Assembly: GCF_017873815.1 (NCBI RefSeq)
Contig: NZ_JAGGKQ010000004.1
Coordinates: 1-64,000 of the forward strand
Source: Halorubrum alkaliphilum
GTDB lineage: Archaea; Halobacteriota; Halobacteria; Halobacteriales; Haloferacaceae
Length of the DNA stretch: 64,000 nt
Direction of reading: 5' to 3'
Shown: in pieces, positions 1 through 64,000 of the stretch
Numbering within the stretch: position 1 is the first letter of the stretch
Layout: every line of letters starts with the position of its first letter
The notes under the pieces: generated by a model
Databases searched by the model: none
What the model was told of the DNA's origin: nothing
What the model saw: only the letters and a program-made list of their open reading frames with translations
Made by a program: the position numbers and the translations under genes

Positions 1-110
1 CCGCAGCCCCCGGGCCGGCAGCGTTGTCACCCCCCCCCACACCCCACCCCTCACCACCCCCCCCCGGCCCCCCCCCCCCCCCGGGGGGGGGGGGGGGGGG
101 GGGCCCCCCG
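1..110. repeat. C/G homopolymer tract at the window edge
   Basis: The first 110 bases are almost pure C, then a run of 15 C (68-82), 21 G (83-103) and 6 C (104-109). The tract is self-complementary and would form a very stable hairpin. It lies where the other copies of the neighbouring repeat element carry a G-rich stretch (read on the minus strand), so it may be an expanded or misread version of that stretch. Homopolymers this long are error-prone, so a contig-end artefact is possible. Confidence 0.6.
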
Positions 111-250
111 ACTCCCTCGCGCGCGAGAAACGCGCGCGCCACCGCCTCGTTCAGTTATAAGCAATAGTCGTTGCCGCTCAAGTCTCTTTTAAATACGATC
201 TCGTCGTCACCGATTTGGGAGATTTACTCCCGAAGTCGCTCAGCACACAC
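111..250 (-). repeat. Repeat element copy D, TATA-box end only
   Basis: This is one end of a non-coding repeat found four times in the window, here read on the minus strand. The terminal core TACTCCCG (225-232) is followed inward by TTTAAA (188-193) and TTATAA (155-160), 39 and 33 nt apart, the same distances as in copies B and C. A perfect CG hairpin follows: CGCGCGC (118-124), a 7-nt loop, GCGCGCG (132-138). Copy C has a similar CG hairpin at the equivalent place. The other end of D is lost beyond the window edge. Confidence 0.75.
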
Positions 251-485
251 TACGACGGATCTCGGAGGAGGCGACCATCACACGTCCGGCGGAGTTTTGC
301 GGTTCCGTTTACCGAACTGCCGGCCGGAGCGCCTTCGTTCTCGGACTGTAAGGATCGGATCCCATGGAATACGGGTGCTATGGCGGCGGCTCGTCTACCC
401 TTGACGTTCCGTGTTGGTGGGCTGAAAACGGGTGTAACACTAAAGTGAACCGACGAGAAAGGACCGTCCAACCCGAGCCCATACC
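251..485. other. Intergenic region without a recognised gene
   Basis: Only short overlapping open frames without recognisable features occur here. A TATA-like CACTAAAG around 447-454, about 35 nt before the ATG at 486, is a plausible promoter for the KhtT-like gene. Confidence 0.4.
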
Positions 486-977
486 ATGCCACTCGAAATA
501 CGGGAGCGAGAACTCCCCGGCGTCGGCGTTCGATACGAGGTCGACCTCACCGCGGAAGAGAGCATCGCGACGGTGATCCACAACAGCGGGAGACGCGACT
601 TATATCACCGAACCGACCCCTCTCGCGACTACGAACGTGTCGCGGAGCTCTCGGACTCACAGGCGCGGGCCCTCGGGTTGTTGCTCGTCGGCGCCTACTA
701 CCAGCCGGTGCCGACCCGTGTCGGCGACGTCACGCCGACCGACGAACACACCAAGTGGTACCAGATCGGCGTCGACGCCCCGGCGGCTGGGCAAACGATC
801 GGCGAGATAGATATCGAGTCCCTGAACGGGGCCGCGATCCTCGCCGTCGTCCGGAGCGGCGAGCGGACCGCGAATCCGCCGGACGAGTTCACGCTGGAAG
901 TCGACGACCAGCTCGTCGTCATCGGCGACCAGATCGCACACGGCGAGCTGGGCGAACTCCTCCACGGTCCGGAGTGA
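486..977 (+). CDS. KhtT-like potassium/proton antiporter regulatory subunit (TrkA-C domain)
   Basis: This 163-residue soluble protein has two parts. Residues 1-80 resemble the N-terminal domain of KhtT-type regulators (LPGVGVRYEV, VIHNSGRRDLYHR, LSDSQARALGLLLVGAYY). Residues 85-160 form a TrkA-C/RCK-C ligand-binding domain (IGEIDIESLNGAAILAVVR, LEVDDQLVVIGD). In KhtTU systems the KhtT subunit gates a CPA2 antiporter in response to a nucleotide ligand, and a CPA2 antiporter follows 144 nt downstream on the same strand. That partnership is inferred from order and similarity. The start is the first ATG giving the conserved N-terminus. Confidence 0.85.
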   Translation: MPLEIRERELPGVGVRYEVDLTAEESIATVIHNSGRRDLYHRTDPSRDYERVAELSDSQARALGLLLVGAYYQPVPTRVGDVTPTDEHTKWYQIGVDAPAAGQTIGEIDIESLNGAAILAVVRSGERTANPPDEFTLEVDDQLVVIGDQIAHGELGELLHGPE

Positions 978-1121
978 GCCGTCCGCATCGTGACTTCTCG
1001 GCCACGAACCGACCGCCGAACCGATATACCACCAGAGTCTCTCCCGCGTTGGGGCAATCTCCCAATGTACGAGCTACCACGAGCAACCGAACGACAGTAA
1101 CATGACGGTTTTTGTACAGTA

Positions 1122-2969
1122 ATGGCCGCGGGAAGCGTCACGATCGCGACCGACTTCGCGCTGATCGTCCTGACAGCCGTGGCGTTGGGATATCTGTTCC
1201 GGCTGTCGGGCCAGCCGACCATCGTCGCGTACCTCGTCACTGGGATCGTGTTGGGTCCCGTCTTTCTCGACGTCATCACCGAGGGCGAGCTCGTCGAGCT
1301 CATGGCCGAGCTCGGGTTGGGGTTCCTGCTGTTCCTCCTCGGACTGAAGCTCCGTATCGACGACATCAGGGAGATACTCCGGCCGGTCATCAACATCGCC
1401 CTCTGGCAGACGGTGTTACAGACCGCGCTGGCGTTCGCCGTCGCGTATGCGCTCGGGTTCACCCTCGTTCAGACGACGATCATCGCGCTCGCGACCGTCT
1501 TCGGTGCGACCCCGATCATCGTCAAAGTGCTCGCGGACAAAGACGAACTCACGTCGCTCCCCGGGAAGATCGACGTGGGGGTGTTGATCCTTCAGGACAT
1601 CTACCTGGTCGTCCTCCTCGCGATCCTCGGCGCGGACTCCTTCGAGAACCCGACGACCATCGCGGCCAACATCGCCGAAATATTCGTGTTGATGGCTGGG
1701 ATCGGCGTGTTCTCGTATCTCGCCGCACGTCACGTGCTGCCGGGACTGTTCCGGATGGTCGCCGGCGATCGGGAGGCCTTCTTCATCGTCGGCATCGCGT
1801 GGGCGTTCCTGTTCATTTACGGCTCGATGGCCCTCGATCTCTCCATCGAGGTCGGCGCGTTCCTCGCCGGCTTGAGCCTCGCACAGGTCCAGTACACGAC
1901 CGAGCTCACCGAACGGGTCCGCCCCCTTACGGACCTGTTCATGGTGGTGTTCTTCTCGAGTATCGGCCTCCGGATCGCGGCGGACGACCTCTTCGAGTTC
2001 TGGCAGGAGGCGGTGATCGCCTCGATCGCGTTGATGCTCGGGAACTTCCTCATCATGTTCTATCTCATCAATCGCGAGGACTTCACCCCCGAGACTTCCT
2101 TCCTCGGCAGTATCAACATGGTCCAAGTCAGCGAGTTCTCGCTCGTCGTCGGCGCGCTCGCGGTCCAACAGGAGTTCATCGAGGAACCGATACTGGGCTA
2201 TCTGAGTCTGATGGCGATCATGACAATGAGTGCCTCGACGTATCTCATCAAGTACAACCACCAGCTGTACGACCTGACTCGACCGCTGTGGGCCCGATTC
2301 GAGAGCGACGACAAGCGGGACGTGGAGCTGAAGACGTACCGGGACCACGCGGTCGTCATCGGCGTCGACGACGTGACGGAGCCGGTGCTCCCGGTCCTCC
2401 ACGAGACGGTGGGTGACGTGGTCATCGTCGACCGCAACCCGGAGACGTCGGACCGATTCGACGACACGCCGTACGACGTCATATACGGCGATTTCAAACA
2501 CGGCGAGCTCCGCAAGGAAGCCGGACTCGACCGGGCGTCGGTCGTGTTGTCCTCGTCGGTCCAGTCGGAAATAAACGAGACTGCCATTCGCGAGGCCGAC
2601 GACGACGCGTTGGTCATCGTCGAGTCCGACGGCGTCGACAACGCCGTCGACCTCTACGAAGCGGGCGCACACTACGTGACCATTCCGACGGTCCTCGCCG
2701 GTATCCGGATCCGCGAGTACCTCACATGCTACATACGGGACCGTTCGGCGTTCCGAACGCTCGTGGACGACGACATCGGGTGGCTCCGATCGGCGGCCGC
2801 CGGCCCGTCGTCGGTCGAACCGGGTTCGGATCGGTCCAAACCGGGCGCGGACCGCTTCGATCCGGACGCGGACCGCTTCGATCCGGACGCGGACCGCTTC
2901 GATCCGGACGCGGACCGCTTCGATCCGGACGCAGACCGCTTCGATCCGGACGGTGATACGGATGTCTGA
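1122..2969 (+). CDS. CPA2 cation/proton antiporter with degenerate RCK-type C-terminus
   Basis: The 615-residue membrane protein has an N-terminal CPA2 (Kef/KhtU-type) transporter domain, residues 5-385, with about 12 hydrophobic segments. A cytoplasmic TrkA-N-like domain covers about 400-540. Its expected GxGxxG dinucleotide motif reads VIGVDDVTEPV, so nucleotide binding may be lost; the separate KhtT-like protein upstream could provide regulation instead. The C-terminus ends in five ADRFDPD repeats encoded by a 21-bp minisatellite. The stop overlaps the start of the next antiporter by 8 nt. It probably exports K+ or Na+ in exchange for H+ at the cell membrane; the ion cannot be told from sequence. 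Confidence 0.9.
   Translation: MAAGSVTIATDFALIVLTAVALGYLFRLSGQPTIVAYLVTGIVLGPVFLDVITEGELVELMAELGLGFLLFLLGLKLRIDDIREILRPVINIALWQTVLQTALAFAVAYALGFTLVQTTIIALATVFGATPIIVKVLADKDELTSLPGKIDVGVLILQDIYLVVLLAILGADSFENPTTIAANIAEIFVLMAGIGVFSYLAARHVLPGLFRMVAGDREAFFIVGIAWAFLFIYGSMALDLSIEVGAFLAGLSLAQVQYTTELTERVRPLTDLFMVVFFSSIGLRIAADDLFEFWQEAVIASIALMLGNFLIMFYLINREDFTPETSFLGSINMVQVSEFSLVVGALAVQQEFIEEPILGYLSLMAIMTMSASTYLIKYNHQLYDLTRPLWARFESDDKRDVELKTYRDHAVVIGVDDVTEPVLPVLHETVGDVVIVDRNPETSDRFDDTPYDVIYGDFKHGELRKEAGLDRASVVLSSSVQSEINETAIREADDDALVIVESDGVDNAVDLYEAGAHYVTIPTVLAGIRIREYLTCYIRDRSAFRTLVDDDIGWLRSAAAGPSSVEPGSDRSKPGADRFDPDADRFDPDADRFDPDADRFDPDADRFDPDGDTDV
2847..2951 (+). repeat. 21-bp minisatellite, five copies, coding
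   Basis: Five head-to-tail copies of a 21-bp unit encode ADRFDPD in frame at the antiporter C-terminus. Only the last copy shows a base change (GCAGAC for GCGGAC), which points to recent expansion by slippage. The array ends 10 nt before the ATG of the next gene. Confidence 0.95.
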
Positions 2970-4671
2970 GCTGATCGAGCCGCTGGCGTTCGTCTTCATC
3001 GTCGCCGCGGTCATGTTGCTGATCGCAACCCGAGCACCCGTTCCGGCGGTTCCGCTGTACATCCTCGCGGGACTCGGGATCGGTGCCGGTGGCCTCATCG
3101 ATCCCGGGACCACGCTCGAGCTGGCCCAGCTAGGGATCGCGTTCCTCGTTTTCGCCTTCGGCGTCAACGCCGAGCCGAGCCGGTTCCTCTCGGTCGCCCG
3201 GGACAGCGAGCACGTCGCGGCGGTACAGGTTCTCGCCGTCGGCAGTCTTGGATTCGTGGCGGGCCTGTCGTTCGGCCTCGATCCACTCCCGGCGGTATAC
3301 TTCGCGGTCGCAGCCGCGTTGAGCTCCTCGCTCGTCGGTCGGGAACTCGCGGAAGGAGAGATCCGACGGAACTTGATCCACGGTCGGCTCACCGAGTCGA
3401 TCCACTTCGTTCAGGACTTGTTCGCGGTCGGGATCATCCTCGTTCTCGGAGCGGCGACGTTCTCGCTCGACGCGATCGCACTCCAACTCGGATACGGCGT
3501 GCTACTGTTCGTCGCCGCGATCCTCATCCGGATCTACGTGTTCGATCTTCTCGTCCGGCTCTCCGGTGACTCGGATGAACTGATCATGTTGACCGGGATC
3601 GGTCTCCTGATCGGGTTCCTCGCGATCGCCGAAATCCTCGATCTATCGATCGTCGTCGGCGCGTTCGCGGCCGGGATCTCGATTACACAGGAGTTCGAGC
3701 ACAACCTCGCGCTGCTCTCGGCGCTCGAATCCATCGAGAACTTCTTTACGGCTATCTTCTTCGTCACGCTCGGCAGTCTCGTCGTGGCCCCCTCGGTCGA
3801 AGTGCTCAGCATGGCTGGGGCACTGATGCTCGGGATCGTCGTGGTCAAGCCGCTCGTAACTATCTGGGCGCTGATCTATCAGGGATACGACCCGCGAACG
3901 GCCGCGTTGACGAGCTTCAGTCTCGACCAGATCAGCGAGTTCGCACTCGTCCTCGCGATCAGTGGCCTGTTGGCCGGCACGATCCCACAGACGTTGTTCG
4001 ACGCTATCATCCTCGCGGCGGCGGCGACGATGGTCACGTCGTCCATCACGTACGCCTACGAGAACACGTTCTACCGGGTTCTCGACCGGATCGGTCTGTT
4101 CGGCTCCACACGGCAGCTAACGCGCGAACGGAGTTCGCTGCCCGACGAACCCCTCGATAACCACGTAGTCGTCGTCGGCTACGGAAAGCTCGGCAGCAGC
4201 GTCGTTTCCGTCTGTCGTGAACTCGGCAAGCCGGTCATCGTCGTCGAAAACGACCCCGACCGGTTCGAGCTCGCCCGGGAGTTCCACGAGACTTGTGTCT
4301 TCGGCGACGCGATGAACGACGACGTCCAAGCGCTCCTCGGGATCGACCGGGCGGAGCTGATCGTCTCGACGGCCCCGGACCGTTCGCTTTCGGAGGAGAT
4401 CCTCTCGCTTTCGACCAACGCTGACGTGATCCTCCGTGCGGATGACACCGAGGTCGCGGTCGAACTCGTCGATGACGGGGCGACCTACGTGAACGTCACC
4501 GACTTCCTTGCGAGCGAGCAGTTCGGACACACGCTTTCGCGGCTTCTCACTGCGGACTCGTCCCCGGAATCGCTACGTCAGGAGAACTACCGACTGCTCC
4601 GCGAGCGCGTCTCCGACTCCGGGATCGTTGGGCAGATCGGACCGGAGGAGCTGGGCCCCAATAGGAGATGA
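2962..4671 (+). CDS. CPA2 cation/proton antiporter with TrkA-N (RCK) domain
   Basis: This second antiporter has 569 residues from the ATG at 2962; a GTG at 2953 is in frame, but the ATG gives the usual short N-terminus MSELIEPLAF. Residues 1-375 are the CPA2 membrane domain. Residues about 395-510 are a TrkA-N domain with an intact motif (VVVVGYGKLGSS) and the acidic residue after the second strand (VVENDPD) expected for NAD(H) binding. It overlaps the preceding antiporter by 8 nt, so the two are surely cotranscribed. Its RCK domain, unlike its neighbour's, looks functional, so the pair may be regulated differently. Confidence 0.9.
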   Translation: MSELIEPLAFVFIVAAVMLLIATRAPVPAVPLYILAGLGIGAGGLIDPGTTLELAQLGIAFLVFAFGVNAEPSRFLSVARDSEHVAAVQVLAVGSLGFVAGLSFGLDPLPAVYFAVAAALSSSLVGRELAEGEIRRNLIHGRLTESIHFVQDLFAVGIILVLGAATFSLDAIALQLGYGVLLFVAAILIRIYVFDLLVRLSGDSDELIMLTGIGLLIGFLAIAEILDLSIVVGAFAAGISITQEFEHNLALLSALESIENFFTAIFFVTLGSLVVAPSVEVLSMAGALMLGIVVVKPLVTIWALIYQGYDPRTAALTSFSLDQISEFALVLAISGLLAGTIPQTLFDAIILAAAATMVTSSITYAYENTFYRVLDRIGLFGSTRQLTRERSSLPDEPLDNHVVVVGYGKLGSSVVSVCRELGKPVIVVENDPDRFELAREFHETCVFGDAMNDDVQALLGIDRAELIVSTAPDRSLSEEILSLSTNADVILRADDTEVAVELVDDGATYVNVTDFLASEQFGHTLSRLLTADSSPESLRQENYRLLRERVSDSGIVGQIGPEELGPNRR

Positions 4672-5041
4672 CGTTCCCCCTGCGTGGACGTGTGGAACCC
4701 TCCAGAGGGCGGATCCGGATTATCCCGAGCGTTCGGGTCGGAGATAGCGAACAGCTCCGGATTGGCCTGTTTCGAAATGGCCCGTTCAGAGGATCGTTTT
4801 CCGTCGAGATAGAGGTAGTGTAACGCGGTCCCGACAGGGAACTATGTCCGAGCGAGATAACGTGCGTACGACTGTTGGCCTCGAAGACCTCGGAGACACG
4901 CGTAGGGTACGATCAAACGCCAAGGAGTCGAGAAAACCCGACGCTGGTGCTCAGCGTCAATTAGTCTCGTTAGCGGCTGAGTGTTTTCAATAAAACAGCG
5001 TAAGAACAGCTAGAACGCCCGTTTGCGTTCTAGAACTGCTC
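4672..5041. other. Intergenic region between convergent units
   Basis: This gap separates the antiporter operon (plus) from the end of the ribosomal operon (minus). The minus-strand terminator hairpin lies at its right end. A 49-codon open frame at 4844-4993 (plus) begins MSERDNVRTTVGLEDLG, but shows no domain and no clear promoter, so it is not called as a gene. Confidence 0.4.
4983..5033 (-). terminator. Putative terminator of the ribosomal operon
   Basis: A perfect 9-bp stem (CTAGAACGC 5010-5018 and GCGTTCTAG 5025-5033) with a 6-nt loop lies 9 nt after the secY stop. On the minus strand it is followed by a T-rich stretch ending in GTTTTATTG. Confidence 0.55.
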
Positions 5042-6517
5042 TCACTCGTTGCCGAACATCTGGCGCATCATCGGATGCATCTCCATGAGCTGCTCTTCGG
5101 CGATCTCCTCGTACAGCTTGTACGTGATGGAGACTGCCAGCAGCAGTCCGGTCCCGGAGACCTGACCGATGGTACCGAGCAGGTTCGCCATGACGGCGAG
5201 GAGTCCGACGAGGGCTCCACCGATAACGGTCACCTGCGGGATGTAACGTTCCATGACCTTCTCGACGACCTGCGGGTTCCGTCGGAACCCGGGGATCTGC
5301 ATCCCGGAGTTCTGGATCTGTTTCGCCGTCGCCTCCGGGCCCATTCCGGTCGTTTCGACCCAGAAAATGGCGAATATCGCGCCGCCGATGATCATGAAGG
5401 TTAGATCGATGATGATCCGTGTCGCGATCATCCACGGCTCGACGGTCGCCGGAATCTCGCCGAGGAACCACATCCACTCGTCACGTCGCTGAATGGGGTT
5501 CAAGTAGTAGAACAACCCGGAGATCGGCTCTCCTTGGTCCCCGTACACGCCGAGCGACTCCGGCATCCCCGCCCACTGCGAGGAAAGTATCTGCCCGAGG
5601 AACTGGATGTTTGCCTGTAGCGCACGAACGAGGATCATCGGAAGGACGGACGCATAGATGAGTTTCACCGGGAATCGTCCACGGGCACCCTTCACGCGGG
5701 CATGTGACAGCGGGATCTCGACGCGGACGGACTCCGCGTACACGACGATCCCGAAAATGAACACCGTCGTGAACAGCGCGAGGACGTTACCCGGATCGAA
5801 CAGCAGGTTCTGGAGCCCTTCGGCCGAGAACGGCGAGCCGAGGGCAATGTCCCCGATGATGATCCCGTACCAACTGGCGAAGAAGCCGGACGTGCCGAGC
5901 GCCGAGAAGCTGAAGAAGCCACCGACGATCTGCTGGCTCACGGCGGCGATAATGAACAGTCCGACGCCGGAGCCAACTCCCCACTTGCTCACGATCTCGT
6001 CCATGAACAGGATGAGGACGCCACCGATGAACACCTGCGTGAATATCAGTAGCTCGACACCGAAGGTACCGATGCCGAGGGCGGCTCCCACGTCCGGATT
6101 GGCGGGAAGGAACTCGCCGGTAAACACCATCGGCGCTGCCGTCAGCGCCGTAACGATGATCACGAGGAGCTTCTGGAGCCCCTGATACAGCACTTGGTCG
6201 CGCGGGTCGTTCGTGTCGAGCCCGAGGAGGTTCGCCCCGCCCAAAAGCTGGAGGACGATCGACGCCGTGACGATCGGACCGATTCCGACCTGTAGCAGCG
6301 AGCCGTGCTCTCCCGCCAACACCGACCGAAACTGTCCGAAGAAGTCGGTCCCCTGTCCGGCAACGAGCCCGAAGGGGTTGATGTTGGTCAAGAAGAAGTA
6401 GACGATCAGGATCCCGGCCGTCCACGCCAGCTTCCGCTTGAACGGAACGTGACCCGCGGGACGATTCACCACGGGCATTCGCGTGAGTACCGGCTCGGCG
6501 ACCTCCTTCCAGCTCAT
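5042..6517 (-). CDS. secY: Preprotein translocase subunit SecY
   Basis: SecY is the channel subunit of the Sec translocon in the cell membrane. The 491-residue protein has the expected ten or so hydrophobic segments, the amphipathic N-terminus (MSWKEVAEPVLTRMPVVNRP) and the conserved cytoplasmic loops (GFRRNPQVVEKVMERYIPQV near the C-terminus). It is the last gene of the ribosomal operon, 2 nt after the L15 stop, as in other archaea. The ATG at 6517 matches the family start. Confidence 0.97.
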   Translation of the reverse strand: MSWKEVAEPVLTRMPVVNRPAGHVPFKRKLAWTAGILIVYFFLTNINPFGLVAGQGTDFFGQFRSVLAGEHGSLLQVGIGPIVTASIVLQLLGGANLLGLDTNDPRDQVLYQGLQKLLVIIVTALTAAPMVFTGEFLPANPDVGAALGIGTFGVELLIFTQVFIGGVLILFMDEIVSKWGVGSGVGLFIIAAVSQQIVGGFFSFSALGTSGFFASWYGIIIGDIALGSPFSAEGLQNLLFDPGNVLALFTTVFIFGIVVYAESVRVEIPLSHARVKGARGRFPVKLIYASVLPMILVRALQANIQFLGQILSSQWAGMPESLGVYGDQGEPISGLFYYLNPIQRRDEWMWFLGEIPATVEPWMIATRIIIDLTFMIIGGAIFAIFWVETTGMGPEATAKQIQNSGMQIPGFRRNPQVVEKVMERYIPQVTVIGGALVGLLAVMANLLGTIGQVSGTGLLLAVSITYKLYEEIAEEQLMEMHPMMRQMFGNE

Positions 6518-6519
6518 AT

Positions 6520-7014
6520 TTACGCCTCGTTATTATCGTCGTCTGAAGTGTTTTCCGGTTCGCCGTCCGCGACTTCGGCACGTTCGGAGAGCGTCGCTTC
6601 GCCTCCGGCGGACTCGATACCTTCGACGGCACCGGCAGTGAACGCGTCGGCCGTAACGCGGAGTTCGTTCCGGACCTGTCCGCCGCCGAGCACCTTCACC
6701 ACGTCAGCCTCGTGACCGTCATCGACGACGTCGCGCGCGTCGACGACGTACGCGTCCCCGTCCTCCTCGGCGAGGCCTTCCGCGACGTATAGCGCCGCGT
6801 CCTCGTCGAGCTTCTGGGCTTTGACCTCCAGGACGTCCGTTTGGGCGTCCGGGGGTCGCTTGAATCCGTGTTTGCCGAGCGGTCCGTAGTTGTGGAACTC
6901 GTGTTTCGCGCGTCCCGCGGCACCGCGGCCGCCGCGATGACCGGCACCGCGCCGGTTTTTGTGCGTGCCGCCGCCGTGCGTCCGGGAACCGCGCTGTCGA
7001 CGTTTCTTGCTCAT
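6520..7014 (-). CDS. rpl15: 50S ribosomal protein L15
   Basis: The protein has 164 residues when started at the ATG at 7014, which gives the Lys/Arg/Gly-rich N-terminus typical of L15 (MSKKRRQRGSRTHGGGTHK). That tail threads into 23S rRNA. The acidic C-terminus is a halophilic extension. The start overlaps the L30 stop by 4 nt, indicating translational coupling; longer in-frame starts upstream lie inside L30 and are rejected. Confidence 0.97.
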   Translation of the reverse strand: MSKKRRQRGSRTHGGGTHKNRRGAGHRGGRGAAGRAKHEFHNYGPLGKHGFKRPPDAQTDVLEVKAQKLDEDAALYVAEGLAEEDGDAYVVDARDVVDDGHEADVVKVLGGGQVRNELRVTADAFTAGAVEGIESAGGEATLSERAEVADGEPENTSDDDNNEA

Positions 7015-7475
7015 CGCATTGCCTCCAGGAGTGCGTCCATCTCCTCGGTCGTGTGACGGCCGAGTTCGCCGCCCTCGACGACCGGGTGCTTGACGCCGTC
7101 GTGTCCGCCGCGAGGGGCGTGGAGACGGAGCGTCGGGGAGATCCCCTGCTCGCGCAGGGTCGTCTCCTCCTCGACGACTGCCGCTGCCAGCGCCTCGGCG
7201 TTCTCGTAATCGGTGTTGTCCGCGATCCACTCGTCGTCAACGTCGGCGTCGCCCTCCAGGGGCTCGCCGCGCCGTGCGATCGTGGCCGCGACGGCCTCGA
7301 CGCTCGGTTCGCCGAACGCGACGAGGTCGTTCACCTTCGTGATCATGCCGCGGTAGGAGTCGGTCTCGGGAACGAACGTCGCGTGGTTGACGCGCCCGAT
7401 GTTCAGCATATCGAGCGTGTCGACGACGCCCTCGTTCACGTTGACCTCACCGCGGAGTTGAACTATCGCTTGCAT
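7011..7475 (-). CDS. rpl30: 50S ribosomal protein L30
   Basis: The 154-residue archaeal/eukaryotic long form of L30 begins [20 protein letters not shown]; the core LNIGRVNHATFVPETDSYRGM continues at residues 25-45. The start overlaps the S5 stop by 1 nt and the stop overlaps L15 by 4 nt. The C-terminal PRGGHDGVK stretch is conserved in archaeal L30. Confidence 0.96.
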   Translation of the reverse strand: MQAIVQLRGEVNVNEGVVDTLDMLNIGRVNHATFVPETDSYRGMITKVNDLVAFGEPSVEAVAATIARRGEPLEGDADVDDEWIADNTDYENAEALAAAVVEEETTLREQGISPTLRLHAPRGGHDGVKHPVVEGGELGRHTTEEMDALLEAMR

Positions 7476-8122
7476 CACTCTCTCACCTCGTCGTAGTGGA
7501 CCTGACGGGCGTGCTCCGGCGTGCGGGACTGCGCCGCGTTCTCTAAGGCGTTGAACGTCGCTTTCGCGAGGTTCACCGTCGTGCGCGTGTTGCCGTCGGA
7601 GTTCGTCCACGCGTCCTCCACGCCGGCGAGTTCGAGGATGTTCTTGACCGTCTCGGCGGCCGCCAGCCCGAGCCCCTGCGGGGCGGGCTTGATTTCGACC
7701 GTGACGGAGCCGGCCTTGCCGTTGGCGGTTCGCGTCAGCGAGTTCGTGCCGCCGGGCTGGTCCTCCCAAGATCCGGAGCCGCGATCGACTCTGATGACGT
7801 TCAGCTTCGCGACGTCGATCGCCTTCTGGATCGCGCCGCCGACCTGATCGTCACGCGCCTGCGCGTAACCGAGGTAGCCGTCGCGGTTCCCCACGGCGAC
7901 CACACAGCGGAACTTCACGCGGCGACCGGAGTCGGTCATACGCTGGACCATGTTGATGTCCAGTACCTCGTCTTCGAGCCCCGGAAGGAGCTGGTCGACG
8001 ATCTCGGCCTCCTTCAGCGGGAGCCCGGAGTCGAGGGCCTGTTCCATGGACGTGATATCGCCGTCCTGTACCTTGCGGCCGAGCCGCGTCCGCGGTTCCC
8101 AGCCGTCGTTGTGTCTACTCAT
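7475..8122 (-). CDS. rps5: 30S ribosomal protein S5
   Basis: This 215-residue protein carries the S5 double-stranded RNA-binding domain (residues 40-110, [20 protein letters not shown]) and the C-terminal S5 fold ([20 protein letters not shown]). S5 shapes the decoding and mRNA-entry region of the small subunit. The ATG at 8122 overlaps the L18 stop by 8 nt; the much longer upstream frame is antisense-like and lies within L18. Confidence 0.97.
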
Positions 8123-8672
8123 GGTTCTCCTGTAGCTCTTCGAGCACGTCGTCGAAGTGCTCGGGTAACTCGCTGGCGTCGAACTCCCCGCTGTACAACG
8201 GCTCGTCGAGCTGCTCGGCGTACGCGGCGATGTGCTCGCCTCGCGTGCGCGACCAGTCGGCCAGCACGTCGTCGTTGTGGGGGATCTCGAGGCCCGCGTC
8301 GATCGCTCCTTCCTGTACTGCGAACGTCTTGTTGCCGGGCGTCGCCGTGTTGAGACCGATGTCGAGCACGGCCTCGTCGAGGCCGGCATCGACCGCGCGA
8401 GCACCCGCGAGGTACCCCGTGAGATACGCGCTGGGGAGATTGCCCGTGGGGGCGTCCCAGCCGTACTCCGCGAGGTCCTCACTCGAGGCGGTCGCGTGTG
8501 TCTCGTCGCCGTCGGATCCGGGGGTAACCAGCTGCGCCCTGACGTGAGCGTTGCTCACCCGAGCGACCAGGCGAGGCTTGCCCGATTTCAGCAGGCGCAA
8601 CCTCTGGTGGTAATCCGTCCGGACCTCTCGGCGGCGCCGCATCGGCACCTTGTATCGTGGTCCTGTCGCCAT
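8115..8672 (-). CDS. rpl18: 50S ribosomal protein L18
   Basis: The 185-residue archaeal L18 binds 5S rRNA in the central protuberance. The N-terminus [20 protein letters not shown] and the [15 protein letters not shown] block match the L18p/L5e family. It shares 1 nt with the L19e stop and 8 nt with S5. Confidence 0.97.
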
Positions 8673-9133
8673 TAGTTCGTCACCTCGTAACCGAACTGCG
8701 TCCGGATGTACGCCTCCAGTCGGGCGACGTCCTCGAACTCGCCACCGCTCGCTTTGTTATAGAGCGTGCGGTATTCGCTGGCGTCGAGCACGTTCTCCTC
8801 GTCACGGAGTTCCTTCAGGCGGGCGCGCTGTGCGCGGATCCGTGCCTTCCAGTCGTCCTTGGTGTTCTGTCGGGCGCCGGCTTTCCCCTTCCGGGTCCCG
8901 GCACCGCTCTTGTGACCGTACGAACGCTTCTCGGCGCGCTCACGGGCCCGACCGCGGGAGTTCGTCTTCGCGTCCTTCGCGCGGATCGTTCCCTGATCGA
9001 TGAGTTCGCGAACGTCCTCGCGGGTGATCGCGTCCTCAATCTCCTCCTGTGCCTCGGGGTCGAGCCAAACGCGGCCCTTGCCGACGTCCAGTTCGTCCGC
9101 CGCGAGTCGCTTCTGTGCTTTTAGGTCACTCAT
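8672..9133 (-). CDS. rpl19e: 50S ribosomal protein L19e
   Basis: L19e occurs in archaea and eukaryotes but not bacteria. The 153-residue protein shows the family signature at its start ([20 protein letters not shown]) and the basic block [20 protein letters not shown] in the middle. It overlaps L32e by 8 nt and L18 by 1 nt. Confidence 0.97.
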
Positions 9134-9839
9134 CGTCGACCTCCACTTCGACGTAGGTCGGGTTGAGCACGCGGATCTCGCGTTCCTCCGCCTCGTCCTC
9201 GATCAGTTCGCGCTTCCGTCCACCGACCTTCGAGGCGATCCGCACCGCCTGCGTGTCGCCGTCGACGCCTTCGAGATCGTCCGTGTTGTGGACACGGACC
9301 TCCTCGAAGCCGCTCGGGTGGAGGTCACGCGACGCCGTCGGCGAGCGGAACCCGGCCTCGACGACCGGACCCTTCGCTTTCATGCGACGGCGCTGTTTCG
9401 AGAGCCCGCCGCGCGGCTTGCGCCACGAGGTGGGGATGCGCTTCTTCTTGTGGTAGTCCTGCCGGTTGAACTGGGGTTTCCCCTCGCGGTGCTTCTGTGC
9501 GAGCGCGCGAGCGGTCTCGTCGTCCAGTTCCGGCGTCTTGTCGGCGTGACCGCGGGGGCGAAGCTCCGTCTCGACCGTCTCGGCGGCGTCGGCCTCCTCG
9601 TCGGCGGCCTCCTCCTCGTCGGTCTCGTCTTCGATCTCCGCGTCGGCCTCCTCGTCAACCTCCAGTCCGCCGACGTCGGCTTTGATACGCGCGGCGAGCG
9701 CGTTACCTACGCCGTCGACCTCGGAGAGCTCCGACTGGGAGGCGGCCTTCACGTCCTCGACCGTCTCGTAGCCGGCCGTACGAAGGGCGTCCGCCTTCGA
9801 GGGACCGACACCGCTGATGTCTTCGAGTTCGTCTGCCAT
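9126..9839 (-). CDS. rpl32e: 50S ribosomal protein L32e with N-terminal helix-hairpin-helix domain
   Basis: The 237-residue protein is longer than the L32e core (about 130). Residues 1-55 form a helix-hairpin-helix module ([32 protein letters not shown]), 56-90 an acidic linker rich in Glu, Asp and Ala, and 95-237 the L32e domain ([20 protein letters not shown]). An HhH extension on L32e is a known haloarchaeal feature; its function is not established. It overlaps L19e by 8 nt. Confidence 0.96.
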
Positions 9840-9842
9840 GTG

Positions 9843-10376
9843 TTAGGCACCTCCGGTAGGCTTTTCGACGATGTACACGCCGTCCTGAAAGACGCGCGTG
9901 TCCTTGTCGGTCACCTTCGTCAGCTGTTCGATGTCGGCGGCGGTCTGGCCGACGGCCTCCTTGTCAGAGCCCGTGAGCCGCACCGTCTCGCCGTCTACCT
10001 GTACGTCAGTGTCTCCGCGGATCGGGGCGCGTCGCGCCGCCTTCTCGCCGAGGAAGTTCTCGATAACGACTTCCTCCCCCTCCACGCTGACCTGCATCGG
10101 GAAGTGGGCGTAGTACACTTCCATCGTGTACTCCCATCCCTCGGTCACGCCGTGGATCATGTTGGAGACGTGGCTCTCGAAGGTGCCGACCGTGGCGTTC
10201 GTCTTCGCGTCCTCGTTCTCCGTGGTGATGGCGACCGCGCCGTCCTCGACCGACACGTCGATGTCGGGGTACCAGAGGCGTCGCGTAACGCTTCCGTTGG
10301 GACCCTCGACCGTGAGTTCGAGGTGGTCGGTCTCGGCGGAGACATCGTCCGGAATCTCGATTTCGACTCTGTTCAT
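9843..10376 (-). CDS. rpl6: 50S ribosomal protein L6
   Basis: The 177-residue protein contains two tandem L6 repeats (residues 5-80 and 85-170) and the archaeal start MNRVEIEIPDDVSAETDHLE. L6 lies near the GTPase-associated centre of the large subunit. Spacing to both neighbours is 2-3 nt. Confidence 0.96.
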   Translation of the reverse strand: MNRVEIEIPDDVSAETDHLELTVEGPNGSVTRRLWYPDIDVSVEDGAVAITTENEDAKTNATVGTFESHVSNMIHGVTEGWEYTMEVYYAHFPMQVSVEGEEVVIENFLGEKAARRAPIRGDTDVQVDGETVRLTGSDKEAVGQTAADIEQLTKVTDKDTRVFQDGVYIVEKPTGGA

Positions 10377-10378
10377 TG

Positions 10379-10771
10379 TTAGTAGACGTATGCGATCACT
10401 TGGCCACCGATTCCCTCCTCCCGGGCCTCGTAGTGGCTCATGACGCCGTGGCTCGTCGTGACGATGAGCGTCCCGTAGTCACGGGCGGGGAGGTATCGCT
10501 TCTCCCACTTCTCGAACTCATCTGCACCCGCCGAGTAGCGGGGCTTGACGGCGCCACATTCGTTGATCGCGCCTTTCAGTTCGACCTCGAACTTCCCGGC
10601 CTTTCCGTCGTCGACGTACTCGAAGCCGTCGACGTACCCGCGGTCATACAGGACCTCGAGGACGGAGCCGATGATGTTCGAAGCGGGCTCTACCGTGTAC
10701 GACAGGTGGCCAACGCTCTCGGCGTTGTCCACGCCGGCGAGTGCGTTGGCGAATGGATCGTTTCCTGTCAT
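10379..10771 (-). CDS. rps8: 30S ribosomal protein S8
   Basis: Started at the ATG at 10771 the protein has 130 residues, the standard archaeal length ([20 protein letters not shown]), with the C-terminal S8 motif [21 protein letters not shown]8 binds the central domain of 16S rRNA. It starts 2 nt after the S14 stop. Confidence 0.97.
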
Positions 10772-10773
10772 GA

Positions 10774-10947
10774 TCAGCTGTACTTTTCGAATCCCATGTC
10801 TCGGGCGACCTCGCGGAAACACTGGCGACAGAGGTTGATGTCGTACTTCCCGACTAACCCCTGCTCGCGGTCGCACCGCCGGCACGTGTGTCGAGTGCTG
10901 GTGCGTTTCGCCGCGTGCTCGCCCGTCTCGTTGTTCGCTTCGCTCAT
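10774..10947 (-). CDS. rps14: 30S ribosomal protein S14 (zinc-binding form)
   Basis: This 57-residue protein is the zinc-binding archaeal S14, with four cysteines at 22, 25, 40 and 43 (CRRCDREQG and DINLCRQCF). It starts [15 protein letters not shown] and ends GFEKYS. Its start overlaps the L5 stop by 4 nt and it ends 2 nt before S8. Position, length and cysteine spacing make the call secure despite its size. Confidence 0.96.
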
Positions 10948-11468
10948 TCCGTTATCTCCACGTCGAAGTTCGTTTCGAGGAACGTAGCCGCGTCCTCGGC
11001 TGTCATTCGGTGAGCCGACGGGATCGACCGGGTGACCTTGTCGCGCTTGGCGACGCGGTACCCCGGTCGGACGATCGTCGTCGTCACGTCGAGTCCGTAG
11101 ATCCCGATGTTCGGATCGTACTCCTGGCTCGGGAAGTCGGTGTGATCCTCGATCCCAAAGCTCAGGTTACCCGTGTCGTCGAACTGGCTCTCAGCAATGT
11201 CCACCAGTTCGAGTGCGGTCTCGAGGAACTCGTGTGCGTCCTCGCCGCGCAGCGTCACCTTGACGCCGATCGGGTCGCCCTTGCGGATTCCGAACTCGGC
11301 GATAGTGTTTTTCGAGGTGGTCCGAACAGACTGCTGTTCGGTGATCTCCTCGATGATCTCTTCTGCGTCCGCGAGCGGCTCACCGCCCTGCCCGACGCCC
11401 ATGTGGACGACGACTTTTTCGAGGGACGGCTCGCGCATCTCGTGGGTCGCGCTCTCGGCGTCACTCAT
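10944..11468 (-). CDS. rpl5: 50S ribosomal protein L5
   Basis: The 174-residue protein contains the L5 fold that contacts 5S rRNA and P-site tRNA ([57 protein letters not shown]). The ATG at 11468 overlaps the S4e stop by 8 nt and yields the family-length product. Confidence 0.97.
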
Positions 11469-12213
11469 CGCTCTCACCCGCCTCTTCGGCGTCGGAGTCG
11501 GCCGCCACGTCGGCGGCATCCTCGTCGTCGGTGAAGTTCTCGTCGATGACGACGACGTACTCCTCGACGGTCTCGTATCCGTCCTCACCGCCGACGACGA
11601 CGGTGTTGGACCCGGATCCGAGCGTGACATCGATCGTCTCGATCTCGCCGATGCTGCCGGCGTGCTGACCGGCGACGGCGGTGACCAGTGCGCCCTCCTC
11701 GTACTCGAAGTGGGCGACGACCTCCTTCGACTCGTTGTCGATGACGATCGAGTCCTTGGTGTCGTACTCGGTGTCGACGTCCACGCGGACGTTGGTGCCG
11801 TCGTGGAGCGTCAGCTGTGCGTCGCCGCCGGAAACGACCGTCTTGTTGACGATCTTCCCGAGGCGGCTGCCCGCGGACTCCTCGTCGATGGGCGTCAGCG
11901 CGAGCCGACCACCCTCGTCGGGGAACACACGGAAGTACTCCCCGCGAACGGGGAACGCCAGGATGTCGAACATCCCGATCGGACGCTGCTCGTCCGAGAC
12001 CGCGTCCCCGTTGACGAGGACCGAGTCAGTGTTTACGGCGTAGCGTGCCTCCTTCGTCGAGTCGACGTAGCCGAGCACGTCCCGCAGCAGGACGACGAGG
12101 GGAACCCCCTCTTCACCGTGCGGGCCAGCGCCGGCCTTTACGGTGAACGTGTCGGTCTTTCGCTCGACCGGCCAGGAGTTCGGTACTGCCAGTCGTTTCT
12201 GATGTCGCGTCAT
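11461..12213 (-). CDS. rps4e: 30S ribosomal protein S4e
   Basis: S4e is restricted to archaea and eukaryotes. The 250-residue protein has the N-terminal block [20 protein letters not shown], an S4-like RNA-binding region ([20 protein letters not shown]), the central S4e domain and a KOW-like segment near 175-195. A long acidic tail ([20 protein letters not shown]) ends it, a halophilic addition. It overlaps L24 by 4 nt and L5 by 8 nt. Confidence 0.97.
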
Positions 12214-12566
12214 TCGTTGTCCTCCTGGAGCCGCGTCTCGCGACGCTCGTCAGTGAGGTCCAGATCCGTCACGCGGACGTTGCTCGCCGGGATCGGGCGC
12301 GGGGCCTCTTCCCCGTCCGCCCGCTCAACGGTGACGTCCTCGACGGTGATCCGCTCGTCGGTGAGGTCCACCGTAAGGACCTCCCCTTCGGTGCCCGCGG
12401 CGTCGCCGCGAAGCACTTCGACGGTGTCGCCCGCGTTAACGCGGACGTTCCGCTGCCCGTACTCCTCGCGAAGCTCGGGGGTGAGCGGGGATCGGACCTG
12501 CTGTTGTCGCTCGTGAAGCGACGCGGTCTCCGACCGTTTTCGTTGTTTGCGTGGCTGTTTCGTCAT
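12210..12566 (-). CDS. rpl24: 50S ribosomal protein L24
   Basis: The 118-residue archaeal L24 has a basic start ([20 protein letters not shown]) and a KOW motif at about 45-70 ([20 protein letters not shown]). It helps start large-subunit assembly at the tunnel exit. It begins 2 nt after L14 and overlaps S4e by 4 nt. Confidence 0.97.
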
Positions 12567-12568
12567 GG

Positions 12569-12967
12569 TTATACGATCATCGTCGCGGTGGACGCGATGC
12601 TCCCGTAGCGCTCGGCGACCTCGCGTGCGATCGGACCCTTGATCTCGGTCCCTCGCGGCTCGTCGAGGTCGTCGATGATCACGGCCGCGTTGTCCTCGAA
12701 CTTCACACGCATGCCGTCCGGACGGCGGATCGGCTTGCGCTGGCGGACGACGACCGCCTCCAGCACCTGCCGCCGCATCTCCGGCGTCCCTTTGGTGACC
12801 GAGACGGTCACCTTGTCGCCGATACCCGCCTTCGGATGTCGGTTCTTCGTGCCGGAGTAGCCGGACACGGAGATCACCTTCAGCTCACGCGCGCCGGTGT
12901 TGTCGGCACACGTGATCAGCGAGCCCTTCGAGAGCCCCTGTGTGACGTCGGCCTTGAGCGCCTCCAT
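12569..12967 (-). CDS. rpl14: 50S ribosomal protein L14
   Basis: The 132-residue protein starts at the ATG at 12967 ([12 protein letters not shown]); a GTG one codon upstream is in frame but less likely. L14 signatures are clear ([40 protein letters not shown]). The ATG overlaps the S17 stop in a TGATG arrangement. Confidence 0.97.
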
Positions 12968-13311
12968 CACTGATCACCCGAGCGGTTCTCGACGACGACG
13001 TGGGACTTCGTCTTCGAGAGCGGTCGCGTCTCCGCGATCGTCACTTCGTCACCTTCTTCGAGCGAGTCGAGCACGCCCGGCACGTGTGCCGGGATGCGCG
13101 ACCGACGCTTCATGTACCGGTCGTATTTCGGTACGAACACGTCGTATTCTCGCTCGACGATGACGGTCTTTGCCATATCCGTCGACACGACCGTCCCCTC
13201 TCGGAGCTGGCCGCGGACGGGAAGCTGCCCGTAAAACGGACACTTCTCGTAGTCGTAATCCTCCGGATCGGTTGGTTCCGGAGGCATGGGTACGTCGATT
13301 CCTATCGCCAT
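12967..13311 (-). CDS. rps17: 30S ribosomal protein S17
   Basis: The protein has 114 residues from the ATG at 13311 ([20 protein letters not shown]), with the S17 OB-fold motif [20 protein letters not shown] and the [20 protein letters not shown] signature near the C-terminus. The longer upstream frame lies within the Rpp29 gene, which this start overlaps by 10 nt. Confidence 0.97.
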
Positions 13312-13760
13312 TGTGAGACACCTCGTTCGGTGCGTTCGGCGGGTCGATCCCGCAACTGCGTGCCATCCACCGTTACGTAGACCACGTCTTTGCACTCGCC
13401 TCGCCGGCTCGCCGAGTCCGCGCCGTCACCGACGACGGCGGTTGTGGACTCGGACGGGCCGGACTGACGGGGGCGGACCCCCGTAGTATCCGGCCCGAGT
13501 TGGGACGCAGACCCCGACGATTGGCCGTCGTCGGCGGCTTCATCTGTGCGTGCGGTCGCCGACTCGACGACCGCGAACTCGAACGTCGTGCCCGATTTGG
13601 GCACCCGCTTGTCCCCCGACCCGGTCCGCACCACGAGGGTGTTGACCGTCTCGAACAGCACGCGGCCCGCGATCCCGACGTGGGCATCGCTGGCGGCGTC
13701 GGCCACCCGAACCGGGAGGCCGACAAGTTCGTGCCGTGTGAGCGTTTCGGGGGAGATCAT
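13302..13760 (-). CDS. rnp1: Ribonuclease P protein component 1 (Rpp29/Pop4) with low-complexity insertion
   Basis: Rpp29 is a protein cofactor of archaeal RNase P, which trims tRNA 5' ends. The 152-residue protein shows the start of the Sm-like barrel (LTRHELVGLPVRVADAASDA, IAGRVLFETVNTLVVRTGSG) and its last strand (KDVVYVTVDGTQLRDRPAER). These halves are separated by about 45 Ser/Gly/Thr/Asp-rich residues (70-118) that look disordered. The gene sits between S17 and L29 in the ribosomal operon, the usual archaeal position. Confidence 0.93.
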   Translation of the reverse strand: MISPETLTRHELVGLPVRVADAASDAHVGIAGRVLFETVNTLVVRTGSGDKRVPKSGTTFEFAVVESATARTDEAADDGQSSGSASQLGPDTTGVRPRQSGPSESTTAVVGDGADSASRRGECKDVVYVTVDGTQLRDRPAERTERGVSQWR

Positions 13761-13764
13761 CGTG

Positions 13765-13977
13765 TTACTCGTCGTCGAAGTCGCCTTCTTCCGCTTGGAT
13801 CGTCTTGATCCGCGCGATCGTCTTCTTCAGCTCGTTCATCCGGCCGGGGCTTTCCGGCATTCCGCCGGCCGCCTGCTGTGCCTTCGTGTTGAGCAGCTCG
13901 GTCTCGAGCTCCTCAAGTTCGACCTCCCGCTCGGCTGCGGTCATGTCACGGATCTCTTCGGTGTAGAGGATCGCCAT
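13765..13977 (-). CDS. rpl29: 50S ribosomal protein L29
   Basis: The 70-residue protein is a helical hairpin of typical L29 size ([38 protein letters not shown]). It is near the tunnel exit and one contact of the signal recognition particle. It begins 1 nt after the S3 stop. Confidence 0.96.
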
Positions 13978-13978
13978 G

Positions 13979-14926
13979 TTACTCGTCCTCCTCGGTTTCT
14001 TCGTCCGCAGCTTCCATCTCCGCGACCAAGTCGGCCGCTTCGGACTCTATTTCCTCGTCGAGCTCGTCGAGCTCGTCGGGTTCGTCCTCGACCTCGCCGG
14101 TCTCGATCGGTTCCTCCGCGGGGGCATCAGTCGCGTCGCCACCCGTTTCGGCGGCTTCCTCGACGACCTCTTCGACGACTTCCTCGTCGATGAGGTCGGC
14201 GGGATCCTCGTCAGGAACCTCGACGTCGTCGTCAGCCCCGACGTCCGGAACCTCCTCGGGTTCCTCCTCTAAGAGCGCCTCGACGCCCTCGTCGTCGGCC
14301 CCGTCGGCCTGCTCGACTTCGGGGACCTCCGCGTCCTCGATCACGTCGAAGTCGTCCGGAAGCTTCGCTCCCGGCGGGATAATCTTCACGTTGACGCCGA
14401 TCGTCCCGAGCTTCATGACGGCGACGCCCTGTCCGTGGTCGACCACTTCCTGTGCCGGTTCGCCGTTGTGTTTGATGTAGCCGCGGTTGAACTTCTCGAC
14501 GCGCGAGCGCGCACCCGTGACCTTCCCGCTCAGTACGATCTCGGCACCCAGCGCACCCGCATCCATGATCCGGTCGATCGTCGTGTGGCCGGCCTTCCGG
14601 AAGTACCAGCCACGCTCCAAGGCGTTCGCGAGACGGTCCGCGACGATCTGTGCGTTCAGGTCCGGCTCGTCGACCTCCTGTACGTCGATCTGGGGGTCGT
14701 CCATCCCGAAGCGGTCCTCGAGCTCCGTGGTGATCTTCCGGATGTTCTTTCCGCCCTTCCCGATGACCATTCCCGGTTTCTCGGCCTTCAGGACGATCTG
14801 CGTGCCCATCGGGGTCTTGGCGACATCCATGCCGCCGTACCCGGCGCGGCCGAGTTCGTCCGCGAAGAACTCGTTGATCTGTGACCGCCGAAGCCCGTCC
14901 TCGATGAATTGGTGTTCGTCAGCCAT
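13979..14926 (-). CDS. rps3: 30S ribosomal protein S3 with acidic C-terminal extension
   Basis: The 315-residue protein has the N-terminal KH domain with the GxxG loop GKGG at 56-59 ([20 protein letters not shown]) and the S3 C-terminal domain to about 200. Residues about 200-315 are almost purely acidic (Asp, Glu, Ala, Val), far longer than in non-halophiles, and probably a flexible surface extension. It overlaps the L22 stop by 1 nt. Confidence 0.97.
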
Positions 14927-15396
14927 TAGCTATCGACCTCCGCGTCCGGCTCCTCGATAATGAGTTCGACATCGGCGAGCGTCGTGTTCCACTGGGTCGC
15001 CCCCGCGGCTCGCGGGTTTCGACCCGGTCGCTCCCCGACCTTGTGGGGGGCGACGTGTTTGATGAGCATCTCGTCGCCGTCGAACCCCTGTTCGGTCGCG
15101 TTGTTCTTGACGTTCTCTAGGAGCTTGAGGAAGTCCTTCGCGGCCTTGGCGGGATACCGACCCGCGTCCCAGCCGTCGATGTCCGAGCGGTGACCCGCGC
15201 CGGCGTTGTGCTGGCGCATCGGTACCGACCGCTCCTCGTCGATGACGGCCTGGAGGAACTCCTCGGCGTCGGCGACGGTCTCGCCTTTGATCTCCCGGGA
15301 GATCTCCTTGCTGTCCTTCACGCTGATGGGCCGGTCGCGGAGCATCCCCTTGGCGGTGGTGTCCGGGTCGGCCTCGACGCTGTAGTTGATTCCCAT
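14926..15396 (-). CDS. rpl22: 50S ribosomal protein L22
   Basis: The 156-residue archaeal L22 begins [20 protein letters not shown] and carries the tunnel-lining hairpin region ([20 protein letters not shown]) and conserved end ([20 protein letters not shown]). It follows S19 by 3 nt. Confidence 0.97.
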
Positions 15397-15399
15397 GGG

Positions 15400-15825
15400 T
15401 TACTTGAGAGGCACGAACTTCGAGGACCGGGTCGCGCCGATGCCGGCCTGTCCGTGTGACACGGTGCTTCGGGTGAGGTGGAACTCGCCGAGATAATGAC
15501 CGATCATCTCGGGTTCGACCTGCACGCGCTCGAAACTGTGTCCGTTGTACACGGCAAAGGTGATACCGACGAACTCCGGCAGTATCGGCATGTCGCGCAG
15601 ATGCGTCCGGATCGGGTCGTCGGCCGTCTCCTCTTTGTCGCGGTTCCGGGCTCTTTCGAGCAGCTTCTCGTGCTCGACGCCCAGTCCTCGCGTGATACTT
15701 CGCCGCTGACGTGCGGGGAGCAGTTCCGCGACCTCATCTACGTCCATCGCCTGCAGCTCGTCGAGTGAGTGACCGCGGTAGGCGAACTCCTTGCCCTCGC
15801 GGCCGGTTCGGTATTCGGAACTCAT
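15400..15825 (-). CDS. rps19: 30S ribosomal protein S19
   Basis: The 141-residue protein shows the archaeal N-terminal extension ([20 protein letters not shown]) and the S19 core ([40 protein letters not shown]). S19 contacts A-site tRNA in the head of the small subunit. It overlaps L2 by 4 nt. Confidence 0.97.
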
Positions 15826-16544
15826 TTGTTGCTACCTCGTCCGGTGCGTTTGGATGCGATGTCTCCGACCTTCCGTCCCGGCGGGGCGTCCCGCGAGACC
15901 GATTTCGGCTGGCCCGGGTGTTGACGGCCACCCCCACCGAAGGGGTGGTCGACGGCGTTCATCGCGACGCCGCGGACGCGCGGGTATTTCGTTCCACGCG
16001 CCTTCATCTTGTGGTGTTTGTTGCCGGCCTTGACGAACGGCTTCTCCGTCCGTCCCCCGCCGGCGACCACGCCGATCGTGGCGCGGCACTGCGGGTCGAG
16101 CCGTTTTACTTCCCCGCTGGGAAGCTCGACGACCGTGACATCACGGTCGTGGGTGAGAAGCGTCGCCGAGACGCCCGAGGCGCGGGCGAACTTTCCGCCG
16201 TCGCCGCGGTTGCTCTCGACATTACAAACCGGAACGCCCTCTGGGATCTCCGCCAACGGGAGTGTGTTTCCGGGCTTGATCTCCGCCGAGACGCCGACCT
16301 GAATCGTATCGCCCACGCTCACGCCTTCCGGCGCGAGCACGAGCCGACGGTCGTCGTCCTCAAACTCGATCTCCGCGAGCGGAGCCGAGCGGGCGGGGTC
16401 GTGTTCGATCCCGACGATCTCGCCGGTGATCGTGTCCACGTCCTCAAGCTTCTTATGCGACAGTTCCGCCTTGTAGCGGTGGGACGGGGCCCGGAACGTT
16501 GGGCCGCCGCGTCCACGCCGCTGTCCTTGAATTCGTCGTCCCAT
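15822..16544 (-). CDS. rpl2: 50S ribosomal protein L2
   Basis: The 240-residue protein starts [20 protein letters not shown] and has the conserved peptidyl-transferase-proximal segment near the C-terminus ([20 protein letters not shown]), including the near-invariant histidine. It lies 1 nt after the L23 stop. Confidence 0.98.
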
Positions 16545-16545
16545 C

Positions 16546-16800
16546 TCAGAACACCCCGATTCGTGAGGCTATTTCGGTCGCGTCGTCGTCGTCCGACAGC
16601 GTGACCGTCGCCTTCTTTTTGCCCTTCGAGGTCACTTGCGTGTTCACGTCGACGACGACGACATCGTACCGGCTCTCGATCTCGTCGCGGATCTCCGGTT
16701 TCGTCGCGTCGACATCGACGAGGAACAGCAGCTTGTTCTTGAAGTCCATCTCGTTCATCGCCTGCTCGGTGACGAGCGGGTGCTCGATGAGCGAACTCAT
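16546..16800 (-). CDS. rpl23: 50S ribosomal protein L23
   Basis: Started at the ATG at 16800 the protein has 84 residues (MSSLIEHPLVTEQAMNEMDF), the standard archaeal length, with the L23 signature KNKLLFLVDVDATKPEIRDE. L23 forms part of the tunnel-exit docking site. It overlaps the L4 stop by 4 nt. Confidence 0.97.
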   Translation of the reverse strand: MSSLIEHPLVTEQAMNEMDFKNKLLFLVDVDATKPEIRDEIESRYDVVVVDVNTQVTSKGKKKATVTLSDDDDATEIASRIGVF

Positions 16801-17543
16801 CGGTCGGCCACCTCCTCGATCGCCGACTCGGTCCACAGCGTGAGTCGTCCCGGGTGTGTTCCGGGCGCGAGGTCCTCCGCGTTGACCTCGCGAGCGGTCG
16901 CGACATCGACGCCCGCGAGGTTGCGGGCGGCGCGGGACGGCTCCTCGCTGGTGACGACGAGAACGGACTTCGGCTGGCTGTACTTGCGGCCGCGGGCCTT
17001 CCCCTGTCCTGCTCGGACGGAGCGACCCTCCTCGGCGCGGTCGATGTCGGCGTCGACGCCGACAGCCTCGAGGAACGCGAGCGCCTCCTGCGTCTTGTTG
17101 AGTTCCTCGAACTCGTCGCTCACGACGAGCGGAAGATCGAGGTCCGAATCGAACGCGTGGCCGCGCTCGGCGACGAGCTCGGCGTCGGCGGTGGCCGCGA
17201 TGGCCGACCGGATCGCGAGCTGTCGTTCCTTGTCGTTCAGGCTCTTCGTCTGGTCCTTCTCGGCCTTCGGCGGATGCGCAGCGCGGCCCGACACGGCGTG
17301 CGGGACGCGGCGAGCGACGTTCTCGGAGCGCGGGACGTGTGCGAGCCCGCGACCGGAGCCGAACGACTCCGCGGGGGTTCGCAGCCCGGCGAACTCGTCG
17401 GCACCGTAGGCCTGTTTCCGGTTAGCCTGTGCGGCGGAGACCGCCCGACCGATGAGATCCGGTCGGAACGCGGTCTCGAAGATCGCCGGCAGCTCGATGC
17501 TGCCCGCGTCCCCGCCGTCCAGGTCGTGTACTGTTGCGTTCAT
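16797..17543 (-). CDS. rpl4: 50S ribosomal protein L4
   Basis: The 248-residue archaeal L4 (L4p/L1e family) carries the extended RNA-binding loop (KQAYGADEFAGLRTPAESFG, HVPRSENVARRVPHAVSGRA) and the C-terminal Rossmann-like part (LLVVSDEFEEL region, then SVLVVTSEEPSRAARNLAGV). It begins 3 nt after L3. Confidence 0.97.
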   Translation of the reverse strand: MNATVHDLDGGDAGSIELPAIFETAFRPDLIGRAVSAAQANRKQAYGADEFAGLRTPAESFGSGRGLAHVPRSENVARRVPHAVSGRAAHPPKAEKDQTKSLNDKERQLAIRSAIAATADAELVAERGHAFDSDLDLPLVVSDEFEELNKTQEALAFLEAVGVDADIDRAEEGRSVRAGQGKARGRKYSQPKSVLVVTSEEPSRAARNLAGVDVATAREVNAEDLAPGTHPGRLTLWTESAIEEVADR

Positions 17544-17546
17544 GAA

Positions 17547-18563
17547 TTATCCCTGGTTGGATGCGGTGGATACGTACCGGACCTCGGGGTCGAGGCGCGG
17601 CTGGTCGTTCGGCCGGATGGCCGGTCGGAAGCGAAGCAGACGCTGTTCCGGTCCCGGCAGCGAGCCCTTGATGAGCGCGTACTCGCCGTCGACCTCGCCG
17701 TAGTTGACGAAGCCGCCGTCGACGGAGGCGTCGTCGCCCTCGCCGAAGTCGATGAGACGCTTGTTGAGCTCGGTGCGCTGGTGGTAGCCGGTCTGGCCCT
17801 GCTGGGGAACGGTGGAGCGGACGCGGGAGGGGTTCCACGGACCGAGGTTACCGATCCGACGCCGCCATCCCTGACGGGCGTGTTTGCCCTTCCGCTTCTG
17901 TACGCCCCATCGCTTGACGGGACCCTGCGTTCCCTTCCCCTTCGTGATGCCGGAGACATCCGTGTACTGCCCCGCGCGGAAGACGTCGCCGAACTCGTGG
18001 GCGCCGCCGTCCTCGACGAGGTCGAGCGCGAAGTCGGCCCGCTCCGCGAGGGAGCCGCCGCCGACCCGCGTCTCCATGACATCGGGCTTCTTTTTCGGCA
18101 CGTTCGCGAGCTCCGAGGGCGACGTGTGCGTGATGACGCGAACGTCGTCGACGACGCCGTCGTCGAGGAGCGCTCGTAGCTCCTCGGCGTCCTCCTCGAA
18201 GGTGTTCTCCGCCGGGAGGTCGAGGGCCCGGTCGAGCTCCTCGTGGAACTCGGCGGTCCAGACCTCGGCGACCGGCTTCTGTCCGTACGGTGTGTGTTCG
18301 TAGGCTCGAACGGCGACGGCGTGCATCGGCGGCGTCTCCACCACCGTGACGGGGACGGACTCCTCCATCCCCTCCCGCGGCGAGTCCGCCTCGTCGTTGA
18401 CCATCATGACGTGGGTCATCCCGGCTTTGTAGCCGGCAAAGCCCTGTAGCGCAGGGGACCCATCGTCGTCTGGCCACGAGCGGATACGCGGTACTTCGCT
18501 GTCCGCGCGGGTGCGTGGGCCGTAGCCCAGCGAGCCTTTTCGTGGTCGGCTTGGTTGTGGCAT
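17547..18563 (-). CDS. rpl3: 50S ribosomal protein L3
   Basis: The 338-residue protein starts MPQPSRPRKGSLGYGPRTRA and includes the L3 signature near the peptidyl-transferase centre (SGITKGKGTQGPVKRWGVQK) and the GWRRRIGNLGPWNPSRVRST block. It is the first ribosomal gene of the cluster, 4 nt after the SPOUT methyltransferase. Confidence 0.98.
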   Translation of the reverse strand: MPQPSRPRKGSLGYGPRTRADSEVPRIRSWPDDDGSPALQGFAGYKAGMTHVMMVNDEADSPREGMEESVPVTVVETPPMHAVAVRAYEHTPYGQKPVAEVWTAEFHEELDRALDLPAENTFEEDAEELRALLDDGVVDDVRVITHTSPSELANVPKKKPDVMETRVGGGSLAERADFALDLVEDGGAHEFGDVFRAGQYTDVSGITKGKGTQGPVKRWGVQKRKGKHARQGWRRRIGNLGPWNPSRVRSTVPQQGQTGYHQRTELNKRLIDFGEGDDASVDGGFVNYGEVDGEYALIKGSLPGPEQRLLRFRPAIRPNDQPRLDPEVRYVSTASNQG

Positions 18564-18567
18564 GTGT

Positions 18568-19434
18568 TTACTCCGTGAGTGTGAGCGAGCCGAGGGTCGC
18601 GAACAGAGCCTCCTCCGTTCGGACTACCCCGCTGCCCTGTGCCGGGATCGTGTTCAGCCAGAGGTCGAACCCCGGATCGGGTTCGACTCGGCGGCCGTCT
18701 GAGACGGCCGTGCGGACGTCCTCGGGCGATAGCCCGAGCATCTCCGGAAGCCCCCGTTCGGGCGCGCCGAAGGCGACGGTGTATCCGCCGGCCTCCCGCG
18801 CGTCCGGGACGATGTCGCCAAGCCGCGAGACGGAGAGTTCCTCCCCGTGTCGCGACGTTGCGACGGCGAGTTCGTCGCCGTCGAGCGCTTCCGAAAGGTC
18901 CGCGCCCACGACCTGGAAACCGTCCTCCGGCTTCCCGGTGATGCGGGCGCGGACCGGTTCTCTCGAAGAGATCCTGATGGTGACGCGCTCCCCCTGCTCG
19001 ACCTCCATTCCAGAGGGAACGAGCAGTGAGATCGGGTGTTCCCCCAGCGGGGAATTGACCCGAACGCGGCCTTCAGGTCCGACCTCGGTCACGAGTCCCT
19101 GTGTTATCGACTCGTCCCCGTCGGGGGACGAGCCGGTCCGCCATGACACGCGGAGCGGCGGTAGCACGCCGACGTACCGGAGGGCGTCGCGTTCGCCCCA
19201 GAGGTCCTTTCGGAGCTCCGGCGGCGTCGCGGCGTACCCCAGCACGGCACGAACGTACTCCCCACCCCGGCGGCGTTCGCCTTCCCGGTCCGGGAAGACG
19301 ACGAGCCGGTCCGCCCGGAACACCGCCGCCGCACGGGCGACGTAGCCGAGTTTGCGAGTTGCCTCGCGATCGTCTTCGGCTTCCCGGACGACCGAAGACG
19401 GAACACAGATCGTGACTCCGTCTTCGGTACGCAT
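18568..19434 (-). CDS. Putative SPOUT-class RNA methyltransferase (COG2106 type)
   Basis: The 288-residue protein belongs by sequence and position to the archaeal SPOUT methyltransferase family usually encoded just before L3. The N-terminal half has the Rossmann-like start (TICVPSSVVREAEDDREATR, AAAVFRADRLVVFPD) and a central OB-like insert at 85-170. The C-terminal half has the knot-forming segments (VAFGAPERGLPEMLGLS, DLWLNTIPAQGSGVVRTEEA). Family members are predicted to methylate rRNA. A TATA-like CTAAAAGG lies about 40 nt upstream, so it probably leads the whole ribosomal operon. Confidence 0.85.
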   Translation of the reverse strand: MRTEDGVTICVPSSVVREAEDDREATRKLGYVARAAAVFRADRLVVFPDREGERRRGGEYVRAVLGYAATPPELRKDLWGERDALRYVGVLPPLRVSWRTGSSPDGDESITQGLVTEVGPEGRVRVNSPLGEHPISLLVPSGMEVEQGERVTIRISSREPVRARITGKPEDGFQVVGADLSEALDGDELAVATSRHGEELSVSRLGDIVPDAREAGGYTVAFGAPERGLPEMLGLSPEDVRTAVSDGRRVEPDPGFDLWLNTIPAQGSGVVRTEEALFATLGSLTLTE

Positions 19435-19470
19435 CGTGACGAGACTGTACTCTCGATTTCGGACGACAAC

Positions 19471-19478
19471 CTAAAAGG
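19471..19478 (-). promoter_or_regulatory. Candidate TATA box of the ribosomal operon
   Basis: CCTTTTAG on the minus strand is centred about 40 nt before the ATG at 19434, leaving a short leader. It is the only AT-rich box in the 180-nt gap. Confidence 0.45.
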
Positions 19479-19615
19479 ATAGCGGTCCCGTTTTCGGGCT
19501 GTGGACCGTTCACACGGCGCTTTCACGGGGTTTCGGCCGGTCCTCCGAGACCGGAACGGAACGGAATAGGACCGTCCGGATCCAGAAGCGGACCGGCCGG
19601 GACCGATATCGACGG

Positions 19616-20719
19616 TCAATCGTCGAAGCCACTTATAAGAGTGACTACCCACTGTGCGGGGTCGCGCTCGGACCGGACCTCGACGCGGGTCACCCACTTC
19701 ACCCACTGAAACCCTCGACGGCCCGGCGCGACGAGCCTCGCGGGCGCGCCGTGACCGTGTGCGAGCCGGTCGTCGGCAACGTGAGTCGCCAGCAGTGCGT
19801 CCTCGGCCTCCGCAAGCGGGAGACTCCATCGATAGCCAGTGACGGAGACGAACCTGACGTACGCGGGCTCGTCGTCGATTCCGTCCCCGACCCCACCTGC
19901 TGCCTCCAGCAGGTCGCCCACCCGGACCCCGCCCCACTCCTGTACCGTGTACCAGCCGCTCGTACAGTCGAGCAGCGCCTCCGTCTCGTCACCGGCGACG
20001 AGCTCGTCCGGCGTGAACGCCCGCGGCTCGTCGACGAGCCCCACTACCGAGAGCCGGTACTCGCTCCGGTCGATCGGGTCGGGATCGTCGGCGACCCACG
20101 AGGTGACGGGAAACGAGAAGTTCCCTTCGCCCTCCCGGAGTTGTGATCCGGTGAACCGTCGGTCCGCGCCCGGCGTCGAGAGCAGCCGGTTGACGCCCTG
20201 CTGAAGACGATACGTCACCGCACCCGCGACGAGGAGCACGGTGTACTGGACCGCGGTTCGGCGTCCCTCGAAGTCGACCCGCCGTGGCGGTCGGAACCGC
20301 GTCGAAGCGTGAAGCACGACGAGCGGGACCAGCGCAAGCCCGAATCCGACGTGAACCGACAGCAGCGTCCAGTAGGAGATCCGGACATCGAGTCCGAACA
20401 CCCAGACGATCCCCGTCGAGAGCGCGCCGAGCGCGGCAACGAGCGTCAGTACCGAGAGGGCGGTCGAACGCTGCCACAGTTTTCGATCAAGAAGTCTGTG
20501 TCGCACGCGCGCGAGCTTGAACCCGATCAGGGCGATGATCGCGAGGCCGAGCGCCCGATGAAGCCAGAACACCGGCCAGCCGTCCGGCGTGCCGATCGTA
20601 AAGGAAACGAGCCCCGTCGCGACCTCCGCGAGAACGACGACGAGCAGCGACCAGTCGACGATCCGCGGCGGCGGCTCCAGTCGGTCGATGGCGCGGGATG
20701 CCCGCTCCCGGATCCGCAT
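19616..20719 (-). CDS. Membrane-anchored molybdopterin oxidoreductase fused to a cytochrome b-like domain
   Basis: Residues 20-175 hold five hydrophobic segments resembling a di-haem cytochrome b domain, with His54, His74 and an H-x13-H pair (His123, His137) as candidate haem ligands. Residues 185-367 are a sulfite-oxidase/MsrP-type molybdopterin domain with the likely Mo ligand Cys252 (LLDCTSGWYTVQEWGG) and the HGHGAPARLV segment. With five membrane passes and a cytoplasmic N-terminus the catalytic domain would lie outside. A twin arginine (RR 153-154) precedes the fifth segment, as in dual Sec/Tat membrane proteins. Substrate is unknown; methionine sulfoxide or sulfite are possibilities. 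Confidence 0.85.
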   Translation of the reverse strand: MRIRERASRAIDRLEPPPRIVDWSLLVVVLAEVATGLVSFTIGTPDGWPVFWLHRALGLAIIALIGFKLARVRHRLLDRKLWQRSTALSVLTLVAALGALSTGIVWVFGLDVRISYWTLLSVHVGFGLALVPLVVLHASTRFRPPRRVDFEGRRTAVQYTVLLVAGAVTYRLQQGVNRLLSTPGADRRFTGSQLREGEGNFSFPVTSWVADDPDPIDRSEYRLSVVGLVDEPRAFTPDELVAGDETEALLDCTSGWYTVQEWGGVRVGDLLEAAGGVGDGIDDEPAYVRFVSVTGYRWSLPLAEAEDALLATHVADDRLAHGHGAPARLVAPGRRGFQWVKWVTRVEVRSERDPAQWVVTLISGFDD

Positions 20720-20740
20720 ACCGTCTCCTCGGGAGGTCGT

Positions 20741-20748
20741 AATATAAG
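20741..20748 (-). promoter_or_regulatory. TATA box of the molybdopterin oxidoreductase gene
   Basis: CTTATATT on the minus strand lies about 25 nt before the ATG at 20719, which predicts a leaderless transcript. Confidence 0.6.
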
Positions 20749-20840
20749 CGTTGTCCGGGTGGTCTCACGCGGTTTCGGCGTGGTCGATCCGCCTCCGGTC
20801 GCTCGGTTCGATCCGGGCTGCCGCCGCGTCGATGTGATAG

Positions 20841-20848
20841 GTTTAAGT
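20841..20848 (+). promoter_or_regulatory. TATA box of tRNA-Gly
   Basis: GTTTAAGT lies 33-40 nt before the first tRNA base, the usual archaeal distance. Confidence 0.55.
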
Positions 20849-20880
20849 GTCTCACCGACGCATCAGCGAATGCGAAGCAC

Positions 20881-20951
20881 GCACCGGTAGTGTAGTGGTA
20901 TCACGCAACCTTGCCATGGTTGCAACCCGAGTTCAAATCTCGGCCGGTGCA
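20881..20951 (+). tRNA. tRNA-Gly (anticodon GCC)
   Basis: The 7-bp acceptor stem GCACCGG pairs with CCGGTGC, followed by discriminator A. The D arm (GTAGTGGTATCAC), an anticodon loop TTGCCAT with anticodon GCC, and the T arm with GTTCAAATC are all intact. No intron is seen. Its 3' end is duplicated downstream. Confidence 0.97.
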
Positions 20952-21189
20952 CTCCCTGCGGTCGTGCCCCGCCCGGCTTCCCGCTCGCATTGCTCGCGGG
21001 AATCTCGGCCGGTGCATTTTGCGAACGAAGTGAGCAAAATCACTGCGAGTGTGAACTCCGAACGACGCAGCGGTGAGCGAAGCGAACCGACCGTCGTTCC
21101 CCAGTTCAAATCTCGGCCGGTGTACTCCCTGCGGTCGTGCCCCGCCCGGCTTCCCGCTCGCATTGCTCGCGGGAATCTCGGCCGGTGCA
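20930..21189 (+). repeat. Duplicated tRNA-Gly 3'-end units
   Basis: An 87-bp unit occurs at 20930-21016 (starting inside tRNA-Gly) and 21103-21189, differing at one base. Each unit begins with the tRNA T-arm/acceptor end GTTCAAATCTCGGCCGGTGC and ends with a second shorter copy AATCTCGGCCGGTGCA, so the tRNA 3' end appears four times. The 86-nt spacer between units carries a hairpin (TTTTGC-loop-GCAAAA) near 21017-21040. No integrase gene is present. Confidence 0.9.
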
Positions 21190-21313
21190 CTTCCGACTGA
21201 CTCCGTCAGTCGACGTTCCGTTCGTTTCACTCACGGAACTCCCTGCGATCGTTCTCGGTTGTACCGTCGTCGGGTGTTCCGTATGAACTCAAGACTCTCT
21301 TGGATGTCTCTTC
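21190..21313 (+). other. tRNA-Gly distal spacer with hairpins
   Basis: Two hairpins follow the last tRNA-end copy: GACTGACTCCGTCAGTC around 21194-21210, and GTTCCG-loop-CGGAAC around 21213-21239, whose loop TTCGTTTCACTCA is the complement of the loop type seen at 21023-21034. No gene is recognised. Confidence 0.5.
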
Positions 21314-21870
21314 TAGCGATGTCACTCAGATCGATGGCAATGAGATCGTATTTAAAAAGTGTGTGAACGGCTGCGACGATGGGTTATAAACAAGCGATGC
21401 GGTGGCGTCACCGGCGCCACCGGTGACAGGGCGAGAGCGGAGCTCTCGCTAGCAACCGGCGGCTTTGCCGCCGGTGACGAGGTTGGGGAGGCGTGAGGTG
21501 CGGGTGCGGTGCGGGGTGGGACTCAAACGGACAGCCTGCTCCGGGAAGATGGGCGTTCACGAGAGCGGCGCTCTCGTGAGCCGATCAGAACGCGCCGCGT
21601 TCTGATGACGACGCAAGCAGTTAAAAGGGCGAGCGCAGCGAGCTGTGTGAGCGCGCAGCGAGCCCCTCGACCGGAGCAGACTGGGGCTTTGGAGGTGTCC
21701 ACCGTTGATTCGGTGCCAAGCGCTTGTAAACGAACAGCTGGAGGGATGGAACCGTTCACCACAGCACCATCTATTTATAAACTGCCGCCAGCAGCCTCGC
21801 TCGTCCACTTATAAACGCCCACCACACCCTATTGTGAGACTTACTCCCGTCATCGTTCACTGACGTATCA
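21314..21870 (+). repeat. Repeat element copy A
   Basis: This is a non-coding element related to copies B, C and D. The left end has TTTAAA (21351) and TTATAA (21384) 33 nt apart, but its terminal core is degenerate. The right end has TTGTAA (21724), TTATAA (21775), TTATAA (21809) and the core TACTCCCG (21842-21849), spaced 51, 34 and 33 nt. Between them lie three perfect hairpins (about 21408-21475), a G-rich stretch ending GGGGTGGGACTCAAA (to about 21532) and a double hairpin (about 21549-21606). Short open frames here match nothing recognisable. Confidence 0.8.
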
Positions 21871-22142
21871 ATGTGAACCGATCTGAACAGTCGAACGTTC
21901 TCGAACACCGCATGAAAGCCATCACTCACCCGGACAGGTCTTATTGAGTCTCCCGAGAATGTCTCGCCAATACCCTCCACGATCGGTCCGACGACGCCTT
22001 CTGCCGGCCCCCTGCTGGCCGGCGGCTTCTGGAGTTGGGAGTCAGCGATCGACGCCGCGGTCGAAACCGCACTCGACGGGTCCGGGTCGACTGCCGTCTT
22101 TCGAAATCCTTTTGTCTCGAATCGGCGTTGGTCCGAGTGCGA
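21871..22142. other. Intergenic spacer before tRNA-Phe
   Basis: No gene is recognised. A CCGGCCCCCTGCTGGCCGG hairpin lies around 22005-22023. The AT-richer stretch near 22098-22115 may hold the tRNA-Phe promoter. Confidence 0.3.
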
Positions 22143-22216
22143 GCCGCCTTAGCTCAGACTGGGAGAGCACTCGACTGAAGATCGAGCTGTCCCCGGTTCA
22201 AATCCGGGAGGCGGCA
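22143..22216 (+). tRNA. tRNA-Phe (anticodon GAA)
   Basis: Acceptor stem GCCGCCT/AGGCGGC with discriminator A, anticodon stem CTCGA/TCGAG with loop CTGAAGA (anticodon GAA), and a T arm CCCCGGTTCAAATCCGGG are complete. Unlike the other complete tRNAs in the window it has no duplicated 3' end. Confidence 0.97.
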
Positions 22217-22247
22217 TAGTTTTTTATACGACCCACGGCCGAGGCAG

Positions 22248-23822
22248 TTACCCCGGAGCGGCGTCCGCACAGCCGATCTCGATCACCATCTGTCGGCTGG
22301 GCTCCTCGTCGAACTCGCCGTCGACGGGGCTCGACTGGATCATCCGATAAACGCGGACGTGTTCGGCGTCGACGCCGTAGTTCTCGCTCGCTTGACGACA
22401 CATCCAGTCGGCGTATCCCTGCGAGATGCTTCCGCCGTCGGAGTCGCGGACGGCCTGCATGAACTTCCGGTGCCGGAAGGTGTCGTACTCCGCTGACGCG
22501 TCCGGCGGACGGTCCAAGTCGACTTCGCCGCCGGTCCGGGCGTCGATGCTCGACCCGTTCGCGAGGTCGACCCGGGGAACGTACCAGCTGTACGACGACG
22601 ACGGGTCCGGTGCGTACAGCCCCCAGCTCTGTTGATCGAGCTGGCTGTAATCGATCTCGTCGGGTACGTCGTGTCCGCTGACGTCGCTCGCGCCGAACAC
22701 GAGGATCCAGACGAGCACGCAGAACCCGACGACCGTGAGAAGCGAGCGCCCGTACGCGACGCCGTAGGAGACGACGGCGTCGTACTGGCCATCGCGGTAG
22801 CGCTCGATGACGCGGCGTTCGATGGGTGGTCGCTCCAACGGCCCCAGATCGTCGGCGTCGGGCAGGCGGTCGCCCCAGCGCTCGGGGACGTACCGCGAGA
22901 GCGTGTCCCAGAAGACGGCCGGGAGGAACGGGAGCACGGAGGCGGCGAGCGCGAGCGGGAACAGGCCGACCGCCATCGCGGTCAGCATGCCGAGAAACGC
23001 GGCGATGTACGCCAGCGCGGCCACCATCCGGATCCGTCCGACCGGAAGCAGCAGGAAGACGATGGACCCGGCGAGAAGCGTCACCCACGCGTAGTTCAAC
23101 GTCGTCAGCACCGGCGGATAGTCGGTGATCACGTTCCCGAGGTACACCGTCATCACGTCGTTCGCCATCGCGATCCGTAGCGCCTCCCCGGTGTACCAGG
23201 TGTCGCCGGCGTGTTTCTCGATCGCGTTGGCGGTGAACACGACGAGCGGCTGGACGAGCAACGCCGCCGTCCCGAAGCTGGCGACCGTCCTGCGGGCGGA
23301 TCCTCGGCGGAGCGCGTCGACCGACCACCGTTCCCCGAGCGGTGTCACGAGCGCGACGAACAGCAGGACTCGCAGGAGTCGGTCGCCGCCGTTGAGGAGA
23401 GCGGGGTTTCGGGCGTGGAGAGAGAACAGAAACACCAGCGAGATCGCTCCGACGAGCCGGGTTCGATAGCCCAACACGAACGCGACCGCGAACAGCGCCG
23501 CGACGACGAACAGCAGCTGTTGAAACCACACGTCTCCCGACAGCGCGTGGATGGAGAGTCCGTTGTACTGTGTGTACGTGAGCTCGTACGCCGCGAAGGG
23601 GTACGCCCCGCCGTCGGTGTAGAACATCTCGATGAAGGGCGCTCGGTGGATCAGATCCACGAGGAGGATCAGTCCGAGGGCGATCCGGACGGCCGCCAGC
23701 GAGCGAGTGTCGACCGCGAACCGGTCCCGAATCCGATCGCGAACGGGCGCGGTCCGCAACCATAGCTGCGTACAGCCGTCGCCGACGCGGGCGATCGGGG
23801 TCGGAAGGGTTCCTGACTGCAT
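22248..23822 (-). CDS. HTTM-domain membrane protein (vitamin K-dependent gamma-carboxylase-like)
   Basis: The 524-residue protein has an HTTM domain, a set of about six or more membrane helices related to vitamin K-dependent gamma-carboxylase. Motifs fit the family (SLAAVRIALGLILLVDLIHR, MFYTDGGAYPF, FQQLLFVVAALFAVAFVLGY, LLNGGDRLLRVLLFVALVTP, WYTGEALRIAM). The C-terminal 150 residues after the last helix (WGLYAPDPSSSYSWYVPRVD onward) are hydrophilic and probably extracellular. Start 23822 is chosen because a TATA-like GTATACATAC at 23871-23880 lies upstream; an in-frame GTG at 23861 would precede the predicted transcript start. The substrate is unknown. Confidence 0.85.
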   Translation of the reverse strand: MQSGTLPTPIARVGDGCTQLWLRTAPVRDRIRDRFAVDTRSLAAVRIALGLILLVDLIHRAPFIEMFYTDGGAYPFAAYELTYTQYNGLSIHALSGDVWFQQLLFVVAALFAVAFVLGYRTRLVGAISLVFLFSLHARNPALLNGGDRLLRVLLFVALVTPLGERWSVDALRRGSARRTVASFGTAALLVQPLVVFTANAIEKHAGDTWYTGEALRIAMANDVMTVYLGNVITDYPPVLTTLNYAWVTLLAGSIVFLLLPVGRIRMVAALAYIAAFLGMLTAMAVGLFPLALAASVLPFLPAVFWDTLSRYVPERWGDRLPDADDLGPLERPPIERRVIERYRDGQYDAVVSYGVAYGRSLLTVVGFCVLVWILVFGASDVSGHDVPDEIDYSQLDQQSWGLYAPDPSSSYSWYVPRVDLANGSSIDARTGGEVDLDRPPDASAEYDTFRHRKFMQAVRDSDGGSISQGYADWMCRQASENYGVDAEHVRVYRMIQSSPVDGEFDEEPSRQMVIEIGCADAAPG

Positions 23823-23966
23823 GCGATCCGGTCGGCCGTGTGGCCGAGTTAGTTGCTCCACGACCAGCGCGTATGTATACTTGTTGGAGACTACGATGGG
23901 TACTTCAGTTACTCCGGGCCGATCGACGATCCGAAACCGCCCGCAGCCCTCGGTTCCGTCCCGTGC

Positions 23967-24521
23967 TCACGTCGACCTGCCGTCGATCATCGTCGCGGCG
24001 GCGATCCCCATCGTCTGTCCCGCGCCGACGACGGCGAGCGCTGAGACCACCTCGATCGGCGTGACCGCGAGCGTGACGCCGACCGCTCCCGCGAGCGAGC
24101 ACACCCACCCCACGTCGTACGCCAACGAGGTGTCTTCGACTCGTCGTGCCGTATAAAAGAAGCCGGCCGCCGGCAGCAGGACCCACGCGTACAACGCCGC
24201 CGCGAGGAGTGCGTCTGCCGGTAGGGCTATCGTCCCGTCACGTGCCAGAAATCCGAGGACCCCGGCGACGGTGGCCGGAGTGCCGGCGAGGATCACGAGC
24301 TTCCACGCACGGAGGACTCCCGAGGACATCTCGCCCCATGACGCCACGACGAACCCGACGAGCAACACGCTCATGACGAGGTGAGCCACGAACAGCGCGT
24401 ATTCGGAGACGATTCCCGTCGTGGTACCGGCGACGACCGTCCATGCCGCCGGCACGAGCACCGCTGGACCGTTCTCACGAAGGCGTCGGAACACGTACGA
24501 CGTTCGTCGTGTCGGCGTCAT
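23967..24521 (-). CDS. Conserved haloarchaeal membrane protein of unknown function
   Basis: The 184-residue protein has about five hydrophobic segments (for example LVPAAWTVVAGTTTGIVSEY, LVMSVLLVGFVVASWGEM, LLAAALYAWVLLPAAGFFYT). It starts MTPTRRTSYVFRRLRENGPA, with positive charge at the N-terminus suggesting a cytoplasmic start. No family is recognised. It is transcribed in the same direction as the HTTM gene, 144 nt upstream of it. Confidence 0.65.
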   Translation of the reverse strand: MTPTRRTSYVFRRLRENGPAVLVPAAWTVVAGTTTGIVSEYALFVAHLVMSVLLVGFVVASWGEMSSGVLRAWKLVILAGTPATVAGVLGFLARDGTIALPADALLAAALYAWVLLPAAGFFYTARRVEDTSLAYDVGWVCSLAGAVGVTLAVTPIEVVSALAVVGAGQTMGIAAATMIDGRST

Positions 24522-24708
24522 AAATCCGCCGTGCCGGTGTGGTCGGGGTCACGCTCCCGCTGGCGGATCGCCACGGACCCTCGGCACCTCGGAATCGGCG
24601 AGTTAGTCAACTCACCGGAAATAATTGTATGTATTCTCACTTCTGAGTCTCAGAGTTCAAAAACCAAGACGAATTCTCGTGTAAACCTCGTCAAGCACCA
24701 CACACAAG

Positions 24709-24716
24709 CTTTATTC
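24709..24716 (+). promoter_or_regulatory. TATA box of the cold-shock gene
   Basis: CTTTATTC lies about 30 nt before the ATG at 24743, predicting a leaderless transcript. Confidence 0.6.
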
Positions 24717-24742
24717 GTAAAACGGCCATCGATACGGACGCA

Positions 24743-24949
24743 ATGGCGACAGGCAAGGTCGACTTCTTTAACGACACTGGCGGCTACGGTTTCATTTCGA
24801 CGGACGATGGCGACTTGGACGACGACGAGGACGTGTTCTTCCACATGGAAGACGTCGGCGGCCCGGACCTAGAGGAGGGTCAGGAGGTCGAGTTCGACAT
24901 CGAGTCCTCGCCCAAGGGCCCCCGCGCGACCAACGTCGTTCGGCAGTAG
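24743..24949 (+). CDS. cspA: Cold-shock protein (CspA family)
   Basis: The 68-residue OB-fold protein has the single-stranded nucleic-acid-binding motifs of cold-shock proteins: GKVDFFNDTGGYGFIS (RNP1-like) and DVFFHMEDV (RNP2-like). It is highly acidic, with an insertion DGDLDDDED between strands typical of haloarchaeal Csp. It probably binds RNA as a chaperone. Confidence 0.95.
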   Translation: MATGKVDFFNDTGGYGFISTDDGDLDDDEDVFFHMEDVGGPDLEEGQEVEFDIESSPKGPRATNVVRQ

Positions 24950-25107
24950 ACCGGACGGAGGCGAGTCGGTCCGGTTCACGCCGGCGGCGACTCACACACA
25001 CGAAAACGAGCGTTTCTTCCCCGTGGCGCGGACCTCGTCCGTCCCGGGTTGTTATCAACGACCGTAGCGAGGGCTCCGTCCGCGTCTCGATCCGTTCACG
25101 TTCCGAT

Positions 25108-25422
25108 CTAGACGTGTTGGCCCCAGAGGCCGCGCCCTTTCGTCACTTCGATGTCTCCCTCGACGCGTGTCTGGCACGCGAGCCTGACGTCATGGCTGGG
25201 GTGGTGTGGCGGGAACCAGAGCCGTGCGCTCTCCTTTCTGCTCGGCTCGCTGACCTCGCCCTCGACCTTCACCGCGCAGGTGCCACACGATCCCATCCCA
25301 CGACAGTTGAACTGCTCCGACTTGCCGTTGTACACGGAGAGTCCGGCCTCCCGAAGCACGTCGCGTAACACGGCACCCTTCTCGCACTCGATCTCCTCGC
25401 CCTCGTAGTACACGGTTGGCAT
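25108..25422 (-). CDS. 2Fe-2S ferredoxin
   Basis: The 104-residue soluble protein has four cysteines at 40, 46, 49 and 83 (FNCRGMGSCGTCAVKV and RLACQT), the plant-type 2Fe-2S pattern. The ATG at 25422 gives MPTVYYEGEEIECEKGAVLR, the expected first strand; the longer upstream frame has no conserved content. It likely acts as a small electron carrier. The divergent gene at 25586 shares the intergenic region. Confidence 0.93.
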   Translation of the reverse strand: MPTVYYEGEEIECEKGAVLRDVLREAGLSVYNGKSEQFNCRGMGSCGTCAVKVEGEVSEPSRKESARLWFPPHHPSHDVRLACQTRVEGDIEVTKGRGLWGQHV

Positions 25423-25585
25423 GTGATGAAGTTCCGTACGTGGTCCAGCCTGATAGTTGCTGGCGTGTGCGGGTTTCCGAGCCGCGTCGTGTGTCTCTCG
25501 TTCACACGGTTCGGGTGCGGTCGCGTGTGCCGTGCGTCCGACGCCGACGGGGCGTTTTTTACCCTCGGCACCGCAGGAGGGTGTA

Positions 25586-26857
25586 ATGGGACTCAGGTGT
25601 CTGCTCGGACACGATTTCACCGAGCCTGAAATCGAACGCGAGCGGGAAGAGGAGGGCGAGGAAGTCGTCACGACCGTCAGGGAAGTGAAGACCTGCGCTC
25701 GCTGCGGCGAGACGCAGATCGTCAGCGAGAACACGGAAGTCACGACGATCGAACAGCTCGCCGACCAAGCGACCGCCGAGTCGGTTGACGCGGACGATAT
25801 CTCGGAGGAAGCGACGGTAGATAACGCGTCAGCGGCCGGCTCACCGGCTTCGAATCAGGATCCGTCCTCCGCTGTCGAGGGCACGAACGGGAGTTCGGCC
25901 GACGGGCCCAGGGTTCCCGACGCGACGCCGACCGCTGATCCCGGCCTCGGCCCGGACGCCGACGGGCTGGATGACGCACCGGTCGATGACGACGCGGTGA
26001 TCCTCGACGACGACGCGGATCCCGACGGGTCGCTCTCGGACCGGTCCACCGACTCGTCGAGCGAGCGGATGGCCGGCTCGCCACGCGATCGGGCGACGGA
26101 CACGCCTCCCGACGCCGGCGTCGCTCCCGGCACGGCCGACGACGAGGACGCGGAACTGATCGATGGCGGGCCCGACGCCGCCGACGACACGGCGGAGTCA
26201 CCCACCGTGTCGGGCGCTGGCGAGTCGGCCGATGTCGAATCGAGCGATGATACCGTCGAGGGGTCCGCCGCGGACGACGCTGAAACCGACGACGGCGTGA
26301 TCCTCGACGAGGAGGCGTCCGCGGACGACGCCGACCGAGAGCACGGGGCGTGGCCGACCGACGACGAGTCGGTCGACGAACGGTCGGAGCCGACGCCATG
26401 GCCGGAGCAGCACGGAGAAGACGAGGGGTACAGCGCCGAGACCGGCGGAAGCGGTGACGACGCCGACGTCGAGTTCGGCGGTGGTCTCACGCCCGAGGCG
26501 ACTGATCCGTCCGTGGACGTGGACCACGTGACGGAGTACGTCGAGGCACCCGACGACGGGACCGTAACCGATGCGGAAGGTTCCACCCCGGGGACGGCCT
26601 CGGGCAGCGGGGGCATCGAGTCCGGCAGTGCCGGTATCGAGGCCGACACGCTCGATGACGGCGACGCCTCGGACGGCTCCGGCTCGGGGATCACACACGG
26701 AGAGAGTCCGGAACTTGAGCGGCAGCCCTCTGACGCGCCCGCGGAGTACTACTGTCCCGAGTGTGGGATGACCATGGACACGGACGGAAACTCGATGCGG
26801 GCCGGCGACATCTGCCCCAAATGTAAACGCGGATACGTCGACGAACGTCCGCGCTGA
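25586..26857 (+). CDS. Haloarchaeal acidic protein with N- and C-terminal zinc motifs
   Basis: The 423-residue protein has a conserved head (MGLRCLLGHDFTEPEIERER, then VKTCARCGETQIVSENTEVT) with a CxxC pair. About 300 low-complexity acidic residues rich in Asp, Ser, Gly and Ala follow, then a C-terminal zinc ribbon (YYCPECGMTM and GDICPKCKRGYVDE). The middle is probably disordered and the ends probably bind zinc. The start is the ATG that opens the conserved head. Function is unknown. Confidence 0.8.
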   Translation: MGLRCLLGHDFTEPEIEREREEEGEEVVTTVREVKTCARCGETQIVSENTEVTTIEQLADQATAESVDADDISEEATVDNASAAGSPASNQDPSSAVEGTNGSSADGPRVPDATPTADPGLGPDADGLDDAPVDDDAVILDDDADPDGSLSDRSTDSSSERMAGSPRDRATDTPPDAGVAPGTADDEDAELIDGGPDAADDTAESPTVSGAGESADVESSDDTVEGSAADDAETDDGVILDEEASADDADREHGAWPTDDESVDERSEPTPWPEQHGEDEGYSAETGGSGDDADVEFGGGLTPEATDPSVDVDHVTEYVEAPDDGTVTDAEGSTPGTASGSGGIESGSAGIEADTLDDGDASDGSGSGITHGESPELERQPSDAPAEYYCPECGMTMDTDGNSMRAGDICPKCKRGYVDERPR

Positions 26858-26990
26858 CTTCGCTGACGGTGGTTCGCTGCTCGTCGGTTTCTGCTTCCGA
26901 CCGTTCTCGGACGTTCGGGTTCCGATCCGCCGAGTCTCGGCCTCCCACGTGACGAAACTGGTTTACGGACCCCTGTCGAACGGTCGCGGC

Positions 26991-27374
26991 ATGAAAGAGT
27001 ACAAGATGCGTCGCGGTGAGCACCTCGACGACCGCATGCCGGACCTGAAGGGATCCATCGAGGAGTACTTCGGCGAGGTCACCGGCACCGAGGAGTGGAA
27101 CGGACACGAGTTGTACGTCGTCGCGGATCCGGACAACCCCGTGTTCGAGAAGATCCTCGCGGGTGCGGCCGAGTACAGCGGTAAGAAGGACAAACTTGCC
27201 GTCCACTTCGAGGAGCGTCCTGCCGAGGAGGTCATCGCCGAAGGGAACGCCGATGCGGCCGCCGACGCCGTCGACGGGAAAAACGAGTTCCTGCTCGAAG
27301 CGACCGGTCGGGACGCGAAGTCCCGCCGGGACTCGCTGAAACGCGAGGTCGAGGACGACGCGCCGGACTACTGA
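26991..27374 (+). CDS. Conserved haloarchaeal protein (DUF5611-like)
   Basis: The 127-residue soluble protein begins MKEYKMRRGEHLDDRMPDLK at the ATG at 26991, preferred to the GTG at 26949 because a TATA-like GTTTACG sits about 30 nt upstream. It is well conserved among haloarchaea as far as recalled (AAEYSGKKDKLAVHFEERPA, LLEATGRDAKSRRDSLKREV). No catalytic motif is evident and the function is unknown. Confidence 0.8.
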   Translation: MKEYKMRRGEHLDDRMPDLKGSIEEYFGEVTGTEEWNGHELYVVADPDNPVFEKILAGAAEYSGKKDKLAVHFEERPAEEVIAEGNADAAADAVDGKNEFLLEATGRDAKSRRDSLKREVEDDAPDY

Positions 27375-27396
27375 ACTGCTCGATACGAGCGCCTTC

Positions 27397-27990
27397 CTAC
27401 AGGAATTCGGTGTCGTTCTCGCGGCGGATCTCCCCGTCGGTGAACTCGGTCACCGAGCAGTTGGCCGCCGACAGCTCCGTGAGCGACGAAACCACGTCGA
27501 GACCGCGGCACTCGCCGACGACCAAGCGGATCGGGTTCACGTGGGTGACGACGACGGTCGTTTCGGGACGGTCACTGAGGTCGTCGAACGCGGCATGGAC
27601 CCGATCACGCACCGTAAGCCAGCTCTCGCCGCTCTCGGGGGTGTACGCGGCGGCGTCCGTTCCGTTTTCGAGGAGGTCGAGTTTCGGAAATCGCTCGAAG
27701 AACGTCGCCGACGACAGTCCTTGGTACACGCCGAAGTCGCGCTCACGGAGCCGCTGATCCGTCTCGACGGGGACACCGGTCGCGTTCGCGATCCGCTCCG
27801 CGGTCTCGACGGTACGAGCGAGATCGGAGCTGACGACCGCGTCGACGTCGCGGGCCGCGCTCAGATGTGTCGCCACGGTCGCCGCTTCCGCGCGCCCGGT
27901 CTCCGAGAGTCCCACCGGTGCCCATCCTTGGATCCGGTCGGTCTCGTTCCACGTCGTCGTCCCGTGCCTGACGAACAGCGTCGTGCTCAC
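27397..27990 (-). CDS. Histidine phosphatase family protein (phosphoglycerate mutase-like)
   Basis: The 197-residue protein starts at a GTG (27990) so that the phosphohistidine motif LFVRHGTTTWNE lies at residues 5-16. The second catalytic region (VVVTHVNPIRLVVGE) and the acidic LRERDFGVYQGLS motif are intact. Family members dephosphorylate sugars, nucleotides or cofactor precursors; the substrate is not evident. It is convergent with the DUF5611-like gene. Confidence 0.9.
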   Translation of the reverse strand: MSTTLFVRHGTTTWNETDRIQGWAPVGLSETGRAEAATVATHLSAARDVDAVVSSDLARTVETAERIANATGVPVETDQRLRERDFGVYQGLSSATFFERFPKLDLLENGTDAAAYTPESGESWLTVRDRVHAAFDDLSDRPETTVVVTHVNPIRLVVGECRGLDVVSSLTELSAANCSVTEFTDGEIRRENDTEFL

Positions 27991-28112
27991 GGTCGAAACA
28001 CGGGCGGATCGAACATATCGGTTCCCCCGATCGTCCGACCACCGACGGCGTCCTGATGGGTTCCGGACGCGCCGGCGATACACTATTGAGTTCCCGACGA
28101 GTATCGAAACCG

Positions 28113-28787
28113 ATGATGCACACGGTGTCGCCGTCGCTGTCGGCGGCGCTCTCGCGGACGGCTCGCGACCTCCGGGCAGCGCGCCGCGAGGCGCTCGACG
28201 CCATCGACGTCGCGGAGACGGAGTGGGAGTACGCGGGCCGGACGTGGTCGTGGCCCGCCGGAGAGGCCCGAACGTACTTCCACGAGCTCTCGCCCGGGGA
28301 GGAGGCGGTTCTCGCAGACGCCGCAGAGACCCACGGTATCGAGGTCGTCGGCGTCGGCACCGGCCGCGTTGCCGTCGAGCTTCCGGCCGAGTTCGGTCCC
28401 GGTGACGAGAGCGAGGAGGGAGTTGAGCGACCGCCGATCGTCGCGAAGCTCGCCCGGTACGGCCCCTCCGCCGAGATGGGAGACGGACGACCACAGAACC
28501 GCCGGGAGAGGGAGGTGTGGGAGGCGGTTTCCGGCCATCCGTTTCTCCCCGTTCTCTCTGCCGCGGACGGGGATGCGTGGCTCGCGATGCCGCGCGCGGC
28601 CGTTCCGCCGCCGGCCGCCGAACGCGAGGCGGCGATCTCTCGGGTCCGGGACGCCCTCGCCGTCCACGACGATCGGTTCCATTTCGACGAGCTGAAACCC
28701 GAGAACGTCGGCGCGTACGACGGTCGCTACTGGGTCGTCGACTACGGCCGCCCGCCGGGCGATCCGCTGTTCGTCGATCCGCCGTGA
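28113..28787 (+). CDS. Compact kinase-like protein, uncharacterised
   Basis: In 224 residues the protein appears to contain the main landmarks of a protein-kinase-like fold: Lys112 (PIVAKLARYG, beta-3 lysine), Glu132 or Glu134 (NRREREVWEAV, helix C), a hinge-like WLAMPRA at 156-162, a catalytic loop HFDELKPENV (Asp192, Lys195, Asn198) and VVDYG (Asp210) as the metal-binding motif. Only 12 residues follow DYG, so the activation segment and most of the C-lobe are absent. Residues 1-90 match nothing recognised. The ATG at 28113 is preferred over the GTG at 28056. Activity is an inference. Confidence 0.7.
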   Translation: MMHTVSPSLSAALSRTARDLRAARREALDAIDVAETEWEYAGRTWSWPAGEARTYFHELSPGEEAVLADAAETHGIEVVGVGTGRVAVELPAEFGPGDESEEGVERPPIVAKLARYGPSAEMGDGRPQNRREREVWEAVSGHPFLPVLSAADGDAWLAMPRAAVPPPAAEREAAISRVRDALAVHDDRFHFDELKPENVGAYDGRYWVVDYGRPPGDPLFVDPP

Positions 28788-28853
28788 GCGGTTCCCGTGC
28801 CCGGCTCGCTGGAACCGTCCCGATTAAGTGGTGAGGCGACCCTGTTTCCGCTG

Positions 28854-29834
28854 ATGGCTTACTACGTTGGCGTCGACCTCGGCGCGACCAACGTCCGTGC
28901 GGTCGTCGGCGACGAGACGGCGACCGTGCTCGGCTCCGGCGAGCGTGGGACCCCCCGTGGCCCGAACGGCATCGCCGTCACCGAAGCGGTCCTGGAGGTC
29001 ATCCGGAACGCCTGTTCGGAGGCCGGCGTCGCCCCGACGGACGCCGTCGCCGCCGGCATCGGCTCCATCGGACCGCTCGACCTCGCCGCCGGGGTCGTTC
29101 TGGGACCCGCGAACCTTCCGGACACGGTCGAGCGGATCCCGCTCGTCGGGCCGATCTCACGGCTACTCGACACCGACCGGGTCCATCTCCATAACGACAC
29201 CAACGCGGGCGTGATCGGCGAGCGGTTCCACGCCGAGCGCAACCCGGACGACATGGTGTATCTCACGGTCTCATCCGGCATCGGCGCGGGCGTCGCCGTC
29301 GATGGCGAGGTGCTCTCCGGATGGGACGGCAACGCCGGTGAGGTCGGTCACATGACCGTCGACCCGCACGACTTCATGACCTGTGGATGCGGCCACGACG
29401 GCCACTGGGAGGCGTACTGTTCGGGCAACAACATCCCGACGTACGCCCGCGAGCTCCACGAGGAGGATCCGGTCGAGACGTCGCTGCCGATCGATGACCC
29501 CGATTTCTCCGCGGTCGACGTCTTCGAGGCGGCCGGCGACGACATCTTCGCCGACCACGTCATCGACCAGCTCGCCCACTGGAACGCGATGGGTATCGCG
29601 AACGTGATCCACGCGTACGCGCCGCTCGTCGTGAGCGTCGGCGGCGCGGTCGCGCTCAACAACCCCGAACGGCTCCTCGACCCGGTCCGCGAGAAGCTGC
29701 CGGAGATGGTGTTCATCAACGTTCCCGAGATCAGGCTCACGGAGCTCGGCGACGAGGTCGTCGTCAAAGGGGCGCTCGCGAGCGCGCTCACCGGCGGTAC
29801 CGGGGATCGGTCGCGTGTCGAATCGCCGCCCTAG
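28854..29834 (+). CDS. ROK-family sugar kinase (glucokinase-like)
   Basis: The 326-residue protein has the N-terminal phosphate-binding motif VGVDLGATNVRA, the catalytic Asp115 (HNDTNAGVIGE) and the ROK zinc site region (GEVGHMTVD, CGCGHDGHWEAYCSG at 177-191). These predict an ATP-dependent hexokinase, most likely glucose. A GATTAAGTG box 30 nt upstream of the ATG at 28854 supports this start. It overlaps the convergent PrsW gene by 4 nt. Confidence 0.92.
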   Translation: MAYYVGVDLGATNVRAVVGDETATVLGSGERGTPRGPNGIAVTEAVLEVIRNACSEAGVAPTDAVAAGIGSIGPLDLAAGVVLGPANLPDTVERIPLVGPISRLLDTDRVHLHNDTNAGVIGERFHAERNPDDMVYLTVSSGIGAGVAVDGEVLSGWDGNAGEVGHMTVDPHDFMTCGCGHDGHWEAYCSGNNIPTYARELHEEDPVETSLPIDDPDFSAVDVFEAAGDDIFADHVIDQLAHWNAMGIANVIHAYAPLVVSVGGAVALNNPERLLDPVREKLPEMVFINVPEIRLTELGDEVVVKGALASALTGGTGDRSRVESPP

Positions 29835-30856
29835 TCCCGCTCGGAGAGACCGACCCGTTCACCGCTTTCCGAGACCTCCGACTCCCGGGTGTCGTTTCGT
29901 GTGTCCGTGTAGACGTCGCGATACCGGCGGAGCTTCCGCACGAGGAGGTAGCCGAAAAAGCCCTGAAACAGGACGACGAAGACGAACAGCGCGGGGACCT
30001 GCGGGAGTCCGGAGATCGCGGATATCCCGACGGTGGCGGGCCCGACAAGGCTGTTGTACAGGGCGTGGATCGTCGCCGCGATCACCAGTCCCTTGATCAC
30101 GATCGGGCCCCGATGCTCCGGGTTGAACTTCGCCAGTCCGAGGTAGTAGCCCGCGAACGCCGAGTAGATGACGTGCCCGGGGCCGGCCAGCGCCCGGAGC
30201 GCGGCGATCCCGTCGCCAGCCCCCAGCGCGGCCACTCCGAGGGCGAGTCCCTCCAACTCGACGTTCTGTGCGATGTAGACGAGGTTCTCGATGACCGCAA
30301 ATCCGAGTCCTGCGATCGCGCCGTACACCGCGCCGTCGATCACCGCGTCGAACCGGGCGTCGGTGTACGCGTACAGCCGCACAGCGAGCAGCTTGACGGT
30401 CTCCTCGACGGGGCCGACGATGATGAAAAAGAAGAGCACGAGTCCGACGTAGCCGAGCGGGGCGAAGAAGGGTCTGGCGAGGTCGTTGAGAACCGCCGCG
30501 AACGTCGCCGTCAACACCGACAACAGGAACGTCGCGACGAGCAGCGAGAGCGGCTCCGCGGTCGTCACGTCGGAGACGTACACGTACGCCGCGAGTCCGA
30601 ACGCGGGAACCGCCGACAGCGCGACGAGCGCCGCGACGGCCGGATCGAAGAGGAGGCCCAGCCCGAACGACGCGAGGATCGCCAGCAGGATGGCCCCGGC
30701 GAGGAGCACGACGAAGAGCTTCGTCCCCCGGGTGAGGAGCCAGTACAGCGCGACAGAGAGGCCGTCGAGAGAGGTCCGTTCCTCCCACGTGGCGACGTCG
30801 TAGAGGTCGCGGTCGTCGTCCGCGGCCTCCTCGACCGGATCCGACCGTGATGGCAT
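29831..30856 (-). CDS. PrsW-family intramembrane metalloprotease
   Basis: The 341-residue protein has about eight hydrophobic segments and the family's conserved residues: Glu151-Glu152 (GPVEETVKLLAVRL), His228 (GHVIYSAFAGYY) and His264 (ATIHALYNS), the presumed zinc-binding site. PrsW in Bacillus cleaves an anti-sigma factor; the archaeal substrate is unknown. Confidence 0.92.
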   Translation of the reverse strand: MPSRSDPVEEAADDDRDLYDVATWEERTSLDGLSVALYWLLTRGTKLFVVLLAGAILLAILASFGLGLLFDPAVAALVALSAVPAFGLAAYVYVSDVTTAEPLSLLVATFLLSVLTATFAAVLNDLARPFFAPLGYVGLVLFFFIIVGPVEETVKLLAVRLYAYTDARFDAVIDGAVYGAIAGLGFAVIENLVYIAQNVELEGLALGVAALGAGDGIAALRALAGPGHVIYSAFAGYYLGLAKFNPEHRGPIVIKGLVIAATIHALYNSLVGPATVGISAISGLPQVPALFVFVVLFQGFFGYLLVRKLRRYRDVYTDTRNDTRESEVSESGERVGLSERD

Positions 30857-30902
30857 ACGCCGTCTTCGGTTCGATCCGACTTAAGCCGTCGGCGTGAGAA
30901 CG

Positions 30903-32471
30903 ATGGACCATGACGATCGACTCCGGTCGTGGAACACCGCCGACGGTCGACTCGGATTCACCACGGCGATCCGGCACGAGGGGTGTCGCGACGTGAACGT
31001 TCGCGTCCGCGGGATCTACACCACCGCTTTGACCCGCCTGCTGCTCGACGCCGGCCACGACGTCGTCGACGTCTCGCCGCCGATCCGCCGTCGGTTCGAC
31101 GAGACGTTTCCGGCGGCGCCGCCCCACGCGAGCGTGTCGGCGACCGACGACGCACAGGGCGTCGGTGTCGTCGGCGATCCGGATGCGGTCGACGCGATTC
31201 GCCCGCTGTTGACTGATATCGGAATCGACGCGCTCGCGTGGCCCGACCCGACGCCGCCGGGGACCGTGCTCGACGGCGAGGTGACCGAGACGCTCGGCGG
31301 GGGCGCGGTCGTCGCGCTCGCGGTCGGGGACGGCGACAGCGATGACGACCGCGACAGCGACGACGACGGGTCCGGCGGTGAACGCAGGGAGGGGTACCTC
31401 CCGTACGGGGCCGTCGACGCTCGGGTCGAGACCGGGGACCGCGTCCGGGTACAGGTGCGCGAGTCAGCCGCGCCGTGGGCGTCACGACGGCCGGAACTCG
31501 ACGCGTCGCTTCGCGCGGGCGGCGGGCTCGTCGCACTCGAACCCGGATCGGGGACCCGCGTCGATGTCCGCGACGACGAGGCGGCCCGCGAGCTCGCCGG
31601 CATGACAGAGCTCCTCGGGATCGAGCCGCCGGACGGCTGGCGCGCGGTCTGGGAGCCCGCGGCACTCGACGCCGGGATGGACACGTTAGAGGCGGGACTG
31701 GACCGCGCGGTCGACGCGGCCGAGCGGCTGGCGGACGCGGCCGGGACACTCGGCGTGCTCGCGGACGCCTCGGCGACGCGCGACGCGCCGACCGCTCGCC
31801 CGAACGTGGGGCTATGGGTCTGGTTCGGTCGGGAATCTCGGTTCGCGCTCGACGACGTCCGGCGGGCGGTCGAGACGACGATGCCGGGCCATCACCGGAT
31901 CAAAGCCGGGTCGTCGTCGGCGTCCGCGGGCGTCGACTTCGCGGAGGCGCTGTGTGAACCCGATTCGGACGCCGACTTCCCGTTCTCGGTCGTGGCCGAT
32001 TCGTTCGGGCCTGCCGAGGACGACACGCTCCGGATCGAACACGGCAAGCCGGACGGGCGGCTCATCACGCTCGGCGAGGGCGACGTAACGGCGGTCGATG
32101 CCGACGGGTCGGTCACCGTCGAACGGGAGATGACGCCCGGCGGGACGTACGACGCGCTCGGCGGTCGCCGAGAGGCGGGCGACGTGGCCGTGACGAGTTT
32201 CTCGGAGGGGCGCTGGTGGTATCCGACCACCTACCGGAGCTCCGACGGAGAAGTGAAGGGGACCTACGTCAACGTCTGTACGCCGGTCGAGGTGTTCCCC
32301 GAGGCGGCGCGCTACGTCGACCTCCACGTTGACGTGATCAAACGTCCCGACGGCACGGTCGAGCGGGTCGACGACGCCGTCCTCGACGAGTCGGTCGCGG
32401 CGGGCCACACCCCAGAGCCGCTGGCCGAGAAGGCCCGCAGCGTGGCTGCCGCACTGGAGAACGGATTGTGA
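30903..32471 (+). CDS. RNA-binding protein FAU-1 (RNase E/G-like with DUF402)
   Basis: The 522-residue protein matches archaeal FAU-1: an N-terminal RNase E/G-like region (VRVRGIYTTALTRLLLDAGH, GDRVRVQVRESAAPW) and a C-terminal DUF402 domain (WWYPTTYRSSDGEVKGTYVN, YVDLHVDVIKRPDG). The family is reported to bind AU-rich RNA and to cut RNA. An acidic insert (DGDSDDDRDSDDDGSGG) near residue 150 looks haloarchaeal. The ATG at 30903 is chosen over a GTG three codons earlier. Confidence 0.9.
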   Translation: MDHDDRLRSWNTADGRLGFTTAIRHEGCRDVNVRVRGIYTTALTRLLLDAGHDVVDVSPPIRRRFDETFPAAPPHASVSATDDAQGVGVVGDPDAVDAIRPLLTDIGIDALAWPDPTPPGTVLDGEVTETLGGGAVVALAVGDGDSDDDRDSDDDGSGGERREGYLPYGAVDARVETGDRVRVQVRESAAPWASRRPELDASLRAGGGLVALEPGSGTRVDVRDDEAARELAGMTELLGIEPPDGWRAVWEPAALDAGMDTLEAGLDRAVDAAERLADAAGTLGVLADASATRDAPTARPNVGLWVWFGRESRFALDDVRRAVETTMPGHHRIKAGSSSASAGVDFAEALCEPDSDADFPFSVVADSFGPAEDDTLRIEHGKPDGRLITLGEGDVTAVDADGSVTVEREMTPGGTYDALGGRREAGDVAVTSFSEGRWWYPTTYRSSDGEVKGTYVNVCTPVEVFPEAARYVDLHVDVIKRPDGTVERVDDAVLDESVAAGHTPEPLAEKARSVAAALENGL

Positions 32472-32483
32472 ACGACCGCAGCC

Positions 32484-32810
32484 TCAGAAGTGTCCGGCGG
32501 ACTCAGTCTCGTGTTTGAGTTCGCCGCCGCGACCGCCCTCGACCGTTGACGCGCCGTTATCCCCGGAGGAGGCGGTCCGAACCGTCACGTCGGTGACGTC
32601 CTCGAAGTCCATGATCAGATCCCGTCGGATGTTGTCCGCGGTGACGTTCGATATCCCGCACCCGGAGCAGGTGCCGCCGAGTTCGACGACGACCTCTCCG
32701 GTCTCCTCGTTCGCCTCGCGCACGACGCTCGTACCGCCGTGCATCTGAATGATCGGCATCTGGCCGACCATCCACTGTTCCACCCGCTCCGCGAGGCTCT
32801 TCTCGCTCAT
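32484..32810 (-). CDS. NifU C-terminal-domain iron-sulfur scaffold protein
   Basis: The 108-residue protein is a NifU-C/Nfu-type domain with the CxxC cluster site Cys48-Cys51 ([20 protein letters not shown]). It starts [20 protein letters not shown] at 32810. Nfu proteins carry Fe-S clusters to target proteins. The window also has an IscA-type gene (38547) and two ferredoxins. Confidence 0.9.
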
Positions 32811-32916
32811 TGGTTTCCATACGCTCCCGATCCTTTGGAAGGTTGCGGTTTGGGACCGGACCACAGGAGCGAAAGGAACTACGTCATCGTCGATCCGTCG
32901 GGACCGGTCGCGACGC

Positions 32917-35007
32917 TCATTCGATGGTGAGGAAGCGTGCCGCGTACCCCGGCTCGCCCTGTCGCGGCGTCACCACGATGAACGACTGTGGTGGGAGTTC
33001 CGCGAGCGTCCGCGGTAGCTGTGCCAGCATCGGGTCCCACCCGACGCTCCCCTGCCGGGGCGATATCGGGACGACGAGGTCGTTCTCGTCCGTCTCTCGG
33101 CGGAGCGTGGACTCCAGCTCTGCCCAGCCGCGAGCGCTCTCGAAGCGGGCTTCGAGCTCGGGTTCGACCATTCCGAACAGCCGTTCGTACTGTTTCTCGT
33201 TGCCCTCGACGACGTACACGTGTAGCTCCGCGCCGAGTCGCTCGGCCAGTCGCTTGACGACGTGGACGGCCTCGTAGAACCCCTCGTGGTGGTCGATACC
33301 CGGCGGCGCGACGACGAATATCCGCTCCGTGGTGTTGATCGGATGGCCGAGCCGCGAGACGAGCACCGGGACGGTCGTCCGACGGAGCACCTGGTCGATG
33401 ATGCTCCCGAACACGCGATTGCTCAACGACTGCTGGGCGTCCCAGCCCATCACGATCAGCTCCGCACGGGTCTCCGTACTCGCGCGAACCACGCCCGACG
33501 CGATGCTGTGATTCACCCGCGTCTCCGTTCGTGCTGGCACCTCCGCGGCATCGGCGACCTCGGAAGCTGCTTCCAGACCCGCTTCCGCCTCGGCGACCGC
33601 GTCGTCGTCGGTGCCCGACCCATCCGGCTGGACCACGGTGAGCAGGTGAACGGGACTCTCCGGTCGCTCGTCTTTGAGAACGAACGCGAGTTCGAGGAGA
33701 TGGCGCTGGCGGTCGGCGTCAGTGGACAGCGGCAACAGCACACGAGGGTCGACAGTCCCGGAATCGCCGGGCTCCACGTCGTCTTCGAGCGCCAGCCGCG
33801 TGCCGTATCGCTCCGTGAGCCACGGGCTGAGGACGGCCGCGACGAGCATCATCACGACGACCGCGTTGAGCACGTCCGCGCCGAACAGGCCCGCGTCGAA
33901 GCCCACAAGCGTGATCGCCAGCGCGGCCGCTGCCTGTCCGACGGAGAGTCCGGCGATCACACCGAACTCGTTCCGGTCGTACCCCTGTATCGCCGAGACG
34001 ATCCCCGCTGCACCGACCTTCGTGACGATCATTACCCCGATTATCACGGCCGCGACCAACAGCGTTCGCGGCCCGTCGAAAATGACCCCGGGATCGACCA
34101 GCATCCCGACGTACAGCAGGAAGAAGGGAACGAACAACGCGTTGCCGACGAACTCGATACGGTTCATCAGCGGGCCGCCACGCGAGATCAGCCGGTTGAG
34201 AGCGATCCCGGCGACGAACGCGCCGAGGATGTCCGACAGTCCGAGAACCTCGGCGAAACTCGCCGCCCCGAAAATGGCGGCACCCACGAGCAGGAACTCG
34301 AAGTAGCTCTCTTGGCTCGTGTTCCGGAAGAACCACCGAGCGATCGGCGGGAGGACGAACCAGACGCCCGCAAAGAGGATCGCGATCGACGCGAACACCT
34401 GTCCGAACAACATGAGCGTCAACTCGCCGTCCGCCTGCCCTAACACGATCGCGAGAACGACGAGCGCTAACGTGTCAGTAAACAGTATCCCGCCGAAGAC
34501 GGCGGTCACCGCCCGGTTCTTCGTTACGTCCAGTCGGTTCACGACCGGGTAGGCCAGCAGCGTATGCGAGGAGAAGACCGCCGCGAGCAGGAACGACGCC
34601 CACGGGTCGAGCCCGAGCACGTAGATCCCCGCGGCGGAGCCGACCGTGAACGGGAGAAAGAAGCTCGTCAGCCCGAACAGCGCGGCGTTCTCCGGAGCCG
34701 CGAGGAACCCTCGGAGGTCGAGCTCCAAGCCGACGGTGAAAAGCAGGTAGACCAGTCCGACGTTGCCCAGAAGCACGATCGCGTCGGTCTCCGCGAGCAC
34801 GCCGGTCCCGTTCGGCCCGAGCACCGCACCGACGAGCACGATCCCGACGATCCCGGGGAGCCCCGCGCGTTCGATGAGCAGCGGCGCGACGAGGAACGTC
34901 GCCAACGCGATCGCGAAAACGATCACCGGCTCCTCGATCGGGACCGACGGGATCCCACCGGCTAGCGGCAGCCCTGCGTTCATCGACTGTATCGGTGTTC
35001 CAGACAT
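32917..35007 (-). CDS. CPA2 cation/proton antiporter with C-terminal universal stress domains
   Basis: Residues 20-400 are a CPA2 antiporter with about 12 helices ([54 protein letters not shown]). Residues 415-560 are a universal stress protein-like domain ([40 protein letters not shown]). Residues 575-690 form a second related domain ([38 protein letters not shown]). The Usp part probably binds a nucleotide and regulates transport. No TrkA-N domain is present, unlike the antiporters at 1122-4671. Confidence 0.9.
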
Positions 35008-35099
35008 TCGAGTTCGAAAACGGGTGCGTGAATCGTCGAGCGGTCAGACGATCGATCGGAGGGGTACAGGCAGTCGCCGAGCGAGCGGATCGCGGTCGG

Positions 35100-35699
35100 T
35101 TAGGGTGCTTCGCCGGTTTCGATCGTGAAGGAGTCGCGGGGATACGCAACGCAGGTGAGCGTGTAGCCGTCCTCCAGTTCAGCCTCCTCAAGCATCTGCT
35201 GGTTGTCGTGTTCGAGGTAGTCCTCGGAGGGACCGTCCGTCACGTGCCCGGCACACGAGACACACTGGCCCTGCCGGCAGGCGTACGGGAGGTCCCAGCC
35301 GTTCTCCTCGCCCTGATCGAGGATCGTCTCGTTGTTCGCGAGCTCGATCGTCTCGCCCTGTTTGGCGAACTCGACCTCGTAGTACTCGACTTCGTCTTCC
35401 GGGATGTCGCCGGGGCCGGCGCTCGCAGTGCTTCCGTCCTCCAACTCGCCCTCGCCGCCCTCGCCGCCGGCCGGGATCGCGCCGCCGCCGCCGCCACCGC
35501 CGATCGAGCGGTTCCCCGGCTCGGGAAACTCGGTTTCCGGGACGGATTTCGCACGCTTCTCGAGGATCTCCTCCGAGACGTCCGCCGTGGGCTCCCACCC
35601 CGTCCCTTTCAGGAGGCTGAAGAGCACGACCGTCAGCGTCGCGATCGCCGCCAGCCCGATCGCAAGCGGGTCGGCCCCGATCGCCAATGGAACGTACAT
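35100..35699 (-). CDS. Membrane-anchored 2Fe-2S ferredoxin
   Basis: Started at the ATG at 35699 the protein has 199 residues. A helix (ADPLAIGLAAIATLTVVLFS) anchors the N-terminus. A Gly-rich, acidic linker (about 60-105) leads to a plant-type ferredoxin domain with CRQGQCVSCAGHV and LTCVAYP. The TATA-like CCTTAAAC at 35721-35728 favours this start over the frame beginning at 35762. It probably passes electrons at the membrane. Confidence 0.88.
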   Translation of the reverse strand: MYVPLAIGADPLAIGLAAIATLTVVLFSLLKGTGWEPTADVSEEILEKRAKSVPETEFPEPGNRSIGGGGGGGAIPAGGEGGEGELEDGSTASAGPGDIPEDEVEYYEVEFAKQGETIELANNETILDQGEENGWDLPYACRQGQCVSCAGHVTDGPSEDYLEHDNQQMLEEAELEDGYTLTCVAYPRDSFTIETGEAP

Positions 35700-35720
35700 A
35701 CGCACGCCTATGAAGAGGTA

Positions 35721-35728
35721 GTTTAAGG
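35721..35728 (-). promoter_or_regulatory. TATA box of the membrane ferredoxin gene
   Basis: CCTTAAAC on the minus strand is centred about 25 nt before the ATG at 35699 and decides the start codon. Confidence 0.6.
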
Positions 35729-35760
35729 CCGTTTTGATCGGGCCAACGCCGGAGCGGTCC

Positions 35761-35767
35761 ATTTATC
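35761..35767 (+). promoter_or_regulatory. TATA box of the PUA-protein gene
   Basis: ATTTATC lies 25-31 nt before the ATG at 35792 and supports that start over the upstream GTG at 35771. Confidence 0.6.
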
Positions 35768-35791
35768 GGCGTGCCGGTCGACGTGGCCCGC

Positions 35792-36274
35792 ATGCAGGTG
35801 AAATCCCGCCACCATCTCCGCAGCGACGACATCACGGCGATCCGCGAGGCCATCGCCGACCACCTCGGCGTCGACATCGACGGGGACACCTTCGAGTTCG
35901 TCGAGTTCGTCGACGCGAGCTACGAGCTCGTCCTCGTCAACGGCGACCCGGCCGTCTTCTACGTCGACGACGACGAACCGTTCCTCACGGTCCGTGGCGC
36001 GAACGACTACGAGCCCGAGACGGGGGTCGTCACGGTCGACGCCGGGGCCATCTCGTTCGTCTCCGACGGCGCGGACGTGATGCGTCCGGGGATCGTCGAG
36101 GCTGACTCGGCCATCCGCGAGGGCGACCTCGTCGTGATCGCAGAGGAGACCCACGGCAAGGTACTGGCCGTCGGTCGCGCGATGGTCGACGGCGACCAGA
36201 TGGTCGGCGACAGCGGCAAAGTCGTCGAGTCGATCCACCACGTCGGCGACGAACTCTACGAGTTCTCGGCGTAA
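35792..36274 (+). CDS. PUA-domain RNA-binding protein
   Basis: The 160-residue protein has an N-terminal pre-PUA region (MQVKSRHHLRSDDITAIREA) and a C-terminal PUA domain from about 75 (VTVDAGAISFVSDGADVMRP, GDLVVIAEETHGKVLAVGRA). Stand-alone archaeal PUA proteins of this kind are related to MCT-1/Tma20, which act in translation, and to tRNA-modifying enzymes. The role here is inferred only from the fold. Confidence 0.88.
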   Translation: MQVKSRHHLRSDDITAIREAIADHLGVDIDGDTFEFVEFVDASYELVLVNGDPAVFYVDDDEPFLTVRGANDYEPETGVVTVDAGAISFVSDGADVMRPGIVEADSAIREGDLVVIAEETHGKVLAVGRAMVDGDQMVGDSGKVVESIHHVGDELYEFSA

Positions 36275-36305
36275 CACCGTATAAAAAGCGGCCGCCGCCG
36301 CGATA

Positions 36306-36506
36306 CTACTCTTCCAGTTCGAACGCGACCTCGACTTCCGCCTGATACTCGCGCTCCGGTGCGCCCTTGATCTCCACGCCGAACTCCTCTACCTCCGCCC
36401 AGTAGACGTTTTCGAGCGTGTTCTCGGCGCGGTCGATCGCGTCGTCGGCGGCCGCATCGAAGCTCTCGTCGCTCGTTCCGATCAGCGTGATCTTTTTGAA
36501 CACCAT
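36306..36506 (-). CDS. Dodecin (flavin-binding protein)
   Basis: The 66-residue protein begins [20 protein letters not shown] at the ATG at 36506 and contains the flavin-stacking tryptophan ([17 protein letters not shown], Trp36). Haloarchaeal dodecin forms a 12-mer that stores riboflavin or lumichrome. Length and sequence match the family closely. Confidence 0.95.
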
Positions 36507-36530
36507 GGATTCGATCGTTGGACGCACACG

Positions 36531-36540
36531 TATATAAAGG
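36531..36540 (-). promoter_or_regulatory. TATA box of the dodecin gene
   Basis: CCTTTATATA on the minus strand is centred about 28 nt before the ATG at 36506, a strong leaderless promoter arrangement. Confidence 0.7.
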
Positions 36541-36685
36541 ACTACCACGTCCTCTCGGCGTACCGACACCGTCACAACGGAACTAGGCGGTCACGGTGAG
36601 ACCGACGCAAAACCGACCGACGGACGTTCCACCGAACACGTTCGATCCATCACTCAAGTGGGTTCCCGTTTCAGCCCTATGTGAG

Positions 36686-37738
36686 ATGTTCGACGACCTC
36701 GACACCGACCGCCGCCCGCTCGTCCTGATCTGGGAGGTCACGCAGGCCTGTGAGCTCGCCTGTCGGCACTGCCGGGCGAACGCGCGTCCCGAGCGTCACC
36801 CGGACGAACTCACCACGGAGGAAGGGAAACGCCTGCTGCGCGAGGCCGCGGCGTTCGGTGACGGCCAGCTGGTCGTGCTCTCTGGTGGCGACCCGCTGAG
36901 CCGCGACGATCTCGTCGAGTTGGTCGAGTACGGGACCGAGCAGGGGAACCGGATGACGATCACGCCGAGCGGCACGCGGTCGCTCACCCCCGACCGGGTC
37001 CGGGCGCTTTCCGACGCCGGAATCCGCCGGATGGCACTCAGTCTCGACGGTGCGACCGCCGAGGAACACGACGCGTTCCGCGGCGAACAGAGCTTCACGG
37101 ACACGATCGAGGCCGCCGAGGCCGCGGCCGACGCGGGGCTCCCGATCCAGATCAACACGACGGTGTGTGCCGAAACGGTCTCGTCGCTGCCGGCGATCCG
37201 CGAGCGCGTCCGCGACCTCGGCGCGGTGCTCTGGTCCGTGTTCTTCCTCGTGCCTGTGGGTCGAGGACGGCTGCTCGACCCGATCCCCCCGGAGCGTGCC
37301 GAGCGGGTGATGGAGTGGCTCCACGCGGTCGACGAAGCGGAGCCGTTCGGCGTCAAGACGACCGAGGCTCCGTTCTACAGACGGGTCGGGATCCAGTCCG
37401 ACCGGGCGGACGCTACACGACGGGGTGGGATCACCGCCGGGCGCGGGTTCGCGTTCGTGAGCCACGTCGGCGACGTCTACCCGTCGGGCTTCCTCCCGAA
37501 GTCGGCGGGGACCGTCCGCGATCGCTCCGTCGTCGACATCTACCGGAACGCCGACCTCTTCGAGCGGCTCCGGGATACGGACGCGCTCTCAGGGAAATGT
37601 GGCGCGTGCGAGTTCCGAGGTGTCTGTGGTGGGAGTCGATCGCGGGCGTACGCACACGCCGGTGACCCGACCGCGAGCGACCCCCTGTGCCCCTACGTCC
37701 CCGAGGGCTACGACGGGGCGATCCCGACGACGGAATAA
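36686..37738 (+). CDS. Radical SAM/SPASM domain protein
   Basis: The 350-residue protein has the radical SAM cluster motif CxxxCxxC at Cys22, Cys26 and Cys29 (ACELACRHCRANARPERH) and a C-terminal SPASM-type cysteine cluster (CGACEFRGVCGGSRSRAYAH, with a later SDPLCPY). It resembles haloarchaeal proteins related to haem-pathway AhbC/AhbD enzymes and peptide modifiers. The ATG at 36686 starts just before the conserved RRPLVLIWEVT; the earlier GTG at 36596 gives an unconserved tail. The substrate is unknown. Confidence 0.9.
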   Translation: MFDDLDTDRRPLVLIWEVTQACELACRHCRANARPERHPDELTTEEGKRLLREAAAFGDGQLVVLSGGDPLSRDDLVELVEYGTEQGNRMTITPSGTRSLTPDRVRALSDAGIRRMALSLDGATAEEHDAFRGEQSFTDTIEAAEAAADAGLPIQINTTVCAETVSSLPAIRERVRDLGAVLWSVFFLVPVGRGRLLDPIPPERAERVMEWLHAVDEAEPFGVKTTEAPFYRRVGIQSDRADATRRGGITAGRGFAFVSHVGDVYPSGFLPKSAGTVRDRSVVDIYRNADLFERLRDTDALSGKCGACEFRGVCGGSRSRAYAHAGDPTASDPLCPYVPEGYDGAIPTTE

Positions 37739-37767
37739 CGGAGCGTATCGCCGTCGGACGCAGTCGC

Positions 37768-38106
37768 TCACGGGCTACCGGGCGCGCCTTCCATCACAGC
37801 GAAGTCCTCGCCGTCGGCGTCGATCCCGATCACCGCCCAGTCGTAGGGAGGTTTCGACGAGACCAGCTGATCGCGGAGCTCTCCCGCGTTGTTACGCCAC
37901 GTAACGAAACATCGGAGCCGAGGCGTCTCGCCGCCGTCCGTGAGATAGGGCTCGAGATCGTCGGTCTCCATACACAGCGTCGTGACGAGTACGCGTCGCC
38001 ACTTTCGTTCGGCAACGAACTCGCGTCCGTTCTCGTCGACGGTGTATCCGAGCTCTCGGAAGACGTCTCTGGCCTCCGTCGTCGGTGGGATGTTCGCAGT
38101 GGCCAT
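37768..38106 (-). CDS. Conserved haloarchaeal protein of unknown function
   Basis: The 112-residue protein (MATANIPPTTEARDVFRELG) is soluble and has the conserved-looking block FVAERKWRRVLVTTL and the C-terminal WAVIGIDADGEDFAVMEG. It is convergent with the radical SAM gene, 29 nt away. No family is recognised with confidence. Confidence 0.7.
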   Translation of the reverse strand: MATANIPPTTEARDVFRELGYTVDENGREFVAERKWRRVLVTTLCMETDDLEPYLTDGGETPRLRCFVTWRNNAGELRDQLVSSKPPYDWAVIGIDADGEDFAVMEGAPGSP

Positions 38107-38230
38107 CTAGCCGGAGGTTGGCCGCGATCCGTGATAAACTTTCTCACGATTCTCGGGAACCGATCGACCGTCAACGGCATCTCCCGCCGTTGCTCGTCGA
38201 TGTAGGCGGCTACATTGCCTATAAACCCGG

Positions 38231-38476
38231 TCACTCGTGGGCGGCGTCCCACTCGTCCGGCTTTCGGAGGTTCCCGCAGTCGGTACACTGGATCCGCCCC
38301 ATCGTGTCCATCGCGGTGTCGAGCGAGCCGCACCCGCCACAGGCGAACCCCCATCGGTCTCTGGCGTCGGCGTCGGCGAAGACGACGTAAAACGGCCCCT
38401 CGGCACCACGTTCGGCCTGTCCCCGATCGATATACACTCGCTCGCCGTCCGCGGTCGTCGACGCGTTGAGGCTCAT
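38231..38476 (-). CDS. Small zinc-ribbon protein (DUF5816-like)
   Basis: The 81-residue protein starts MSLNASTTADGERVYIDRGQ at the ATG at 38476 and has two CxxC pairs (FACGGCGSLDTAMDT and IQCTDCGNLRKPDEW) that should bind one zinc. A longer upstream frame is antisense to the IscA gene. The function is unknown; the DUF assignment is from memory. Confidence 0.8.
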   Translation of the reverse strand: MSLNASTTADGERVYIDRGQAERGAEGPFYVVFADADARDRWGFACGGCGSLDTAMDTMGRIQCTDCGNLRKPDEWDAAHE

Positions 38477-38546
38477 GCTCGTCTCTAGCCCGTCAAGGGA
38501 CTTAAACGGGGCGAGCGGTAGGGAACGAACGGTAGCGGAAGAACTT

Positions 38547-38912
38547 CTACGTGCGGAACGACTCGCCGCAGCCGCACTCGGAGACGACGTTGGGGTTCTC
38601 GACGTTGAACCCGGCCGCCTGAAGCCCGCTCTCGTACTCGAGTCTGCTTCCGCCGATGTAGTTGCGGCTGGCGGGGTCGACGAACACCCGCAGCCCGTGG
38701 TGTTCGACCACGAGGTCGTCCCCTTCCGGTTCCGTATCGAATCGCATTCCGTACGAGAGCCCCGCACAGCCACCCTGCTGAACGAACAGCCGGAGCCCGG
38801 CCTCGCCGGTGTCGAGTCCTTCGCCCTCCAGTAGCGACAGCGCCTCCTCGGCGGCGTCCGGCGTCACCTCGATAGCGGGATCGCCGCTCGTCTCTACCGA
38901 TTCCGTACTCAT
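38547..38912 (-). CDS. Iron-sulfur cluster carrier protein, HesB/IscA/ErpA family
   Basis: The 121-residue protein has the three conserved cysteines of A-type carriers: VQQGGCAGLSYGMRFD and the C-terminal CGCGESF. It begins MSTESVETSGDPAIEVTPDA at 38912. A-type carriers receive Fe-S clusters from scaffolds and pass them on. Confidence 0.93.
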   Translation of the reverse strand: MSTESVETSGDPAIEVTPDAAEEALSLLEGEGLDTGEAGLRLFVQQGGCAGLSYGMRFDTEPEGDDLVVEHHGLRVFVDPASRNYIGGSRLEYESGLQAAGFNVENPNVVSECGCGESFRT

Positions 38913-39000
38913 GGAAAGCCGTACCACCCGCAGGATGAAAACCCTGACGCCGCGATGAAACCACTGGTGGTTTCGACGATCCCGATCGGTCCGCGGTCCG

Positions 39001-40278
39001 TCACTCGAACCGCTTTCGAACGCTCTCGGCGTGGGCCTCCAACCCCTCCGCCTCCGCGAGCGTCGTCACGACGTCGGCGACGCCCGAGAGCGACTCCCGG
39101 TCCAGCCGCTGGACCGTCGACGACCGCAGGAACGTGTCGACTGAAAGCCCGCCGTAGCGTTTCGCCCCGCCGTTCGTCGGCAACACGTGGTTCGTCCCGG
39201 CGGCGTAGTCACCGGCGGCGACCGGCGAGAAGTCGCCGAGGAACACCGAACCGGCGTTCGTGATCCGGTCCAACAGCGCCTCGTCGTCCTCGGCCATGAT
39301 CGAGAGGTGCTCGGCGGCGTACTCCTCGGTGAACAGGACCGCCTCCGGCATCGACCGCGCACACAACACGCCGGAGGCGTCGTTGTCGAGGGCGGCACGG
39401 ATCGTCTCCGCACGGGCCCGCTCGTCGACGCCCGCCTCGACCGCCTCGGCGACCGCCGCCGCGAGATCCGCGTCGGCGGTGACAGCCACGACGGAGGCGT
39501 TCGGGTCGTGTTCCGCCTGCGCGAGCAGCTCCGCGGCGACGAGCTCGGGGTCGGCCGTCCCGTCGGCGAGCACCAACACCTCGCTCGGCCCCGCGAGGAA
39601 GTCGATCTCGACGTCGCCCTGCACCTCGGCCTTGGCCGCGGTCACCCACTTGTTTCCGGGGCCGACCACCTTCTGGACGTTCGTCACCGTCTCGGTGCCG
39701 TACGCCAACGCGGCGATCGCCTGTGCGCCGCCGACCTGATAGACGGCGTCCGCGCCCGCCTCGTGGATCGCCGCGAGCGTCGCCGGGGAGATCTCCTCGG
39801 CGGGCGGAGTCGCGACCGCGACGTGGTCGACGCCCGCCACCGTCGCCGGGATCACGCCCATCAGCGCGCTGGAAGGATACGCTGCCGCCCCGCCCGGCAC
39901 GTACACGCCCGCCCGGTCGATCGGGCGGAACCGGCGTCCCAGCTCCCGGCCGTCGAACTCCTCGCGCCAGTCCTCGGGTCGCTGACGCTCGTGGAACGCG
40001 CGGACGTTGTCCGCGGCCTCCCGGATCGCGTCGAGCACGGGATCGTCGGCGTCGGCCAACTCGTCGTGTGCGCGGGCGGCCTCGTCGGTGATCTCGAGGT
40101 TGCCGACGGCGATCCCGTCGAACTCCTCGGCGAACTCGCGAACGGCGACATCACCCTCCTTGCGAACCCGTTCGACTATTCCCCGCACGTCCCCGCGAAC
40201 CGCTTCGACGCCCGCGTCGCGCTCGAAGAAGGCGCGCCGCTCCGCGGGCGAGAGGTCGGCGACGGCTCGTACGTCCAT
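39001..40278 (-). CDS. hisD: Histidinol dehydrogenase
   Basis: HisD catalyses the last two steps of histidine synthesis, L-histidinol to L-histidine with NAD+. The 425-residue protein starts MDVRAVADLSPAERRAFFER and has the family blocks (IDRAGVYVPGGAAAYPSSAL, GPGNKWVTAAKAEVQGDVEI, EYAAEHLSIMAEDDEALL, NHVLPTNGGAKRYGGLSVDT) including zinc-ligand and catalytic histidines. A small membrane protein gene lies 38 nt upstream. Confidence 0.97.
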   Translation of the reverse strand: MDVRAVADLSPAERRAFFERDAGVEAVRGDVRGIVERVRKEGDVAVREFAEEFDGIAVGNLEITDEAARAHDELADADDPVLDAIREAADNVRAFHERQRPEDWREEFDGRELGRRFRPIDRAGVYVPGGAAAYPSSALMGVIPATVAGVDHVAVATPPAEEISPATLAAIHEAGADAVYQVGGAQAIAALAYGTETVTNVQKVVGPGNKWVTAAKAEVQGDVEIDFLAGPSEVLVLADGTADPELVAAELLAQAEHDPNASVVAVTADADLAAAVAEAVEAGVDERARAETIRAALDNDASGVLCARSMPEAVLFTEEYAAEHLSIMAEDDEALLDRITNAGSVFLGDFSPVAAGDYAAGTNHVLPTNGGAKRYGGLSVDTFLRSSTVQRLDRESLSGVADVVTTLAEAEGLEAHAESVRKRFE

Positions 40279-40316
40279 ACCGATCGTGCGTGGCGGACGG
40301 AAAAGGGCGTTCCGAC

Positions 40317-40526
40317 TCACTCCAGCGGACGGATCCCGGTTGCGTCGAGCGTCGCGAGGACGACCAATCCCGCCAGCAGCGCGGCCGCGGCGAAGAGTAG
40401 CGGTGCCGAGAGCGTCACCGCGAGCTCGTAGGGCGCGAGGAGTCGGGTCGTCCCGCGGACGACGAAGGAGGCGAACACGAGCCCGAACGCGACGAGGACC
40501 AGCTGGACGAATCGGGCTCTGTTCAT
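40317..40526 (-). CDS. Small two-helix membrane protein
   Basis: The 69-residue protein is almost entirely two hydrophobic segments (FVQLVLVAFGLVFASFVV and LAVTLSAPLLFAAAALLAGL). It begins MNRARFVQLVL and sits between crtB and hisD on the same strand with short gaps (19 and 38 nt). Position and hydrophobic pattern support a real gene; no family is recognised. Confidence 0.6.
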   Translation of the reverse strand: MNRARFVQLVLVAFGLVFASFVVRGTTRLLAPYELAVTLSAPLLFAAAALLAGLVVLATLDATGIRPLE

Positions 40527-40545
40527 TTCGGGAGCGTCGACCGTC

Positions 40546-41511
40546 TCAGTCGGTCCGGAACGCGGTCGCGTCCGGCGGTCCGTGTCCGTGTCGTCCGTGG
40601 TCGGCGTCGAAACCGTGGCTCATCTCGTAGAACACGGCCTCCGGATCCTGCTTCCACTGCCACTTCCAGCGGGTCCGGACGAGCAGCGATATCTTTCGGG
40701 TGAAAGAGAGCGACGGCGTCGTCGAGACGGTGTCGTACCCCAGATTCCGGATGAGACGGTGGTGGTCGGCGTACAACACCGCCGCCAGCAACACGGCCAG
40801 TTGGCAGTCGTCGGGGAGGTACTTGATCCCGGCGACGCCCTCCTCGTAGAGCCGTTCGGTCCGGACGAGCTCCTCGCGGATCGCGGCGGCGACGTCGTCG
40901 TCGAACTCCAAGTTCAAGATTCGCTCCTCGCTCACGCCGTGTCTCTCCAGCGTCTCCAGCGGGAGGTAGATCCGGTCGCGCTCGACCACGTCCTCGCGGA
41001 CGTCACGGAGGAAGTTCGTCATCTGGAACGCCTCCCCCAGCTTCGTCGCGTGCGGCAGCGCGGTCGCCTCCGTCTCCGCGTCGAGTCCCATGATCGCGGT
41101 CATCATCCGGCCGACCGCGGAGGCGGAGCCGTCCATGTACGCCTCAAGGTCAGCATACGTCTCGTAGCGGTCGGTGTCGATGTCGCTCTCCATCGCGTCG
41201 ACGAACGCGTGAACGTCCTCGTCGGCGATGCCGTGTTCGGCCCGGACCGACCCGAACGCGTCGAGTACGGGGTCGTCCGTCTCCCGTTCGCCGAGTGCGG
41301 CCGCTCGAAGCCGGTCGAGCTCCGCACGCTGCTCCTCGGGCGGAGCCGTGTCCTCCGCGTCGACGACCTCGTCGGCGATGCGGAAGAACCCGTACAGCAC
41401 GTACGTCGGATGTCGGATCCGTTCCGGCAGCAGGCGGGTGGCAACGTGGAACGTCTTCCCGGTACGGCGCTGGATCCGCTTGCTCCGGGCAACCTGCGTT
41501 TTCTCTACCAT
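40546..41511 (-). CDS. crtB: Phytoene synthase
   Basis: The 321-residue protein belongs to the squalene/phytoene synthase family, joining two geranylgeranyl diphosphates to make phytoene, the precursor of bacterioruberin carotenoids. The Asp-rich motifs are present (DEVVDAEDT and DVREDVVERDRIYLP). The ATG at 41511 gives the conserved N-terminus MVEKTQVARSKRIQRRTGKT. No other carotenoid gene is adjacent. Confidence 0.93.
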   Translation of the reverse strand: MVEKTQVARSKRIQRRTGKTFHVATRLLPERIRHPTYVLYGFFRIADEVVDAEDTAPPEEQRAELDRLRAAALGERETDDPVLDAFGSVRAEHGIADEDVHAFVDAMESDIDTDRYETYADLEAYMDGSASAVGRMMTAIMGLDAETEATALPHATKLGEAFQMTNFLRDVREDVVERDRIYLPLETLERHGVSEERILNLEFDDDVAAAIREELVRTERLYEEGVAGIKYLPDDCQLAVLLAAVLYADHHRLIRNLGYDTVSTTPSLSFTRKISLLVRTRWKWQWKQDPEAVFYEMSHGFDADHGRHGHGPPDATAFRTD

Positions 41512-41682
41512 GGTGACCCCAGCAGGTCGACGGAGAGGGTCGAGAGCGGGTCGCCCATCATACGTGAAACGACGGTCCCCACCAACATAACAGTTCCCAC
41601 ATACTACCTTTATTTCGACCCGATCGGCCACGATCCATCCCGTGGATCCGCGGCCGGCTACGGGGTCGATGGTTCACCGGAT

Positions 41683-41853
41683 CTAATAGAAGGTGTCGCT
41701 ACAGTCGTAGACGACTCCGTGAACGGGGCAGACGTACTTACAGTGTCGGTGATCCATCGCCGTCCCGCAGCGCGGACACGGTCGTCCGCCGTGATCGGCG
41801 TCGGCTCCCTCGCTCGTATCGCTCACGTCCCCTCCGAGGGTGGCGACCGACAT
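41683..41853 (-). CDS. Small zinc-finger protein
   Basis: The 56-residue protein (MSVATLGGDVSDTSEGADAD) carries a compact zinc-binding core: CPRCGTAMDHRHCKYVCPVH, followed by GVVYDCSDTFY. Such small zinc-finger proteins are common in haloarchaea and some affect biofilm or stress behaviour. Longer frames upstream run through the tRNA-derived repeats and are rejected. Confidence 0.75.
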   Translation of the reverse strand: MSVATLGGDVSDTSEGADADHGGRPCPRCGTAMDHRHCKYVCPVHGVVYDCSDTFY

Positions 41854-41892
41854 AATCGCTTGGCTCCAGCGACGTTCCGGTGGCTGCCGATC

Positions 41893-42132
41893 GTTCGTCC
41901 CAGAAATGGGCTCGGGCGGGTTCGAACCGGAGAAAGACGATCGTCTCGTTTCACTCGACGCTGCGTCTTTCAGGGCTCGACCACCTTCACATACATTTCT
42001 GTGACTCACTCCGTTCGTCCCAGAAATGGGCTCGGGCGGGTTCGAACCGGAGAAAGACGATCGTCTCGTTTCACTCGACGCTGCGTCTTTCAGGGCTCGA
42101 CCACCTTCACATACATTTCTGTGACTCACTCC
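41893..42132 (-). repeat. Two tandem 120-bp units carrying the tRNA-Val 3' end
   Basis: Two identical 120-bp units (41893-42012 and 42013-42132) lie directly downstream of tRNA-Val. Each contains the last 22 nt of the tRNA (T arm and 3' acceptor strand, ending CCCGCCCGAGCCCA on the minus strand) and its first 26 nt of trailer; the first 15 nt of the unit recur at the real tRNA end (42133-42147). An 8-bp inverted repeat CATTTCTG/CAGAAATG brackets the loop of each trailer. The units differ from the tRNA upstream of the T arm. Confidence 0.95.
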
Positions 42133-42146
42133 GTTCGTCCCAGAAA

Positions 42147-42220
42147 TGGGCTCGGGCGGGTTCGAACCGCCGACCTCAGCCTTGTAAAGGCCGCGTCATA
42201 ACCAGCTAGACCACGAGCCC
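42147..42220 (-). tRNA. tRNA-Val (anticodon TAC)
   Basis: On the minus strand the acceptor GGGCTCG pairs with CGAGCCC and ends with discriminator A. The anticodon loop TTTACAA gives anticodon TAC, and the T arm GGCGGTTCGAACCCGCC is intact. A G-U pair is present in the anticodon stem. The gene is 74 nt with no intron. Confidence 0.96.
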
Positions 42221-42281
42221 TCACCCGGACGCAGCCGCCGCGAGCGGAAAACGATTTCTTTCTTCGCCGCGAGCACTCCAT

Positions 42282-42764
42282 GTGAACCGACGCCGCCTCG
42301 GACTCCTCGCCGCCGTCCTCGTCGTCCTCGGAATCGCCCTTGCCGCCGTCTTCACGGCGGCTCCCGCGCTGTTGATCACGGGCTATGAGACGACCACGGT
42401 CGAGGCGGTCGACGGCGAGAGCGAGGCGGAACTCGCCAGCGTGGAGGCACGGATCGCCGACGACGGGCTCAAACGCTACGTCGGGCTCTCGGCGACGGAC
42501 GAACTCGACGACGACGAGGGAATGCTGTTCGTCCACGACGAGCCGGGCGAGTACGGCTACGTGATGCGGAACATGGCGTTCGCGATCGACATCCTGTTCG
42601 TCGCGCCCGACGGGGAGGTGACCCGGATACACGAGGCCGAACCCGAGTCGCGCCCGCTGACGACGTACGAGGGAGAGGGCCAATACGTCCTCGAAGTCCC
42701 GGTGGGCTGGAGCGAGCGCCACGGCGTCGAGCCGGGCGACCGGATCCAGTTTGCCCTCCCGTGA
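42282..42764 (+). CDS. DUF192 family protein, membrane-anchored
   Basis: The 160-residue protein starts at a GTG (42282) with an N-terminal hydrophobic helix (LGLLAAVLVVLGIALAAVF), so the DUF192 domain faces outside. The domain is clear (RYVGLSATDELDDDEGMLFV, YVMRNMAFAIDILFVAPDGE, GQYVLEVPVGWSERHGVEPG). Function is unknown. A second DUF192 protein is encoded at 55942-56529, there as a lipoprotein. Confidence 0.88.
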   Translation: MNRRRLGLLAAVLVVLGIALAAVFTAAPALLITGYETTTVEAVDGESEAELASVEARIADDGLKRYVGLSATDELDDDEGMLFVHDEPGEYGYVMRNMAFAIDILFVAPDGEVTRIHEAEPESRPLTTYEGEGQYVLEVPVGWSERHGVEPGDRIQFALP

Positions 42765-42847
42765 GAGCCGACGGCGTACGATGAACGCCCGATCCGGCCG
42801 AACGCGACGACGAAACCCTTTCACGCCTCCCTTCCGTCCCGTCGACT

Positions 42848-43261
42848 ATGACCGGTCTCCTCCGACGTGTCGCGTGGAACCTGCGACACCGCTGGCGACG
42901 GGTGTTCGGGCTGCTCGTCGTCGGTGCCGGCACCCTCGCGCCGTTTCTCACCGGGCTCTGGTGGACGCTCCCGCTCGTCTGGTTCCTCGGACTGTTCGTC
43001 GTTCTCCCCGTCCTCCACACGCTCGCGAAGCCCGTTCCCGACGACGACACGGGCGACGACGATCGCGCTCGGAGCGTCGATCCGGCGCTCGACGCCCTCC
43101 GCGAACGCTATGCGCGCGGCGATATCGACGAGGCGGAGTTCGAGCGCCGGCTCGATCGTCTGCTGGAGACCGAGGACGCCGAGACCGTCGACCGCGACGG
43201 CGACGTGGCCGCCCGCGTCCGGGAGGGCCTCGAACGTGAAGTGGAGCGGCTCCGGGAGTGA
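42848..43261 (+). CDS. SHOCT-domain small membrane protein
   Basis: The 137-residue protein has two hydrophobic segments (VFGLLVVGAGTLAPFL and LPLVWFLGLFVVLPVLHTLA) and a C-terminal SHOCT motif (DPALDALRERYARGDIDEAEFE, about 78-100). SHOCT motifs often mediate oligomerisation. The DUF4013 gene starts 18 nt later, so the two are likely cotranscribed. Confidence 0.85.
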   Translation: MTGLLRRVAWNLRHRWRRVFGLLVVGAGTLAPFLTGLWWTLPLVWFLGLFVVLPVLHTLAKPVPDDDTGDDDRARSVDPALDALRERYARGDIDEAEFERRLDRLLETEDAETVDRDGDVAARVREGLEREVERLRE

Positions 43262-43279
43262 TCCGGAGGTGACCCGGAC

Positions 43280-43960
43280 GTGATCCGGGAACTACTCCGG
43301 TACCCGTTCGCGGGATCACCGCGAGTCGACGCGGTGCTCGTCGGTGGCGGTCTCCATCTGATCGCGGTGTGGCTCCCGCTGCTCCCGTTCGTCGTCGTGG
43401 CCGGCTACGGAGCGCGCGTACTCGCCGCGACCGCCGACGTCGATCGGGTCCGTGACGCCGATCGACCGGGATGGCGGCCGGTCCGCCCCCTCCTGGCCGA
43501 CGGGCTCCGGATGGTGGTGACGGCCGTCGGCTACCTCGCGGTCCCGGTGATTCTGCTCGTCGTGACGTTCGGCGGCCCTCTCGAACGGGTCGACCCGACC
43601 GGAACGACGGACGGAACCGTGTTTCTCCTCGGGACCACGCTCACGACGATGCTCGCGTTCGCGGTCGCGTATCCGCTTCCCGCCGCGCTCGTCGCGGTCG
43701 CCCGCGAGCGCTCCCTCCGTGCCGCGGTCGACACGTCGCTCGTGGGTCCCGCGACGCGGGACGCGGGCTACCTCGTCGCCGTCCTCCTCTCGACGCCAGC
43801 GCTCGCGCTCGCCGCCGGCGCGTACGGCGCGCTCAACGTCGTCGCACTCGGGTTTTTCGTCGCGTTCTACGTCGAGGTGGTGGTCGCCGCAGTGCTCGGG
43901 AACGCGACCGGCCGCGCGTGGCGGCGTCGCGGGATCGTCGACGGCGAGCGCTACGGCTAG
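43280..43960 (+). CDS. DUF4013 membrane protein
   Basis: The 226-residue protein starts at a GTG (MIRELLRYPFAGSPRVDAVL) and has five or six hydrophobic segments with the GYGARVLAA motif typical of DUF4013. It follows the SHOCT gene closely. Function is unknown. Confidence 0.8.
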   Translation: MIRELLRYPFAGSPRVDAVLVGGGLHLIAVWLPLLPFVVVAGYGARVLAATADVDRVRDADRPGWRPVRPLLADGLRMVVTAVGYLAVPVILLVVTFGGPLERVDPTGTTDGTVFLLGTTLTTMLAFAVAYPLPAALVAVARERSLRAAVDTSLVGPATRDAGYLVAVLLSTPALALAAGAYGALNVVALGFFVAFYVEVVVAAVLGNATGRAWRRRGIVDGERYG

Positions 43961-44009
43961 GCCGTCGATGGTGTGGCGATCGACGAAAAACGGGGGCGAC
44001 CGACGGCGG

Positions 44010-45281
44010 CTACACTCGGCGCTCGTCGAGCTCCGCGTCGTCGAGCGAGCGGCTGTGAACCGCCTCGCCGGTGTCGCCGTCGAAAACGTGGATCGCGTCC
44101 GCGGGGAGGCCGACGCGGACGCGCGTCCCGGAGTCGATCCGGCGGAGTCCGTTAACCGTCGCGACGAGCTCCGGCCCGTCGTCGAGCGTCACGTGAACCA
44201 CGTTCTCGTCGCCCATCGGCTCGACGACGGTCACGATCCCGCCGAAGACGTGATCGGCCGCGGCGTCCCCGAGCGGACTGGCTCCCGCGGCGGCAGCGTC
44301 GCTCTCGTCGTCGGCGGTAACCGGCTCGATGAGGACGTCCTCGGGCCGGATCCCGAGTGCGGCCTCGGCGCTCCCGGCGACCGCGTCCCGAACGTCCGCA
44401 CCGAGCGGATAGCGGAACTCGACCGTCTCCAGCTGCCGGTCGTCCTCGTCGTCCGCCGTGAGACCGATCCGCGACTCGTCGGGCCCGTCCACCGGTACCT
44501 CGAACTCGCCGAGGAGCGCTCCGTCGTCGACGCCGCAGTCGACAAAGTTCATCGACGGCTCCCCGATGAAGCTCCCGACGAACCGGTTTGCCGGGCGGTG
44601 ATACGCCTCCAGAGGCGTCGCCACCTGCTGGAGTTCGCCGGCATCGAGGATGGCGATCCGGTCACCCATCGTCATCGCCTCCGTCTGGTCGTGGGTGACG
44701 TAGACGGTCGTCGTGTCGAGGTCCTCTTGGAGCTGTTGGAGCTCCGTACGCATCTGCGACCGGAGTTTGGCGTCGAGGTTGCTGAGCGGTTCGTCCATCA
44801 GGAACGCCTTTGGCTCGCGGACGATAGCGCGCCCGAGCGCGACGCGTTGTCGCTGCCCGCCCGAGAGCGCCCCCGGCTTCCGGTCGAGGAGTTCGGTGAT
44901 GTCGAGCATCCCTGCGGTCTCCTCGACGCGTGCGTTTCGCTCGTCGGCCGGTAGATCGGTCGATTCTTCGAGGCCGAACCGCATGTTCTCTCGGACGGTC
45001 ATATGCGGGTACAGCGCGTACGACTGAAACACCATCGCGATGTCCCGCTCCGCGGGTGCCTGATCGTTGATCCGCTGGTCGTCGAGCCGGATCTCGCCGT
45101 CCGTGATCGATTCGAGCCCCGCGACCATTCGGAGCGTCGTCGACTTTCCACAGCCTGAGGGGCCGACGAGGACGAGGAACTCCCCGTCCGCGATGTCGAC
45201 GTTCACGTCGTCCACGGCGAGGACGGAGCCGTCCCCCTCGCCGAACCGCTTCGTCACCGAGTCGAGTTCGAGTCGTGCCAT
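44010..45281 (-). CDS. Carbohydrate ABC transporter ATP-binding protein (MalK/UgpC type)
   Basis: The 423-residue ATPase has Walker A (GPSGCGKSTTLRM), the signature LSGGQRQRVALGRA, Walker B (AFLMDEPLSNLDAKL) and the H-loop (VTHDQTEAM). A C-terminal regulatory OB/TOBE region (240-400) marks the sugar-importer class. The N-terminal block DVNVDIADGEFLVLVGPSGC is standard. It overlaps the MalG-type permease by 1 nt and is the last gene of a four-gene operon. Confidence 0.95.
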   Translation of the reverse strand: MARLELDSVTKRFGEGDGSVLAVDDVNVDIADGEFLVLVGPSGCGKSTTLRMVAGLESITDGEIRLDDQRINDQAPAERDIAMVFQSYALYPHMTVRENMRFGLEESTDLPADERNARVEETAGMLDITELLDRKPGALSGGQRQRVALGRAIVREPKAFLMDEPLSNLDAKLRSQMRTELQQLQEDLDTTTVYVTHDQTEAMTMGDRIAILDAGELQQVATPLEAYHRPANRFVGSFIGEPSMNFVDCGVDDGALLGEFEVPVDGPDESRIGLTADDEDDRQLETVEFRYPLGADVRDAVAGSAEAALGIRPEDVLIEPVTADDESDAAAAGASPLGDAAADHVFGGIVTVVEPMGDENVVHVTLDDGPELVATVNGLRRIDSGTRVRVGLPADAIHVFDGDTGEAVHSRSLDDAELDERRV

Positions 45282-46156
45282 TATGTGTTACCTGCGACGC
45301 CTTTCGCGAACTGTTCTCCGAAGAGGACGTAGACGATCAGCGTCGGCAACGCCGCGATGAACGCCCCCGCCATCTGGAGGTTGTACTGTTGAACGAACGA
45401 TCCCTGTAGCTGGTTCAGCGCGACCGTTACGACCCGGTTCGACGGATCGCTCACCAACACGATCGCGAACAGGAGGTCGTTCCACACCTGCGTGAACTGG
45501 TAGATGAGCGTCACCGCGAAGATCGGCACCGACAGCGGCAGGATGATCCGGCGGTAGATCGTCATCGCCGACGCGCCGTCGAGCCGCGCCGCCTCGATCA
45601 TCTCCTCGTCGATCGTCGCGTAGTACGCCCGGAAGAGGACGGTGCAGATCGGGATCCCGTAGGCGGTGTGTGTGATGCTCAGATTGATGAGCCCTTGGTA
45701 GTCGTCGACGAACGCGAACGGGATCCGCGCGCCGAGGTCGACGAACGACCAGAACTGCGTGAGCGGCACGAGAACGGCCTGATACGGGATGAACACGCCG
45801 GCGACGAACAACGCCAGCACGCCGATCTGGCCGCGCCAGCTCAGGTTCGTCAGCCCGTAAGCGGCGATGGATCCGAAGAAGGCGGACAGGATCGTCGCCG
45901 GAATCGCCATCATGGCGCTGTTGGTGAGTCCGGTCGAGAGCCGCTCGAACGCCACCTGCCACGCGTCGAAGGTGAACTCCCCCGCCGGCGGCGGCGCGAA
46001 CGGCGTCGTCGCTCGGAACCCGTCGGTCGTCTTGAACGCCGTCATCAGCCCGGATTCGAGGGGTGCGAGGTAGAACGCGACCATCCCGAGCAACACGGCG
46101 TACAGTGCGATCCGGGAGCGGTCGAGTCCGGCGAGCACCGACGAATCGTCGCTCAT
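45281..46156 (-). CDS. Carbohydrate ABC transporter permease (MalG type)
   Basis: The 291-residue protein has six membrane helices and the EAA loop (EMIEAARLDGASAMTIYRRI ILPL) that contacts the ATPase. It belongs to the MalG-like group. It overlaps the MalF-type gene by 4 nt. Confidence 0.94.
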   Translation of the reverse strand: MSDDSSVLAGLDRSRIALYAVLLGMVAFYLAPLESGLMTAFKTTDGFRATTPFAPPPAGEFTFDAWQVAFERLSTGLTNSAMMAIPATILSAFFGSIAAYGLTNLSWRGQIGVLALFVAGVFIPYQAVLVPLTQFWSFVDLGARIPFAFVDDYQGLINLSITHTAYGIPICTVLFRAYYATIDEEMIEAARLDGASAMTIYRRIILPLSVPIFAVTLIYQFTQVWNDLLFAIVLVSDPSNRVVTVALNQLQGSFVQQYNLQMAGAFIAALPTLIVYVLFGEQFAKGVAGNT

Positions 46157-47232
46157 AGCTCACCCCGCCGGTACTGTAAGTAGAGGTACGGCCCGATCAC
46201 CGACAGTGCCATCGCGAACAACACCATCGCGACCGCGGAGCCGTACGCCCACTGGAGCCGGTCGAACGCGACCCGGTACATCATCACCGCGAGGATATCC
46301 GCCGAGCTGCCGGGGTTGACGCCGAACAGCACGAACAGGAAGTCGAACGCCTTGAGCGCGAACACCATCAACACCACCGCCGCCGACATCGTCGACGCAC
46401 GGAGCTGTGGGATGATGACGCGCCGGTACAGCCGGACGGCCGACGCGCCATCGATCCGTGCCGCTTCGTACTGTGACGTCGGGATCGCGCGCAGTCCGGC
46501 CAGATACACGACCATACAGTAGCCGGAGAACTGCCACATCAGCGCGAAGATGATCGCGGCGAGCTTGAATCGTGGGTCGTCGAGCCACGCCTGCGTGAGG
46601 AACCCGGCCTCCACGGTCGTCCAGAAGACGACCCCGTCGAGGACGCCGACCACCCCCCGAATGCTCTCGTTTATCAACCCGATTCGAGGGTTGTACATCC
46701 ACGACCAGAAGATCGCGGTGACGACGAACGAGAGGCTCATCGGCAACAGGTAGATCGTACGGAACGTGTTCTCGAACCGGATCTTGCGGTCGACGAGTAT
46801 CGCGAGCACCAGTCCGACGATAAGCGAGAGGACGGTGAACACGAGCAGCAGGACGATGGTGTTCCGGAACGCCGCGATAAAGGAGGCGTCCGTCAGAAGC
46901 GTCGTGTACGCTTCGGCCGACAGCTCCGTGTAGTCCGGCTGCCCGAGTCCCTCCCAGCCAGTCAGGGAGATGACGAAGTTCCAGCCGATCGCTCCGTAGA
47001 CGAACAGCAATACCAGCAGTCCGGGCGGACCCCAAAACGGAAGCGACTCGAGGAACTGGCTGCGCCGAAGTCGCGTCGCGAGCGGGACGCTGTCGGACTC
47101 GGTGACTGTCCCGCCGTCGGCCCGGAGACCGTCCGACTGACCGTCTTCGCCCCGTTCGTCGGGGCCGTCGGACGCGCCGTCGTCGGTGCGCCGTCGGTGC
47201 GCGAGCGACCGACGGATTCGGTCGAACATCAC
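46153..47232 (-). CDS. Carbohydrate ABC transporter permease (MalF type)
   Basis: The 359-residue protein has a 50-residue hydrophilic N-terminus, six helices, and the EAA loop (SQYEAARIDGASAVRLYRRV). It is the partner of the MalG-type permease and follows the binding-protein gene by 3 nt. Confidence 0.94.
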   Translation of the reverse strand: MMFDRIRRSLAHRRRTDDGASDGPDERGEDGQSDGLRADGGTVTESDSVPLATRLRRSQFLESLPFWGPPGLLVLLFVYGAIGWNFVISLTGWEGLGQPDYTELSAEAYTTLLTDASFIAAFRNTIVLLLVFTVLSLIVGLVLAILVDRKIRFENTFRTIYLLPMSLSFVVTAIFWSWMYNPRIGLINESIRGVVGVLDGVVFWTTVEAGFLTQAWLDDPRFKLAAIIFALMWQFSGYCMVVYLAGLRAIPTSQYEAARIDGASAVRLYRRVIIPQLRASTMSAAVVLMVFALKAFDFLFVLFGVNPGSSADILAVMMYRVAFDRLQWAYGSAVAMVLFAMALSVIGPYLYLQYRRGEL

Positions 47233-47235
47233 GCG

Positions 47236-48597
47236 TTAGAACGCGTCCCGAATGGCTTCGTAGGCGGTGTCGACGTTGCGGTTGTCGTTGAAGTTGGCGA
47301 ACGCCTCCTCCAACTCCGACTGCACCGCCGGCGCGACGGCCGTTCCGTGTGCGATCGTCGGCGGCTGCGTGTTCGAGTTATCGAAGTCCTCGATCTGTCG
47401 GGTGAGGAACGGACCGAACTCGTCGTTCGGGACGTCCGTGCGCGGGGGAATGGACCCCTTGATCGGGTTGAACCGCTCCTGTGCGTCGACGGTACCCGCG
47501 TAGTTGAGGAACTGCTCGGTCGCCTCGGGTGACGGGTTGTTCGTCGGGAAGACGAACGAGTCGATGACGGAGTGGTAGACGCCGTCGGTTCCCGGGAACG
47601 GAACCATCTCCCAGTCCTCACCGAACTCGAAGCCGTCCGCGCCCTCGTACTGGCCGGCAGCCCAGTCGCCCTGGTGGAGGAACGCGGCCTCGCCCTCGAT
47701 GAGCCGGTCGTTCCCCTGGTCCCACGAGATCGAACCGGCGTCCTCGGGGTAGTAGTCGGCGTACTCGGCGAGCAGCTCCAACGCCTCCCGGACCTCGTCT
47801 TCGAGACCCTCGACGTCGCCGTCGACGAGTGAGAGGTAGTCGTCGGTTCCCTGCTGGCCGAGGAAGACCGCCTCGAACAGCTGGAGCGTCGACCACGGGG
47901 CCTGCGTCTGGTGGGCCATGGGGACCGCGTCGGTGTTCTCGTCGACCGCCTGAAGCGCGTCCATCAGACCCTGCGGGTCGTCGATGTCCGTCGCGTCGAC
48001 ATCGGCCGATTCGAGGACGTCCACGTTGTAAAAGAGGTTGTTCAGCCGGTGGATGTTGATCGGGACCGCGACGAGGTCGCCGCCGGGCCGTGAGAGCTCG
48101 ACGATGTCGTCGAGGTACGCCTCGCGCATCTCATCGTCCCAGACGGAGTCACCGATGTCTTCGAGGAGCCCCTCGTCCGTATAGGGTGTCAGCGCCTGAC
48201 CGGGCCAGATCTGGAACGTGCTCGGCGGGTTCTGGTCGAGCACGCGGTTCTGGATCACCGTGTCGATCGCCGAGCCGGCACCGCCGGGAGCCGGGTTGTC
48301 GACGATCTCGACGTCGGGGTGTTGCTCGCGGAAGCCGTCGAGAAGCGCGTTGTACGCCTCCTCCTCGCCGCCGGCGGTCCACCAGTGGACGATCTCCAGA
48401 TCGCCCTCGTCCGCGTCGCCCCCGTTGCCGGTACCGTCGTCGCCGGCTCCGTCATCGTCGCCGGCACCGTCGTCCTCTCCGACCTCGGGATCGTCGGAAC
48501 AACCGGCGACGGCCACGGTCGCGACCGCCCCGGCACCGGCGATGTAGCGGCGACGGGTTACACGGTCCACAGTGTCTCTGCTTGGTGTCTCTGTCAT
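47236..48597 (-). CDS. Extracellular carbohydrate-binding lipoprotein of ABC transporter
   Basis: The 453-residue protein has a twin-arginine signal with lipobox (TRRRYIAGAGAVATVAVAGC at residues 14-33; Cys33 is the expected lipidated residue) and an Asp/Gly-rich linker (about 40-65). The rest is a family-1 solute-binding domain (LEIVHWWTAGGEEEAYNALL). It captures the sugar outside the cell; the sugar cannot be told. It is the first gene of the operon. Confidence 0.94.
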   Translation of the reverse strand: MTETPSRDTVDRVTRRRYIAGAGAVATVAVAGCSDDPEVGEDDGAGDDDGAGDDGTGNGGDADEGDLEIVHWWTAGGEEEAYNALLDGFREQHPDVEIVDNPAPGGAGSAIDTVIQNRVLDQNPPSTFQIWPGQALTPYTDEGLLEDIGDSVWDDEMREAYLDDIVELSRPGGDLVAVPINIHRLNNLFYNVDVLESADVDATDIDDPQGLMDALQAVDENTDAVPMAHQTQAPWSTLQLFEAVFLGQQGTDDYLSLVDGDVEGLEDEVREALELLAEYADYYPEDAGSISWDQGNDRLIEGEAAFLHQGDWAAGQYEGADGFEFGEDWEMVPFPGTDGVYHSVIDSFVFPTNNPSPEATEQFLNYAGTVDAQERFNPIKGSIPPRTDVPNDEFGPFLTRQIEDFDNSNTQPPTIAHGTAVAPAVQSELEEAFANFNDNRNVDTAYEAIRDAF

Positions 48598-48604
48598 AGT
48601 CCGT

Positions 48605-48645
48605 ATATCAGTTGATCATGAGCGTACTTAATCATTGATAATAGA
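48605..48645 (-). promoter_or_regulatory. ABC operon promoter with flanking near-inverted repeat
   Basis: A TATA-like GATTAAGTAC (48624-48633, minus strand) is about 31 nt before the ATG at 48597. It is flanked by TATCAGTTGAT and ATCATTGATA, an imperfect inverted repeat that could be an operator for a sugar-responsive regulator. The dyad is weak. Confidence 0.45.
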
Positions 48646-48786
48646 GGTCCATATTTAGTACGGAAGTAGTAAGTTCGTTCCCGAAAGTAAAACGTCGGCG
48701 GGGAACCGCACACGCCTCTCTCCTCGCTCGTCCACGTCCCCGTTCGGACCGACCGATTCTTGAGCGTACGGCCCCGACACCACGGT

Positions 48787-49836
48787 ATGGACGGACCGCT
48801 GTGGATCGACGCACACGCTCCGGATCTCGACGAGATCCGTCAGGACGACGCCCGGAAGCGGCTCGGGCGGGCGGTCGACGAGCCGATGAACCTCATCGTT
48901 CAGGGACCCTCGGGCGTCGGCAAGACCGCGGCGACGCGGGCGCTCGCCCGCGAGTCACACGCCGCCCCCGAGAGTGACCTGATCGAGATCAACGTCGCCG
49001 ACTTCTTCGGACGGACGAAAAAGGAGATCCGAACGGATCCCCGGTTCGAGGGCTTCCTCGCGGGCAAGAGCCGGATGGCGAAACGCGACATGATAAACCA
49101 CGTGCTCACGGAGTCGGCGGCGTACGCGCCGATGTCCGGCGAGTACAAGACGGTGCTGCTGGACAACGCCGAGGCGATCCGCGAGGACTTCCAGCAGGCG
49201 CTCCGGCGCGTGATGGAGAAACACCATCGAACGACCCAGTTCGTGGTCGCCACCCGCCAGCCCTCGAAGCTCATCGCGCCGATCCGGTCGCGGTGCTTCC
49301 CGATCCGGCTGCGCGCTCCGACGACCGACGAGACCATCGACGTGCTCGAAGCGATCTGCGAGCGCGAGGCAGTCGAGTACGACGCCGACGGGTTGGAGTT
49401 CGTCGCCAGCGCGGCCGGCGGTGACCTCCGGACGGCGATCCTCTCCGCACAGGCGACCGCGGTCGAGGGCGGAGAGATCACCATGACGACCGCCTACGAG
49501 ACGCTCGGCGAGGTCGGCGACGACGACGAGATCCGCGAGGCGCTCGCGGCCGCCAGGGAGGGAAACCTGAAGGACGCCCGCGGGGTCCTCGACGACCTAC
49601 TCGACGAGGGGGGGTACGACGGTCCCGACCTGCTCCGGGCGACCCTGCGCGTCGCTCGCGCGGGCTCCGCGTACGATGGCGATGATCTCGCCCGACTCCA
49701 CAAGCTCGCGGGCGAGGCGGACTTGGACCTGACCGACGGACTCGACGACCGGCTCCACCTCACCCACCTGCTCGCCGCGTGGGCTGCCGGTCGAACCGAG
49801 CTGCGCGCCGGCTTCCACGAGCCGGTGGAGGCCTGA
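48787..49836 (+). CDS. rfcC: Replication factor C small subunit homologue (RfcC-like)
   Basis: This clamp-loader subunit has 349 residues. Walker A (GPSGVGKTAATRALA) and the SRC motif (APIRSRCFPIRL) are intact, but Walker B reads TVLLDNAEAI instead of DEAD, which suggests a subunit that binds ATP yet hydrolyses it poorly. Haloarchaea usually have two small-subunit paralogues; this one fits the divergent RfcC. It is followed by psd with 1 nt between them. The ATG at 48787 fits the family start. Confidence 0.88.
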   Translation: MDGPLWIDAHAPDLDEIRQDDARKRLGRAVDEPMNLIVQGPSGVGKTAATRALARESHAAPESDLIEINVADFFGRTKKEIRTDPRFEGFLAGKSRMAKRDMINHVLTESAAYAPMSGEYKTVLLDNAEAIREDFQQALRRVMEKHHRTTQFVVATRQPSKLIAPIRSRCFPIRLRAPTTDETIDVLEAICEREAVEYDADGLEFVASAAGGDLRTAILSAQATAVEGGEITMTTAYETLGEVGDDDEIREALAAAREGNLKDARGVLDDLLDEGGYDGPDLLRATLRVARAGSAYDGDDLARLHKLAGEADLDLTDGLDDRLHLTHLLAAWAAGRTELRAGFHEPVEA

Positions 49837-49837
49837 G

Positions 49838-50470
49838 ATGAGTCGGAACCCGCCGCTTTCCCGACTGCTCCCGTTCCCCGTCGTCGACGAGGCGTGGCGC
49901 TTGGCGCTCGTGCCCGCGCTCGTCGCGGCCGTCACCCTACCGTTTCTCCCGCCCGTCGGGATCCTCGCGCTCGCGACTTCCCTCGGCGTCCTCTGGTTCC
50001 ACCGTGACCCCGAGCGGACCCCGCCGGAACCGGAGGCGGCCGTCGTCGCCCCCGCGGACGGGACCGTGAGCGTCGTCCGTGAGGAGGGCGAGCGACTCCG
50101 CGTTGGCGTGTACATGAGCGCGACCGACGTCCACGTCAACCGCGCGCCGATCGCGGGTGAGGTCCGGGAGGTGCGCCATCGTCCCGGTGCGAACCGGCCG
50201 GCGTTCGACAAGGAGTCCGAGCGCAACGAGCAGGTCGCCATCGACGTCGGCGAGTACGAACTGCTCGTCATCGCCGGCTGGTTCGCCCGCCGGATCCACC
50301 CCGCCGTCGAGGCCGGCGACCGGATCGAACGAGGCGACCGCGTCGGCCACGTCTCGTTCGGGTCACGCGCCGACGTGGTGTTGCCGACAGATGTCGACCG
50401 CGAGCACCTGCTCGTCGCCGAGGGCGACTCGGTCCGCGCGGGCGAGACGATCATCGCCGAGCGGGAGTGA
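49838..50470 (+). CDS. psd: Phosphatidylserine/archaetidylserine decarboxylase proenzyme
   Basis: The 210-residue protein is a short-form decarboxylase acting on phospho- or archaetidylserine to make the ethanolamine lipid head group. A helix near 28-50 anchors it, and the conserved block AVVAPADGTVSVVREEGERL and the self-cleavage site region GHVSFGSRADVVLP (Gly-Ser cut forming the pyruvoyl group) are present. Its stop TGA lies inside the left terminus of repeat element B. Confidence 0.9.
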   Translation: MSRNPPLSRLLPFPVVDEAWRLALVPALVAAVTLPFLPPVGILALATSLGVLWFHRDPERTPPEPEAAVVAPADGTVSVVREEGERLRVGVYMSATDVHVNRAPIAGEVREVRHRPGANRPAFDKESERNEQVAIDVGEYELLVIAGWFARRIHPAVEAGDRIERGDRVGHVSFGSRADVVLPTDVDREHLLVAEGDSVRAGETIIAERE

Positions 50471-51047
50471 GTCTCTCAGACCGACGGCGACGAGATGGTA
50501 TTTAAATACGGAACGAACGATAGCGACGATGGTTTATAAGTAAGCGGTGCGGTGGCGTGCCTCCGAGCGGCCGAGCGGTGCGAGGCCGCGAGGAGTCCGC
50601 GAGGGACGCGGTGAGCGCTCGGAGAGCGCGAACCGCGAGGCTGGGGAGGTGTGAGGTGCGGTGCGGGTGCGGGTGCGGTGCGGGTGCGGTGCGGTGCGGG
50701 TGCGGTGCGGGTGCGGTGCGGTGCGGTGCGGTGTGGGGTGGGACTCAAAAGGGGCAGTCGCCGGACCACGTCCGGCTGCCAGAGTCGCGTAGCGCCTCGC
50801 TGCCGTACGGGCGGCACAGGCGTTCGCCGTCGACCTACCGTCGATCACTTATAAGCGAGCGGCTGGGACTTTGTCAGTCGCCACCGACCCGCCAGCAACG
50901 ACTTATAAACGAACGACCGGCTGTTCAAACGCACCTAACACGCCACCAACGACGTATACACAGCCGCCAGCGACACCGCTCGCTCACTTATAAACAACCC
51001 GACACACATGTATCAGGCGTACTCCCGTCATCCATGAGATCAGTATC
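50459..51047 (+). repeat. Repeat element copy B
   Basis: The left terminus overlaps the psd stop: core CGGGAGTG (50462-50469), TTTAAA (50501), TTATAA (50534), spaced 39 and 33 nt. The right end has TTATAA (50903), GTATAC (50954), TTATAA (50988) and core TACTCCCG (51020-51027), spaced 51, 34 and 32 nt, with an extra TTATAA at 50849. Between them lie a G-rich GGTGCGG-repeat tract (about 50653-50735) and the GGGACTCAAAAGGGGCAGTC block shared with copy C. No gene is recognised. Confidence 0.85.
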
Positions 51048-51116
51048 GACACCGCCCTCGCACGGGATCCGCGCCGGGCATAGCGTTTTGTGTGCTCGCG
51101 GTGATAGTTCGACCGC

Positions 51117-51767
51117 ATGTCCGAGGAGACGATTCACGAATCCGAGGGGTCCAGAACCCGACAAGCACTCGCCACGTACTTCGCTCGGATCGCGAAGGCG
51201 TTCCGCCGAGGAGAGCCCGCCCCCGTCGACGACGCCGGGACAGTGACGGTCGATCCCGGGGCGGAACCCGAGTTCGAAGTGGAACTCGAACGCGAGGACG
51301 GAACGATGAGTCTTGAGTTGGAACTCGAATTCGACGAGGAAGCGGGTGCGGTCGACACGGACGCCGCCGCGAGCAAGGCCACATTCCAGCTGTACGAGGA
51401 CGCGGAGGAGAAGTGGCGCTGGCGGCTGCTTCACGACAACGGCAACATCATCGCCGACGGGAGCGAAGGATACACCGACAAACGCGACGCACAGAACGGT
51501 CTCGACAGCGTCAAATCGAACGCCCCCGGCGCGCACGTTGTCGACACTGAAAAAGGCGAAGAGGCCCCGGATGAGGGCGGTAGCGACGCGACCTTCGAGC
51601 TGTTCAAAGACGCGGAGGAAAAGTGGCGCTGGCGACTGCTCCACGACAACGGCAACATCATCGCTGACGGCGGACAGGGGTACGCCTCGAAACGAAACGC
51701 CACCGGCGGCCTCAAAAGCGTCAAATCGAACGCGCCCGGCGCGGCCGTCGAGGAGACCGACTCGTAA
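51117..51767 (+). CDS. Amphi-Trp domain protein with two DUF1508 (YegP-like) repeats
   Basis: Residues 1-80 resemble an amphi-Trp domain (RTRQALATYFARIAKAFRRG, TMSLELELEFDEEA). Residues 85-145 and 153-210 are two nearly identical DUF1508 units, each with KWRWRLLHDNGNIIADG and a K-S-N-A-P-G end. The family is small and of unknown function, and this fusion is haloarchaeal in style. Repeat element B lies just upstream. Confidence 0.85.
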   Translation: MSEETIHESEGSRTRQALATYFARIAKAFRRGEPAPVDDAGTVTVDPGAEPEFEVELEREDGTMSLELELEFDEEAGAVDTDAAASKATFQLYEDAEEKWRWRLLHDNGNIIADGSEGYTDKRDAQNGLDSVKSNAPGAHVVDTEKGEEAPDEGGSDATFELFKDAEEKWRWRLLHDNGNIIADGGQGYASKRNATGGLKSVKSNAPGAAVEETDS

Positions 51768-51854
51768 GAGGCAAGGAACCTCTCCGCTGCGACCGCCCCG
51801 GACGATCACGGACCGTACCGCTTATTCGCCGCCCCTCACTATCACGGAGCGGAC

Positions 51855-53021
51855 ATGGACGCGCTCCACGCCAAGTACCCGTTTTTCGAGGCGGCCCGGG
51901 AGGCCGTCGCCGGCGCGTCGGCGTCGCTACCGACTCTCGTCGCCGAGGACGCCCCCGCCGTGGAGCGCGCCCGTGAACGCGTCGAACGCGCGCTGTTGGA
52001 GGGAACCGCCGAGCCCGAGAGCGGCGCGTTCGACGGGTCGGAGTCCGGGGATGTGGCCCGCGCGGAGCTGCTCTCGTACCCCATCGCGCGGATCCTCGTG
52101 TCACTTCTGGACTCCGAGCCAGCTATCGAGAAGTACGCGGCCGCGGAAGCCGCGACTGCGCTCGACCGGATCCGCTCCGACATCGAGACCGACGACGAGC
52201 TCCGGTCGACGTCGAGACCGACGGTGGATCTGGACGAGGTCCTCGCGGAGTTCGACCTCGCGGACGCCGTCCGCGCCGAGCCGACCCGCGGCGGCCGCGA
52301 CCCGGTCTACTACTGGATCGATGTGGGTGCGTACCTCCGGTTCACCTCGCCGTCGTGGGGCGAGTCGTGGCGGCTCGTCAACCGTGCGCTCTCGAACGGC
52401 GACGTTCGGGTCTCCCGCGAGGAGCTGCTGGAGGCGCTCGGCGCGGCCGTCGAGGAACGCGTCCGGGAGGGGCTCCCCTTCGATCTGGAGGCGGGCGAGG
52501 GGATCGCGGCGGATCTGGAGTCCCGCGTGGCGGAGCTGAAACGCCTGCTCTCCGAGCGGACGTACACGGCCCCCGTCGACGTCGTCGCGCCCGCGCTGTT
52601 CCCACCGTGTATGACGAACCTGATCGAGAAGGCCGAACGCGACGTGACGCTGTCCCCGCCCGAGTCGTTCGCCCTGATGGCGTTTCTCGTCGGCATCGGG
52701 ATGACGCCCGACGAGGTCGTCGCGTTCTGTGCCGACACGAGCCTCGATGCCGAGGGGATCCGCTACCAGACGGAGTATCTCCACGACGACCGCGGAACCC
52801 AGTACCCGCCGCCGACCTGCGAGACGCTCGCCAACTACGGGATCTGCCACAACGAGGACGACCACATGCGCGTGGCCGCCGACCCCCTCTCGTACTACGA
52901 AACGCGCGTGGAGGAGGCAGACGAGGTCACCGACTGGCGGGAGCAACACGGGAGCGACACGGACGGTGCCGACGGGACCGACTCCACTGGTGGCGGCAAG
53001 CCGGAAGCCGTCGAGGAGTAA
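51855..53021 (+). CDS. priL: DNA primase large subunit PriL
   Basis: PriL supports the catalytic small subunit in primer synthesis. The 388-residue protein has the C-terminal 4Fe-4S domain with its cysteines in LFPPCMTNLIEKAERDV, VAFCADTSL and PPTCETLANYGICHNEDD. The start is MDALHAKYPFFEAAREAVAG. Its partner PriS is not in the window. Confidence 0.95.
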   Translation: MDALHAKYPFFEAAREAVAGASASLPTLVAEDAPAVERARERVERALLEGTAEPESGAFDGSESGDVARAELLSYPIARILVSLLDSEPAIEKYAAAEAATALDRIRSDIETDDELRSTSRPTVDLDEVLAEFDLADAVRAEPTRGGRDPVYYWIDVGAYLRFTSPSWGESWRLVNRALSNGDVRVSREELLEALGAAVEERVREGLPFDLEAGEGIAADLESRVAELKRLLSERTYTAPVDVVAPALFPPCMTNLIEKAERDVTLSPPESFALMAFLVGIGMTPDEVVAFCADTSLDAEGIRYQTEYLHDDRGTQYPPPTCETLANYGICHNEDDHMRVAADPLSYYETRVEEADEVTDWREQHGSDTDGADGTDSTGGGKPEAVEE

Positions 53022-53267
53022 CAGTAGCGGATCTGACGGCGGTTTATAAGAGATCGACACAGTACCGAACCTTACGTCACTCACTACCGTATCCGTACCG
53101 AGTTGAAGTGTAAAAACACCGACTGCTGCGGGATCCAACAAAGCCACCCCTACCTCACTCGAAGCTAAGCGCGGGGAGTCACCCTCGCGAGCGGCGGCTC
53201 GCCCGGATGCCATGATCCGACCGGCGAGCGGTAGCCTTTTGCGGGATTCTCGTGTTCGATCGGACGA
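53022..53267. other. Intergenic region with a TTTATAAG box
   Basis: The 246-nt gap contains TTTATAAG near 53042, several short hairpins, and the promoter region of the XRE gene. No RNA gene is recognised. Confidence 0.3.
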
Positions 53268-53972
53268 ATGAGCGAGACCGCACGCGAAGAACTCTCCCGT
53301 CGGATAGCCGGTGAGATCACGCTCAGCGACGATCCCGGGGCGACCCTCCGGAAGTGGCGAACCGACTTCGACGTCTCACAGACGGAACTGGCCGACCAGC
53401 TCGGCGTGTCGTCGTCGGTGATCTCCGACTACGAAAGCGGCCGCCGCGAGAGCCCCGGGATCGGCGTCGTGCGCCGAACCGTGGAGGGGTTACTCGACAT
53501 CGACGAGCGTCGGGGCGGCGGGCGTCTCCGACAGTACGCGCGAGTGCTCTCGGCCGGCTTCGAGAGCGACATCGTCCACGACCTTCGGGAGTACGCCACC
53601 GCGATCCCGCTGGAGGAGTTCTACGAGGCGATGGGCGCGACGGAGGTCGTCCGTGGCGACCACGACCACGTCAACGGCCACACCGTCATCGACTCCATCC
53701 AAGCGATCACACGCCTCTCGAGCGAGGAGTTCTACCGTCTGTACGGCCAGTCGACGAACCGCGCGCTGGTGTTCACTCGGGTTACCCGCGGTGAGTCGCC
53801 GCTGGTCGCGATGCGCGTCGTCAGCCCGACGCCGAACGCGATCGTGCTCCACGGGATCGACGCCGACGACCTCTGGGAACACGCGAGCGACCTCGCACGC
53901 GTCGACGGCTTTTCGCTTGCGACCTCGACGCGGGATCTCAACGAGTGTCTGGCCGACCTCCGGGAGCTATAG
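53268..53972 (+). CDS. XRE-type HTH transcriptional regulator
   Basis: The 234-residue protein carries a helix-turn-helix at about 28-75 (KWRTDFDVSQTELADQLGVS SSVISDYESGR) and a C-terminal domain (EFYEAMGATEVVRGDHDHVN, HGIDADDLWEHASDLARVDG) like archaeal COG1709 regulators. Target genes are unknown; the neighbouring DUF1684/cupin genes are candidates only by position. Confidence 0.9.
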   Translation: MSETAREELSRRIAGEITLSDDPGATLRKWRTDFDVSQTELADQLGVSSSVISDYESGRRESPGIGVVRRTVEGLLDIDERRGGGRLRQYARVLSAGFESDIVHDLREYATAIPLEEFYEAMGATEVVRGDHDHVNGHTVIDSIQAITRLSSEEFYRLYGQSTNRALVFTRVTRGESPLVAMRVVSPTPNAIVLHGIDADDLWEHASDLARVDGFSLATSTRDLNECLADLREL

Positions 53973-54054
53973 CGCCCCGCCTCACGACACGCGCCGCAAC
54001 GTGGAACGCCCCGCGATCGGGGGGCTGAAACCGTTGGCTGGTCTGTGGGCGACC

Positions 54055-54624
54055 ATGAGCGAACGGGAACCAGATCTCACGGCCGAGGAGTACGCCGGGA
54101 CGATAGCCGAGAACAGACGCGAGAAAGACGAGTTCTTCGAGGACCACCCGCAGTCCCCGATCCCGCCGGAGTCCCGCGAGTCGTTCGACGGACTCGATTA
54201 CTTCGAGCCCGACATCGGGTATCGCGTGGAAGCGACCGTGACGGTCCACGAGGACCCCGACCCGGTCGAGATGGAGACGACCGCGAGCAACCCGGTCCGC
54301 TACCTTCGAGTCGTCACCTTCCGGTTCGAGATCGACGGCGAGGAGCACACGCTCGCCGGCTACCGTCAGGACGAAGAGGAGGAGGTGATTTTCGTTCCGT
54401 TCCGCGACAAGACCACCGGCCAGCAGACGTACTATCAGGGCCGGTACATGGAACTGGAACCCGAAGGAACGCTACAGGACGGCGACGTCGTCGATCTCGA
54501 TTTTAACCTCGCGTACAACCCGTTCTGTGCGTACAGCGAGACGTTCGCCTGCCCGCTTCCGCCGGAGGAGAACTGGCTTGAGATCGTCGTTCCCGCCGGG
54601 GAGCGCGACATCGACCTCAAATGA
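54055..54624 (+). CDS. DUF1684 family protein
   Basis: The 189-residue protein has the DUF1684 hallmarks (KDEFFEDHPQSPIPPESRE, FVPFRDKTTGQQTYYQGRYM, FNLAYNPFCAYSETFACPLP PEENWL). Its ATG at 54055 follows the XRE regulator by 82 nt and its stop overlaps the cupin start by 4 nt, indicating an operon. Function is unknown. Confidence 0.88.
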   Translation: MSEREPDLTAEEYAGTIAENRREKDEFFEDHPQSPIPPESRESFDGLDYFEPDIGYRVEATVTVHEDPDPVEMETTASNPVRYLRVVTFRFEIDGEEHTLAGYRQDEEEEVIFVPFRDKTTGQQTYYQGRYMELEPEGTLQDGDVVDLDFNLAYNPFCAYSETFACPLPPEENWLEIVVPAGERDIDLK

Positions 54625-55064
54625 GCGACACACCGGATCCGACGCGGTCGGACGGGCCGGAAAGCGAGGCCGAGTCGACGGACGAAACCGAGCCGATGGG
54701 CGAGTCTCCCGCCATCAAGCGCGCGGCGGCGATCGAGTACGAATCGGTTTCGGCCGCCGACGGCCTCGAAAAGGGCGTGCTCATCGACGAGTCCGACGGT
54801 GCGCCGAACTTCTCGCTCCGACGGTTCGAGCTCGCGGCCGGTAGCGAGGTCCCGCGTCACACCAACGCGGTCGAACACGAACAGTACGTCCTTGCGGGCG
54901 AGTACGTGGTCGGGGTCGGCGAGGAGGAGCACGTTGTCGCCGCCGGCGACGCTCTGCTCATCCCCGCAGGTGTCGAGCATTGGTATCGGAACGACGGCGA
55001 CGAACCGGGCGCGTTCCTCTGTGCCGTGCCGAACGGGGACGACACGATCGAGCTCGTCGAGTGA
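54621..55064 (+). CDS. Cupin-domain protein
   Basis: The 147-residue protein has a single cupin barrel with the metal-binding histidines (VPRHTNAVEHEQYVLAGEYV and LLIPAGVEHWYRNDG). An acidic tail (1-30) precedes it. Cupins range from enzymes to sugar-binding sensors and no substrate is evident. It is translationally coupled to the DUF1684 gene. Confidence 0.9.
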   Translation: MSDTPDPTRSDGPESEAESTDETEPMGESPAIKRAAAIEYESVSAADGLEKGVLIDESDGAPNFSLRRFELAAGSEVPRHTNAVEHEQYVLAGEYVVGVGEEEHVVAAGDALLIPAGVEHWYRNDGDEPGAFLCAVPNGDDTIELVE

Positions 55065-55083
55065 AGACGCCGCGGCCGACGGG

Positions 55084-55887
55084 CTAGGTGACGCTCCCCA
55101 TGTGCTCGGCCACGTAGCCGAACTGGTCCTGGTATCCGTACGCGGACAACAGAACCGGATAGAACGCGTACTCGGCGTGGAGCGGCTCCCCGTCCGCCGC
55201 CGCGAACCGCTCTCCGGCGTCGACACGCTCGAAGTTGCGGGCGAACACCTCGTACTCCTCGGCCGCCGGCTTCGGGATCCGATCGCGGAGCCGGAACACC
55301 GGAACGTCCTCGCGACCGCCGGCGTCGACGACGCCGTCCGCACCCGGGGCCGGCAACGCTCCCGTCGCCGCGAGGAACGCCCGCGACAGCCAGTACGCGT
55401 TGTTCGCGGCGGCGTCGGAGCCCTGAAGTCCGGCCTCCACTTCGAGAGTGTGTGGATGCTCGATCAACCGCCCCTCGGTGAACGCGTCGGTCTGGATCAC
55501 CGCGTCGACCGGGAGGTGTGGGGCGACGGCGCGCGCGACCTCGTCCATCGAGTCGACGACGACGAACGGTTCGGCGTACGACTGCGTCGAGTGGATCGCC
55601 AGCGTGCTACAGCCGACGAGCTCGGACTGGAGGCGATTCGCGAGTCTCCCTTCGTGGCTCTCGGCGTCCGGGTCTCCGGGAAACGATCGGTTGAGGTCGA
55701 CGTCGAGGTACCGCTCCCCGGCTTCGAGCGCCTCCTCGTTCGCGAGTATCAGCTTGACCGGGCGCTCGACGTCGGGGTCCTCGTCGACGAGCCGCTCGAC
55801 GGCTCGTGCCCCACAGGGCTCGTCCCCGTGGATCCCTCCGACGACGGCGACCTCCGGCGGGCCGTCGCCCAGTTCGTACACGTCCAT
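55084..55887 (-). CDS. Succinylglutamate desuccinylase/aspartoacylase-like amidohydrolase
   Basis: The 267-residue zinc hydrolase has the metal-binding motif GGIHGDEPCGARAV and the later LAIHSTQSY histidine of the M14/AstE-like group. The substrate is not clear; annotations range from N-acyl amino acid hydrolysis to peptide trimming. Confidence 0.85.
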   Translation of the reverse strand: MDVYELGDGPPEVAVVGGIHGDEPCGARAVERLVDEDPDVERPVKLILANEEALEAGERYLDVDLNRSFPGDPDAESHEGRLANRLQSELVGCSTLAIHSTQSYAEPFVVVDSMDEVARAVAPHLPVDAVIQTDAFTEGRLIEHPHTLEVEAGLQGSDAAANNAYWLSRAFLAATGALPAPGADGVVDAGGREDVPVFRLRDRIPKPAAEEYEVFARNFERVDAGERFAAADGEPLHAEYAFYPVLLSAYGYQDQFGYVAEHMGSVT

Positions 55888-55941
55888 AGTTGTTGAAGGC
55901 GGTCAGCGGGTAAGTGGCGTTCGGATCCGGCTCGACTCCGA

Positions 55942-56529
55942 TCACACGTTCGATCCGGCTCCCGCAACCGCTGCGGTCGGCTCGACCGGACCGAACCGGA
56001 GCACGTCGCCGACGCCTACGTCGCGGTCGGCGGTCCACCGGTATCCGACCTCCAGCACGTACTGTCCTCGCCCCGGATACCGCTGCTCCTCGCCGTCCTC
56101 GTCCGGTCCCGGTGCGGGCGCGTGGTGTATCTCGGTCACCACGCCGTCAGCGTCCGCGTAGACGATGTCGATGCCGAACGACATCTCCCGCATGACGAAG
56201 GTCCGATCCCCGACGGTGTCGTAGACGAACAGCATGCCCCGGTCCTCGGGCAGCGACTCCGTCTCGCTCAGGCCAGTGTATCGTCGCTCCGGCGTGTCAG
56301 CGATCGCGGCCGTCACCGACCCGAGTACCTCCCCATCCGATGTCTCGACGCGAACCTCCCGGGTGTCGTATCCCGGATGGATCACGTCGGCATCGCCTCC
56401 GGGCGGACGATCGAGACAGCCGGCGACCGCGAGCGTACCGGCGAAGCTGACACCTCGGAGCCACCGCCGTCTGCTCGACGTCCTCGTTCGGTTCACCGCC
56501 GATATCGCCGTCTTCCGAGAGCCCGTCAT
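55942..56529 (-). CDS. DUF192 family lipoprotein
   Basis: The 195-residue protein has a twin-arginine signal ([19 protein letters not shown]) with Cys38 as the likely lipid-modified residue, then a DUF192 domain ([51 protein letters not shown]). Its start overlaps the DUF309 stop by 4 nt. Compare the membrane-anchored DUF192 protein at 42282. Confidence 0.88.
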
Positions 56530-57020
56530 TCGAGCCGCTCGGCGTAGGCGTAGTGTTCCTCCCTCGCACTCGGGCGGTCGCCGTCGAGTTCGATCCGCCA
56601 CCCGTCGAGCGAACTCGGGTCGTCGAGCGCGTCCGCGAGCGTCGCTCGCACGTCCGCCACGTCGACCCCGTAGAAGTCGTCGGGGACGCCGTGGAGGTAT
56701 TGGAGGGCCGTCTCGAACAACGACCGCATCCCGGCGTCGTTCTCGAAGTCGACGTGTTTGTACGCGCCGGCCGCCACCTGTACCATCCCGTGAAGGAAGG
56801 CGCTCTCGGTCGTTCCGCTCCCGTAGTTGTACCACTCGTCCTCGAAGCAGTCGTGTGACTCGTGGTACGACCCGTCGTTGTACAGACGGACCCCGTTGAT
56901 CACCGCCTGCCGGAGCGTGCCGTGTTCCCACCCGTTCGACTCGCCGCGGTCGCGCCGCCACCCCGTGGGGCTGCCCGACACCGGCGGGGCGACGGTCGCG
57001 TCGCGGGTGTGATCGTCCAT
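56526..57020 (-). CDS. DUF309 family protein
   Basis: The 164-residue protein carries the DUF309 helical domain ([62 protein letters not shown]). The family is a helical bundle of unknown function. It precedes the DUF192 lipoprotein gene and overlaps it by 4 nt. Confidence 0.88.
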
Positions 57021-57102
57021 ACCGGGGATCCACTCCGCAGCGACCTAATCGTTTCGCGGACTCGAACGCTCTCGGGGTGTGGTCGGTCGGCGCGGAACCG
57101 AC

Positions 57103-57111
57103 GATATAAAG
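57103..57111 (+). promoter_or_regulatory. TATA box of tRNA-Leu
   Basis: GATATAAAG lies 29-37 nt before the first tRNA base. Confidence 0.6.
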
Positions 57112-57139
57112 AACTCCGGGGTCAAACCACAGGTCGCGT

Positions 57140-57223
57140 GCGAGGGTAGCCAAGCCCGGAAACGGCGGCGGATTCAAGCTCCGCTCCTGTAGAGGTCCGT
57201 GGGTTCAAATCCCTCCCCTCGCA
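57140..57223 (+). tRNA. tRNA-Leu (anticodon CAA)
   Basis: The acceptor GCGAGGG pairs with CCCTCGC plus discriminator A. The 84-nt length reflects a long variable arm typical of Leu. The anticodon stem GCGGA/TCCGC encloses TTCAAGC, giving anticodon CAA. The T arm contains GGGTTCAAATCCC. Confidence 0.96.
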
Positions 57224-57251
57224 TGAGCGCGTCACAGCGCGTGAATGCACA

Positions 57252-57316
57252 AGAGGGGAGAATTTGAATCAGGGAGCGCCTCTGGCGCGACCGTGGTTCA
57301 AATCCCTCCCCTCGCA
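57252..57316 (+). repeat. Inverted and direct copies of the tRNA-Leu 3' end
   Basis: The last 22 nt of tRNA-Leu recur exactly at 57295-57316, 93 nt downstream. Between them, around 57252-57270, lies an imperfect inverted copy (GAGGGGAGAATTTGAATC). The pattern resembles an attachment-site scar, with no integrase present. Confidence 0.85.
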
Positions 57317-57549
57317 TCGTCGGGGTTCACCCCCGTGATGCGGAAGACCGCTCTCGGAGCGCTCTTCCCTCGCAAAACTTCCACAACGAGACGCCACCAG
57401 CGACGGCACCGCCAGCGTGCCCGGAACGTTTACCGGCCCGCTCGCCGGACCGTGACGTATGTCCGCCGACACGATGGACCCACAGGCCGAGGCGGCGGTC
57501 GCCCGCCAAGGACGGATCCCGATCCCCCACAGCCGACGGGGGTTGAAGC

Positions 57550-57597
57550 TGGCCCGTGGACTCACGCGCCCCGCGTCTTCAGGCGCGGGAGGAGGTC
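57550..57597 (+). mobile_element. Possible IS200/IS605-type right-end remnant
   Basis: A small hairpin CCCGCG (57570-57575), 8-nt loop, CGCGGG (57584-57589), followed by AGGAGGTCAA, resembles the right ends of haloarchaeal IS605/IS1341 elements. No transposase or TnpB frame is present. The resemblance is from memory, so the call is tentative. Confidence 0.35.
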
Positions 57598-57610
57598 AAT
57601 AGCCGATGTC

Positions 57611-58255
57611 GGCGACGTGATGAGCGATGTCGGGAGTATATCGAGTATATTGAGAGAGTGGCGTTTATAAGCGAGAGAGTGCTGTTGCTGGCGGCGGTTT
57701 ATAAGTGAATGACTCCGCGAGAGACAACTCACACGTTCCACCCACTCGTTTATAAGTCTGCGACTGCGGATCGATGGTGACGATCTCCAAAGCCCCAGCC
57801 GTGTGAGCGGCGTAGGCGTTCACGAGAGCGGAGCTCTCGTGAGCCAATCAGAACGCTACGCGTTCTGATGACGACGCAAGCAGCGTGGCGCGGAGCGCCA
57901 CGGGCAGCCGGCGGCTCCGCCGCCGGCGACACCGCAACGAGGGAACTTGCGACCGAGTGAGGAGCGCAGCGAGCGTACGCCGCTCACACGGCAGCGAGGC
58001 GCTCCACGCCTCTGGCAGCCGGACGTAGTCCGGCGACTGCCCCTTTGAGTCCCACCCCGCCCCACGACCGCACCTCACGCCTCCCCAACCTCGTCGGCGG
58101 CGCCGCCGCCGGCGACCTCGCGCGCGTTTCTCGCGCGCGCGCCACCGCCTCGTTTATTTATAAGCAATAGTCGCTGCCGCTCAAGCCTCTTTTAAATACG
58201 ATCACGTCACTGCCGATTTGAGCGACTTACTCCCGATATCGCTCGTCGCGTCGCC
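57611..58255 (-). repeat. Repeat element copy C
   Basis: The element is bounded by near-perfect inverted termini (57611-57643 and 58223-58255, 28 of 33 positions matching), both holding GAGCGAT(G/A)TCGGGAGTA. From the right end inward: core TACTCCCG (58228-58235), TTTAAA (58191), TTATAA (58158), spaced 39 and 33 nt. From the left: core (57631-57638), then TTATAA at 57665, 57699 and 57750, spaced 32, 34 and 51 nt. Inside are CG-rich hairpins, the GACTGCCCCTTTGAGTCCC block shared with copy B, and the double hairpin shared with copy A in opposite relative orientation. Confidence 0.9.
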
Positions 58256-58453
58256 CGCCCTGACCGTAGCGGACCCCGAAGACGCCACTCGCTGTAAACC
58301 GAAACTCGGGAGTCGACTTATAAAGAACGACACTGAACGTGACCGACGCCCATGGTCCCGATCCGCACGGAGCGGGCGTGAAACACCGGTTTATCCCGAT
58401 CGTTCGTCGCCAACAACGTTATTCCCGACGAACCCCTATCACGTTCAGTTACC
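58256..58453. other. Intergenic spacer after element C
   Basis: No gene is recognised. GACTTATAAAG at about 58315-58325 and GTTATTC near 58420 are possible promoters for the gene at 58454. Confidence 0.3.
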
Positions 58454-58651
58454 ATGTCCCCCAAGCGATCCTCCGCGGCCGGTACCCGGTCGCGGTCGAA
58501 GACGACGCTATTCTGTCCCGAGTGCGGCCACGAGAGCGACGCCGACGGCGACTGGCTCGTCGAGGAGACTCCCGCTCGCGAGACACACACCTGTCCGGTC
58601 TGTACGGCGACCATCGAGGTCCGAACGCGGCTCGATCCCCTCGTCGCGTGA
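58454..58651 (+). CDS. Small zinc-ribbon protein
   Basis: The 65-residue protein begins MSPKRSSAAGTRSRSKTTLF and contains two CxxC knuckles (FCPECGHESDADGDW and HTCPVCTATIEVRTR) that should bind one zinc. It is basic at the N-terminus. No function is known; it resembles other small haloarchaeal zinc-finger proteins. Confidence 0.8.
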   Translation: MSPKRSSAAGTRSRSKTTLFCPECGHESDADGDWLVEETPARETHTCPVCTATIEVRTRLDPLVA

Positions 58652-58795
58652 ACTGCCTCGGGGCTTGACCCCGAGCCACTCCGGCTGTACGCCGTCGGCT
58701 CACTGTTCGTTGGATCTCACGGTCGATCGTTGCGGATATCGACGATTCCCCAGTCGCTCCGAAACGGTTTTGCCGGCCCCTGACGGACGGTCGAT

Positions 58796-60451
58796 ATGCC
58801 AACGGATCCCGACACTGGGTACGACCCGTCGCTGGGTCGGAAGTTCGTGTTCGTCACGGGCGGGGTGATGTCCGGGCTGGGTAAGGGTATCACCGCCGCC
58901 AGCACCGGCCGACTCCTCGCGAACGCGGGCTTCGACGTCACCGCGGTGAAGGTGGACCCCTATCTCAACGTCGACGCCGGGACGATGAACCCGTACGAAC
59001 ACGGCGAGGTGTACGTGTTAAAGGACGGCGGCGAGGTCGACCTCGATTTAGGCAACTACGAGCGTTTCCTCGGCACTGACATGACGTTCGATCACAACGT
59101 CACCACGGGGAAGACCTACCAGCACGTCATCGAGCGCGAGCGCGCCGGTGACTACCTCGGCAAGACCGTCCAGATCATCCCTCACGTCACCGACGACATC
59201 AAGCGACGCATCCGGGAAGCTGCGGAGGGCTCGGACGTCTGTCTGATCGAGATCGGCGGAACGGTCGGCGACATCGAATCGATGCCCTTCCTCGAAGCGC
59301 TCCGCCAGTTCGCCCACGAGGAGGACGACGAGGACATCCTCTTTGCGCACGTGACGCTCGTCCCCTACTCGAAGAACGGCGAGCAGAAGACGAAGCCGAC
59401 CCAGCACTCAGTGAAGGAACTGCGCTCCATCGGCCTTCAGCCGGACGTCCTCGTCGGGCGCTGTGAGGACCGGCTGGAACCGGAGACGAAGGAAAAGATC
59501 GCCCTGTTCTGTGACGTGCCGACGGACGCCGTCTTCTCGAACCCCGACGTGGAGGACATCTACCACGTCCCGCTGATGGTCGAGGACGAGGGATTGGACG
59601 AGCACGTGATGGAGCGGCTCGGCATCGCCGACGAGGCGCTTCCGAAGTCGGAGCGCTCGACGGAATGGCGCGAACTCGTCACTCGCGACCGTGAAGAGGA
59701 GATCGACGTGGCACTCGTCGGCAAGTACGCCTTGGAAGACGCGTACATGTCGATCCACGAGGCGTTGAAACACGCGGGGATCCACACGGAGACGGAGGTG
59801 AACGTCCTCTGGGTCGACGCCGACGAGACCACGGAGCGCCACGAACAGCGGCTCGCGTCGGCCGACGCGGTCGTCGTTCCCGGCGGCTTCGGCTCCCGTG
59901 GCACCGACGGCAAGATAGAGGCGATCCGGCACGCTCGCGAGAACGACGTGCCCTTCCTCGGCCTCTGTTTGGGCTTCCAGATGGCGGTCGTCGAACACGC
60001 GCGCAACGTGCTCGGGCTCGCTGACGCCCACTCCGCCGAACTCGACCCGGACACGCCGTATCCCGTCATCGATCTGCTCCCCGACCAGTACGAAACCGAG
60101 GACATGGGCGGAACGATGCGGCTCGGGGCCCACGAGACCGACATCGAACCCGACACGCTCGCGGCGGCGGTGTACGGCGGCGACTCCTGTACGGAGCGAC
60201 ACCGTCACCGCTACGAGGTGAACCCCGAGTACATCGACGAGTTGGAGACCGACGGGCTCGTCTTCTCCGGTCGAGCGGACAACCGGATGGAGATCCTCGA
60301 ACGCGAGAGCCATCCGTTCTTCTTCGGGACGCAGGCGCATCCGGAGTTCCGGTCACGGCCGGACCGCGCGAGTCCGCCGTTCGTCGCCTTGGTCGAGGCC
60401 GCGCTGGGATCGACGGACACAACAGAGCGGAACGCGGACGTGAGGCTATAG
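58796..60451 (+). CDS. pyrG: CTP synthase
   Basis: PyrG makes CTP from UTP, ATP and glutamine. The 551-residue protein has the synthetase domain ([40 protein letters not shown]) and a class I glutamine amidotransferase domain from about 300 ([17 protein letters not shown] with the nucleophilic Cys, and GTQAHPEF with the catalytic His and Glu). guaAb follows without any gap. Confidence 0.97.
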
Positions 60452-61369
60452 ATGGTCGATACCGAGGCGTTCATCGAGGATGCGGTAACGGAGATCCGCG
60501 AGCAGGTCGGCGACGCGAACGCAGTGATCGCCCTCTCGGGCGGAGTCGACTCCTCCGTCGCGGCGACGCTTGCCTACCGGGCGATCGGCGATCAGCTCAC
60601 CCCGGTGTACGTGGACACCGGGCTGATGCGGAAGGGAGAGACCGAGGAGGTCGCCGAGACGTTCTCCTTCATGGAGTCGCTACGGATCGTCGAGGCACAG
60701 GACCGCTTCTTCGAGCGTCTGGAGGGCGTCATCGACCCCGAGGAGAAACGGCACGTCATCGGCGAGGGGTTCATCGACGAGTTCGAGACGGTGGCTCGCG
60801 AGGTCGACGCCGATTACCTCGTACAAGGAACGATCTATCCCGACCGGATCGAGTCGGAGGGAAACATCAAATCGCACCACAACGTCGGCGGACTCCCGGA
60901 GGTCGTCGACTTCGAGGGGATCGTCGAGCCGGTTCGTGACCTCTACAAGGACGAGGTCCGCGAGGTTGCCCGCGCGCTCGACCTGGAGGCAGTCATCTCC
61001 GAGCGGATGCCATTCCCCGGACCGGGGCTCGCCGTCCGCGTCGTCGGCGAGGTGACGCCCGAGAAGGCCGACGTCGCCCGCGAGGCGTGTCACGTCGTCG
61101 AGGAGGAGCTGGCGGATCACGACCCGTGGCAGGCGTTCGGCGCGGTGATCGGGAAGGGAACCGGCGTGAAGGGCGACAACCGGGTTCACGGCTGGATCGT
61201 CGCGGTCCGGTCGGTCGAGAGCCGTGACGGGATGACCGCCCGCGCCCAGGAGGTCGACTGGAACACCCTCCAGCGGATCCAGAGCCGGATCACGGGCGAA
61301 AACGAGAACGTCGCCCGCGTCGTCTACGACGTGACCCACAAACCGCCCGCGACGATCGAGTACGAGTGA
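60452..61369 (+). CDS. guaAb: GMP synthase subunit B (ATP pyrophosphatase)
   Basis: In archaea GMP synthase is split; this 305-residue chain is the synthetase part, converting XMP to GMP with ammonia delivered by subunit A. The PP-loop [10 protein letters not shown] (about 28-37) and the C-terminal dimer domain ([37 protein letters not shown]) are clear. Its ATG directly follows the pyrG stop, and the next gene overlaps its stop. The amidotransferase subunit is not in the window. Confidence 0.97.
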
Positions 61370-61731
61370 TGGCGGACGATATCACAGACACCGATGCCAC
61401 CTCCGCGGTCATCGCCGGCCCGGACGAGCACGCCCTCGGCGAGGAGCTGGCCGAACTCGGCGTCCCGGTCTCGCGGATCGAGGGCGTCGTCTCCGCGGAC
61501 GCGCTCGAAACGGCCGGGATCGCCGATGTCGACCTCCTCGTCTTGACCGATGTCGAGGAGGCGACCGCGATCCCGGTCGCCAAGGAGCTGAACCCCTCGG
61601 TGACGGTCGTGACGTACTCCGAGCGGTCGCTGCCGGAGTTCGTCGCCGCAGTTGCTGATCTGGCCATCGATCCGGAGCTGTTGTCCCCCGTCGTCGTCGC
61701 CGAGGAGCTGTCGTCGACCGGCGGCGACTGA
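61369..61731 (+). CDS. Conserved haloarchaeal protein, Rossmann-like
   Basis: The 120-residue protein ([20 protein letters not shown]) has alternating strands and helices (LGVPVSRIEGVVSADALETA, DLLVLTDVEEATAIPVAKEL, VTVVTYSERSLPEFVAAVAD) like a small Rossmann or receiver-type fold. The ATG overlaps the guaAb stop (TGATG); a GTG one codon earlier is possible. Coupling to guaAb hints at a nucleotide-related role, which is not shown. Confidence 0.75.
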   Translation: MADDITDTDATSAVIAGPDEHALGEELAELGVPVSRIEGVVSADALETAGIADVDLLVLTDVEEATAIPVAKELNPSVTVVTYSERSLPEFVAAVADLAIDPELLSPVVVAEELSSTGGD

Positions 61732-61830
61732 GCCACGGTCGACTGGTCGTCCGGGTGACTGGTCGTCCGGGTCGGCAGCGATACCTGCCCCGGTGCCCGC
61801 CCCTTATGTGTTCGGACGCGAAGACGGTGT

Positions 61831-62520
61831 ATGGACGAGGAATCACCCGCGGACCGACGCTCCCCGGTAGGCGAGCCGGTCGTCCGGTCCGATCCGGCCG
61901 TCACGGGCGAGCGGGCGGCCGAGGCGGTGGGATTCGACCCCGACGACCCCGACAGCGTGCGGGAGGCCGCGGAGACGGTCCGGCGCTTCGCGGCCGGCGA
62001 GGTCGGCGACGACGACCACGTGTTGATGCTCCGCGGAGCTGCAGCGTGTGCGGCGCTCGTTCGTGGGGTCGGCTCGTATAAAATGGCCGCCGAACGCGCC
62101 GGCGACGGCGTCTCCGTCTCCTTCATTCGGAAGTGGGCGCGGGTCCATGACCTCCCGCAGGCGATCCGCCGACAGGTCGCCCGCGGCCACATCACGCCGA
62201 GCGCGGCGAAACACGTCGCCCGCCTCGGCGGCACCGACCGCTACCAGTTGGCGTGGGCCGCTATCGACGGCGAGATGACGGTTCGTGAGGTCAGATCCGT
62301 TGCCTCCGCGGTCAACGACGGCACCGGCGTCGAGAGCGCGCTCCGCGAGGTCGGGATCGAACTCGGTCGGATACAGGTCGACCTCCCGCCGGAGACGTAC
62401 GTCGAACTCCGTCGGCGGGCGGCGATGCGGAACGTCGAGCCCGGAGCCATCGTCTCGGCGGCGCTCGACGGCTACTTCTCCGACACCTCGGTCGATGACC
62501 GACTGGAGCCGGACCGTTAA
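61831..62520 (+). CDS. Conserved haloarchaeal protein with ParB/KorB-like HTH
   Basis: The 229-residue protein has a helix-rich middle resembling the ParB/KorB DNA-binding core (SFIRKWARVHDLPQAIRRQV ARGHITPSAAKHVARLGG, about 88-128), so it may bind DNA. The C-terminus (YVELRRRAAMRNVEPGAIVS) looks like a ribbon-helix-helix-type segment. It overlaps the convergent M20 gene by 4 nt. Targets are unknown. Confidence 0.75.
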   Translation: MDEESPADRRSPVGEPVVRSDPAVTGERAAEAVGFDPDDPDSVREAAETVRRFAAGEVGDDDHVLMLRGAAACAALVRGVGSYKMAAERAGDGVSVSFIRKWARVHDLPQAIRRQVARGHITPSAAKHVARLGGTDRYQLAWAAIDGEMTVREVRSVASAVNDGTGVESALREVGIELGRIQVDLPPETYVELRRRAAMRNVEPGAIVSAALDGYFSDTSVDDRLEPDR

Positions 62521-63854
62521 CGCGAACGTCCGGCGAACCGCCCAACCGCGGCCGCGATCGCCGCTCGTCCGTCCTCGACGGCCTCCCACTCGATCGTCTC
62601 GTTCGGATAGTGTGCCTCGTCGATCGTCCCCGGGCCGAAGACGACGGTCGGGATCCCGGCCTCGATGTAGTGGCGCGCGTCCGTCCCATAGGTCGCACCG
62701 ACCGGTTCGACATCGGGGAGCCCGGCGTCGGCGAGGCCCGCGCGCACTGCCGCAACGATGGGCGCATCGCCCGGTATCTCGCTCGGCTCGAACTGGACGG
62801 AGAACCGTTCGAGTTCGGGCGGGTGCTCGCGTAGCCACGGGTCGTCGTCGACGACCGAATCGAGCCGGTCGCGGAACGCGCGTTCCACCTCCTCGACGGT
62901 CTCGCCGGGCGCGACCCCGATCCGGAACTCCGCGGTCAATGCGGCCGGCACGGTCGACGCCCACGATCCCGCCTCGATGGTCCCACAAACCACCGGCCAC
63001 GGGACGGGAAACTCCTCGAACAACGGATGGGAGACCGTCCGGGTACGCTCGTCTTCGAGCGCCGAGAACGCCCTGCGGATCGCCTCGAACCGCGGGAGGA
63101 CATCCTCGCCGCGCCAGCGCGTGGCCGCGTGTGCGCTCCGCCCGACCAGCCGCAACTCCGCCATCAGACTCCCTTCACAGGCGACGACCGGTCGGAGCTC
63201 GGTTGGCTCCGCGACGATCGCCGCGTCGCGCTCGAACGGGTACGGGTTCGCGAGCGCCGCGGTCGCCGCGCCGTAGCCGCCGTCCTCCTCGCCGGCAACC
63301 GCCTCGACGACGATCCGGAGACCGCCATCAGGGAGCCGGATACCCCCGCTCTCGACGCGGTCGCGCACGTCGAGTGCCGCGCCGACGCACGCCGCGACCC
63401 CCGATTTCATGTCCGCCGCGCCGCGAGCGGCGAGGATTTCGTCGCCCTCGTCCGTCGTCCCCCACTCCGGCTCGAAGGGGTCACTCGACCACTCCGCCGG
63501 TTCGGCCGGCACGACGTCGATGTGGCCGTTCAGGACGACCGTGAGGGCGTCGTCGTCACCGATCGCGTTCCCGTTGCTCCCGTTTTCGCGCCCGTCCGCG
63601 TCGCCCTCGACGTCCGCGCCGCCGAGCGCGAGAACGCCCGCGACGCTGCGACGGCCGACGGCGTCGATCGCTTCCGGCTCATCCGGGAAGGAGGGATGGT
63701 CGGCGAGCAGGTCGGCATCGGCCTCCCACGTATACGTCTCGAAGCCGATATTATCGAGGCGGTCTCGGACCCAGTCGGCGGCAGCGGCCTCCTCGCCGGC
63801 GGTGGAGGGAATCGCACAGAGACCGGCCGCGAACGCGCGCATGTCGAAGTCCAT
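62517..63854 (-). CDS. M20 family metallopeptidase (ArgE/DapE-like)
   Basis: The 445-residue protein has the M20 metal motifs (VVLNGHIDVVPAEPAEW, GAADMKSGVAACVGAALDVR, VVEAVAGEEDGGYGAATAAL) and the dimerisation insert with LRLVGRSAHAATRWRGEDVL. Members deacetylate or desuccinylate amino acids such as acetylornithine or succinyl-diaminopimelate. The genomic context does not settle the substrate. Confidence 0.9.
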   Translation of the reverse strand: MDFDMRAFAAGLCAIPSTAGEEAAAADWVRDRLDNIGFETYTWEADADLLADHPSFPDEPEAIDAVGRRSVAGVLALGGADVEGDADGRENGSNGNAIGDDDALTVVLNGHIDVVPAEPAEWSSDPFEPEWGTTDEGDEILAARGAADMKSGVAACVGAALDVRDRVESGGIRLPDGGLRIVVEAVAGEEDGGYGAATAALANPYPFERDAAIVAEPTELRPVVACEGSLMAELRLVGRSAHAATRWRGEDVLPRFEAIRRAFSALEDERTRTVSHPLFEEFPVPWPVVCGTIEAGSWASTVPAALTAEFRIGVAPGETVEEVERAFRDRLDSVVDDDPWLREHPPELERFSVQFEPSEIPGDAPIVAAVRAGLADAGLPDVEPVGATYGTDARHYIEAGIPTVVFGPGTIDEAHYPNETIEWEAVEDGRAAIAAAVGRFAGRSR

Positions 63855-63928
63855 GCTCGCGGCGACGGCGGGTGAGCGGAAACCGTTTCGGGTCGGAGAC
63901 GATCACTCCGCCGCACGCGGTTTCTAAA

Positions 63929-63937
63929 CGTTTATCC
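63929..63937 (+). promoter_or_regulatory. Candidate TATA box of the terminal tRNA
   Basis: CGTTTATCC lies about 30-36 nt before the tRNA start. Confidence 0.5.
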
Positions 63938-63964
63938 GTGCTCTCTCCCTACAAATTCGTGTCT

Positions 63965-64000
63965 GGGCCGGTAGCTCAGTTAGGGAGAGCGTCCGGCTTT
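63965..64000 (+). tRNA. tRNA, 5' part only, probably Lys
   Basis: GGGCCGG (acceptor 5' strand), a D arm TAGCTCAGTTAGGGAGAGC and the start of an anticodon arm GTCCGGCTTT are visible before the window ends. The loop begins CTTT, so the anticodon starts TT: Lys (TTT) is most likely, Glu or Gln less so. Confidence 0.75.

Follow-up and report, generated by a model that had tools for sequence, protein, structure and literature searches.

Four non-coding units (copies A–D) in a 64,000-nt stretch of the Halorubrum alkaliphilum genome (contig NZ_JAGGKQ010000004.1; hereafter the window) are members of one element family of Halorubrum. The unit is probably a mobile DNA element of the non-autonomous kind, moved in trans by proteins that would dock as a complex on the arrays of short A/T hexamers (boxes) inside both of its ends. 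Each unit is typically ~368–620 bp long, carries no gene, and is bounded by inverted repeats of ~27 bp with the consensus TGANNGATNNCGGGAGTRRGTCTCNCA. The family is previously undescribed; a search of the open-access literature, with subscription papers outside it, found no description of the element in Halorubrum.

Four copies in the window

The units and their parts are located as follows.

21314–21859, plus strand: copy A, whole unit; the left inverted repeat is degenerate (sequence comparison)
21351–21389, plus strand: copy A, left boxes TTTAAA (21351) and TTATAA (21384), step 33 nt (direct reading)
21399–21527, plus strand: copy A, core with GCGGTGGCG, hairpin mosaic, GGTTGGGGAGGCGTGAGG (21481–21498) and GGGTGGGACTCAAA
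21724–21814, plus strand: copy A, right boxes TTGTAA (21724), TTATAA (21775) and TTATAA (21809), steps 51 and 34 nt
21833–21859, minus strand: copy A, right terminal inverted repeat (end-pattern search)
50452–51037, plus strand: copy B, whole unit
50462–50539, plus strand: copy B, left end with CGGGAGT (50462), TTTAAA (50501, +39) and TTATAA (50534, +33)
50549–50749, plus strand: copy B, core with GCGGTGGCG, hairpins, GGCTGGGGAGGTGTGAGG (50639–50656), GGTGCG minirepeats and GGGTGGGACTCAAA
50849–51027, plus strand: copy B, right arm with TTATAA (50849), TTATAA (50903), GTATAC (50954), TTATAA (50988) and ACTCCCG (51021), steps 54, 51, 34 and 33 nt
57621–58245, minus strand: copy C, whole unit
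58158–58245, minus strand: copy C, left end with terminal repeat (58219–58245), TTTAAA (58191–58196) and TTATAA (58158–58163)
57787–58148, minus strand: copy C, core with GCGGTGGCG (58140–58148), hairpins, G-rich motif (58073–58090), ACTCAAA (58044–58057), swappable hairpins and GGCTGGGGCTTTGG (57787–57800)
57621–57755, minus strand: copy C, right arm with TTATAA at 57750, 57699 and 57665 (steps 51 and 34 nt), terminal-repeat core (57631–57637) and outer edge at ~57621
1–242, minus strand: copy D, cut by the contig start, with terminal repeat (216–242), TTTAAA (188–193) and TTATAA (155–160)

Direct reading of copies A–D confirms the box distances of the original prediction, including the loss of the left core in copy A with its 33-nt step kept. 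The predicted coordinates are right overall, except that copy C ends at ~57621 and not at 57611. The steps of 51, 34 and 33 nt given for the right arm of copy B hold as well, but the arm has one additional upstream box, at a repeat step of 54 nt. In copy A, the end core follows the last right box at +34 nt. Copy C, read on the minus strand, has left steps of 39 and 33 nt and right steps of 51, 34 and 33 nt. Copy D has steps of 39 and 33 nt and then runs into the contig start; because it is cut and is adjoined by a G/C-homopolymer stretch, it carries little independent weight. Such G/C homopolymer runs lie in a core hairpin (P2) at positions ~1–110 of the window, in copy D, and also in one internal copy, at locus L042 near 4400–4500, and are probably an assembly artefact at strong hairpins. 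Six contigs of the assembly (C2, C6, C7, C8, C11, and C15) start or stop inside units.

Box distances are fixed and spacers drift

When the distances are left free in a search, they stay fixed. The step from the left core to the TTTAAA-type box is exactly 39 nt in 49 of 52 modules of nine species, with 29–57 nt allowed; one of the exceptions is at 37 nt and two are at 55 nt. The identity of this spacer averages 67% (63% between species) and falls to a minimum of 37%. The next left step, between the TTTAAA and TTATAA boxes, measures 32 or 33 nt, and 34 nt once. In 49 of 50 right arms, again with the distance free, a step of 34 nt separates the final two TTATAA boxes, and the end core follows the last box after 34 nt (43 arms) or 33 nt (7 arms). 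Further upstream, the right arm consists of a 51–57-nt unit with one box, which is repeated in some copies. Alignments of the left modules (26 copies, 100 columns, ~79% mean column identity) and the right modules (25 copies, ~135 columns, ~78%) are nearly indel-free. The expectation of a non-coding repeat with strongly constrained distances and drifting spacers is thus borne out, and the comparison of copies is strong evidence that the box distances are under selection. We infer that protein binding may be the reason.

Three other readings of the conserved modules were rejected or set aside. A coding function does not fit, as some box steps are not divisible by three, indels of 1 nt are present, and no gene is called. 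For palindromic selection on the boxes (variants GTATAC and GATATC), the cases are too few. The dyad TGAGCGA...TCGCTCA of the terminal repeat, considered as a tyrosine-recombinase site, is found only in some left ends here and is absent in Halorubrum sp. CSM-61.

Copy number and genomic context

The 3.1-Mb source genome, which is fragmented into 64 contigs, holds about 70–85 end modules. Copy C as a query gives 110 matches in its own genome, which reduce to ~36 places. Profiles of the left (26 copies) and right (25 copies) modules give rough figures of ~85 left matches and, with looser scoring, at least 151 right matches among the candidates listed. The 27-bp end pattern, with up to three mismatches, occurs 72 times, and its reversed control does not occur. 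The pattern is also found in the named genomes of Halorubrum sp. CSM-61, H. salipaludis, and H. tebenquichense, and on one contig labelled as a Halobacteriales metagenome assembly. Copy number differs strongly between species, from dozens to ~100 per genome.

Genes were called by simple codon usage around 37 copies, and every one of these copies lies between genes (convergent in 12 cases, tandem in 16, and divergent in 4, with the rest cut by contig ends), convergent neighbours being found more often. No gene is called in the unit interior, and longer copies contain other insertions. In locus L050 (G000:C3:167476-168680), the unit is interrupted by an insertion with an open frame that reads like what we take to be an IS6-type DDE transposase. 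In locus L071 (G000:C25, ~4200–5150), it is interrupted by an insertion whose open frame is presumably an IS1595-type transposase. The end modules cluster by species (5 label changes vs 19.9 after shuffling), indicating that copies spread or are homogenised within species.

A mosaic of hairpins forms the core

The core runs in the order GGTGGCG, hairpin P1, CGAGGGA, hairpin P2, GAGGYTGGGGAGGYGTGAGG, a G-rich stretch, ACTCAAAGGGG, further hairpins, and GGCTGGGGCTTTGG. The hairpins vary among copies and can lie in either orientation, which makes the core a mosaic with exchangeable hairpins, while the unpaired strings are invariant, and GAGG follows the hairpins. In copy B, a GGTGCG minirepeat tract of variable length occupies 50656–50735. 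Between 57820 and 57890 of the window (minus strand) lies a hairpin pair, TCATCAGAACGC..GCGTTCTGAT and CTCACGAGAG..CTCTCGTGA, that is common on plasmids of Natrinema, Haloferax, Natronomonas, and others, independent of the element.

The hairpin-mosaic core, which the original prediction overlooked, is more widespread than the boxed ends. An 18-base core motif occurs 8–149 times per genome in each of 15 sampled Halorubrum genomes (none for the reversed control). It is also frequent in genus g17, which belongs to another family, is present in g8, and is rare beyond these. The g17 cores have no boxes. Part of the copy C core (query positions 116–199) has a partial match on a Halorussus caseinilyticus plasmid, which suggests that g17 may be Halorussus.

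Pairing within the hairpins is conserved. The P1 helix has 17 pairs, of which 9 are changed on both sides; 92% of its cells are paired compared with 80% after shuffling, the covariation score is 0.339 compared with 0.131, and RNAalifold counts 10 compensatory pairs. The P2 arms differ in sequence and pair within but not between copies (7.2 of 8 pairs vs 5.6 shuffled). These features, together with the invariant unpaired strings and the presence of the motif in other genera, would suit a family of structured RNA genes with its own promoters, in which TTATAA serves as the TATA box and dispersal is secondary. In promoter scoring on the better strand, the boxes have medians of 2.9–5.6, against a native promoter median of 4.2 and a coding background of 1.2. 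Both left boxes and right boxes 1 and 2 are near or just above the native median, but right box 3 scores below native promoters, and the boxes are not clearly promoters. The box steps of 33–57 nt also match no known promoter logic, and the box-less cores of g17 count against the RNA gene reading as well. Rfam 15, searched for a known RNA gene, gives no match above the gathering score, in line with the original prediction (best match, radC, 22.9 bits; cut-off, 40).

The stem mismatches, in counts that include related copies, comprise 20 G-T and 24 A-C, and 140 G-A and 16 T-C. Unlike under selection on an RNA strand, G-T is no commoner than A-C, though G-A far exceeds T-C. This pattern, though not decisive, speaks less for an ordinary structured RNA than for single-strand folding, perhaps of DNA, or for palindromes whose perfection is maintained by template switching. 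We consider a structured RNA gene family an improbable account of the core. A separate Rfam match, far above the cut-off, lies at 18974–19076 (minus strand) of the window, where the L4-Archaeoglobi ribosomal leader is found in a Halorubrum genome.

Occupied, empty, and inverted sites

Closely similar units are found at unrelated places. Copy C is 94% identical over 620 bp to G000:C6:106651-107268 on contig 6 of its own genome, with unrelated flanks, and in another pair of copies the right part, as far as the right end, is 97.8% identical over 414 bp. Beyond the inverted ends, copies are no longer homologous. One 450-bp unit of Halorubrum sp. CSM-61 has a paralogue of 99% identity in its own genome, whereas its match at the syntenic site in genome G003 reaches only ~86%.

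The site of this 450-bp unit, between convergent genes, is occupied in 13 species and empty in eight. The gap between the two genes is 447–631 nt in the ten occupied species with both genes found, compared with 20–117 nt in the eight empty ones; in the three other occupied species, CSM-61 among them, the same upstream gene is not within 1.5 kb. In three of the occupied species (G040, G011, and G047) the unit is inverted, and in G040 its neighbours are the same two convergent genes. The well-supported branches of a tree built from the neighbouring gene require a minimum of four gains or losses, which this single-gene tree does not separate. At the site of copy B, many relatives are empty, and four related species have the core without the boxes, indicating that the core can be kept without them, a point against the main reading. 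The inverted ends, together with the empty sites that had been sought as a sign of mobility, agree with the proposal of a non-autonomous mobile element.

Target duplications, also sought, were not seen: no direct repeats lie beside the ends of the copies checked, although older copies could have lost them. Likewise, when a relative that has these ends and carries a transposase was sought, no transposase, recombinase, or autonomous copy was found between paired ends in the fragmented source genome, whose contigs are incomplete. In copy B, the left CGGGAGTGA shares bases with the stop region of the gene upstream of it (49838–50470), and this gene has the same final letters in related species without the element; insertion via CGGGAGTGA at the end of the gene was considered and set aside, as it is seen at copy B only. 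Mobilisation by RAYT was rejected because Y1 (RAYT-type) transposases are absent in element-rich genomes: they are missing from 11 of 52 genomes, including G005 with ~77 left modules, and none is found in G005, G004, G015, G018, or G055, all rich in element or core. A phage or virus origin was discarded, with no phage match and no viral-contig match, as was plasmid spread of the whole unit, the plasmid matches being the hairpin pair and core pieces only.

The fixed box distances and the intergenic position had also raised the idea of a nucleoprotein array for chromosome architecture, an origin, partition, or silencing. This is very improbable, because a fixed chromosomal function is at odds with 70–100 copies per genome, a patchy distribution among related species, and units that are inverted in place. 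Moreover, the core has no strand polarity along the G112 chromosome: both strands are mixed, and an apparent one-strand replichore bias came from listing order.

The data on the syntenic site are compatible both with transposition and loss and with ancient presence and conversion, which they do not separate. Occupancy of one site in 13 species could reflect an old vertical element with repeated loss and conversion, and not transposition. A possible, though doubtful, account of the whole family is an old interspersed repeat of mostly vertical descent, whose copies gene conversion would keep alike in the polyploid haloarchaea and on which no transposase would act now; losses would be deletions, and inversions would come from homologous recombination between inverted ends. 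The greater likeness of copies within a species than between syntenic copies of different species, the inverted units at one boundary, and the lack of a transposase in the source genome agree with it. However, units that are 94–99% identical, lie at unrelated sites, and end sharply at the inverted repeats need a dispersal step at some time, and the strong differences in copy number between species also argue against a mostly vertical repeat.

Comparison with known systems

Among described elements, the small mobile repeats (SMRs) of Haloquadratum come closest. SMR-A and SMR-B of Haloquadratum walsbyi have inverted ends unrelated to known transposons and no target duplication; at ~80–110 bp they are too short for a transposase, occur in tens of copies that are commonly >95% identical, and target other mobile elements, and their mobilisation has been called enigmatic (PMC3119063). 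The Halorubrum unit shares the inverted ends, with no transposase between them in its own genome, the lack of target duplication, the insufficient length for a transposase, and the tens of copies. It differs in being four to six times longer (368–620 bp) and more divergent, in lying between host genes, and in having box arrays and a hairpin mosaic.

MITEs, which also occur in haloarchaea, have the same ends as a known transposon, and many of them come with target duplications (PMC3119063; PMC10969869). Both they and the Halorubrum unit are non-coding with inverted ends, and would be moved in trans if at all. The Halorubrum unit has no target duplication, which is not required of every MITE, and no transposon with shared ends appears among the paired ends of its own fragmented genome.

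REP, REPIN, and BIME elements work with RAYT transposases (PMC2817692, PMC3116915, PMC3733652). They resemble the Halorubrum unit as high-copy intergenic hairpin mosaics, often near gene 3′ ends, with a short unpaired tag. The tag is GAGG here, and not the REP feet GTAG or CGTC; the unit further differs by its long inverted ends, its box arrays, and the element-rich genomes that have no Y1 transposases. Palindromes without target duplication also recall PATEs, which are non-coding, and IS200/IS605-type elements. However, PATEs by definition have no terminal inverted repeats (PMC3119063), and the Halorubrum unit has them.

The boxes recall, by analogy, larger transposons, with several boxes at fixed distances in each end and a different arrangement on the left and right. 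The ends of Tn7 and Mu contain several spaced protein sites, also arranged differently on the two sides. No relation is shown; the Halorubrum unit has no transposase or target duplication, and its boxes are short A/T hexamers.

Discussion

For a non-autonomous mobile element, the observations could be joined as follows. A trans-acting recombinase or transposase complex would bind the end core and dock its protomers on the boxes, so that distances would be selected and spacer letters would not. Both ends would then be brought together, and the unit would either enter its target, leaving no visible duplication, or be flipped where it lies. Recombination between homologous copies, or gene conversion, would homogenise them within species and shuffle the hairpins.

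A bolder and rather unlikely version is a new transposase-less class of element. Here, asymmetric docking arrays with fixed distances and an exchangeable hairpin cassette would be moved, and inverted in place, by a haloarchaeal recombinase that recognises folded single-stranded DNA. The core, common to several haloarchaeal families, would itself be the structured partner, either RNA or DNA.

A large genus-wide family would join the haloarchaeal mobile repeats whose movement is enigmatic (PMC3119063). Short-read assemblies break at the units, as happens where contig NZ_JAGGKQ010000004.1 begins. The spacing rule offers a concrete bait for finding the protein, and movement can be tested in cultured Halorubrum strains at the syntenic site that is occupied, empty, or inverted depending on the species.
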